From assembly GCF_964204645.1 (NCBI RefSeq), contig NC_134026.1:3720001-3784000 (forward strand): 64,000 nucleotides of DNA. Direction: 5' to 3'. How positions within the stretch are numbered: position 1 is the first letter of the stretch; the number at the start of each line of letters is the position of its first letter. The DNA comes from Tubulanus polymorphus. Lineage: Eukaryota > Nemertea > Palaeonemertea > Tubulaniformes > Tubulanidae. Shown piece by piece: positions 1 to 64,000 of the stretch. A model generated the notes under the pieces. That model searched no databases. It was not told the DNA's origin and worked only from the letters and a program-made list of their open reading frames with translations. A program made the position numbers and the translations under genes.

Positions 1-2063
1 TTTCTCTGCCGATCTGGTTTCGTATGAAAGATGCGCGCATAACGCGCCACATTTGTCGTTAGAGGACAGACAAATTAACGCAAATACGAACCACAACCCC
101 ATTAACAAGCGGCAAATAAAGCGATTACTGTAACGCAACCTTTGAAATGCGCCGTTACCGACCGTTGACAAAAGTTCAAATATTTTAGTCCGCGTCATAA
201 AATCTGCATTAAATCCATCACGAGCTCGAAAATAATCTATCACCAATTTAAAGCCGGGATTGTGGAAAAGAATTGACGATGGCAACAACTAATATCTTTC
301 AATCGCAGACAAAACAAAGGTGGAAACAGCGAGAAACGATAGAAAGTATAAAAAGAATGGATATCAATATCTATCATGTCTAGCTTGAAGGATTTTCACC
401 AAATCTTAACATATATATCAGAAACTATGATCAGTATCGACACAGATACAAATTCTGAGTAAAATTCTAGCTAACGAAGATCCCGGGTATATAAGTTGTC
501 ATAATCTGAGGGGATTTATGGATTTACTTGAAACCCAAGCGAGTAATTGTCATAATCATACGAGATATATAGAATTACAATAACACCGTGTGACACGGTG
601 AGGTTACACCCTGAACCATCGGCGGGTCACCTGCGGCAGGCCACGTTCGTCATAGCTGTTAAAACTGTCGGGTGCACGACGCGCTGATACCGGTCCGGCT
701 AATAAACGTGCTAGGATGGTCACACCCATCACTGATCAGACGGATTTCGATACCATAAATAGAAAAGTACAAACCACAAGTAAACAACTTTAACGAGTAT
801 ACGCAGCAATTTGATACTGAAAACGATACTGAGTTTAAACCCGTATCAATGTGCACTAAAATCGGGTAATCAATAGTCCATTAGCACTACAATGAAAGGA
901 CAAAATGATCGCCAGTTAGTCTCTGGAAAAATGCTCAACAGTTTAATATTTTCAACAACGCGTACTATAATATTATTTTGTATTTACGGATAGAATATAC
1001 ATAGATTTTTCAATCGTCGCTTGAAAACAGGAAAAAACACGGAAACATTGTTTCCCGAAACCATATTTCTCGTTTCTCGTAAATGCACACGACACATGGA
1101 AACGTTCGTGTTTGTCTCCTGTTTCCATGATTCCACATCTTTACATTGCCTGATCGGAAAAGAGAATCAAAATTGCACCGGCATGGCTAATTCTGATTAA
1201 AACCTTTACTACGATCCGACCGATCGAACATCGATCGATTACGGAGTATTCGCCTTCTTGTGCATTTCTGATCATAGAAAAAAAAGTTGGTAACCAGAGG
1301 TATCTATTTAAAAGAGAAAGAGGCAAAGCCCGGCGGCGACAGAAGTTAGAATTACATGGTATAATTCAAATTATATTAGATCAAGCACGTTATTGTTAGA
1401 TGGTTACAACCAGAATTAACAATAGAACCAACTATTGTAGCATACATCAATGAACAATTATAACAATAGAATCGCAGTACTAGCATTTCATGTACCTTAA
1501 GTGCACAATTACCACTCACCGCAAAAAATATAACGCAAGCCGCGAGCTACGATCCGGTTTCACATTCGAGAAATACCGGTAACCACGGCCCGCGCAATTC
1601 TGCACCCAATTAAATACTCATTTTGAAACCCAAACAAACAGTCAACCAGCATGGGACCTTCGTACAGAGACAAATTTGATATTTGACTAATTGGAATTCG
1701 TTCATTCAAATCTTATACGTATAGCAAAAGATAAGCAGATCGGAGAACTTACCTCGCAGTTATCGCCGAGTGGCAGCGCGTGCGTACTTCATTTCGGTGT
1801 AACTTAAACCGTCAATACCGGCAAACTCACTGTTACAACATGATCATCAATATATTTCAATTCAAGTATGAAGAAATCAAAGCAGCACGCAGGTTGACAG
1901 CAGAACATCGAGCCTAGCTCCGGGTCACAGCGGCAATCTATTCGTCATACGATCTGGCTGAAATTTTGAACTAGATGCTTTTGGAAGATTGACATATCTA
2001 AGAGGATGTCATTAAACGCATGATTCAATATTGTGATGAATGATATAATGTTATCTATCCGAG

Positions 2064-2067
<4 letters not shown>

Positions 2068-2095
<28 letters not shown>
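2068..2095. repeat. (TA)n microsatellite
   Basis: An uninterrupted alternating AT tract of about 28 bases in upstream spacer DNA. Confidence 0.95.
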
Positions 2096-2100
<5 letters not shown>

Positions 2101-4009
2101 TTTTATCGCTATAGTTAATATGTGTATTTGTTTTCTTCAAGTGTGGTTTGACTTTTATATTTCATAGGGTATTCACCTATGAAGGGGATTCGAACACATA
2201 GTGACAGTAGACCAGCTGAATCAGCATAAAACATGGGGAACATCTCCCAGTATTTATCAGATTGAGGGGTCGATGTTAAGGGGGCCAAGTCGCTCTACAA
2301 CTGACAATTACGACTAGAAGCAACTAACTGCACCGTACTACCAATCAGCAGCGACCGATTTCTTGCCAGTTGTGGTGATACAAAATGCCTAATATTTTAC
2401 ACGACTGGTTAGTCAGCAGCTACTTGCCTGAAAGGTGCACGCGCCTTCTATATTCGAAACCCTTGCAGCATTCTTAGGGGAAGGTTCAATGTACTGACTT
2501 AATTATAGTAATCTATAGTCAACGTCTATAGACGATGTCATTTACGAACAGATATTACTTTCATATTTATTACATTCACAAGGATACCGTACCTGCTGCC
2601 GATGACTAAACAATGCCGTGTGACAAGATATTATTCATGATACGCAAATTGTACGGAAGCGAAGCCAACACATTAACAGGAAGGCGACGTAGGGAACGGC
2701 AAAATGCGAGACAATAATGATATTAAAAACGCTGAAATTGAAATCTTTGTATCCGATGGTGATAGCTGATAATGTACGTTCTGACTCCTGTCAACGTCTT
2801 AATCGCATCGCTTATATCCTCAATATCGGCGCTAAATTGGTATTTTGAATGCGAAGGCAGGCGTTAACAGCAGTCATCTAGTCTATCGTGGATGCTTCAT
2901 CGGAAATCATCTCTAAAACAATGATATCGAATACGAATTTATGATCGCACGATAAAACGCCGGTTTGTAAGGAATGGGCACCACGTCGTAAAAAAAAACG
3001 TGCTCGTCTAATTTCTTAGCAGGTTTCAAATCATCAAATTAAGAATGCGAAATATCCGTCCAGTTTCAAATACCAACTGCATTACGCAGCGGGGAGTGCA
3101 GGGCTTAATGGCGAAATAAAAAAACGCATTCACAAAACGGTTCTGTAAATTTTCATTTCAGCATCGTTCTAATTTTTCGAAGATTCAAACTTTTATGTTG
3201 TACGAAAATGACAAAGCTGTCATTACACCATTATTTTCATTGGCGAAAAACATAAATTTCAAAACTTCGCTGAGAGCTATAACTAGGACATTGAGACAAT
3301 GGTTACGCGGTATAATTTCTAACCTAAGGTGCCGAGAAAGTGTAATTTGCCGCGCGATTTACAAATTCTAGTTTATAGTTATGTCTAATAAATCAAAATG
3401 AACACAAAAACAACATGCTAATTGGACGTCGCCACCAGGCAAATTATGGGTTGAGGTATACACGACACTTTTGCGGAGAAAATAACGGAATAGCCCCGAG
3501 GGCGGATTCACCTGATGGCTGAATACTTTGGACTGTGGTAGGATGGACTATACCTGCAATTTCGTCCACACCATCCGGTAATGCCGGAAATCCCATAACG
3601 CCGCAAAACCTCAGGCGGCAACCCGTAATAAAACAGTTGGTTAATAACTTCATTCAGACGCTGATTTCCACTTTCAAACGATTATCATAAAAACTTGTAA
3701 AACCCAACCGAGCCAAAGGCTAAATGATAATATTTGTTTTTAGACGTGGACATAAATCATCGAGATGGGGCCGCGACAGTCATTATAAACACATTGATTA
3801 CCCTGGTCAATCTCTATTTACATTTCAAATCCGTCAGTAGAACCGAGTCCATAGGATTGGGACACATCTGTCAAGCTTTCGAACACAGTTTTTCTTCGTT
3901 TTAAGGTGGTTGATGCCTGCAGTATAGTATCAGGATCTGGTTATACTTTTTGTCTGACATGGACAGACATTCATTTATCCTCAAAAGAACATCGGGGAAA
4001 ATCATTGGT

Positions 4010-4050
4010 TATTGGCTTAGGCTGTGCTAGGCTGTGTTAGGCTGTGCTAG
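4010..4050. repeat. Short tandem repeat of TTAGGCTGTGC-type units
   Basis: About three imperfect 10-bp units (aggctgtgct, aggctgtgtt, aggctgtgct) run in tandem just before a possible retroelement primer-binding-like motif at about 4061. Confidence 0.7.
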
Positions 4051-4060
4051 TTCCACATTT

Positions 4061-4857
4061 TGGCGACCCGATATTTGGCCATGGCATCCAAAGACGTCAC
4101 AGCCAATTTTCGACCTTAATCGGGACTTCGAGCCTGGGTCCAGAAGGACGATAAAGTTATTTTTTAAGACTTATTTATAATCGATACCAAAAAGGTCCTG
4201 AACCAAAGATTAAGACTATTTCTTAAGATTGGAGCCACGGTACTTTCGCGCCCAGCCAGATGGAAAGGTAAATCTTTCAAGGCTGATGGTCAAAGTCGGT
4301 TCCTAAAATGCATGTCTGACCAGATCAATGAGCAAACCATATAAATCTAGCAATTAATAGGATCAGTGAAGAGGAGGACCCGATTAAGATCAGACGATTA
4401 CAAACATTAAAATGGGATCTCAAGTTTTGTGTCTCCAGAAGAATTATGAATCACGGATAAATGAGAAAAAGATAGCGATATATGTTCACGGTAGATTACA
4501 CAGCCGGTCGAGGTGGTCATTGAGTCGCATCAACATTCAATAAACCCCGAGCAAATGATGCGACCAATCACGGCGAAAATCGATGACATTAGTCAGTCTG
4601 TCGCAGTGGCATCATACATCATACGATTTGATCGCGATGTATCGAGATGTACCGAGCAGATTGTGATAATGATGATCGCGTCCAAGCACCGGAACTAACA
4701 CCAATTACAGCGGAGCTGGGTAAAACAAAGGCCATAATCGAAGATAAAATCATAATTCATGAAGCGTTCACTAGGGGTCACTGGTGTACTCGGGCCATTC
4801 GGGGGCAATTCATAAAATCCAGTGAATTCCTGGTTGGTTTAAAAATGAACGCATAAG
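4061..4857 (+). mobile_element. Possible decayed LTR-retroelement fragment
   Basis: The string TTTTGGCGACCCGAT at about 4059 resembles the TGGCGACC-type primer-binding region of many animal Ty3/Gypsy elements. An ATG follows about 20 bases later but its frame closes after 12 codons. Two overlapping open frames at 4513-4698 and 4647-4856 could be frameshifted remnants of one reading frame. I cannot see paired LTRs or a recognisable Gag or Pol motif, so this is a weak call. It could equally be unique DNA. Confidence 0.18.
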
Positions 4858-6762
4858 AATAAGCACAAATGTGTTATATATTCTTATGGGAAATATAACG
4901 ATATTCATTGAACAGTTAAGAATGCAAAATCATTGTTTAGTGGACAAGGCTTGCAAAATCTGTTCATTTTCTGACAATTTCGGGGCTTATCTAAACCCCA
5001 TCATCAGAGAAACTAAGATGATATGATAATGTTAATGATACTTGTGAGATCTGAGATTAATATCAGTCCACCATTGGCTACCTTTTTCAGATGTAGTCTT
5101 AAACTCATGAATTTATCTTATAGAAAATGGGAAACATCTTATGCATAGTCCTTGAAATAGTAAGGTCAGGAGCTTCCGCTTATCGACAGTTGAAATTTGT
5201 CGTACCGAGTAAAACGGCATCCAAAATTCGATGAACATGTATTTCATATTCTTTTGATCCCATACGGAAAGCTATCACCGAAGTGTTACTTTGCTTTTGG
5301 GCACTTCGAAGAAAAAATCATCACAAGAAATCAATAACATGAAAATGTACTATAATTATCAGTTTATACCTCGAAGGGTGTGTTGTCGATTTCATCAGTC
5401 TCAGAAAGTTTTTACGCATAAATATCAACGATAATCAAAACTTTTCCTGGACATCAATAAGCGATCGATGGAAATCGTAAAGTGAACTCATAAAAGTTCA
5501 AAGTTCCATTTGCTATCATACAGTTATACTCGAAATTCAAAATCGACAGACTAGAAACAATCGACACAATGCATTAACGATGAGAGTTTTATTGGGTTCT
5601 TTGTGATGGAATATCTAAGTGTTGTCTCCATCATGTTAGGTGTGGCACTTGATGATAGACAACAAGCATTTCCAATTTGGCCTTAAAGTATAAAATACAC
5701 TTTTCAAATATCATTAAGCCAACACATTCGATTTTGGCGGGGCTGTTTTTCTAGTTAATTTGATCGTATGTATTCATTTAGTTGCTATTTCAAGTTTACT
5801 TTTGCGTCAAACACCAGCTAACACGTAGCACGCATTCCCGAGAATAGCTGCGAGCTAAACTTTCTCAGCGGCTACCGGCTACGAAATAGAAAGTTTTTTT
5901 CTAATTCTGTCAGTCATTTAAGACATTCGAAACCTTTTCTGACTTTTCGCCATGCCACGTGTTAACGCTTAATAAGCCGTAGTAACTTTCGTTATGCACT
6001 AACGCGGTGACAAACTGTACAATTATGGAAACGACTCAATAGATTTCAGAGATGCTGTGACCCAAGTTGGCTTATTACCGATATGTGATGTTACGATGAC
6101 TGCGGGCAGTACGCGCGCAAAAGGCACGAAACCTAACGAAAATACGGCTAACTTGCCTCGAATACCCGTGCAGTAGTTCTTTTATGCTACCAAATACGAA
6201 ATATCAGTTGGAACCTAATTTGCCGTAGGTTTTACAGAATCAAGCCAATGGGTTCATATATTATTGATATTTCAATAGCTGCAGTGTTTTGATTTCATCA
6301 GTATTCTTTAAACGTCGTCAGATCTTTTTCAGTAGTTTGCCCGCCCTGAGGCTGTACGTCTCTTCATTATATATTGAATTACGTTTCGCTGAATGAAACT
6401 CAAATGCCTGCCTTTATTCCAGTAAATATTCATTAATATACGAATCATATAAAAAGAACAATACGTCGTTCGTTCTCGAATATAATACGAAAACGATGAC
6501 GTCGGTAACATTATCCGATAGATGTATTATTGCACTGAACGAATTGATTACATTCAACTGAACACAAAATGTAACTAAATATCACTCCCGCAATATTTCC
6601 AAACCGCATCTAATGATCAAAACCTCACTTGTTTTTTTTTTTAGTGGTGTTCGGGGCAAATAAAAAGATGTCTATCTTTTTTAGTGAATCTATCTGAATT
6701 TCACCCTTCTAACGACGATGAGTACTTTTGAACAACACGTAGTCTCGCTTATACCATGGGCA

Positions 6763-6931
6763 CAGGGGCGGAATTGTGAGACTTATAGGCCTACAGGGCC
6801 ATCAAATCTTTTTGAGGGCCTTTTTTGGCATCAACAAAGAAAATTGGTGCATTTCAGATTCTATTTTGGACATCAAAGTATCCTTTTGGGATGTGGCAAG
6901 CTCTTCGATCTAGCCCCTTGATCGGCCCCTG
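6763..6931. mobile_element. Possible hAT-like MITE remnant, 169 bp
   Basis: The stretch starts CAGGGGCGGA and ends with the near inverse GGCCCCTG. Terminal CAG-GGGCGG is typical of hAT-type non-autonomous elements. The interior has the usual run of GGGCC and T-rich blocks. The flanking 8-mers do not match, so no clear 8-bp target duplication supports it, and the inverted repeat is short. Treat it as tentative. Confidence 0.3.
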
Positions 6932-8573
6932 TGGACTCAATTTCCATGATTATACATAAAATATATACATACAATTAGGTCACTTTATCAAAAACGTAGG
7001 ACATGTAATCAAATTTACAATAGAAAAACTGCACCTTTTGGCAGAAAAATTACGACCCAGGTGATAGTCATAAAACATTACCAACATCCAACTATATTAT
7101 TAACAAACACAATTGTATTGACTTATAATCCAGATGGCGATAATACTGTCACAAACACCATGATAAATGACATATTACCTTTCTCAGCCAGGTTCAGTAT
7201 TTTTTTCTCCCCCAGAATCAACTTTTGTCATTGTGATATTCATCAAATTCTTTGACTTCCAAGTCCATCGTGGTTATTTGAAATGCACGATATTAGTCAT
7301 CCTTGTTTACTTAGATTTATATTTTCGGAGTACAATTTTGTGAAATATGTATTATCGTAGATTAAATACGTTATCATCATGGACTATATCAATTTCACAC
7401 TAATAGCTGAATCTGTTTGCTCCCAAGAAGAGTTAGTTATAAGCATTGCGCGAGACCAAAAATATCTAGGACTTACTTATTGCAGGTCCTAGGTAGGTGG
7501 AATATTTTCAAACTCAGTGGCAATGCTTCTCGTCGATTCATCGGCCTACTGAAAATTTATTGTAGACCCATTTACCATTTTAACCATCAGGGAGAAAAGA
7601 CATACTAGTTCTCCGTAAAGATGAAAGAGGCAGCACCTCCAAGGAGGAGGACGTGTTAGACAAATTGTGTTCGCAATACAACGGCTTAGTGTTGCAAACC
7701 AACGTCAGATGGCAACACATCCTAGTATTTTGAAACTGATATATCAAAAACGCTAAATTTTCAATCAAATTCATTACTGTCAACAGAAATATTGGAAAAT
7801 CGATTTTTCACGTCATTTCACAGTAATTTGCTGTCACCTGACGACCTATATAGCCCTAAATGCAAAGAAAACGTTATCTAAGAATTATTCTTAAAAGGCA
7901 CCGCAACACCACGGTATCAATGTTTTACCACAAAAATACGTCAATTGGAAATGATATACGACTAAAATATGATGACCTCTAAAAATCAATGCCCTTTACC
8001 CACGAAAACTTCTCAATCACCGTGCCTGACTGACCGTGTCCACCGGCCAAAAAGCAAAATTTATGGAAAAGAATACTAAACGTACATGATTGGTGAATGG
8101 AAACCAAACAATTTCTTAAAGGAGGTGATTGTTTACTTTCAACTATTCTTTGCAGTGATAACGCGCTGCCCGTGCGGCGGGTGGATGGCCGTGTCTCCAA
8201 ACTTTCGCCGGTTGGTCCCCTAACCTCTATCTCTAAACCTAACCCTTGTGACCCTCTGGATACAGTTATCACGATTCAAAAAGCCGCCATTTTTATCGAC
8301 GACGTAGACCCTTTGGGACAGCGAGAGGGTTCGAACCCGAATCCAAGCATGTGCAAGTTCTATGATCCAAGCATGTGCAACGTTTTGGCCACTTAGCATT
8401 CGGGTTCGAACCCCAAAGATATCGTTCCAAAAATATGGAATAATTGTTTACGAAAATCAACAAAATCGTCAAAGGTAAGAATATATCAGAATGTCAGAAG
8501 AATGTGTATAGCGTGGACGATGCCATTTTTCATTAAAAAATGACAAGGTGAGTGAGCCGCTTCGAAAAGTGGT

Positions 8574-9166
8574 ACCGTCACGTAGCGACATCTTTAGTAT
8601 TATTTTGAACGCACTAAATCAGTTGAATAATGAGATCATTTTAATATCAAATTAATTAATTTGTAATTCATCGGGAATAAGTAGCAAAAATGCTCAGTAG
8701 CTAACTATAGATTTTAATTTTTGTCCCGCAAGCGTTTGACAGATGCACCGTCAGCTAGCGACATCTCCAGGGGATTTCTGAAATCGCAAAGCTATTGCGC
8801 CTGCGCAGAGCCGAGTTCAAGGAAAGAGCGCATGCGCAATGGGACATCCGACATTTTGCGCCAAGACGAATCGAGCAAATTTACGAGATTTTCATTTCGT
8901 ATTTTGCTAATTTCTACTCCAACCTTTACCCGTATCGCCCTGAAATCGCTTGCAAACGTTCACGAGTTGATCGTAGAACAGATCGGTGTACGTTTCACGG
9001 CAATCGGTCTCAAAACTTCGCCGAAAATTGCTCGGAACGCGACGTCTTCGATTTTTTGTCCAACTCTCGGTCGTCATTTTAATATTTACTCTAGTTCGGT
9101 AAAAATGGCCGAACGTTTTTGTTTTTGTTGATCGTTGTGTTGTGTGAGCGTAGACGAATCACAGAC
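8574..9166 (+). promoter_or_regulatory. PHF12 upstream region and 5' leader with NRF1-like and YY1-like sites
   Basis: A GC-richer stretch precedes the PHF12 start codon. GCGCATGCGC at 8828-8837 is a perfect palindromic NRF1-type site, and CTGCGCAG at 8801 is a near match. AAAATGGCC at 9102-9110 resembles a YY1 site and also opens an 8-codon upstream ORF ending at TGA. Two copies of a 24-base motif with core TAGCGACATCT lie at about 8574 and 8747. NRF1 and YY1 sites are typical of TATA-less housekeeping promoters. The transcription start is not visible directly. Confidence 0.5.
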
Positions 9167-15630
<6,464 letters not shown>

Positions 15631-15918
15631 TTCGTCTGCGGACAAATTCAATATAAGAATGAAATGAGAGTGATGGAGAGAAGACGGTCGCATTTATGAA
15701 GATGACTTACAAGACGGAATGCCTTCTGTCAGGGTAAAAAGGAATACTGTATTCAGTGACTTGTGTAAAAAAACAATAACGTCTCAAAACGAAAAAAACA
15801 TTTTAGCAGCTATTTTCTACGGTTACCGTGATTTGTATGTACATGTAATATGTAACTATGTGCTACTGTAGTCTTATACTAAAAACACTGCCATTTGAAT
15901 ACAATATAACTATTGTGT

Positions 15919-15924
15919 AATAAA
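15919..15924 (+). terminator. PHF12 polyadenylation signal
   Basis: AATAAA lies 289 bases after the PHF12 stop codon, giving a compact 3' UTR ending near 15940. A later AATAAA near 17650 would allow a longer 3' UTR. Confidence 0.65.
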
Positions 15925-15949
15925 AAGATACACTGATTTTACACAGGGA

Positions 15950-18115
15950 AAATGTTAACTTATTTTCACTCTTTACAATGTTGTTTATCGTTTGAATGAA
16001 TCATGGTCTGGTTTTATAGACTGAGGTTCATTAACCCTATATATTTAAGGTCTAAGTATTGGTTCTAACAGACTAAAAAAAGTCTATAAAACTGGACCCT
16101 AGGGGTTGGTTCCAGGGTCGAAGAATAATTATTGATAGGCTTGAATCTTAAAGATTTGTTGGATTTGGATTAATGTGATCAAAATTTACTTTGCCTAGTC
16201 TTAGGTCTTTTCTGTGGAATTGTGCCTGGGGCTGGAAATGTAAAAATCTGTCTTGTCACAACTAAGAGGATACCAAATACAGATTGTTTTATGTACACTG
16301 ATGATATCATTGATATTTGCAGTATCATGTGGGTATGCTTGAAGATCATTAGTCATGAATATGTTGGTTCTTCCATATCTGTTTAATTCGATGAAAATTG
16401 TCTTTATCTGTCTCCTGGTTGTTGATTTGAGAAATAGAATTTTACCCACACGCCTGCTGCTGCCCCCATATGAAAAGAATAACTTTCATAAAATTCAAAT
16501 AACTGCAACAGTGATGATCTCTTTTGAAGATGAAGTTATTATTTACCCTTGTATATGATGTTATAAGATATGGTGCATTTTCTGACACAACTCGCTCGAG
16601 AGACAGCCAATCATTCGATTGTATCGAAAATGTGTATTTTTGATTGTATTCAATAGTTAGAATACTCAAGTAAAATTCTTGGTTGGTTTAGAAATTTTCA
16701 CACCTCGAGTAAATGCATAATATTTGTCTAACTTACGTTTAATTCATTCTAGAAGCAAAGAAATTAATCGAGCTATGATAATTACCGGTTGTAGATTGTC
16801 AAATTATCAAGGTACACCATAGATATGGTAGACTCCATCTTACTCGTTTTAATGACTACTTTCACCGATTTGAGAAGTAGCAGGGAAATTGAACGTCTTT
16901 CCAAAATTCGCAGACTTCCGCGTCGATTTGCACAATTCTGGGTTAAGATTTGACTAGGGTCGAATTATTGAATATGAACTAATTAAGAAAAGAAAAATCT
17001 TAACACGCAAGCAGAACTGGGTCGAGTTAGGGAGTAAGGGGAGTCTGGTATACAGGTGATTATTTGATTAGCTTACCGATTTTTCAGTGATTCAATTGCA
17101 GATATCTCGGACTGATAATAATGTCGCGATTGGCATTGTTTAAGTGTATATAGATATATATATATATAAAAATCAGGTTGTTTATATGTACATTGATTTG
17201 TGAATATGTAAATGATTTTAATCTGTGAATTTTTTGTTGACAGTTTATTACGAATCTTGTTGAAACGCTGTGCAATCTTTTTTAGTTTCGATTTTCAATT
17301 TGTAGTATTTTGTTTTTCGTTTGAAGTTCATTCGTGCTAACTACTAGCTAGAATTTATTTTTTTGGCCTTGTGTCAATGCCAAGATGAGTAAATCAACAT
17401 TAGTAATTTTGGGCATTTTAGAAAAAGGATTGGAAGATGTTAATCAAGTGCACGGCATGATGAAAAAAGACAATTAGAAAAAAAATATGTGATTGAATTT
17501 TTAGTAAAACAAACCACCTATGATGCATTGTAAATAGAAGATGGAAAATGATGTGTACAGTTACGAATTAGAAAAATGAAGAGTTTTTAGTGTTTATTTT
17601 GTTAAGACATTATTTAATGTCCCATTAACTAATGTAATGAATATATGATAATAAAAACATTGTCTATATATAGCATTTGTATGGCTTTGAAATTGTTCTC
17701 TTCACAAGTTCACCAGGGAATACATGTAGTAACAATCTGGTTTTATTTTTCCAAAATTACAAGAAATTTAAAAATAAATTTTTTATGGTCATTTGAAGTA
17801 TCACCGGGTAGATTCCTATCCGGTTATTTGGGATGTACTGGTCAACCCCCAGTAATGTGCCCTCTAAAAAGTCTGAATTAGACTACCCTGATAGGGGCAA
17901 GAAAAGCTCCTTCCTTGTTAAATGTTCTGTTGAAGGTCCACCAAATTCCCACCATGTGGCCAAATCTGCCCTTTTAAAATTAAGTGTCATTGCTATTTCA
18001 GAGAATTAGCAAATGATATTGTGTTCTTTATATTCTATCTGCCAGTTACTAACTACTTAAAGAAAGCAACTGGATTCTGACGGATTCGAACCCATGAATT
18101 TCCAGAACATCAGTT
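15950..18115. other. PHF12-UNC119 spacer
   Basis: AT-rich DNA between two genes on the same strand. I see no exon-like frame. There is a short TA tract near 17154-17167. Part of this may be an extended PHF12 3' UTR, because further A-rich polyadenylation-like signals occur near 17.65 kb. Confidence 0.55.
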
Positions 18116-18302
18116 CCAGGAGGTGGCGCCATCTAAGATCCGCACAGCGATCGTGATCCGACATATTTGCGTAGACAAAAGTAAACCAGGAAGTGAAATA
18201 TTTCACAACAAATCACGATCGAATGGGTCCAAACCAAGGCGTCTGAGACAAGGGAATATTTGCGATAGTCGTTCGTTTTTTTTCAGAGCCTATTCGCGGA
18301 CA
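18116..18302 (+). promoter_or_regulatory. UNC119 promoter/5' leader with CTCF-like motif
   Basis: CCAGGAGGTGGCGCC at 18116-18130 matches 14 of 15 positions of the CTCF core consensus CCASYAGRKGGCRSY. A reading frame is open from 18123 into the coding region but contains no ATG before 18303. A pyrimidine-rich tract ending in CAG at about 18286 could be the acceptor of a 5' UTR intron. No TATA box is evident. Confidence 0.4.
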
Positions 18303-21300
18303 ATGAGTGCTGACGTTAAAATGAGCGGCGGTAAGAAAAAAGGAGGCGGATTTCTGTCTCGACAAGCGAAAGCCAGAAACAATAGCACATCGAGCAGCAC
18401 CAGTAACAAAGACACGATTACTGAGGAAGAACTTTTAACTAAAGAGTCGATAACGCCGAATGATATATTGAAATTGAATAAAATTACTGACAGTGAGTAT
18501 GACTATGATTATTAATTTGATTGATTTTTGTTTTTCATATTTTCATTTTCACAGGCCGGGGCTTTTTCAATTAGCTTCTGCCATAGGCCTATTTGTTCCT
18601 CCGCTCCTGGCTCTACTCCCTGCAAGTTAATATAGGTTAACCCCACAATTGGCTGGCCTTCCACTGTCTGTGATCAAACAATAGAATGGACCTGGTGTAA
18701 AACCATGAGTCAGGATCAAAGACTCATTTTTCCACTCCTCACTCATCCTACACACACTTATTGACTCCATGAGTTTGATATTAATTTCAGTAATTTTGGA
18801 GTCTAGACCTGATTTGACTCCCTTTAAGCTTTTCAAATTCTCAAGCGTAACATTTTCACTCAATTAAGCCCCGGTTCCTAGTTCAACAAATGTCAATCAT
18901 CTTAACTGTAATTTAACGATAACCACACTCAAACGTGGTGAACGGATAATAAGATAAAATCCCACTATTTACAGATTAAAAGAATTTAAAAACCAGAATT
19001 TATTTATTCAATCAAAAATAATCTATTTTATTCACACCTGACGATGATCTCTAGGGTGAGATCGAAACGTCGTGTCTTTTATATATTTTTCATTGAATAA
19101 ATAAATTCTGGTTTTTAAATTCTTTTAATCTGTAAATAGTGGGATTTTATCTTATTAACTTTAATTTGTTCATTTTCGGTTAGGCCCTAGTGCTATTTAA
19201 CTTCATAAGCCAAGAGAGTCAGATTTTAAACAAATCAATAACTGCTGTAAACTGATCCTATAATCATTATCAATCTATTACTTATCATTACAGCATATTT
19301 ATGTCCGTTGGAGGCCAATATTTTTGATATCGACTTCACACGATTCAAGCTTAGAGATATGGAAACATCAACAGTATTGTTTGAAGTAGCAAAGCCTTCA
19401 AGTCCAGGTACGGTATGGGATCTAAAGTCAGTCATCCACCTTCTGTTCTTGAAAGCGCATAATTCAGAGCCCACTTCAGCAGTATTTGACCATCTGTAGA
19501 CGCTATTTAAGCCAATTTTCTGCTGTTTGTTTCTCTTTCAATTTGCCATTTTCAACTTTAGGCTAAACAAAAATGATACCTTGTTTCTCCGCAGCGGCCG
19601 GGTCATTTTTGTAAAATATGATAAAATTTGTAAACAGTTCATTTCTATAGCGGCCGGGTCTGTAATGGTAAAATTGATCACGATTTTAAAAAAAGTAATG
19701 TATAGGGTAGATAGGCGGCCGGCCGGGTCAACATTCAAGCTCAGCAGAGCGGAGAAACAAGGTATCAATTTTTTTTAGCCTTACGGTCAAAGCTTCGTTC
19801 TGTGGAAGTGTATCTGGGTTATTTTATCTCAGTGTATGAGGTGTTAGATTTAGATTTTCAGCATCATGTTTTAGGCTTGATTTATCGTGTTACATAGGCC
19901 CTAATATAATATTATAATCTAACCAATCACAATCTCAAGGGTAATATCTAAAAGTTCTCGTCCTTATCCGCGAAGGTCAGTTTTGTTTGTTTGAATTACG
20001 TGTTCTGTTGGCCATACCAGTAGTTCGTATACATTTACACAACAGGTCTCAAACTAGGATTAGTGGCCCTGTATGAAGGTAGTAATCAATTAGCTCACTG
20101 GTCAGTGCTCTGTTGATAGAATAAAGATTAGTTCCCTCATTAACGGTTTGGCCAATCCTAGACTAAGTCACCATTCCCTTCGAGATTATGAGTTTTTTTA
20201 ATGAACCGAACCCTTGTTAGCCTTGTTGAATTCTGATGAGTCCACGAGTGGTTATATTCCTATATAGTGACTTTAGTTTCAATTTTCGAACAGAACTTCA
20301 ATCGTAAGTTGAATACGCGGAAAATGCATCTAATGCGCAATGAATTTTAACTATTTAGAGAGTCGGATAGATGATTCGCGTGTGGGGTTGATTTAATGCG
20401 AGTAGCCAGGATGAACACCGGCAAATTAAGAAATTTCCCTCGGGGGCTGAATTCAGTTGCTTTTATTAAACCCGGATCAATTGTTACGCGAATATATTAA
20501 TATAAAAAGGGGTCATGTGGGTCAGGTGGCCTTAATGGGATGTTTAGTGGAAACGTGAACCTGATTGTTGTCAGCGATAGCTTCTCAGTCTCTGACTTAC
20601 TTAGGCCGATGTTTTGCCGTATACCATGAACAATTATTGATATCTGGGAATGTATTATCGATAATCATAGCAGACCGAATCAATAGTTCTCGGTTCATTT
20701 ACTTATCTACTTCGTATGAATGATATGTATTTGAAGCAAATATGTATGTTCTGGTACAAATAGATCGGGCAAAGCGCATCATCCGTCCCTTATAATTTTA
20801 GGATCATTATTTCAAGCTTTTTTTTATCGCAAAACCCATATATTTCTGAGTAGAACCTCATTAAAATTAAGCTCAAGTGGTCCCCTGGAGAAAAAATGGA
20901 TACCTCGTAGTTATAACCAATAATTTTTCGAGAGCTATCCAGTAGAGAATCGTTAAAACTTTCCATTCGGACCATAAATGAAAATTGGGGTCGAAATATC
21001 CGATAAAACAATGTGGATATAACAAGTACATCATGTATGTGTCGTCTATTCATGTCATTTAATGTATATGTATGATGTATGGATAAGACAGAAGACAGCT
21101 AGATTCTCACGCTGATCAGAAATCAATATCAAAATTTTACCAAAAACCGTCTGGTCATCACACGAAATGACTTATTATCAGCGTACCCTGTTTATTTATC
21201 TAGTTACTATGGTAACCACTTAACCGTGTAAAATGATATAGTCTCTCGATGCATGGTTACGTAGTGAATATGGTGATGGAATTGAACTTCTCGGTGATGA

Positions 21301-24300
21301 CTTTAATTAGCAGAAATTAATGATAATTAATCATCATGGGTATTATCTAACTATGATGTAATACGTATGACTCGGGCTATTGGGTGCATTGATGTAAGAT
21401 GATCGGTTATATTTATCGCGGAACCGGTTTAGGGAACCGGAAATATTTTCATACTGGCTACTTACCTCTAGTACTGGCTACTTACCTCTTACCGTTGATC
21501 TTTTTTCAGTTACAACTGCTCCTGATTTTCAGTATTTGTTACTATTTTATGACTAGACTGATTTGATTGGTTTGATGTGTACGAAAATAGGAAATATTCC
21601 TCGATAGAATGGCATTGAGCAACAAGATAAAATCCCACTATTTAGAGATTAAAAGAATTTAAAAACCAGAATTTATTTATTAAATCTAAAATATTTAAAA
21701 GACACGACGTTTCGATCTCACCCTAGAGATCATCGTCAGGTGTCTGAGATCGAAACGTCGTGTCTTTTAAATATTTTAGATTTAATAAATAAATTCTGGT
21801 TTTTAAATTCTTTTAATCTCTAAATAGTGGGATTTTATCTTATTATCCGTTCACCACGTTTGAGTGTGGTCTCCGTTCTGGCATTGAGCAACGTTTATAT
21901 CATATCTCTGGGTTCTGTTACAGACAAAGTTTCCTTTGAATGTACATCAGAAAGATGTTTATGGCGTATTTACTAATTGAGAATCACGAAGCAGTAATTA
22001 ACGAGCATTATCAATACGATTGATCATGTAGCATTATAAATATGTTTATGAAAATGAGCTGTTTGTAGTTTGCATATTGTACGTATAGGACATTTAGTAG
22101 TCATGATGTTGGGAATGATTTCTATAACCAGCCACATTGAAAATACATGCGTCAATAGAAACAAGAATTAGTGCCTTGTCATTTTTTTCCCATTTGGGAT
22201 TGAACGCGGCGAAAAAACAGTTCGCGCTTAATTTCATTAAGGTATAACAACAGTTACAGGCTGATACTTTGTCTCGTTTTTCGCGGATTAGTCGCTATGG
22301 ACGCGTTTTGGCATAATTTATTCCCAGATTCACGTATTGGTTTTTGTTAGAAGCATATATACAGGGATATATATACAGGGTTTTATATAGGTTTTCGTAG
22401 AAAACCTTATAAGCTTTTTAAATAGAAAACCAGTTTGTGAATAAATGCAAATTCTTGTCAACTGCCTTTTATTCTCTCCTGTTGCACACACATTTTGCCA
22501 AAAGTAGATAGGAGCTTAGAATGACTTCTAAATCCGATGAATCGGACGGACCATATCTTTTTCAACGGGCACCTCATCGTAAAGTCACTGCGACTACTTG
22601 GCCTTACCGAATTGTTCATTTAATTTTTCTTGTTACAGAGAGGGAAGTGGTGGCTGATATCGACGTGGAAGATGTTGACCCCAATGCCGGACGTTTCGTT
22701 CGTTATCAATTCACCTCACAATTTCTCAAGCTCAAGACGGTCGGAGCAACGTACGTAAACCCTTACCGCAATACGAATGATATCATCAGTTTATCAGTCC
22801 AGATACAAATTCGGTTGGTGAAATAGAGTATCAATACCAGTACTTTTTGAAAACGTAAATTGATTGGAGCGAGTTGTTATTAAATCACTAAATAAACTCA
22901 AAGAAGAGATGATACCTGTGGGGTGAATAAGATCTCTTGCCTGAAGGAAGGTGGTTTGAAATAAAGTAATGATTCTGTATGAAAACAAAATAGGGTTTCA
23001 AAAAAGGTTTTTCCTTGGCAATTTTCATGTTATTGAAAAAGCAAGAAAAGGAGAAGAAAATCTAGCGATCAATATATTTTTCTGTTGTGAGACGGCTGAT
23101 GGAAGTATATTCCAGTTTTAGAATCTACTGAGCAGTAAATATCCATTAATCGCCTTATCCGACTTAAAACTCATCGACTGATGCTTAACATACCGGGTAT
23201 ATACATGTATCAATATATACGGATAGTTCACTTGTTGGAATTCTGAAACTAAACAGAGTACTCGGCTTATCTTAGGAATATCAGGGGTCATTAGATAATA
23301 ATTACTGGTACAATGTATCTTGACTAGAAAAATTGCTAATGGAGCAGTTATTCATTATATCCCTGGCCAGCTTGTACATGTATCTAGTATATACCAAGAG
23401 TTACCAACCATCAGCGATTTTCGGGGGAGGGAGTTGTCCCCAATAGTGCTGTCCGTGATGGTGATTTTTACGGTATTGAATATGATTCAGTTGTCTTGCG
23501 TCCCGATATAAAGAGCTTAACTTCTCATTTGCCTATGTCCCCGAAAGTTTCTTCGGCCAGACTTTGTTCAGATATTTACAATAAGGCAGCTCTGATACGT
23601 GTTAAACAATGGATATTCGTAAATTCTGGTATATACGAAGGGTTGCAGATAATTTCATGCGCGACGATTTGTTTCTTCTTGCAGGGTGGAATTCACGATC
23701 GGTGACAAACCGGTGAACAAGTTCCGTATGATCGAACGTCATTATTTCCGTGATAAACTGCTGAAAACGTTTGATTTCGAGTTCGGTTTCTGCATTCCCA
23801 ACAGTAAGAACACTGTCGAACACATATACGAGTTTCCTCAATTAACACCAGATGAAAGTAAGTATTAATACATCTGATTCACAAGTTTAATCATTTTATC
23901 ACCTTATTACCAACCTCTCACATGTTCCCTCATTGTGTGTAGCCAGTCTGCTCGGTGCTACTTTTTTGACACCTTGATTTGTGCTTACTTTTCATAAAAA
24001 TGTCAGTATGTGCTGAAAAGAGCTAGTTTTTCACTTAAAGTCATCTGAAAAGATTTTGTCTCAGCATTCGTAATTGTTATACTAAGTTATGGGCAATTAA
24101 CATGAGTGCATGAATGACATGAGTTATTTTTCTATAGGTAATTGTTTGACAGTTACGTTGTTTATCACGGGTACAATTCATTAAAAGAGTGCTACTTTTT
24201 CCTCACGAAAAGTACTAACTTAAGCCTTACAGCTACAGATCATCTTACCCAAGTACCTTTAAATTTTAGAAGATTATTTTACATGAACCAGAACTGAAAT

Positions 24301-24760
24301 TTCCAATTATGTGATTTTAACAAAAAAAATGTAGTTTCGTAACAACTATATATCTGTACTTCGATTTCCAATCTGAAAATTAAAAAGTAAAGGACACCAA
24401 ATCAAACTAAATCTACTAATCAAATAAATCACAGGGTCAACTCTATTTTAAAATAAAAAAACAAAACCTATATCTAAAAATCTATAAATCAATTTACTGT
24501 TGAGGAGATGATAGAAAAAGTTTTGTATAATAACATGGTCAACCCTATTCTGAAATAAAAAACAAAACCTATTTCTAAAAATCTATAAATCGATTTATTG
24601 TTGAGAAGATGATAGAAAAAGTTTCATATATGTATCTTTATTTACAGTTGAGGAGATGATAGAGCATCCGTATGAAACACGTTCAGACAGTTTATACTTC
24701 GTAGATGATAAACTGATAATGCACAATAAAGCCGATTACGCTTACAACGGAGGCCAGTAA
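18303..24760 (+). CDS. UNC119: UNC119 lipid-binding chaperone, 5 exons, 233 aa
   Basis: Exons: 18303-18492, 19294-19407, 22639-22750, 23685-23857, 24648-24760, all GT-AG, 234 codons with stop. The N-terminal 40 residues are Lys/Gly- and Ser/Thr-rich and probably disordered, followed by the family hallmark [13 protein letters not shown]. From residue about 64 the beta-sandwich of the UNC119/PDE6-delta fold is continuous: [79 protein letters not shown] and, near the end, [19 protein letters not shown]. Known family members bind N-myristoylated cargo such as transducin alpha and ciliary proteins and release it through ARL2/ARL3. The length is close to human UNC119 (240 aa). Vertebrates have two paralogues (UNC119, UNC119B); this looks like the single pre-duplication gene. 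Introns 1 and 2 carry mobile elements and intron 4 a tandem repeat. Another start, MSGG at codon 7, is possible. Confidence 0.96.
18902..19167 (+). mobile_element. Palindromic element copy 1 with hammerhead-like core, UNC119 intron 1
   Basis: A 240-bp element (18915-19154) is bounded by direct repeats ttaactgtaattt (18902-18914) and ttaactttaattt (19155-19167), a 13-bp target-site duplication with one mismatch. Arms of about 60 bp are inverted repeats (gataaaatcccactattta and its inverse). The left end has an extra small hairpin, accac-N8-gtggt. At the centre the RNA strand reads ACAC-CUGACGA-U-GAUCUC-UAGGGU-GAGAUC-GAAAC-GUC-GUGU. This matches a hammerhead ribozyme layout: core 19038-19044, helix II 19046-19063, GAAA 19064-19067, predicted cleavage after 19071. 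It departs from the canonical form by one extra U before helix II and by having no loop in helix III. Confidence 0.8.
19558..19783 (+). mobile_element. 220-bp MITE copy A, TTA target duplication, UNC119 intron 2
   Basis: The element at 19561-19780 has terminal inverted repeats of about 32 bp beginning GGCTAAACAAAAATGATACC and is flanked on both sides by TTA. Internally it carries repeated CGGCCGGGTC blocks. A second copy lies inverted at 25779-25998, also exactly 220 bp, differing by about seven bases by eye. TTA (TWA) duplications are typical of PIF/Harbinger-type elements. No transposase is present, so it is non-autonomous. Confidence 0.88.
21452..21491. repeat. 20-bp tandem duplication, UNC119 intron 2
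   Basis: Two adjacent copies of TACTGGCTACTTACCTCTAG, the second with two changed final bases. Confidence 0.9.
21610..21892 (-). mobile_element. Palindromic element copy 2 with hammerhead-like core, UNC119 intron 2
   Basis: The 255-bp element (21624-21878) lies between perfect 14-bp direct repeats TGGCATTGAGCAAC (21610-21623 and 21879-21892). It is the same family as the element at 18915-19154 but inserted in the opposite direction: the end with the accac-N8-gtggt hairpin is on the right. The hammerhead-like core reads on the minus strand across 21701-21744, with a five-pair helix I (GACAC/GUGUC). A partial second copy of the GAGAUC-GAAACGUCGUGUC half lies inverted at 21745-21764, making the palindrome almost perfect over about 100 bp per arm. 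Confidence 0.85.
24435..24660 (+). repeat. Tandem intronic repeat carrying decayed exon-edge copies, UNC119 intron 4
   Basis: Two units of about 102 bp (24435-24536, 24537-24638) align along their whole length. Each ends with a variant of TTGAGGAGATGATAGA. The same string opens the real last exon at 24648, directly after its CAG acceptor. In the two upstream copies the acceptor has become CTG and TTG, so they should not splice. The intron end and the exon start were therefore duplicated and then decayed, or the repeat unit supplied the present acceptor. Confidence 0.85.
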
Positions 24761-25775
24761 CCGGAACATACGTCGCTGGAATATTACTGATGCACAATGA
24801 GATTCAGCTCTCAGAAAAATCATCAGATCGACCCCCGATTGGATGTAATTTACCAGTTACTCGCGCTGTTTGAGAGGGTTAACTGCGCGTTGACCGGGTT
24901 TAACCCTCGATAACACGGATATCTAAATCTAAAACTATTCAATGTTCATTTTGAAAACAAAAAAGATCAATCGAAAGAATCGAGCGGCATCATTCGTCAC
25001 AGCAATCACGTGTTCGAATCATCTAACATTGATAGCAGTTGCCACGAACAACCAAACATTTTGAATGATTAGGTGTTATTACGACACGTATGCTAAGTGA
25101 ATTTGACATGATGATCGTTACTTGAAAACTGATGATGATTATGAAGATCATTTGACGTATGCGTGAAGATTGGTCTATTGTTTTTAGTGCGTTAGATAGT
25201 TGAAAGAATAACTCTCATCAGTCTTCAAAAGTTTTTATTTTTGTGATACAGGTAATTACATTTTTTCACTGGTGATTTATAAGTTAACGCTTTCGAAACA
25301 GGATAAAGACTCGATATTTAAAAAAACACTAACATTTTAGGCTCTCATAAATTAAGCATCTTTGAATGAAATTTCAGCTTTATTTTGACTGTACATAGCT
25401 AAAGCACCTCCAATTGGCACTTATATATAGAATTTCTTGCCAGAATATACCACTTGAGTGAATGGGGAATATAAGTTAGAAAATTGATGAAAGAGCAATA
25501 AGCTTCTACGGCCAGTCAGTTGCTACAGTGGACGACGAAGTGAAGGAACATCGGCTACGAAATATTTACAAGTGACCAGTTCCAATTTTATTGCAGTGTC
25601 CCTACGATACGTTGATTCCTCAAAAACTCCTCCTTTTAACAGAAATCGCTTTTAAAGATGCTTGAAACTCCTTTCATTTGAGCAAAAATCCTCAAAACTC
25701 AAAGAATGTTTGTAGTTGTACAGTAAACTACGGCTAAATCGATACAATTCGAATCAGGATTTTTTCTTTACCCAA

Positions 25776-26001
25776 TTAGGCTAAAAAAAATTGATACCTT
25801 GTTTCTCCGCTCTGTTGAGCTTAAATGTTAACCCGGCCGGCCGCCTATCTACCCTATACATTACTTTTTTTTAAATCGTGATCAATTTTACCATAACAGA
25901 CCCGGCCGCTATAGAAATGAACTGTTTATAAATTTTATCATATTTTACAAAAATGACCCGGCCGCTGCGGAGAAACAAGGTATCATTTTTGTTTAGCCTT
26001 A
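25776..26001 (-). mobile_element. 220-bp MITE copy B, TTA target duplication
   Basis: The element at 25779-25998 is the reverse complement of the copy in UNC119 intron 2, flanked by TTA on both sides. It lies about 1 kb after the UNC119 stop codon. If UNC119 transcripts reach this far, the two copies could pair in the pre-mRNA. Confidence 0.88.
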
Positions 26002-27912
26002 GGCGGTTACAGAATTAGAAACTGAGTTTAGTGTAAAGGATTAAGGTACCGAAATACCCGTTTACCTTGATAAACAGTCCTGATTTAGGATGAGTCTATT
26101 GATTTAAGATCACTTCCTTGAAATCTTCTTTAAAACTCCTGGGAAACTCCTTATATCTAGGAATGACGGATCCGTAGGGACCCTGCACCGTCATGACTTA
26201 GATGTCTTATAATCGAGAGAGAACTGGTTTCATCTCTTTGATAGCCGTAAAACATGTTCCTCCAGATGTTTTTATACCCTATTGATCTTGAATGAATGTA
26301 AATACAAAAATTTATAAAAAAGAAAAAAAGTCATCATTTGAACACCGCTAGCAGTTAGATTTCAAAACATACCGACGTAACTGATATTTTACTCTCGGTA
26401 CATCGTAAACTTATTGGAAAATTCCACCTCTAAATAGTTTGCCGTTAATTGTACAATAAACATACATAGGCATTTCGTAAAATGTCTATAGTAATATGAA
26501 AAGTATCGATAATACTGTACAACCTACGCCAAAATCACAAGTTTCGTCGGAATCTTTTTCTGTAAAGAGCCTGGCTTACAGGTCGGACGATAAAAACTAT
26601 TGCTAACCGTAGTTAATTCATATCCATTCTTCCCCATCGTCGTCTTATTTGTGTGTAGAAATAGTAGCTGATAGCTGAGTATGCTGCTTGGAAGATTTTA
26701 TATTTTAGCCGCGTTCAATTCCGATCTGGGAGAGATGAATTGATGACTTGCCGTAGTTTTATAGGACTGACCATGCACTATAGAGCCCTGACTTGTAGGC
26801 ACCCTACAAGAGAGTCGGTGTACGACACCCAGGTACGTAGGCCTCTAATTGAAACTGTTGAACTTTTTAATTTCCTCGAGTTTCACTTAGTGGTGTCTAC
26901 TATAAAACTGGGTCGTTGAATATTCCCTCTGGTTGAGTCGTCAGGTGTAGATTCTCTTACCATGTGTCAGCGTAGTGTATTTGATTGAAATAGGCGAAAT
27001 TTCCGTCCTTTCTTAGTGCATTCCTTAATTGATGATATTACGTTTGAATTTTTGAATACGCTGTGATCAATCATCTTACATCTGCTAAATCCATTGTAAA
27101 GCTGTATTTTCCCCATATTTCTTGGGTTCACTTCTAATTACCAAAAAAAAAAACGGACTGCAGGTTGTTGTGTGCAACGAACGCTTCACTTGATCTCCAA
27201 GATTAAATGTTGTTATGTATTTATTATATATTATTATAATTACCATTATTATATAAACATGATATTGTAATGCTACTGTGCGCTTGTATTATTTGTGAAC
27301 TTATGTTGCAACTTATTTAGCAGTGCGTTTTGTAAAAAAAAAACATTTTGTTTCTTTTTCACTTCAATTTTCCTCTCATCTGGCGAAGAATGTAAGAAAA
27401 ATAACCTAGCAAAAAGATGTTCTAGCAATGAGTGTCTACAGAGAAACAGAAATATGTTTATGTTATTTTGCATTGCTTAACCCGCATTTTGTTCGATGTA
27501 TCTGTTGGTCCTCTAGTGTAGGTCTAATTAGAGAACAATGGCTATGATGGAAAATAGTGGATTTAGCTAGACTTTTGTGGTACGTTTTCTTAGCAGAGTT
27601 TGATCATCTGTGTGTGGTACGTTCTCTTTCCAACAGTTAGTCGGTCGTTTAGAAGGCCTCGTAAAAGAGAACAATCGCTAATGATGAAAATGTATCGTTC
27701 TCATCATGAATCAATAATTTTTTGCTAAAAATCTTGCTCAATTTCATATTATTGATCTTATGAAAAATCGTTTTAGTTTTTTACGAATCACAAACTGTTT
27801 AAAAAGAGTATATATTATAACGATAAAAAACATAGCTTAGTAGTGCTGACTTAGTCCATAGAGTGTTTTTTTGTCCTGAATGTCAGTTGCAATTGATTCA
27901 AATTCATATTAC

Positions 27913-28419
27913 TAAAGCCAAGCTCAGGTCGAGTTACAACCCCTATCAGATCGAACAGCGGTAGTACACACGTGACCGTGGACACTTGGTCGTCGATTTA
28001 TTTGTCTCATGAGCTCTCAGGTCAACTACGACTTGATCATCGCCGAGCCGAAGTGACGCAACGCTCGTTGCTGATTGGCTACGACTTTAAAGATCAGTCG
28101 TAGATAATAGAACTTGTTCTTCTGTCACTGTGATCAATCCGTTGCGGTCGTAAGTACACTCATGTCGAACAGGTTCCTGATTAAAAAATCGCAGATTGCT
28201 TCCTTACGATCCGACGATCTGATCGGATCTTAGGGGTCATTCATTTATTACGTACGCATTAGGAGAGGGTGAGGGGTCAGTGCAATTGCGTACTGTAATG
28301 CTTAATGTATATGAAAAAATGGCCAATTTTGCATACAGAGGGGGAGGGGGTTGAAAAATTCAAATTTTATGCGTATGTAATAAATGAATGATCCCTTAGT
28401 CGACCTGAGCTTGGCTTTA
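27913..28419. mobile_element. Inverted-repeat element with TA-flanked ends, split by a second element
   Basis: TAAAGCCAAGCTCAGGTCGA at 27913-27932 is exactly inverted at 28400-28419. The outermost TA on each side may be a TA target duplication, which would fit a Tc1/mariner-type non-autonomous element. A second element at 28233-28395 interrupts it two bases inside the right repeat. Without that insertion it would be about 340 bp. No transposase frame is seen. Confidence 0.75.
28230..28398. mobile_element. 163-bp MITE nested in the preceding element
   Basis: The terminal inverted repeat is 26 bp. The left end (28233-28258) begins GGGGTCATTCATTTATTACG and the right end (28370-28395) is its inverse with two mismatches. 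TTA lies on both sides (28230-28232, 28396-28398), consistent with a 3-bp target duplication. The interior has purine runs GAGAGGGTGAGGGG and GAGGGGGAGGGGG. Removing it and one TTA rejoins the host element as ...GATCTTAGTCGACC.... Confidence 0.8.
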
Positions 28420-30214
28420 ATCTATCACTCTTCATGATTAAATGGCTGCACATTTTGAAACGTCAAGAGAACAATTCGAATAATTTAGTTCGAGTTGTTA
28501 CCCCCAGTGGCCTACATTGCCCTTGTATAATATGTTGTAATCAAGTCGGTCATACCTCGCGATAGTAGATTTTTCAATCAAATATATCAAGTAGTTTTGT
28601 GTAAACTGAGAAATGGAAGAATAAACACCTCGATTACCACCGTTATTCTCATTCGACGTATGTCTCAAAAATAGTTTTTCGTTTTTGCTGTAATGTTAAA
28701 AAGATGATAAGTAACAATCGGCACCCGATGCAACACATTTGTAATTATTTTCTTCTGATAAAATGATGATTAATAACGCTATGTAGGCCTACATTAAGAT
28801 TCGAGAGATTGTAACAATTGCTTTATTTTTCTGCGAAGTGAAGGGGTTTGTTCGTCGCTCGATTTCCGTCGATTTAATGTTTTGTCACTTGTTTTACAAC
28901 TACGTGTAGCTTCTTGTCTTCGGAGCGAGCCTTCGGTGTGATGGTTTTAAGCGGTATATGCAAAGTGGCAGAGAGCGGGTTCGAAACCGTGCCGATCGAG
29001 CATGTACACATAGGACATCATTCAGAATAGGAATACAATTATGTGTACAAAATTTCAACTTCCACAATTATAACATGCGTGATGCATCATAAAAATGACA
29101 AGAACAGATATTGATGTATAGATTGAAATGAATGTGAACTATGTCAATCAATGTTTATTTATTTATTTGTTAATTTCTTTTGTGTTAAAATGTGGCCACT
29201 GTGTGTTACTGTGTATTAATTGTACAGTTGTTGGAATAAATCAAGTGTATCAAAATAAATTGTCACTGTTTCTCAATATTCTCAATATCTGATTTTCATC
29301 GCTCTTTAAGTTTAGTTTTGCATTTTTCTATCGAAGTCATATAGAAAATCAATAATGCATGCGGTCCTTACCGGTAAGGATACTGTTCCATATAGCTCTG
29401 AGGTTTCCTACTCTTAACCCGTTTTTGCATAAAAATCCAACGATCTTCACTTAATTGGTGAATTCGATATCACAGAAATCGATATGTTTGTGATAAAAAA
29501 GTGAGAATGTGGGCTCGTTTAATTTATAATTGGCTACCAACAGATATCAATTCATACTTCGCGTGGTCCGTTTGAATATAAGCAACAAAACAACAGAAAA
29601 CGTACATTTACCGTACAATTTCTCGTTGATCGCGAAACATGTATGAAGCGTGGTATACAAACGATACGGCAGAATGCTGGACTCAGAACGACGGACGTTG
29701 GGAAATGAACGCGTACGTTTTGCCGCCGTTTATCATCGTTAATTGATTTAATTGTACGGCGAATGTTCTTTAGATTAAAAGCATTCTTTTCAGGTTCAGC
29801 GAAACAAACTTTCAACCTGATGCAGTTCATTATATCTAACTATCTATCTATCATACCTGATGAGGCAAAAGCGAATCAGCGAAATCGATCGTGTTGGTTT
29901 ATGATTTTGTTTGTGGCCATGATCGTTCATTCGACTCTCTACCAAAAGAAACAGGCAACGTTTCATAAAAATCTTTAGAATATCCATCAGCAACTGTGAG
30001 CAATTTGGAGCCATATAAAAGTGTGTTATAACAGCTTTAATGAATATTATGAAAAATTGCCTTTTTATATTGAAATTTGCCAGAAACAAGAATTACGACA
30101 CTATGAAATAACAAATTAATATCCATGAAATATTTTATTTATCAAAATGTACATAAAATACATCGCCATCCATATAGGAACTATATACATTAACTGATTT
30201 GTTTATGAACAATC

Positions 30215-30220
30215 TTTATT
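30215..30220 (-). terminator. VPS33A polyadenylation signal
   Basis: TTTATT on the plus strand is AATAAA on the gene strand, 53 bases past the stop codon. This implies a very short 3' UTR. Confidence 0.7.
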
Positions 30221-30272
30221 GAAGTATGCAAATATTGACTAGGTGATTATCATATTAATATTCAAGTATTCT

Positions 30273-33200
30273 TTAGAATGGGTTGGGTGGCGGTGGTTTA
30301 AGTTCATCTTCCATTGATGACAGCCAACTGTCTCCATTTATCAATTTAGTCGTAGCTATGATGTAATCAGTGGGACCTGTAGAACAAAACACATTGGATT
30401 AGATGAGTATTATCTGCTTACTTTGACGAATCAACTTCTTAACAAACGAGAAATCATTTGATCAACACAATTGAATACCACTATTAAAACGAGTAGTACT
30501 TACTATCATCACTCTGAGCAAGAAATCTTAAAGCAGCGAGTTCAGCATACGTGATGCCACCCAGGAATACAACCAATGTAGTCTTCTGTTCAGTATTGGA
30601 ATGTGTCGAGGAAATTGAGCTTTCTAATAATAGATGGAAAAAATGTGTGATTAAACCGATCATTAACAAACTACGATGACAGCGAAATTGCCGCAGTATT
30701 GAAGTTTAACATGTGGACTGGAAGAAATTGTCCAAAAACTGTAATAGGCGTTTAGTGCCAATCCTGTCTTAAAGATGCGTTAACATGCAGAGATCCTCCA
30801 GATCCCACATTAAGGGTTCTCCCCACACACAAGATATGCCATTTTTCCCAATGTCTGACCAACGGAAAAATGAAGGATATGTCACTAAATGAAAGAAGGT
30901 CTCCGCTTACTTCTCTTCCGTAAACCAACAGGAATTTGTTGCACTTCTTCGAATCGTGGTCCAGGCAGCAGATTAAGTAACTCCGTGATACTTCTCCAAC
31001 CAGGTCGGGCTAAGTACTGAATCAGCCTCACACTTACCGGGGCATATCCACTGTACACGTAGGATATATCATTCGGATTCTGCAACATAAATAGAATACA
31101 TTTCAGCACAAGGTACAGATATTACTGAAGCACGAAATATTTACAATGATGGAATTTCTACCTGCTCTTGTACTTCCTCGACTAATAGTTTCAATGTTTT
31201 TCTCACGGCTGGGAATATAGGTTTTGACTGAACGTGCAAGAGTCCAGCTTTCTCGAGATTTTGTAGCGTAATTACATGCTTAAACCCGTATGTCTTAAAA
31301 GAGATTTATTTAACCATCAACGTATTTTGATTATAACTGAGAGAAACCTGATATATTTCAACGATTCTTTGTATTCTTTTCCACTTTCTTACCTGTAAAA
31401 TCTCTCTTTTGTAATGTTCTAAAACTTTTTGCTTCAGACCTGTATTGCATGCACATTGTATACATATCAATCGTAATACCTACGGACATACAGAATAAAC
31501 ATTCACAATACACAGGATTAAACTACTACAATTCACAGCACTACGCAGCGAACACCCTTACCTTGAAAATTGGCTCTTTCCTTGCAATACAATCTTCTAC
31601 ATACGGATTGACCTTGTCAGCTTCTACACCATTTATGAACTCTAAAATAGATACCAATTTCCATTATCACCTTACAATACTGACATATTACTATCAAATC
31701 AGACTGATTGCATCAAGAACAGATATGTTGCAGTAGAGTTATGTACCCTGTTGAGTTCTGAGACAATCCAGAAATTGATCAGAGTCTGTTACTTCTTTGA
31801 TTAATTCAGCAATTGATGTATCTGGAAAGGAGAATTCAACAAAAGATGCAATAGGAGGTCTGAGATGCAATGGCAAAATCCAAATAATTTGGTTTTTAAA
31901 TATTTTCCGTTTAAAGTAAGTTAATCGTCTGGACTACTTACGTGTGCCAAGAGACTGTTTTGCAGCAGTCATATGAGGCAGTTTCGTTACGAAATCTCTC
32001 AATTCTCCAACAGTTTTAGCCGAATGTCGCTCCTAAGCAGAAAACCATCTCATCAAAAAAGTTTATATCAAAATAATAGAGAAGTAACGGACAACGCTAG
32101 ACTTACATCAGCTAAAGCAGAAATCAGCTTAGCTTTTTTACTTAGAGCTGGTCCAACAGCATTAAAGTTCTTATCCCTGATTTCTGCGTACAACTCTTCA
32201 CCGGAATTCAATATAATTTTCTTGAACTCCTCTTTTTTTGCTCCGTCTTCGATGGCCTTTGTAAATTTCTCGGGAGGAAATTTAGCAGTAGCTTCAAAGA
32301 TAAATTTACATTGTATGAATGGTACAAAAAGGGACAACATAATATCGAATTTGACCAAGTGGCTGAACCAAGGTGGCTGAGCAATTGAACCATTTGACCA
32401 AGACCAGGTCGACCAGGTGGGTTGAGCAACACTAAGATGGACGAGAACAGGACCTCGACAGATCGGTTATTCCTGGATATATGGAGTTGTAGGAACCCTG
32501 AAGAACATTGATCAGGCTCTGACTGAGAAAGGACCTGATCCATGAATAACCATCACAGATAACTTAACTTACTGTTATGAATGCCGAAGATTTCATCGAT
32601 CAAACCTTCATAGGTAAGTTGTGAAAGTAAAGGCGTTAAAGGGTCAACCATACGATCTAATAAAACTAGGTTATCGATCTGCGGTGTTATTTGCATCTCA
32701 TTACCAGCCATTTCCCTTCTCATTCTCAATATCATATCACAAACATGCTACAATATTAACAAAAAACACCTATGTAAAATTCATTCAATGCCTTGCCCTA
32801 TAAAACAATTCCAGTACAAGGAAGTAAACACTATACAAACCTTTGCACAATCACCTTTTCCGTAGATATTTGGTATCACTCCGTACAGAGCTTGAATAGT
32901 CATGATAGATTTTGCCATATGAAATAAACTAGTGTAATCTTTGTAGAGGTAGCATTCCTATAAAACATTCCAAATTCAATGAACATGAATGAAAATTACC
33001 AGGAGAACAAAATGATTATTTACTACCAGAAGTGACTGTAGTTACTTACGCGAAATGATGTTTCATTTTCCATTGACAACAGGTCGTAATCAAAAGGAAT
33101 CAAATCCAGACAGAAATCTTCTTTGATATTTAAATAACTGTAAACATTCAAGTCCTAAAAATGTAATCAGAGGAATACTTTTTCACCAAAAAATGAATAG

Positions 33201-34363
33201 ATATATTTTCCCATGAATGAATGTTTTTAAGTCTCAATTTCTTGTCGAAACAAGGTCTTTACAACAATTGCTATCCGCAATAAAAACCTTCAATTTTTTT
33301 TCACAAATTAAACTCCTCCTCGGTACAAACAGTATATGATATTCCTTTCTGCTCGAACTGTTAAAGCCTGTATTGCCTTCTTCCCTGAAGAACAAATACA
33401 AGCAATCATAGTAGACAATTAATGATAGATTTAGATATTCACTTCCAACTGCAAGGGTGTGAAAATGTTGGTTTAAGATAGGCCTAACCAGCGAATAAAT
33501 ACCACAGTAATGATTAACTTTTAATTATCACTATTTCAACAATCCACTATTCTCCAAACGTGGGAATTACAGTAGGCCTGCCTAATTATTCGCTGCAATA
33601 GAAAGAAACTATCTAATTCTCCTTGTTCAATGATGATTCAATAATAAGAGGACCATACACTTACTTCAGTATGTTTTCAGCTATTGTATCCATGAGTTCC
33701 AACTTTGGTCGGACAATGAATACGATATTTTGAACGTTTGACTGCGGAAGACGACCATTGTTCAATAAAAACATCTTTTCAACTTCATGTTCCTAAAACA
33801 TCAACACAATTACAAAATTGTTGAGAAATTACAAATCACATAGGTTCAAATCAGTAAAGAAAGATCATTTCCAGAAACTTGCCTGCAATAGGGGATATTC
33901 AGCTACCAGTCCAAAAGGGCCTGTGAGGACGCTGTCCCATACTAAAGCCTAAAAAGGAAGTCATTCAGCGTCAATTTCATCATTCAGAATAAAACAAGTG
34001 AACAGAGAACTAAGATTTTTGAATGAATGATTCAAAAATGTATTCAAGTAAACAGTCTCAAGTAAATAAAGATAGTCTTGGGTCCTGTCGGTGTTGACAA
34101 CAGGTGTCAGTCATTCGTTTTCACTTTCATTCAGCGGAGACAGTTTTTCATTGACACAAACCCGGAAGTGGAAGAAAACGTTCCTCTTTTTACGGTATTA
34201 CATCAACCGAAAGCGGAAAAACATTAATTTAGCGCTCATCAGAGATTAGCTATAACAGTACCTTCGTTCCGATACATCTGTCCAAACAATCCAGTAATTC
34301 ACGACGATAAGCTTCGCGTAAAACGAACAAATTTATCTTCCCACCGGCCAAGTGCGACGCCAT
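30273..34363 (-). CDS. VPS33A: Vacuolar protein sorting 33A (SM protein of HOPS/CORVET), 16 exons, 601 aa
   Basis: Exons in transcript order: 34363-34262, 33948-33883, 33792-33665, 33357-33288, 33154-33050, 32957-32841, 32747-32573, 32291-32107, 32032-31942, 31821-31747, 31641-31562, 31479-31393, 31293-31162, 31079-30911, 30623-30504, 30376-30273; 602 codons with stop. The chain aligns end to end with the Sec1/Munc18 family VPS33A type: [22 protein letters not shown], then [97 protein letters not shown] and [16 protein letters not shown]. Human VPS33A has 596 residues. The family binds SNARE bundles and VPS16 in the HOPS and CORVET tethers on endosomes and lysosomes. Intron 2 (33793-33882) uses a GC donor, and intron 4 has a weak donor (AAG|GTTTTT). 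The C-terminal tail is proline-rich (KPPPPNPF). The start ATG is the first in frame and matches the family N-terminus. Confidence 0.97.
34162..34169. promoter_or_regulatory. ETS-type site CCGGAAGT in VPS33A intron 1
   Basis: CCGGAAGT lies about 95 bases downstream of VPS33A exon 1. ETS-family motifs of this form are common near housekeeping transcription starts. Confidence 0.4.
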
Positions 34364-34795
34364 GATAAAAATGTATTCAGTGAGCGCCCTCTAGTGGCAT
34401 ACCTTATGTTATCATGAAAAACTACGGAAACGATTTTGAAATATTTTCATTGTATTAAAAAAGTCTATTGCTGATTTCTACGCTTTTTATAACTTAATTT
34501 ACTCTTTTGAATGATGTGGTATTTTAATGTATCAATAAAATCTAATTGACATGAATTGATCGCGGATAAATACAACTAATTTACTAAGTAGATTATATAA
34601 TCGATTTAACGACTGTAAAACGGAGACTAAATCTATTAAAGTACAAGATAAAAGTGATTGAATCATAGGATTAGTTTAACCGATGACCTCTGTGACTTCA
34701 AAGTTTGGTTCCGCTACAAGCACTACTTTCCGAATAGGCTCGCATGTGCATTGCGGAAATGAAATGCGCTTAGGTCGAACATAATAATGTAGAAA
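34364..34795. promoter_or_regulatory. Bidirectional VPS33A / SGSM2 promoter with CTCF-like site
   Basis: Only 432 bp separate the two divergent start codons. At 34383-34397 the minus strand reads CCACTAGAGGGCGCT, which fits all 15 positions of the CTCF core consensus CCASYAGRKGGCRSY. It lies 20 bp upstream of the VPS33A ATG. Near the SGSM2 side GCATGTGCATTGCGG resembles a degenerate NRF1 site. No TATA box is placed sensibly for either gene. Shared regulation of two membrane-trafficking genes is an inference. Confidence 0.6.
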
Positions 34796-37700
34796 ATGGC
34801 TGTGGAAAACGGTAAATATCTTCCTATTTCTGCGATGACAGTTTTTCAATTCGACGATAGATTGGCTGTTGTTTTATGATATGTGATAATCAACTGCCTA
34901 ATCTGGACGTGTGTGTTTATTTTCAGATAAAGAACTTCGGGAAAAATTACTCCGAAATGTCAAGAAGGAGGTCAGTACACTACTTACTTACTTACACACT
35001 TTAACAGTACAACACAACTCAACGTTACACCAGTAGTACACTCAGCTACAGCTGCCTGCCTAGGTCCTGATCTAACAATGAAATACTAGGCTATCGCCAA
35101 TTTCTTTTACTTTGTTTTTTGTGGCTTTAATTTTGTGTTTTGTGGCTTTAATTTTGTGTTAGAGGCTAGCCGAACTCGACCTGACACAGCATCCATCATC
35201 TTTATGCTCGAATTAAAGATACGATGAGCACTGGATACTACCTTCTTTTATAACATTTGCCTCTCTTGAAATCACTTCATGTCACCTCGAATCAGTTGCA
35301 ATATATTACTTCAGGCTAATTTGGCCCTACTTGTCCTATTCATTCCATCATCACTTTTATTCCATTTGCATATTATAATTTTGATTACAAAAATGCATTA
35401 ATAGATATAAATCATAGCAGGTAATCTGTTTTTTAATGTATCATGAAAAAAAATAATAATTATATCTAAACATTCATAGATATTTATGATTTTCATCTCT
35501 ATATATTTTCGTAAAATCTAGGCACTATACCTAATCAATATTGGCTAACATGGTCTCCTTAATATCAAACGGCCTTTTTCAATCGATTCTGTTCAAAAGA
35601 CTTAAAAACCGTCTTATGTCTGGTATATCATCATCATATTGCTATGAGCATTCAGTTAAGCCTTCTGTGGGAATTATAATAGGTAAATGTATCTTGAAAT
35701 GAATAATCAATGAATATGTTGCATTCTATATATTACTGTAGTAATTCGCTCAGTTGACTGCATAATTGAATGCATGAATGCTGTTCATTAAAAAATCTAA
35801 CCATTACTGTCTAAAGCTATGATACATGTGTGGCCAGAGTATCATAAATTTTAGCAATTTCCCGGCTGAAAAATATTTTTTTAGATTAATATGTGTGTTT
35901 TATTTGCATAATTTCAATACCTGGCAATAATAACCATTGATGAAATTACAATGTCCGTGTTTAAGTATTCTAGCAGGTGACTATTTGGTTATAGTCGAAA
36001 CTTTGAATCAATGAATTATTAGCGGACTTCATCTTTCTCGTTATATCAGTGAGGAGTTCTTGATCTATCTGCACAGATCTGAACAACTTTAATTTCCTCG
36101 TATTATCAGAGAAATTCGGATGTGTTGAAATGAACGGACGTCTGAAATAAGTTGAATGAACGCCCGTCTTTTCACGTTATTGCAGCTGCATTCCTACTTT
36201 ATTCAGATTCTCCCGTTAACCAGTTGTTATGGTAACAGCCATTCAGTTGCCAAATGCAGGAAAATATCCGGCGATGCTGCGCGTATAGCCCAGGTTCTCT
36301 TAAAAGCCTATAAATCATCTTAATCTGCCGTTCGATCCCGCTATATTTTAAATGTCAAAGCAATTCTTTTAATTGCGAACGGGGATGCACCGGAATTATG
36401 AAACGTTTCCAGGCACTCGAGCAAGCGATAGATGAATAGCAATCAAAATTGTCGCAAATAGCGGTGAAAAAATATCAAGCGATCGGTTTCGATGGAAAAC
36501 CTTCGAGTCGTATTGGAAATACTGAATGATGATACTTCACTTAAATTAATACTAAACCAACAAACAAATGTCATTGTGCTCGATTCGAGAGGGTATCTTC
36601 TCACGTTCCGAAAGCCTCCATTGTCAGTATCTCACGTCGCGTTGTTATCCCAATTTGCCTTTCATTTAAGCTTCTTCAAGGTGAAGAATCTAATAAAAAA
36701 AACATTGTTGAATGTTGAAATTTCTTATCCCGTTGCAATAGATTCTTTTCAAATTTTCGTATCCTGACATTTAATTTTGGACTGTTGTTTTGATATCTGC
36801 TTCGGCCTAAATTTGGTCAGACGGAAAAATGGGAATTATGAACTCATGAACGTATGCGTAAGCTGTGCTTTGTCCAGCCATTGACGTTTGAAATCATAAC
36901 AATAACGCGGCATTTTCCATACGAGCCATAGTTCTTGAATTAACTGTTGAATACTGTCTGACTTGTGTCATTATCACTCGGCAAATTTCTATTAAAAGCT
37001 GGTAATTTGACTCCCACGCTCAATGTGTTTTATTCATCGAGCATGTTTCTCCTCGACGCGATATGTAATGTTATTACGATGATAGATTTGGGAGCGTAAT
37101 AACTGGCCCCAATTTATACGTGACTCTAGGCATCTTTGGTACGCTGATTGGAAAATTCCTGTCATCCCTCTATCCGAAATCCAGCCTTGACTTTATTATA
37201 GCTGAAGGCTTGCTTGGCTTCACGACGAACGAACTTCATTAATCCCTTATTGAGATATAGAAAAAGATTATGCTAGTTATTTTTCCGGCATGTGGGTGTA
37301 TTGATAACGAAGTCTATAATTTTTGTTCTGATGCAAGAGGAATGTGCAAGTTTTTCAGGCCTTACGAGAACTGCCTTAATCTGATCTCGGATTTAGCTCT
37401 TTTCTTCAAATATTTACCGGTAACTGCTGTGTAACTGCTGTGTTCTAAAACATTTTGATCAGGGTCTAGTTTCATTAAAACATTCAAACTTAGAACAGTG
37501 AAGTTCGAATTTTTGCTGAGAGCCAACCGTTCATGCTGGTGCCAAACTTGACGTCGGCCAAATTTAGCCCGACCAGACTGAGCGCGATTTTAGCCTGGGT
37601 CACAAATTATGCCGTGTGAATACTGATAAATTGGTTCTGGAAGCGATTCATCTCACTTGCCATATCATTGTTTTGATAGCATGTTTTTAGTAAAAATGAG

Positions 37701-40700
37701 TGATTTATGTGTGTCGTGAATGCACTAATTAGGCAAGTTTCACTTGAACCAGTTTTGATCCCGGCTTTGACCCGGTCCAAATCGTCTCTATGTGATAGTT
37801 GCTATAGACCTAAAGGTATATAATATAAACTAGAGTTTAAGGATGTTCCAAAATTCTAGAAAGGGACAGATTTAGAATTGGAGTATGTCTAGTTCTAAAT
37901 AAAGATTTGGGAAGACTTCATGTTTTCAGTTTGCTTTACGGTAGTTGCTTCATGATTTTGATGTGGGGCCTGGCCGGTGTCAAACAGGCATCAGTTTAAA
38001 CAGTTGGCCTGGATAAAAAACGTTCATGCGATCGATCGCGGCTTATATTTCATCCGAACAGATCCTCTGAATTCGTTTTATAATATTGTATTGTAGGTTA
38101 AGCAGATCATGGAGGAGGCAGTTACTCGTAAATTCGTACATGAAGAGAGTAGCAGTATCACTTCATTATGCGGTAAGTCTTGAAAGATCACTCGTCGCTA
38201 ATGAAACACAAATATCGCCAGAGAAGTCGACGATTGCTGGTTGCGCAAAATTGTAGGCATTAATTAGCATCGGCGGGTGGTGAAAATGCCAATTAAACTC
38301 GGTTCATGGAATGACAGATCGGAATCTTCAGAAGACAAAATCTTTCCGACGTCAATCAGACTAATCTCACAAGGGAAAGATCATAAACAGCATTGATTGC
38401 ACCTTTCGTGCATTGAGTAGTGATATTTAATGATCTTATTAGAACACGTTACTAAAGTTCGGTCCTCAAATAATTCTAACGACAGTCGGCAGAAGTGTTG
38501 AATGTTTTTCCCTGTTTTAGGGGTAGTATGAATGTCGCTAGTTGTCGTAATTGTAAGTCTATATCTGTGAATGTACTATATTGGTGAAGTACTACGCTAA
38601 AAGGGGGTCCTATGATCAAGGGTGCTGAGTATGCGAAGCTTTTTACTTGAGGTTTGAGGGTTGGCACATCAAAATTCAAAATTTGATATTTGGAGAAGTA
38701 CTTCTTATGTTTCAAATTTTTTAAGGAAACAGAATATTGAGCCATGTGCTCCGCGGTCCCTGAGGTCACAGTTAGCTTTCGACATTTTTTTTGATTTTGT
38801 ATTCATTCGCCTTTGACCTTTCACGTCTGAATGTATTTGACTAGTGTATTTGTCGGTAACTAAAAATCCGGCGATATCAATCATTTAATATTGAAAGCAT
38901 GATAACTTGTCAATTCCCATTCGGCCATTGATCAATCTCGTGTTCATGCGCCCGTCTGTTTTACTGTGGCGCGCGGGCACAAGAATCGCAGTTGCCATGG
39001 CAATGGATGCTGCGAGTAGCCCGCATATACCTGGTTTGCGCGATTGATGCTGTATGTATAGTTGGCACATAATAAGAAGGGTGATTGACACCAGTACGGT
39101 CACTATTGGTTACCTGTTATACCGATGTAATCGGAGTTGATAACTTCTTAGAAACCCCGGGACTTCGGAGCAATATCCTAATTACCATCTACCTGGCCAC
39201 AATTCGCTGGAAATGATCTAATCTTAACTAAGCGCAACAGGTCTTTCATTTTTATAGCTAGCCAGTATGAGACCTAGCAGGAATTTTTATAGCTGCTTTA
39301 ACCGGGGAATGAACTCTGCTGCGCGTTGTCATTTTTGGAAAACAACCGATTTTATTAGCCGTATACTCGGTCACGTGTTAGTACGAGGCTTATAACGGCG
39401 AACGACGGATCGTAGAATTTATGTCTCGAATGCTGATATCATTGATTTACACTCGACGGTCAATATTGTCAATCGCGATATAAGATTCCATGCGATACGG
39501 CTTTTGTTTCCATCGCCATCTTCTTCTGTTTACCATAAAATGAAGTGCTGTATCTATGCTGTTATTTCATTTCATATTTACGTTTTGGCTGCTTGTTTGT
39601 TTTCGGGGGGGGGGGGGTAGATATACTACTCCTAGGGGTCTGATATTGTGATCGCTAGCCAATTAACTTTTGAAATCGGGGTTAAAGCGCTCTCTCATTA
39701 CATGGAGGTGCGTTGCTGTTATAATCGAGATATTTTTTATACGCCGCAAGCCAGTCGTGACATTTTACGAATAATGAATGGCTTCCGCTAAACTCAATTT
39801 ATACGGGGACTTCTCTTCGTACCTAATGGATAAAGATCCTTTATTTTTCTACGTCGCAAATTTGTGATAGATGTATTCTGAAAAATAAGGCCAATTTGCA
39901 TCTTGTGATTCTCAGAAAACTTGTTTGCGGATGATTGTTAGCAGTCGTAGGACACATCCCCTTAAATGGAATTGGGTTTACCCAGTTGTTCGTTCTTGCT
40001 GCCAGGGGGAGTTGAATATTGAAATATATACGATTTCCTATTAAAGTACCCAAGTATTTCACCGAGTGGACGTGGTGTCACTGGACCCCTAGTTTTTGCC
40101 GTTGTTTAGTGAATATCGTTTCAACCTTTCAGGTACGGTGGAAGCGTGTCTTCAGTATGGAATTAAGAAACGAGCGCTGGGATTATTCAAGAGCAGCAGT
40201 ACGTCTGCCCTGTTGCACAAAATCGCCAAGAGCTGCGAACCAGCGGCACAAGTCGTGAAGGTCCTCGACGACTCTGAAATCAGCGTCGATGGCTCGAAGT
40301 TAGTTCCATAGTATTTAACCCTATTATCTCGCAATGAATTATGTCTTCACACATCTGTTACTTTATTGAATCCCTTCTTGACTGGCAGTCTATTACGTTA
40401 AAGGTTCAAATTTTCCGCTTGTATGCCGTACGTGTATGTCGTCTTGATGGAATTAGATTTTCCGCTTTCAGATCAAATTAATAATTAATAATTAATAGTA
40501 ATTAATACAAAACCCGATCAACTTGTTCCTTTGTGTCCCTTGCTACTTAATAATAAGCCGTGGCTAGTCGTTAAAGTGCTGTCATTCAAATTCTGGTAAC
40601 TGGCATATTTCATTTCTATCTCTTTCATTACAGAAAATCACTGGACAGCAATAAGAATCAGACATCGAAAAAGCCGAACATATTTTACAATCCGAAATAC

Positions 40701-43700
40701 CTATGGATAAGGATGGCGCTGTTCGAGAAAAATCTCGCTAAAATCATCGAATACCTCGTACAGAACGGCAGTAAATTCTACGAGAAAGAGTCGATCGTCG
40801 GCGATCCTGTCGACGGGCCGATACTCGCTTCTCTACTCGGTGAGTATCGTATAAACAGCCGCGTATTTCATTCGATTTCATTTGATTTTCTGTCGTCGTC
40901 GTGGGGGCAAATATACGACGGTCATTAATTTCTGTTCATCCGAAAATAACGTTTACTCCGTCGTCGCTCGCATTAAGCCTCGGTCCGCGTCGAGCGCGCT
41001 CGTGTAGATATCAGAACTACGATGAGAGAACCGTTCGCAACCAGGAAACCGGTAAATTAGTTTACTCCGACAGGATCGGTCGTGATTTATGACGGTTCCA
41101 TTGGAGAAACCGATTACAAAGACAGATTTAATTTCTCAGCCCAGTTTGCGAAATTTGGGTTAGATTTTGTAATTCACTTTTAGAATTTCTACTTCATGGA
41201 TCTAAATCCAGATTTTTGAGCTTTGCAACAATTATTTGAAATAATAGACGATTGTATTTGATTCTTTACTAAAATTTTGGTGCTTAAGATCGTATATAGT
41301 TCCAAAAAAACATCCCATTGATGTATTTTAGTACAGTCTGAAATATGTATCACAAAAATTCCTGAAACTTGTTATTCATGAACTATTACTATGAGGTCAT
41401 GATTCAATAATTTGTACATAGCAGTGTGGTAAATTAATTGATTTGTTACCTAGGCCCATGCAAAAAACCTGAAAACGTACATACTGAAAATGCTTCAGTT
41501 TTGATCCCACTTATGATCCTTTATTACAAACAACACACATTTCTGGTAGATATGGAATTTTGTTACTCTCGTTGAGTTTGTGGGTTTGTGTATGAGGCTC
41601 ATTTTATCGATATTTATTTTTGAGCTACAATTTTAGCGACAATAGATTTTCGATTCGTTTTTCCGATCACTTAAGATCAACGTGAAACAATGAAAAGTGT
41701 TGAGATAGAAAGCAGCTGCTGTGTGCGGGAATTAAAAAAATTTGCACTCTCTTCAAAGAATGTGTACGTATGGCGGGGTGACATATGCGATGTTTGTACG
41801 TATTTAACATCATAAACTGGGTGAACGTCATAACAACATGACACATACTTCAGCCGATGGATGCCATGATATTAAAAGAATCAATGTTAGAATATCTCTA
41901 CATAAAGAACAATATTCTTTGTTCTCGGAGCTTTGGATCGAGTTAATTTTACACCTTTTAAATTGTATTTTGAATGAATTATCGAATGTAACAGACCCTG
42001 GGGCTGTGGATGGGAAAAACTTCCAAGACTGGTATAGAATAAAGATCATCTATGGATTAGCCAGCTAGACGTAGCGAGTGATATCAAGTCTCAAGTAGCA
42101 GACACATTTCTTGTTATGGACAATTTCGTGAAGTTTGTAACTAGAGTGAAAATATATAAGGATAAGATATAAGGATAAGGATAAGAAAATTAACTCTACC
42201 ACTTAAAATTCCAGCAATGATATTTCAAACTTTCTTGCTTTAAGGTTCGCCTTCAGGACCCAGTTACACAGTTAAGACTAAGGTTAATTCAGGAGATAAG
42301 AAATTTGAAATTACATCTTTATTCGTAACAATGTTACAAGTAGAAAATAGAAAAATAATCATCAAAATAACGCTATTGTTACCTATTTACATAAATGGCC
42401 TTGGGACCGAGAAACATAGAGATAAGGTTAATTATTTAAGGGAGGTAGCCAAACTAATACCATAATATCTAACTAACTAATACTAGAAATAACCTGTTGA
42501 GTCAAACTAGATTATTAAATGGAACTGGATCCAGGTTTTTATATACATATCAAATATATAATACACATGAACTGCTTTTGTAGCTATAGCATATTTTAAC
42601 TGTATTTTATCTGCTTTTGTACAAAATGTATGAATCGAAGAAACGAAACTGAAATGATTAAACTCTGGTCATTTGTGTTTTACAGTTGGACCATGCGCGT
42701 TAGACTTTACGAAAATGAAAACGACCGACCATTTTTGGACCGATCCGCCTGCTGACGAACTCGTACAGCGACATCGTATACATAGCAGTGGTAATCATTT
42801 CAACAGTCCTGGATCTCCAAAGCGATTAGGACTTCATGTACGTGTAAGTTATAGCCGTATTTTATTTCAGCGTGTTGATGAAAATCTCGCTCATTTCGAG
42901 GAAATCGTGGATTACTCGGTTACTGAATGCACTCACTTTAATTATCTAATGACGTATATATGTGTGTCTTCAAGTAGGTGTGTGTTGTGCACATAATGTA
43001 TAGAAAATGAGATATTTCAAGCAAAAAGAATAAGCAGCTAAAAACAAATCTCCGGTGGCCTTGAGATAATGTTACCGTTTTTAACAAAAAGCTGAAAGAA
43101 ATATTAATCTTGATGCATGTTTAATCTAAAATCTGAATGTTTCAAATTACAAAAATCACTCGAATGACTTTTCCATTTGGCTTCCTCCATTGTGTTTTCA
43201 TCATAATGTTCTTAGAAAAGCGAACTTTTTCTGTTTGCGTTTCCATCTTGATTTTCGATCTCATTATTTCTAAAAGGCTCGTTTTTTCCCATTTTCCTTA
43301 TCACTTACATTCGATTCAACACAATCTTCACTCTTTCTTAGTTGAAAAAAGTATTTACAAAAAGGCCTTGGTAACATTGAGAATGAGTAGGTGGGCAGTG
43401 GTTATGAGATTCACCGTATGGTAGATATTGACTGCGAGGTTATTGAACCACAGCGAAAGTGTATTAGTGAAGTTGTATGCTGACATTTATGCGCGTATCA
43501 TATTAGTGCATATATACCTCATTATTAACATCAAATAAAGATTCTTTAGTTGTGTATGCAGTCGATTTTACTAAGAGGTTTCAGTGAGAGTCCACGCTTT
43601 TACATAATTCACGATGCTTGTCTGCGCGAAGTGCGCTCGTCTATCAGAAGTAGTTTCTGAATGGTATTGGCAGAAACGATGACTTCTCATCTTGACATCC

Positions 43701-46700
43701 GCGTACGATTCGTGTAATAACTGATATTATCTGCGCGCGATGCGTCTCTCCGATGTATTCTTACTCCCCGTCGGTCGATTAATCAAATCATTCGTTTCTT
43801 TCATCCGCCGCGTGACACGCCGGTCGTCTCCTTCGACCGACGCCGGCGAATCTAGCGCAAGGATAAATGGCAAGATCGGAAATCGATTTTTTTTCCTAGC
43901 GATGCGGATGATAAAAATGCGCCCGTGACAACTTGCGTTTCGGCAGCCCGTTTCCAGGCAATTTTGCGCCTACGCTCGTGCAGCTAGGCAGGCCATGCCG
44001 TTAAGAATAATAGCGCTTTGACATTTCGACAGTCTATAATGCGTTTAGCACAGATTGTCGATTTGGTTTTTAAGTGCCGTTTGTCCTTCAATTGCGTGGT
44101 ATCGATTGCTGTTCGAATATTCATGAATTCATCGCACATAGTCTAATTAGCTGCTACTGATGTCGACAATTTTCTCATTCAACGCATTCGATGTAACAAA
44201 ACTCGACCTTTTTATGCAGAGTTGTCTGAATGATGTTGATTTATTCCGTGTAAAAATGCATGGCTGTGTTTATAACATCCCTTCACTCTAATGAAACTGT
44301 GCTATAGGAAATTCATTCAGCTCATCGTGTATGATTTCATATTCGCCACTGAGAAATTAGTATTATTTTTTTAATGATTAGTATAATTTGATGTATAGAG
44401 ACACTAGTACAAATATTGTTTCATGTTACCTACATATCTAGTTTTTTTTTGCTCTCTCAGTGAACAGATGATCATACATGTGTGCATACATTGATCTATA
44501 TGTCTAGGACGTATAATCTACGTCCATGGTCTACTAATTGAATGGATTGTATGCTTCTCTCTCCGTCCCTCCCTGCTCTCTCTCTATTCTCTCCCTTCCT
44601 CCCTTCCTGCTCTCCCTCCCCCTCTCCCTTTCCTCTCTGTCCCTCTGCTCTCTCCATCTCACTCTGATAGAATCCTGTCACATACAGATAGAAAGCCTTC
44701 GATAGTGACGCACGGAGCTGTTGGTTTCTGATTGAGATTGACGTCAACAGAAATTTGTCCACCACCGTGTGCATGAAATCTATTGGATCATGTACTCCGA
44801 TGTTCAATAACTCGTCCTTGATATCGTAACCGAAGAAATCTGTGTCGTTTATCTTCACGTTTTTTTTTATATCGATAAACAAACGATTTTTCTGTATTTT
44901 TCTGCAGGTTCCGAGGAATACAAGTTCAAGCGGAAGCGATGAAGCGTTACGTAGCGTTCCATTATCGGCTAAAGAGTACGTCGAGTCCCTGCATCAAAAC
45001 TCAAAAACAACTTTACTCTACGGCAAAAACAATGTCCTCGTACAACCTGTAAGTTTCCGAAAAATATCGACGCATAGAAACTTTCCATGAGTGGAAACAT
45101 TTGAGGGTGTTTCTACGAAGGCACTCCTTTCAGTGTCTGTACAATACATTTAGGATATTAATTAGTCAGCCCTGAAAGGGAATGCAATACACCCCACTTT
45201 ATTCATATAAATTTGGACTCGTGATTTAGAAATGGCTTTTAGCAATTCAGGGTGTTTAGCAATGATCTGGGTTAAGCCCCACAGGAGTCTCACCTTGAAG
45301 GCACTTGGAAGGGTTTATGGGTATTGCTTTTGAATGGACATTTTTCACGCCATATTCAGTCTTAAGTGGCTATTGAGACATACAAAATATTCATTTAACC
45401 TAGAATTTGAAGTGAAGATGTTTATGAAATCAAAACTGTAACTGGGGAAATAGATATTCAATGCATGTAGTCACTTACCGCTTGTGCACTCGAATAGATT
45501 TGCACAAGTTTCAGGGGAAAAATCATGCACCCATTGGCATCCATTTTCAGAAAGAAGATGTCGAGATGATGCCCGGTTATTTATCACTGCACCAGTCGGT
45601 AGAAGGCTTAACGATAAAATGGACGCCGAATCAGCTGATGAACGGTTGTTGCGAAATCGACGAAAATGAGGAATTTGACAGGAGGTATGCCTGCCTGTTT
45701 GTGTTCGTTCGATAAAGCCGTTTTTATTATTATTCATTTTAATAGATAAAGCCCGCGTGTAGACTATAGCGCCTTCGTAGCGATTTCGAGATATCTAATC
45801 AGTTTCGAATTGCGATCAGATGTAACGAGTAGCACTGCACGAGGGCTTTGAATTATCTATTATCAGTCAAAGCTTGGGATTACGTGCCTCTCTCTCGCAA
45901 TTCAAATAGCTTCAACTGCTCATGAACCGCTAGATAGAGAGACCGTCGCCTGATTTCATACGACGGGATTAGCCTTAATACCTCTGGATAAAATCTATAA
46001 TATTCAACTTAAGCGCGTATCATACATTCATTCATTCAGATTCTCGCGCGTATGAAATCAAGCTATTCACGGTTACTTGACTGAAACAAAATATCTGTTT
46101 TTAAATAAACCTATGATCTAGTTCGTTATTTGATTTTATAACTGAAAATACACAGTCGAATTGGACTAGATCATGTGCCCCTACGTGTATTGAGTTTTTA
46201 GTTTATCTTTGTTTTTCTTGATTTCTTGCCTACTTTTTTGTGCAGTAATCTCATGTTTCGTAAATTAGTTTAGTCAAATTAAAGCACTGTAGCTCTTAGA
46301 GCTTGAATGGTTTCGACTGCAAAATGCCTTCAGTGTTCTAACCCGATAATGACGTTCTTGAATTTCCGTTATCATGTGATTTGACATTTACGTGACATTC
46401 CGCAAAAATGAACTATGCTAGTTCTAAATAAAACGTTCCCTTCTGGCCAAATACACAAAATACTAGTGAAGCTATAATGATTACCACTGATGATCAATAT
46501 TTAGTTAAAAATGTCTCGCAACAACGCAGGTGGGTCACTCGAAAATTCATACTTATTCAAGCCAAGACTTGCCTCGGGTAAAACAAATTCTTTAAATTTC
46601 TATGAGCAATGCCTCAATTTGATTTTCTCTTAACGTTTCTGAAACGTGAACCACCTGTGTGCGACCGCGTACGACTTCATGGGCAATATTTCTTTAACAG

Positions 46701-49700
46701 AGCTCATTATTTCTTTCACTTACAAAAAGACCCGACAACACTTTTAGGTATTCGAAGACTTTAAATAAACTAATCAAGATTAGTGGTAAACGCAAGTGAG
46801 TATATCTACGAAGATTACATGCCGTAATCGTCCCTTTTTAAACCTCACAATAACAGTATCTGTCCTTGCAATCAAAACATTCTTGTTGACCAAGTCGGGT
46901 TTATATAAATGAGCCTGTAAATGCTTGGTTTAAGAGGCACAGTGGCTCTGTGATTTAAGCCATCAGTCATCGACTGGTCTCCTCAATCAACCCAGGGCTC
47001 ATCGGTACTCACCCTGGTGATGGCAGAGATGGTTCTCTGGCCTTTCTTCCTCGTGTTAGGAAATACCACGAACCCGCTTACAATGCCTTTAGTGGTAAGT
47101 GGGTAGAGGATTCAAGGAATCTACAAACAATGCTTGTTTAACTCGTCGTAGAGCTGTAATGCTATGTTATATCTCTAACGACTTGTGAAACAACTTAATA
47201 TTGTCAATGTCCTCCTTCTCGTGCTTGGCTTTGGAAATGCTTAATCTGCCATATGCAGACGTATACCATAGCATATCAATAGCTTTCGTGTCGACGAGTA
47301 TATGTTCCATCATCAACAACTCTACCGATCTGGGACTGGATTAGATTGTTAAGGGGATTCTTGGACAGAGGTTCGAAAGGTTGTGAGGGTTAAAGACAGA
47401 CCTCATTCTAAACCAGCATGGATGATGCCCCTTTAATCATTAACAGGATTCACGCATTCAACGCTTGAAGTTTGCATCATATCTATCGGCATTACCATGG
47501 TAACCGGATGATAATTGGAAATTGTTTTTCGTTTCTTGACTTTTCAATCAGCACTTACATGAAACAACAAACAAACGGACTAATATAGATCTTAAATAAA
47601 TGTTGAAGTTCAGCTACGGAAAAAAAACTATTTCTGGAAATGATTGCTATGAATGATGAATAAATTTAGTAATTTTATCAAACCAAAAACGAACAGTGAA
47701 AAAACATGTTGTTTGCGGCATGTGTTGGTGGTGGATTGCATGGTTTACCCCCCACCCCTCCCCCCTTGTGATTGTCATCATTTCCCATTAATTCAATAAC
47801 TATTGGTGGTGTAAACTTCTTCAGCGTGACTAACCAATTTTTCCCGAAATTCGATAGATCATTTGGACGATGCTATATCCGCGAAGCCGTATGTAGATCG
47901 GTTGAATCGAGCCGTTTAGTAATCAAGCGGCGGTATTTTTTTCGGGGGGGGGGGGGGGAGTTTAGATTGAGTTCATGTTTTCGTGTCAATCGAGTAACTG
48001 ACAAACACGACTATCGATTACTACTTGTCATTGATATTGTTTGACATCTACACAGTCAGGCGCGTAATGAAATACTCGGCTTTAGCCGCGATAGCAAAAG
48101 CAAACCAATCGATATGGTCGGATCGCAGTCAAGAGATGCCAAATGTGCATGTCTGAAAATTGTGTGGGTGATTGTCCCTGATTATCGTTCTTTTCTGAAT
48201 TTCTGAAATTATTGTCATCCCCAAAAATCAGAAAATCACTTGTCACAAAATCAGTGGATTTCATGATTTTGTCGGGTGTGGGGAGTCTTACTAACCGAGT
48301 ATGAAACTAACATCGTTTGCTTTTCACTGTAAACAAAGGACCGTATTTCTATACACAGGGAGCTGAGGTGTGACGGATTCCTCTGTTTACATCATCTCCC
48401 TGAACGAGAAAAAATCATAACTCTCTTATACTGTGTTTTCATGATGAAAAGAACCTAACTGAAAGTTACCATTTGTAAATAATGTACGTGTTAATAACGT
48501 CAACAATAGCATGTAATTTGAACTGATTTCACGTGGTACGAAGGGTAATTAACTGAGTTCAGATTTGTAGCCTCTCATATCTGTACATACATCTATCTTG
48601 TCTCTCGCTCTATTTCTCAGTTGTTCTCTTGGAATTGGTCGCTAATTCACATGCTTACATTATGTAGTAATGTCCGGTCATTATCACCATCGTTAATTAC
48701 CAGTTTCGCCATCGTTGCCCGAATCACATTATTTATTGTGAAAAGATGCTCATTCAGACGAAAATAAGATCCAAATGTATTCGTTTCATTTAAGTTACAG
48801 TCGTTAAGCTGTAATGGCTCGAAGCTAAATAATGAAGCTTCGTTGCTTAGATTAAATTGATGACGCTTTCAGTACCTTCTTATTCCCTTGTCGATTATAG
48901 TCTGCTAACAAATGGCTGTTTGTATTGACTGTATTTTTCCATTTGTTTTACAGTTTGTATTGGGATTATGCAGTAACGATCTTCCTCGATGAAATAGTTT
49001 ACCTCCATTGTCATCAGCAACGTAAGTCTAGATAATCATTCTTATTGATCAGTTATTCAAAAAATGTGCGAATGTGTTACCGGTGTGCATTTTGAGTTCG
49101 AATAGGGTACAGTACATTCATTCTGAAAAGTACCATATCATATTCATTGCCAGGTGTGTTCGATTGGGCTTAGTTCACTGTTCAATTGGTGTAATCGGTG
49201 AATTCGGTTTAGATTGACATAACCATCTTTTCAATTGGTTGGACTGATGCGGTCAATTCAGTCGTCCAACTGAACACACCTAATTAGTTGCATATTCCGT
49301 GAACCAAGAATTTGTCTACTCCAATATTTCTAACATTTTTAATCGACCTTTTAATTATTCCCGTATCTAACACATTTGTTATGTAACTATATTCTGCAGC
49401 TGACAGCGGGGGTACGATAGTTCTGGTCGGACAAGATGGCGTTCAACGTCCTCCGATACACTTCCCAAAAGGCGGCCATCTTCTGGCGTTCTTGTCATGT
49501 ATGGAAAACGGACTTCTTCCGCACGGACAGCTCGATCCTCCACTCTGGTCACAGCGGGGGAAAGGTAAACAATGTGCGCATCAAATTAATACAAACATCA
49601 ACTTTTTCAATCGCTAGGTGTCAGTTTTGCTTCGTCGATATTAATTTGGAAGTGTCGTGCGTCCATATTTAATTAATACAAATGCACTGAATATTTGTCT

Positions 49701-52700
49701 AATAATCCAAAATTACATTTAATATGCCAGTATAGTTGCATAACATTACATCATATATTCTTGGCTAACAAATTAAAATTTAGGCAAAGAAGCTTGATAT
49801 TCTAATTGCTGATAGTGCCAATAATAAGTTCATGCCTACACGAATGTACGTGTTTGTATTCAACATTCCGCGATTGATTTTCCTCCTGACATTTTTGTTT
49901 ATTTTTCGATGTCCGATTTCATGTCGTATTTTGTTCTTGATTTTGCATGTATTTTTCTGTATTATAACTAGATAGACCAAATGGTACAAGCCTGGGTCTC
50001 GGTTTTCCACTATCTGAACAACTGCAGAAAGTTATAGACTCGTATGAAGCATTTACAGGTCTTTATTTATATAGATACACTTTTCTATGCATCCATAGAT
50101 CTTTACATACATTCCTTTTCATTTTTGAATCATTATTATTCTGGAGTAGAAAGCGATCCTGATGATGAAACCAGCTATTTTGAAACATTACCAGTTTTAC
50201 AGTTATTCTGTATCGAATAGTTTCAGGATCTCTTTCCTCTTGAAACTTCACTGAAAGCCGTTTTGCACATACGCTGACAGTAGCCATGTTATCACATTTT
50301 GCATGCACTGCATTTCAAGTGCTAATAAAAATACGTGTTTAGCATTCAACGGCGACTAAAAGTCCTTAAATCGATCTGAATCGTCGAAATCAACATGATA
50401 ATGGAGTCTCCACAGAAGAGACTTCTCATGTAGCCCATTCAGAATGGCTGTTGTTTTGTCAATATGATTAAACATGTATCACACTTAGCATCAATTTCAC
50501 ATATCTCACTGAACATCATTCACTTTCTACTTTCTCAATCTCGACAGTTTTGTGCGACCAAAACCCTCAGCTTTTAAGCTAATATTGAGCTAACATGGTA
50601 ACTCTTTAGCATGTAAGGCTTTTTATTAAAAAATGCTTTTTGCGCTTTGTAAGCGGTGGTATTACCTAGTCTAAGTGTTAGTTATATTTTGTTATTCAAA
50701 TGTTGCATGATTTTCTGCATGTATTAATTTTCTGCAATTCTATCGTTCTATCCCTCTTCATCTGTAAAATCTCTCATACGGTTGTGGCTTTGTTGTTTAT
50801 TTCAGGGAAAGTATTTCCAAAACTCAAACGCAAAGGAAGTCGAATGGCAAAGGGTGAGAATGGTGTTGAAGAGGCAGCTGGTGACAACCTTGCCACAGCG
50901 ACTGTCGAAGAAGAAGCCACTGATTATGTATTTAGAATCATATCAACTTTCAAACCAGAAAATCTCAGTAAGTATCGGCGCGTGCTTTCGCCGTTATATC
51001 AAATCTACTACTGAGCATTTGAAGTCAATCCTTTCGGTATTTCAGCAAATGAAATGATGGATCCAAAAGCAGATATGACTGTAAAATCAAACGGGTTTTT
51101 TCCTTGGCCGTCAAAGATGCCAGTACGCCATACAAGTAGCTCCAGTTCTAGTTCATCAACTGTCTCCATTCAGAGTTATGCTAAAACACAACAGCAACAG
51201 AACAATAACTGTCTCCAGGGGCAGCATAGGTGGGATGAAAAGTACATATAGCACTTTAGTATAATTCGTGTTGTGGCTTTCACTTCTTATGTATCCGCTT
51301 TTAGTCCTCATCAAAGTTGCCGAGCAACTTTCAATTTTATCACACTGATAACTAGGTTGATTGCTTGGTAGCTTTTGGAAAATTTCTTCCTTAAAACCTT
51401 CTATCAGAAATGTCTGGAGACTGAAAATTGTAGAAATAATCAAATTTAGATAATAAAAGGGATACAAGATATGTAGATTGATCATATATTTCCGCTTGCT
51501 TTTAGTATCAGTTTGTATCACACCAAATGAATGAAAACTTGCACTACCAAAGTGTCCAGTAAAGGTTCACTTGTTGTATATTAGAAATTAGACTATTTCA
51601 GAATAAAGTGGTATCTGAACTGCTTGAATCATTATCAAAATTCTTTAAATTTAACAGTAAATGAATTAAAGTTTCAAGTTAGATTTGAGTTTAACATACT
51701 CTATCTGGTCATCAGATTCTATCCTTTCTCTTTCATATATTCTTCTCTAACTTGAACTATCATTTTGTTTCTATTTTCTATTATTTTATGATTTAAGATA
51801 TGTGTATTTATGAACAAATTGGTGTGCGTTATGTTTTAGGACATCAATCAAACAGCTTTGTGATACAATGAAAAAACAGATCATATCCAGAGCCTTCTAT
51901 GGATGTAAGTAAATCATTCACATGTTGGGTACAATTTTCCTGGATCCCTTAAAGAATTTAATGGCTGATACACAAATGTTTTCTGTTGTAGGGTTGGCCC
52001 ACTGTCGCCATTTGAAAACCGTTCGAACTCATTTGTCAGGTCTAGTCAATTCTACTATCATATCCATAGAAGACCCGCTTGATGCATCACAAGGTCTCAC
52101 CATTGAGGTCTGGCAGAAAATGAACAAAAATGGAATTGTAAGTTGCGTTTATTCTAAAGTATTGTTACAATTCTTAATACTCAAAGGGATATTTTCATAT
52201 CCATTCATATGTTGTTGATTTTAGGTTACTTCAGATCAAGAGGTTTATAGACTGGTTTATTATGGTGGAGTAGCGCAAGAGATTAGAAAAGAGGTTCGTA
52301 TGATTTATCAGAAAAAGGTTTTCATGATGATAAGTTGTTGGATGATTGCAAAGTTGGAGTATTGAATTTGTTAAGTAGTACTTGATATATCTTGTTTAGG
52401 TGTGGCCATATCTATTGGGGTATTATAAGTTTGGTAGTACACCAGACGAACGTGAAAGCCTCGACAATGACATTCGGCAACAATACGAAAAAACAATGTC
52501 TGAATGGTTAGCAGTTGAGGCGATAGTTCGACAACGCGATAAAGAGATTATGGCTGCTAATCTGGCAAAATTATCGTCAGAAAGTACAGATGGCCACATT
52601 CCCCTCGTGCGGAAGGATTCGAGTTTGAGCAACGACGTATTTATGGACAACATGAGCGACGCATCTGATGAATGTATATCACATCCGGAGACATTGCCCG

Positions 52701-54631
52701 AGGAATCTTCAACTGCTGGAACATCACCTACAACTGAACAAGTAGCAACAGCTTCCAAAACGTCAGATAATGTTACTCCGGCACAGGGAAAAATGGAAAG
52801 TCCGGATGAGGGTATCGGCGAATTGCGTCAGTCGAGCTCACTCACGGACGCTCAACAGAACTCGAAAGATGACGCCAACGATGATATGGCTTTAGAGAAC
52901 GTACACGATGTAGACAAAGACATTGACGATGAAGATATTAAAGCTAAAAATATCATAGTGACGAATGCCTCAGTAGATAGTGGAAGTGGTACCGATAATG
53001 CGGATGAAGAATTGAAATACCAAGCTGATAAAGAACAAGTGGATATCGACAGTGAGAAGGAGTCTGCTAATCTCAATGTTGGTGAACCTGATGTACATCT
53101 GTCGATGGAAAGTTTAGTGTCACCAGCTTCACCTGCCTCTAGTGGAGGTGTCTACTCAGTAAGATACAGCTTCCTTTCCTCACAGCGATATCAAACTAGT
53201 CACGTTGGATATCTTTTCGTATGAAATGAAATTGTTCTTTTCTTTTCAGGCAGAACTGTTGGAAACTGTGGCGTTAAATCTCCATCGTATCGACAAAGAT
53301 GTGCAAAGATGTGATCGTAATTATTCCTATTTCACCTTAGAAAATTTAGAAAAACTGCGCAATGTCATGTGCACGTAAGTTATGTTTCTCGCTGCCTCTC
53401 CCAACGTTGGAATTTTACCCGTACTTCTAGTGCTTATTTGAAATGTCTGCTCGACTGTTTAGATACGTTTGGGAACACCTTGATGTTGGTTATGTTCAGG
53501 GAATGTGTGATCTTGTTGCTCCATTACTAGTCATTTTTGATGATGGTAAGCATAGCCTTTCTCATTTTGCCCTTCTTCACCGGTGTAATACGGTATAGAG
53601 TTCTGCTAAACTGGGCTTATGTTTGAATTACAGAGTCATTGACTTATAGTTGCTTTAATGAATTGATGAAACGAATGTCTTCAAACTTTCCACACGGTGG
53701 AGCTATGGATACTCATTTTGCAAATATGCGATCTCTAATTCAGGTGAATGTGCAGTCATAACTGATAAGAAATCATATGAAATGTTAAATCATCTCCTTT
53801 TTTCTCCCATTCGGAAAATTATTAATTTTGTTTATGTTCTTACAACAGATTCTAGATGCAGAACTATTTGAACACATGCACCAGAATGGTGACTACACGC
53901 ATTTCTATTTCTGTTACCGCTGGTTCCTACTCGATTTCAAAAGAGGTAAGCTATTACGTAGCCCCTTTACATTATCGAATGTCAGGATGATGCGTATACA
54001 TATATGTCAGGTTATTTCAGGAAAATAGATATATTGATTAGAATAATTGATAGCGCTTACTGCACAGAGTGGAGTGTGTATCAAAGCACACTATACAATT
54101 CAGGATAGGAAAAACGCGCTGTTCATATATTGATTAATGATATTCATGTATACGCTCAATAGTTTAGGTGGTTGTACAACAGATTTTCTGATTTTCAGCT
54201 GAACTAAATCATTTGTTTAGTTGCGTAACATATGGACTGCACGACGATCGTAGATTATGAAACAAACTATGATATTTGATTTTTTGCAGAATTGGTCTAT
54301 GATGACGTATTTGCCGTATGGGAAACTATCTGGGCCGCGAAGCACATAAGTTCGCAATACTTTGTGTTATTCATCGCTTTAGCTTTAGTCGAATACTACC
54401 GAGAAATCATACTCGATAACAACATGGATTTCACAGACATTATCAAATTCTTCAATGGTATGTAATCATAAATCGTAAATTATTGAAGCGTTTGTGTTTA
54501 CTCTCATCTAGAAATAAAGTTTTTTTTCTCACATCCTTACAGAAATGGCCGAACGTCATAACGCGAAACAAGTGCTGAAGATATCTCGCGAACTCGTGTA
54601 TCGTTTACAAGATTTGATAGAAAACAAATAG
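34796..54631 (+). CDS. SGSM2: Small G protein signaling modulator (SGSM1/2 family, RUN-TBC RabGAP), 22 exons, 1076 aa
   Basis: Exons: 34796-34811, 34927-34970, 38097-38172, 40133-40298, 40634-40839, 42686-42843, 44908-45048, 45551-45684, 48954-49021, 49400-49564, 50806-50967, 51046-51229, 51840-51904, 51992-52137, 52225-52293, 52400-53158, 53250-53374, 53463-53545, 53634-53743, 53849-53945, 54290-54457, 54543-54631; GT-AG throughout. A RUN domain occupies about residues 30-205 ([20 protein letters not shown] to [13 protein letters not shown]). The Rab-binding middle follows at about 255-400 ([36 protein letters not shown]). The TBC domain begins at about 510 (SRAFYGWLAHCRHL), is split by an acidic, Ser-rich insert in exon 16, and resumes at 854. 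The dual-finger residues are intact: I867-x-x-D-x-x-R873 and Y905-x-Q907. Family members stimulate GTP hydrolysis on Rabs and bind RAP proteins. [20 protein letters not shown] and [14 protein letters not shown] are closer to vertebrate SGSM2 than SGSM1; probably the single pre-duplication gene. Confidence 0.97.
34971..38096 (+). other. SGSM2 intron 2, no gene seen
   Basis: A 3.1-kb AT-rich intron. It has a 22-bp tandem duplication at 35120-35161 (GTGGCTTTAATTTTGTGTTTT) and a 91-codon frame at 36492-36767 that I do not believe is coding. No mobile element with clear ends was found. Confidence 0.6.
35120..35161. repeat. Tandem duplication of about 21 bp
   Basis: Two adjacent copies of GTGGCTTTAATTTTGTGTT, differing at the junction T count, in SGSM2 intron 2. 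Confidence 0.85.
38173..40132 (+). other. SGSM2 intron 3
   Basis: A 2-kb intron with no recognisable gene. It contains a 13-base G run at 39605-39617. Small minus-strand frames near 38.5 and 38.9 kb lack support. Confidence 0.6.
39605..39617. repeat. Poly(G)13 tract
   Basis: Thirteen consecutive G residues in SGSM2 intron 3. Confidence 0.95.
40840..42685 (+). other. SGSM2 intron 5
   Basis: A 1.85-kb AT-rich intron. A short ATAAGG-type tandem array occurs at about 42158-42187. No exon-like frame was found beyond chance ORFs near 40.9 and 41.9 kb. Confidence 0.6.
44555..44660. repeat. Polypyrimidine (CT-rich) tract, about 105 bp
   Basis: An almost uninterrupted C/T stretch of CTCTCT, CCCTCC and CTTCC blocks on the plus strand in SGSM2 intron 6. 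On the minus strand it is translated as a spurious Glu/Gly/Arg-rich peptide tail. Confidence 0.9.
44663..44839 (-). other. Possible antisense exon-like ORF in SGSM2 intron 6
   Basis: On the minus strand a 59-codon open segment runs from a possible acceptor (ACACAG at 44840-44845) to a possible donor (CAGA|GTGAGA at 44662-44661), phase 1 at both ends. It encodes a non-repetitive, hydrophobic-polar mix including [15 protein letters not shown] and [14 protein letters not shown] do not recognise the protein. The upstream side has no good polypyrimidine tract, and no partner exon was found. It could be a decayed gene fragment or chance. Confidence 0.2.
47746..47766 (-). repeat. C-rich tract, possible G-quadruplex on minus strand
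   Basis: The plus strand reads CCCCCCACCCCTCCCCCC, so the minus strand has G6-N-G4-N-G6, enough runs for an intramolecular G-quadruplex. Confidence 0.6.
47944..47958. repeat. Poly(G)15 tract
   Basis: Fifteen consecutive G residues about 180 bases after the C-rich tract in SGSM2 intron 8. Confidence 0.95.
49565..50805 (+). other. SGSM2 intron 10
   Basis: A 1.2-kb AT-rich intron with no repeat with clear ends and no exon-like frame. Minus-strand ORFs near 49.8-50.3 kb lack similarity or splice context. Confidence 0.6.
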
Positions 54632-55256
54632 AATAGAAGTTGTTTTACTGCTAGTCAAATACGATGGTCATGGGAACACTACATGATCCATATTCCAGTG
54701 ACATTCACATAGTGTGGTTTCGTAGTACTTCGACATGTTGGGCATTATGTCTTGTTAAGAGGTGAAGAAATATGTCAAAACTCGATATGAGCTTTAGGTA
54801 TTGAGTTAAATTCAGTTTTTGTGAACATGTACACATTCTCTACTTTACACATCTAATCGCAGCAAAAATTACTAGATTCACTTACGGAACTGATACGGGA
54901 TAAGAATCTTCTTGCATTAACGTTTACACTCTTGTCGAGTGCAACTGCTAAAACTGCTTACATACTTAAAACTGTTGTGAACCTATCCAGTTGAAATACC
55001 TGAATGCAGAGAGCATGTCATTGCTGTTAGAATTGGTAAAATGAATATTTTTGTTTGCTTTGTTTAAAAAGTTACCGACAGTAGTTGTTGAGTTTTATTA
55101 ATTCCCTAGGTATTGAGTAGATTTAGTTTCTTGCCATGAAATTTGTTGAGTCAAAATTGAAATTTTGCTGTAAGTTACTGGTATGTAAATCTGTTTGTTG
55201 CTCAGTGTTTTTCTCCTAAGTGAATGAGATATCGCAGCTGATAGCTGTTACAAAAA

Positions 55257-55262
55257 AATAAA
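55257..55262 (+). terminator. Proximal SGSM2 polyadenylation signal
   Basis: AATAAA within A-rich context, about 630 bases after the SGSM2 stop codon. Confidence 0.5.
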
Positions 55263-57674
55263 TGTTATACCAAAGTTTTACTGAGTGAGGTTTCATTCAC
55301 TGTATATGAGAGAATACTTAAGGAAATAATGTCTCATTCACATTTATTTTGTTTGTATTTTTATAATTTTTATGTGAAAAATGTTCTCTAAAATTCATCA
55401 TCGAATGAATTATGTTGTACTTAAAAAAGGAGGGAGAAATTAGAAAAATTCCATGCATTCGATTACGGTAATAATTACTACATGTAGGACTGTTACTTCA
55501 TAATGTATAAAATCATACGAACAAAATTTAATCGATTCATAGCTTCTGATACTTTCCATAAACAAAATGCATTTTCAAAATTTGAAACATATCATCAGGC
55601 CTATATTATGACTTTCTAATAAATACACCCAAGTAGGATTTGCAATGTACTTCATCATTGTTCAGAAAATTGCCTCAATGTAGGTCACTTTGATGAGAGG
55701 TATAAAAATGTTATGATTCTGTGATAGACATACCGGGGGTAGACTTATATTTTCATCAATATGAAACTTTATACGAATATGCATTGTATATTAGGTATAT
55801 CGCTTATAGTTGAGTTTCAGTTTCACAAATTTTAGTTAGCAAAAAGTCGAGCAGAAAGTTTGATTATTGAATTATTTAATCTTCCATAGTTTATTCCGCA
55901 TATAAACATTTGTAGTATATCTTATGTGTTGTACTTAAATCTGTTATTCTTCCTGTGTAGTCCTGAACAGATCCACACATAAATTTCATCGATGTTGCCA
56001 TGAGCATCTATAATGTCTTCATTGCATGCCATATAAAGAGTTGCACAGAATTTCTACTTCAGTATCAATTCAAACACACACAGAATCAAATCATTCCATA
56101 AGAAATTTCATGGAAATGATTCTACGGTGGAACTTCGTTATAGCAAGCTCGGATAAAACGATTTGATAAATTTCGTGACTGTTTTAGTAACCATTTGCGT
56201 TCGGGTTCGGTATAAGCTAACTATTGGTTATAAAAAAATGATTTTACGGCCCCTGAAATTCATTGTAACGAGATTCCATTGTAAAGGGAACTTTAAAAAG
56301 AGATTAGTTTAGGTTTATCCAGTGGAACAAATGTATATATGTATTTATACGTGACGGTGTATGTTTATCCCTTGCCAGTGTTAAACGTTGTGATAGATTC
56401 CAGTTTAAATCATTCAGAGTATTGAAGTTATCGGCGTTCATGTATTGACGATTACAATTGAAAAAATTGTTTCTGATTGCGCTATAAACGAAGGCTGGAT
56501 TGTAATATATTAGCCATTACATGGAATATTGTGATAATTACATAATCAATTCTTTCCAAGAGTATTGTATATAATGTATTGTAAATTATGTATCCCACCT
56601 ATGTGCACTGCCATATATACATTATATATACTTATACCAGGGTAGTCAAATATTAGCCAGTTTCAGTGAAGCCTTAATGGATAGAAAGAGACATTTCCTA
56701 TCTTTGAAAAGTGGCTCGATGATTGAAAAAATTAACAAGATATACCCTATGTATCGTAGATTTGAAAAAAAAAATTGGATTGCAAAAATTACAATCCTTA
56801 AATGAAATAGGATTTGATTACCTGTTTAGCCCACTTCGGAATTAAGTCCCAGTGGGTAATTGCATTCACTTCTATTTTTCTATCTGGCCGTAGACGGAAT
56901 CCAGTTAATTTGGGAAGTATTGAAGATGCTTCAATGGATTGACTTGATATTTGGGTTATACATGTATCTACCCCTGTCCATCTGCAGCCCAAAAACTGGC
57001 CTTATCAGAATCAAGTTGGCTGACTAGTGTGCGACTAATTATTATGTTCGCTGATCAACTCAGCTTTTCAAAATGCCTCAATCAATTATCTTGACATTTC
57101 CTATGTATATATGTATCCCCCTAGAGCCCACCATGTTATAAAACATTGAGTCGATCGGACTCAAAATGGCCATCCTGTGACCATTTTTTGCCCAAAAATA
57201 TAAACAAGGTCATTGATTACTGTATTTGTTGCCCTGGGGGTGTTCTATTGCAGAATTTTCAAGCACTATGTCAAGTGGGCATGATGTCCCTGGATCCATA
57301 ATATTGGAATGTATAAAAATTAGTTTTAAAAGTATCATAAAATTTGAGTCCCTTATCATTGATCTTTGCTTCGCGGAATTCTCCCTAGTTAGCGATTTCA
57401 TTGTACAGAAGATATTGTGATATACCGGTAGTTCGTGTAAAATGTTCCTATATTTTTCTATTGTTGCGTGATCCTGGTGACTATAACTCAGTAGATGAAT
57501 GTATGAATCTATAAATGTATATATACATATATATTATAAGATATATGAAATCCTTAGATGTGCAATATAGACATAATAACTTTATTATGTGTTGTTTACT
57601 GTGTGTATATAGATCGATCTAAGAATAAATTATATATGAAAATATATTGTGAATATTTGTAAAATTGTGCAAAA

Positions 57675-57690
57675 AATAAATAAAACTGTT
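57675..57690 (+). terminator. Distal polyadenylation signals
   Basis: Overlapping AATAAATAAA signals in the last A-rich stretch before the next promoter. They could end long SGSM2 transcripts. Confidence 0.35.
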
Positions 57691-57832
57691 ATTATATGAT
57701 ACAAAAATGCACCTTGTCGATCTTTCTCGGATTTGAAACATGAGCAACTGGAATATTGGTAATTTTCTGTTAGTAATTTGCTAACTCCGACTAATTGATT
57801 ACGAATTATTAAACGGTCAAATTAATGACGCG

Positions 57833-57910
57833 GTCCGGTCCGGTGTCGATAGAGTCCGGTTCGCTGTCCGGTTATACTAAACCCGGAAGTAAAATTCATC
57901 ATGGCTGCCC
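57833..57910 (+). promoter_or_regulatory. C6orf62 promoter: TCCGG cluster, ETS site, YY1-like site
   Basis: Four or five TCCGG units occur within about 40 bp (57833-57872). They are followed by an ETS consensus CCGGAAGT (57883-57890) and the YY1-like TCATCATGGCTGCC (57896-57909). ETS plus YY1 a few bases apart is the usual arrangement at the start site of TATA-less housekeeping genes, so transcription probably begins near 57.9 kb. The ATG in the YY1-like site opens only a 7-codon ORF. Confidence 0.55.
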
Positions 57911-58928
57911 TTCTGAATTTTTGAGATACGCGAACATTCCGTTGTTTTTGTGCGTTTATCCAAGTTGTCTGGCTCAAGCGGCGATCAGTTATTGCTTCAG
58001 GATGACTTCTAAATATCTAAGAACTCGTTGTTATCGACCGTTGATGATTCGTCCCTTGTCAGAATGCATAAATATCAAATTTAGATAGGCCACTTTTCGC
58101 TGGATTGTCTGAATCGATAAGATTAAGAAGATTACTGAAGGAGACCGAGTTGTAACGTAGGTCAACACCAGTAACGCGTTTAGATAAGTCGTCAACAACA
58201 AAGCGAAGTAGACTAAATTACAAAAATCAAGCTCCAGAATGGGAATAGATCACGAAAAAGCTAAAGTCTAAAACGTAGTAGTAGTAGTGACTGTGAGAAT
58301 GGAAGGAAAAAAGTAAGGAAAGAAATAAAGATAAGTATCTGAAGAAGCAGCGATGGTTCGCCGAGACGGTTGAATGTACGCGGGAGATAGGATTATATCG
58401 TTCGCTTCCTGATCAGATGAGAATCCAGTGTTAGAAATGAAGCTACTTGTCGTGCAATGAATCTATACAGCAACATCGTCGACGAAGCTTACCTTTGTTT
58501 TTGTGTAAAGTGTAAATTCATTTCGTTTTGTTCTGTATTTCTATAGTTCTTTGTAAATAGCACGTATAAATATATATATATATATATATTTATATGACAC
58601 GATGACATTAGGTCTCTAGTTGCCATATTGATATATAGACTACAAGTTTACTACTCGACGTCAGAGATTTCGACATCATAAAATTATTTTGCCAGGAGAG
58701 AAGAGAAAACCCACGAAACTGTTAACTGTCGTACAAGCGTTTTGTATGAGGATGTCATTATTAGTGACGACTTCGTGATTTGCGGCACAAAAATTTCAAT
58801 ACGCGCGGTAAAGGCTATATATTTCAAATGCTGCAGTATCGAAAACTGCTTTAAAAAAACATACAAAAACTCTAGGACTTGCGGAGCACGATTTTGTCGA
58901 TAAAACGCACAGAAGCACAAAATTCAGG
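57911..58928 (+). other. C6orf62 5' leader region
   Basis: About 1 kb lies between the promoter motifs and the coding start. It probably contains a non-coding first exon and an intron ending before the ATG. A TA microsatellite is at 58570-58589. Small frames at 57825-58088 (+) and 58684-58920 (-) are not supported as genes. Confidence 0.4.
58570..58589. repeat. (TA)10 microsatellite
   Basis: A 20-base alternating TA tract in the C6orf62 leader region. Confidence 0.95.
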
Positions 58929-60287
58929 ATGAGTGATCCACGCTCGCGAAAATCAAACGCTGTTCAAAGGCTGCGGCAGCAACTACGCAAGAAAAGGGAA
59001 TCGTTAGCCGACCAGTTTGACTACAAGATGTACACTATATTTCACTTTAAAGATAAGGTACTATTTGGGAACAAAATATGAGATAGGTGCAGTTGACTCG
59101 ACCTATATATATTCAGAACAATATTTTCTCAGAGTGTTTTTTCTTAATTCGCAGAAAAAATCTCCGGCGGTGTTCGAAATGGCCGAAGTGGTGAATGTGA
59201 TGACCAATAACTATGAGGATACGATATTGAAAGGAGTGAAAGAAGAAGCGTACTCGTATGAAAGCTCCGTCGAACTGCTACAGAAAGATGTAGTTCAACT
59301 TCATGCCCATAGGTGGCATCCAATGAGAAAGGTAAAATGATAAGCGAATATGCATCAAGAATCGGTATCTTGGCTTCTCGGATTCAGAGTCAAATCTCTT
59401 GAAGTTTCTTTACAATTACTACTGTAAATGTGTCTTGTTTATGTTGTTCAGGATGTTATTGGATGTACATCTACGATCGACTTTTTTCTTTGGCCTCGCG
59501 GTGATATCGATCACGTTGAATGTCTTCTATTTTCACGCTGGAAAGGCGAATCGGAAGAACCTTTCAGGCGGCTGCAGGTATTTTGTTTACATTTTAAGTT
59601 ATCGAATATTCTAGTTGGATGGACGCCAAAATGTACTCGTTCGAAAAAAAGGTTGGGACCACAATGGATTACAGCGTATAACAATTGCCACCTCTGATTA
59701 TTGTATTTGACAAAATGACAAATCTAACCCCATCAGATGTTTAGAAATGAAAGGTACTTTGATATTAAAGATACTTTTTTTTGTTGACAGGTTGTATTTG
59801 AATTCCACTCCGATGATTACGAAAAGCAAATTATACGTTTGTTGACTCAAAAAGAGAAATCGGGTCTCATAATTAACAACGTGCTACAGTCAATTTTCTT
59901 CTTCATGGAAAGGTGTACTATGAAGGTCAGTTCAAGGTTGCTCTACTGGTCTATATTTCATCAGAAGATATAATTTTTAAACTGATTATGCTTTAACCTT
60001 TGATACATATTTATTTTAGACATCAAAAAACACAGCTGTTGTATTCAAACTGACAAGTATCTGTCTCTATTTACCTCAGGTAAGATTCAGACGAAAGCTC
60101 TTCGTCGCAATACGATATATTAAGTTAGAACTAATCTCGCTGGCCTTTAATAATTCTTTTCAATTGTATGACATTATTATTATTATTATCATTATTATTA
60201 TTTCATAAAGATACTGTATTTTTCTAGGACCAGTTGACATTATGGGGCCCATCGACTATGGAGGACGAGATGGCAGCTTATGTCTAA
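58929..60287 (+). CDS. C6orf62: C6orf62 homologue, conserved protein of unknown function, 6 exons, 228 aa
   Basis: Exons: 58929-59057, 59155-59331, 59452-59577, 59791-59925, 60020-60079, 60228-60287; every intron is phase 0 and GT-AG, 229 codons with stop. The protein starts [20 protein letters not shown], with a basic amphipathic helix and [16 protein letters not shown]. It continues with [72 protein letters not shown], and [17 protein letters not shown] near the C-terminus. It aligns over its full length with human C6orf62 (229 aa), a metazoan family with no assigned enzymatic domain. No signal peptide or membrane segment is visible. Its function cannot be inferred from sequence. The uniform phase-0 introns are notable. 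Confidence 0.96.
60172..60203. repeat. (ATT)n microsatellite in C6orf62 intron 5
   Basis: About ten ATT units with one ATC interruption, 25 bases before the last exon. Confidence 0.9.
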
Positions 60288-60576
60288 AAGCATTCAATCT
60301 TTTTTCGAGAAGACTTTTCATTATTTTCTAGTGTCTGATTTAACTGCTTTATCTGCTTAGTAATTTTTGTGGTGAGCTACGCAAGAATGAATTTATACCC
60401 ATGTTTGAATTTCATTACTGTTACTTGAACACTCTTGAGACCTCTACTGAACTATGATTAATGCACTGGCATTGTCTTCATTGACTATGTATAGGTATAC
60501 CTGTTGGGATAATGAGGAATTGCGTAATGCACTGGTATCTACGTATCCAAAAATGTTTTAGGTTGAAAATTATGTA

Positions 60577-60582
60577 AATAAA
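60577..60582 (+). terminator. C6orf62 polyadenylation signal
   Basis: AATAAA, 290 bases after the stop codon, with a further AATAA nearby. Confidence 0.65.
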
Positions 60583-60609
60583 CAATAACATACTTGATAT
60601 TTTTGCAGA

Positions 60610-63600
60610 GTCTAACAGTTTTAAACTGTCGTTTTCTCAACCAAAACCACAGTGATGGCGGTCATTTGTTCGGTTTTGACAAGATTTTCATTTCGTTAAG
60701 GTTTTCGTTTTGGCATTGTAAATAAGAATGTGCTTTCGAGACTTCATTTGGGAGTTTAGGTTCTCGAAAAAGAGCTGATTTATTTTAAAATGATAATTAT
60801 AAGGCAATGAATAGATAAATCATTACAATGAAATTGTTTTATTTGATTGTAAATTTATACGTTTATGTCAGCGGCATATTAGAAATTCTGAAAATATTCC
60901 CCGATGTATAACTAATTACGGAACTGTTGGTAAATCTCTTAAATAATCAGCGATCATCTGGTGGTGAACTGGCATATCAGGTGTTGAGAATCACATTCCA
61001 ATTCAAATTTGTATTCAGATTATATCTACTGTATAACGAATATGTCTATATATCTACCAGAAATTCAAAAATTCTGTGAACCTTAACGTTTTTGTATATT
61101 TTCTACGCGATGTTCGTATTTAAAGTCGAAAGGTTCACATGATATTGATTTAAGCATCTTATTCAGATAAATATTTCTGCTTCCATTCAAATATGATGAT
61201 GATGCAGTGAAGGTCTCAAATCATTAAAAAAATTTGTAAAATTTGATCTATCTAACATAAAAATACAATGTGCTGTCAAATAAATGATTTAATAACGAAC
61301 TATACAGTGTTTTTAGATTTATATTTTAGATTTATAGTTGCAGATGCCTGGTCTTTGATACGGGTGAAAGATGTATATTATTGGAACCTTTCTTTATTTA
61401 CATTTTCACTGCTGCAATTATTTTCGGACACCATGAGGATATCTTGTAGTTGTTGGCAGCTACAGCACAACATACAGTCAGTGTATGTAGCTATTGTTAA
61501 GAACTGATCAGTTTTGAAGATAATTGGTTAATCAACAAGGAACCACGTCATTCCAAGTCATATTGAGCTGTGCTGCGAAGACTGGAAGTCAACTTGGTCT
61601 TTGGTTATCTGTTATGCCTGATGAAACTGCTCATTTTGCTCAATTCAGTACGGTGTCATCTACAGAGAAAGCTGTTAAGCGGATGATCCTGGGTGCAGCC
61701 ATATTGGCTTCGAGTTTTCCTCTAGATTGTTATGGCACACTGAATAGGTCAGTCTCCCAAATGAACACGGCTATATTGAATGACTAGGTACGAGGGATAA
61801 CCTAATGCAATGGTGGCTGCAACATCCCATAGTGAATGTGTTAATTAAAGAGTAGCATAGAATCTGATTATATCCCAACTTGCCAGATACTCTTAAGTTT
61901 CAACTTAAGTACAGAGCAGGAAAGCTTTGGAAGACGACCATTACTAGATAAGAACTAATTCAGTAAAGAAAAATATGTTGTATCTTTATTGCATATTTGC
62001 ATTGATCCATAATAAAATTTGCATTCATTCAAAAATCTTCCAACAAATCATAAACACATTCAGACTAGAAGCATATTCATATACATATATCTCTATATAT
62101 ATCTTTGTATTCTATCTAAAGTCAGTAATAATATATAGTACCATTAACAAGCCATACTAAAATAGGTGCTTTTCACAAATCTATAAAATCTTTCTCAAGA
62201 GATAAACCTGTGCTTATCAGGATTTGATTCAATTTATGAAAATTGAATTCGCATGAACTACTCTAGATTTACGTTTTTGGACATTACTTTACAAATGATC
62301 GCGAATCCAGAATACACACAGTATGTGGGCTTTACTGACTAAGTAGACTCTTGTCTTGCTTGGCATTTTATGCGCTCGTAAAATTCCATGGTTTACCATA
62401 AATATTTCACCGAGTTGAGAAATCAGAAATCTTCATCGATTTCTAGCAGTTTTCTGAGTTGACTACACAAAATACACGTACATGTACTTCATATTACAGA
62501 TTAAGTTTTTCATGAACGTGAAGACGAAATTCTCATCTGAATATAACTAGGGTAAATCATGTTCATTTCAAACTCGAAATGTAATTTTCCTGAGCAGTAG
62601 AAGACAGTGATGAGTTATAATAACAACGTATCGAAGTATTTCAAAAATAATTTTTAGCAGGACAAAAACGAAGTGACAATTTGGAAGTAAAACTAAAGCT
62701 GGAAGCACCAGACAAACAAATATTTCATCGTAAGACACGTAATGATGACAGTCAGATCTCACATACCTTACACACTTTATAAAGCACACTTCATCTACTT
62801 ATGAATTATATTACATTGTTCTCAAGTCACTATGGTGGAAAGGCAATTGAATTCTTTGCTGATTTCAAAGAATATTTTGGACCACATTTTCAAATAATTT
62901 AGGGCCAATAACTTAGAATAACGAAATGCGAAAACATACATTTTATCTACAACGAATTAATGCTGATGAATGCAAATTATATGCAAAAGGCCTTCACGAA
63001 TCTATTGCCATACGCTTAGCAATAGATCTGTTTGCACAACTACGACCTTGTGAATTTATAATAACTTTCTTCAGGGGACCAGCTTTCTTTTATCAGTTTG
63101 CTTATCCTAGTTGAATTGTAGATAATTCAAATAACACCTTACACTTGATGTGATTGCGTTCGTGCAATAAACAGGTATAAAACAAAAGGACAATATCTAA
63201 GAACTAGTCGTCTATACGTTTCATAAGCAAAAAGCGAGCGATTTCAAAAACCAGCCAAAGCCTTTATTCAATCAATGGCTATCATAATGTAATTCTGTGG
63301 ACCAACAATAGTAATACAAATTGATCTCTCATATCAGACTCAATAATAACTAACACCGGTAAAATCGAGACCATTCATAAAATAATTTTTTTGGGAAATT
63401 TGTGTCCTCTGATAAGAGTTGTTATGTAAGGTATATAACAATACCTTCTTAATCACTAAAATGTACTCTATGAATGGTCCCATGTACGCAATACATTGTA
63501 TGCATAATATCCTGCTCACTTTCTAATTACATAGCATAGCACAGTGGTCCTGAGGCAGTTTATTACGTTACAATAGGGATTAAGGTTCACTCTCAGTAAA

Positions 63601-64000
63601 CTCTGCTCCCAGTAAAATATCATGGCAATATCTGCTCCAGTGATGAAATGGCATGCACTTCTATACGGACGGATCCAGGGCAAATGATGAGCATTTATTC
63701 TCGAGTGTTTCGTCTAAGGCAAGAGGCACCCTGGATCTGCCACTAAAATCATAGAGCCGTACAGACCTAAATTCAGGATATAAAAGTAGCCTATAATAGG
63801 GAAATACGAACAGTAGTTCCACACTGCTCCAACTGAACAGTAAACAGGTGATAAATTGTGGAGACAATGAGTAATAATCATTCTTAGAAGAAATTCTTTC
63901 ATACGAGATAAGTACATGTATTTAACAGTATCAAATCGATCATGCTAATATGCATTTGTCACTTTAGGAGTGATTCCTTCTTACACTTTGACCTATGGAA
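60610..64000. other. Right-end region, no supported gene
   Basis: AT-rich DNA with only small open frames. The longest GC-balanced one is at 61524-61787 (+), 87 codons, ending in TAG, with no recognised similarity. Minus-strand frames at 62568-62789 and 63661-63917 are hydrophobic but unsupported. The stretch may be the 3' UTR or introns of a neighbouring gene beyond the window. Confidence 0.5.

Follow-up and report, generated by a model that had tools for sequence, protein, structure and literature searches.

The window, the 64,000-nucleotide stretch of Tubulanus polymorphus DNA analysed here, contains exons of host genes, including those of a PHF12-like PHD finger protein (9489-11231) and a DUF4566 protein (59008-59340), as well as a weak Sec1-family match, under the Pfam cut-off, that we read as a host gene exon (32068-32466, minus strand). 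It also carries a 240-bp palindromic insertion flanked by a 13-bp target duplication, features evident by direct reading and anticipated in the original prediction; the two copies of the duplication, TTAACTGTAATTT and TTAACTTTAATTT, are identical at 12 of 13 positions (Table 1). RNA of this stretch is predicted to fold at -117.2 kcal/mol, against a mean of -38.1 kcal/mol for shuffled sequences (z = -19.7). Two features had been overlooked. The 32 nt at the left end lie outside the palindrome and have no right-hand counterpart, and some 2.5 kb away, on the minus strand of the same window, a second copy of the element has its own target duplication and both of the kinds of end described below.

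Table 1. Features of the palindromic insertion and of its second copy in the window
Feature	Position	Strand	Basis or remark
Left target-duplication copy, TTAACTGTAATTT	18902-18914	.	Direct reading; recovered by the automatic search (L081)
Whole insertion, probable PLE stub, two arms head to head	18915-19154	+	Orientation is that of the ribozyme strand
Left arm: truncated inverted leader copy, from start site 2 to a stop short of the ribozyme	18915-19020	-	BLAST of arms against a natural copy (L001)
PLE "tail", 32 nt from start site 1 to start site 2	18915-18946	-	Matches PLE tail/AC-rich stem-loop of PMC11167929 and PMC3846280
Tail stem ACCAC (18922-18926) / GTGGT (18935-18939)	within 18915-18946	-	
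Centre junction, 13 nt of filler between arms	19021-19033	.	BLAST of arms (L001, gap 13)
Right arm: full-length copy of the leader, beginning at the presumed transcription start (ACAC), spanning the ribozyme and ending at start site 1	19034-19154	+	
Helix I, 5' strand, ACAC	19034-19037	+	
Hammerhead core C3-A9, CTGACGA	19038-19044	+	
Extra U between A9 and helix II	19045	+	Present in 56 of 56 distinct cores
Helix II, GATCTC/GAGATC, loop TAGGGT	19046-19063	+	
GAAA-CG-U16.1-C17	19064-19071	+	Cleavage predicted after C 19071
Helix I, 3' strand, GTGT	19072-19075	+	
Right target-duplication copy, TTAACTTTAATTT	19155-19167	.	Direct reading
Second two-armed copy, family A (L071), target duplication TTGCTCAATGCCA	21621-21870	-	

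A hammerhead-type core and its genomic copies

Read directly, the centre of the element (19034-19075) is ACAC-CTGACGA-T-GATCTC-TAGGGT-GAGATC-GAAA-CGTC-GTGT, with a perfect 6-bp helix II and a helix III consisting of AC/GU alone, without a loop. This is letter for letter the arrangement proposed originally, including the additional U that precedes helix II. With only the best candidates scored, the element as a whole has at least 40 distinct matches across its own 268-Mb genome; most of these carry their own target duplication, so that neither the element nor its duplication is due to chance. A loose core pattern, CTGANGA-N12-30-CGAAACGT, has 3,813 occurrences genome-wide, compared with 12 for a reversed control. 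Among the matches listed, the motifs belong mainly to a handful of families, designated A (that of the window element), B, C and D, together with a relative of D, which have the core in common and differ in their helices.

These differences provide evidence that the core is a genuine one of hammerhead type. In ten distinct cores drawn from across the families, the three pairs of helix I and six pairs of helix II are formed in 96.7% of cells, 26 of which are compensatory double changes (7.2 when shuffled), while sliding the partner strand as a control cuts the pairing to 26-53%. Because the search pattern fixed only the core letters and a single base of helix II, the remaining pairs constitute a fair test of covariation. 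The invariant residues CUGANGA...GAAA...UH are present, partly by construction, as the pattern demanded CTGANGA and GAAACGT; conservation of the core across genomic copies is nevertheless clear, for it is kept in 27 of 40 copies chosen by DNA similarity instead of by pattern. Nothing in the pattern required the extra U, yet it follows A9 in every one of the 56 distinct cores. Neither this residue nor the reduced helix III, both originally regarded as departures, is therefore peculiar to the window copy, the loss of helix III being the published state of PLE (Penelope-like element) hammerheads (PMC6155905, PMC7761336).

Searches of Rfam at gathering and permissive thresholds (to E 10) matched no hammerhead family, and the best score of RF00163 over the whole genome (22.4 bits, against a cut-off of 34) fell at none of these motifs. 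MicroRNA matches, all scoring under their gathering thresholds, were dismissed as artefacts of the palindrome. This outcome weakens the case for a canonical hammerhead, not that for a minimal hammerhead of PLE type. In predicted folds of the monomer from families A, B and D, an extended hairpin is favoured over the hammerhead by 2-6 kcal/mol, in agreement with the PLE hammerhead of Anolis, which shows no cleavage in the absence of PLE protein (PMC11167929). By its sequence the core is a minimal hammerhead of the PLE type, for which self-cleavage is a prediction.

Ends and joints of the insertions

Target duplications of the copies have a median length of 13 bp and range from about 10 to 17 bp; long, variable duplications of this sort fit retrotransposition, as had been argued at the outset. 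The copies consist of single arms or of arms placed head to head, and head-to-tail tandem repeats of 150-450 bp are not the arrangement. All 13 close pairs of motifs on opposite strands, among the matches listed, are head to head, and pseudo-LTRs occur in both direct and inverted orientation.

When arms were measured against natural copies, their outer ends fell at two fixed points. Site 1 follows TGTGGGATT...TTATTA or an equivalent sequence, and site 2 lies about 36 nt beyond it, on the far side of an AC-rich stem-loop. The resulting tail of 32-38 nt, with its stem-loop, is found at one end in four families. Every one of the 58 two-armed insertions whose target duplication measures 9 bp or more combines one end at site 1 with the other at site 2. 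Were each end chosen independently at one half, the probability of this outcome would be 3.5e-18, and the frequency of same-site pairs has an upper 95% bound of about 5%. Pairs assembled automatically conform in 68 of 71 instances, and the three exceptions were explained on inspection: one is a spurious weak pair (L108), another has a tail that carries an internal deletion (L110), and the third, whose true ends are site 1 and site 2, had been paired at an inner end (L142). The 40 copies drawn by similarity to the window element may favour that element's arrangement of ends; in a sample drawn by pattern, without this bias, 26 of 26 conform across all four families, L108 and L110 being set aside. 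A long two-armed copy of family D, an autonomous family, has the same pair of ends and the target duplication GATTCGTGAC. We found no paper that states the rule in so strict a form, several key PLE papers lying outside our coverage, so its novelty is unproven.

In contrast to the fixed outer ends, the joints at the centre vary. They are distinct in 63 of the 71 automatic pairs, and those of family A comprise 25 overlaps (microhomology), 8 blunt joints and 18 with filler. The two arms of one copy nonetheless agree at 6.26 of 7 sites diagnostic of subfamily, compared with 3.57 when shuffled, and none of 20,000 shuffles attained the observed level; sharing a haplotype, both arms appear to copy RNA of one source. 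In three family-B copies (L082, L083 and L085) the helix II hairpin is repeated in tandem, fold-back fashion, within the centre, a pattern reminiscent of a growing cDNA priming on itself at helix II.

Both self-priming and target priming have been proposed for PLE integration. In the former, put forward in 2013 for rotifer Penelope elements (PMC3846280), the hairpin that is inserted arises when a cDNA or antisense RNA folds back and serves as its own template. Such a route would produce head-to-head palindromes, and the helix II fold-back repeats of L083 and L085 resemble local self-priming. Copying of one arm from the other, however, predicts like start sites at both ends, whereas the ends differ in 58 of 58 insertions, and the arms meet at microhomologies or filler that vary from copy to copy. 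We consider self-priming improbable as the origin of the palindromes, and the unlike ends lead us to favour two-sided, target-primed copying over it. Two-sided copying would not be obligatory, since some copies have a single arm.

The shorter arms end in loop II in 19 of 51 cases, many of them at microhomology, and just before helix II in 12. Only 2 of 51 end at the cleavage point, and the idea that arm ends are traces of ribozyme cleavage finds no support here. In the pattern-drawn sample the longer arm is the one with site 1 in 15 copies and the one with site 2 in 6 (p = 0.08, not significant); the corresponding 33 to 2 of the similarity-drawn sample is a ratio biased by the query. As the longer arm crosses the cleavage site to reach the presumed transcript start, the inserted copies were made from uncleaved RNA, in agreement with the finding in vitro that unprocessed RNA is the main substrate.

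These observations bear directly on the first half of the original interpretation, "retrozyme-like or Penelope-derived". An animal retrozyme, a non-autonomous element spreading as hammerhead-cleaved circular RNA, would likewise be small and AT-rich, with a hammerhead core and target duplications longer than 4 bp (PMC7229834). Known animal retrozymes, however, form tandem arrays with a repeat length of about 150-450 bp, and their hammerheads are canonical and make tertiary loop contacts (PMC7229834), whereas the copies described here bear a minimal ribozyme and are independent single or head-to-head insertions with PLE tails and largely distinct junctions. Their arms cross the cleavage site and seldom end at it. 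A retrozyme is accordingly a very improbable source, and the retrozyme-like half of the interpretation is abandoned; the Penelope-derived half is upheld by the coding sequences described next.

Association with Penelope-like elements and a proposed route of insertion

The GIY-YIG endonuclease end of a PLE ORF (FGETGRDL...NNGFSPHNSLLSK, stop; also given as CDKIYFGETGRDLKTRISEHKKD...NNGFSPHNSLLSKYITSCLVKH, stop) lies directly upstream of a family-A leader at locus L108, the order being GIY-YIG stop, TATA-like stretch, and leader with a ribozyme identical to that of the window element. In families C and D, ORFs that measure 817-841 codons from stop to stop encode both RVT_1 and GIY-YIG Pfam domains and are situated between direct copies of a leader bearing the same type of ribozyme. 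The coding evidence for family A is the 3' end at L108 alone, the complete ORFs coming from families C and D. In these two families the ATG of the ORF (MLPTDR...) lies 1-3 nt downstream of site 2, so that the tail ends at the start codon (L143, L142). We considered whether the extra U might form part of the start codon of an overlapping ORF, as in the Poseidon PLE of Anolis carolinensis (PAc), and ruled this out for families C and D, where the ATG within the leader opens just 5-6 codons and the Met of the ORF sits just past site 2; the leader frame is short in family A as well.

Two loci show coding sequence in other settings. L142 comprises two long, near-identical arms, head to head, each with a complete family-D PLE ORF; its ends at site 1 and site 2 and its 10-bp target duplication give it the same insertion form at full length. 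L144 represents another PLE lineage, in which an 820-aa RT and GIY-YIG ORF is repeated in tandem at a spacing of about 5.5 kb, with a 656-aa ORF upstream and no ribozyme of this type nearby.

The adjacency at L108 and the ORFs of families C and D make a leader-only stub of a GIY-YIG PLE the best reading of the window element. Judged from these comparisons, it is very probably a two-armed insertion of the 5' leader alone of a GIY-YIG (Penelope/Poseidon-like) PLE, made by the two-sided priming proposed below. A palindromic DNA transposon (MITE or foldback) with a centre resembling a hammerhead by chance would explain the long inverted arms and the direct target repeat, but it is already refuted by the unlike ends and the PLE coding sequence adjoining the same leader, and duplications of about 10-17 bp, a centre joint that varies among copies and a core that covaries across families also speak against it.

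The sequences themselves establish the two-armed structure, the rule of the two start sites, the variability of the joints and the association with PLEs; we infer from them an order of events and the enzyme responsible. Transcription of the PLE would begin just upstream of the hammerhead, a start suggested by full-length arms that begin there, downstream of the TATA-like stretch present in longer copies. The PLE enzyme would then cut both target strands, with a stagger that yields a duplication of roughly 13 bp. Within the leader, one 3' end of the target would prime cDNA synthesis at site 1 and its counterpart at site 2, beyond the AC-rich stem-loop, and both cDNAs would copy toward the 5' end of the RNA. 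Finally, head-to-head joining of the two cDNAs, often at microhomology, would produce a palindrome whose tail is asymmetric. A PLE studied in vitro does cut and extend both strands, and it initiates at two sites, one on either side of the tail (PMC11167929); sites 1 and 2 correspond, in our reading, to these two starts of reverse transcription in Anolis.

A broader proposition, on which we remain evenly divided, is that every two-armed PLE insertion is a coupled reaction that pairs site 1 with site 2 on one RNA source, possibly one RNA held in an asymmetric PLE dimer, with same-site pairs forbidden, not merely rare. The ribozyme would then act outside templating, for example, and speculatively, by removing the capped leader and so diverting the RNA from translation.

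The element itself is ordinary in kind, a PLE leader stub, and the end rule is the useful part of this analysis. The thousands of short insertions in the genome record the integration reaction, and the rule obtained from a sample of them sharply constrains any model of it. We suggest that 5' stubs of PLE transcripts may account for many of the "dispersed minimal hammerheads" of animal genomes.

Comparison with known systems

According to reviews, PLEs typically carry minimal hammerheads lacking helix III, thousands of which lie dispersed in animal genomes (PMC6155905, PMC7761336), and the kind of ribozyme described here is thus already known. Like the hammerheads of PLEs and Terminons, it is of type I, lacks helix III, and occurs both in PLE pseudo-LTRs and in thousands of dispersed motifs; it differs from them, as reviewed in these sources, in the extra U after A9 of every distinct core. 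With the animal non-LTR retrozymes (PMC7229834) the copies share small size, AT-richness and a type I hammerhead, but retrozymes comprise tandem repeats and give rise to circular RNAs, in contrast to the single or head-to-head PLE stubs found here. In the rotifer Adineta vaga the tail of Penelope elements was called optional and self-priming was proposed (PMC3846280), whereas exactly one tail is present here in each of the 58 two-armed, duplication-flanked copies, a regularity that two-sided priming fits better.

The closest parallels are with PAc (PMC11167929), in which a hammerhead with stems I and II likewise lies near the start of the ORF, two starts of reverse transcription bound a tail of 30-40 nt with an AC-rich stem-loop, and both strands of AT-rich targets are cut and extended. 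The start region of PAc, however, is reported to lie inside the ORF (111-118 bp in), whereas the ATG of families C and D follows site 2 by 1-3 nt. No strand preference of PAc was seen in vitro, whereas the genomic two-armed copies described here combine both sites.
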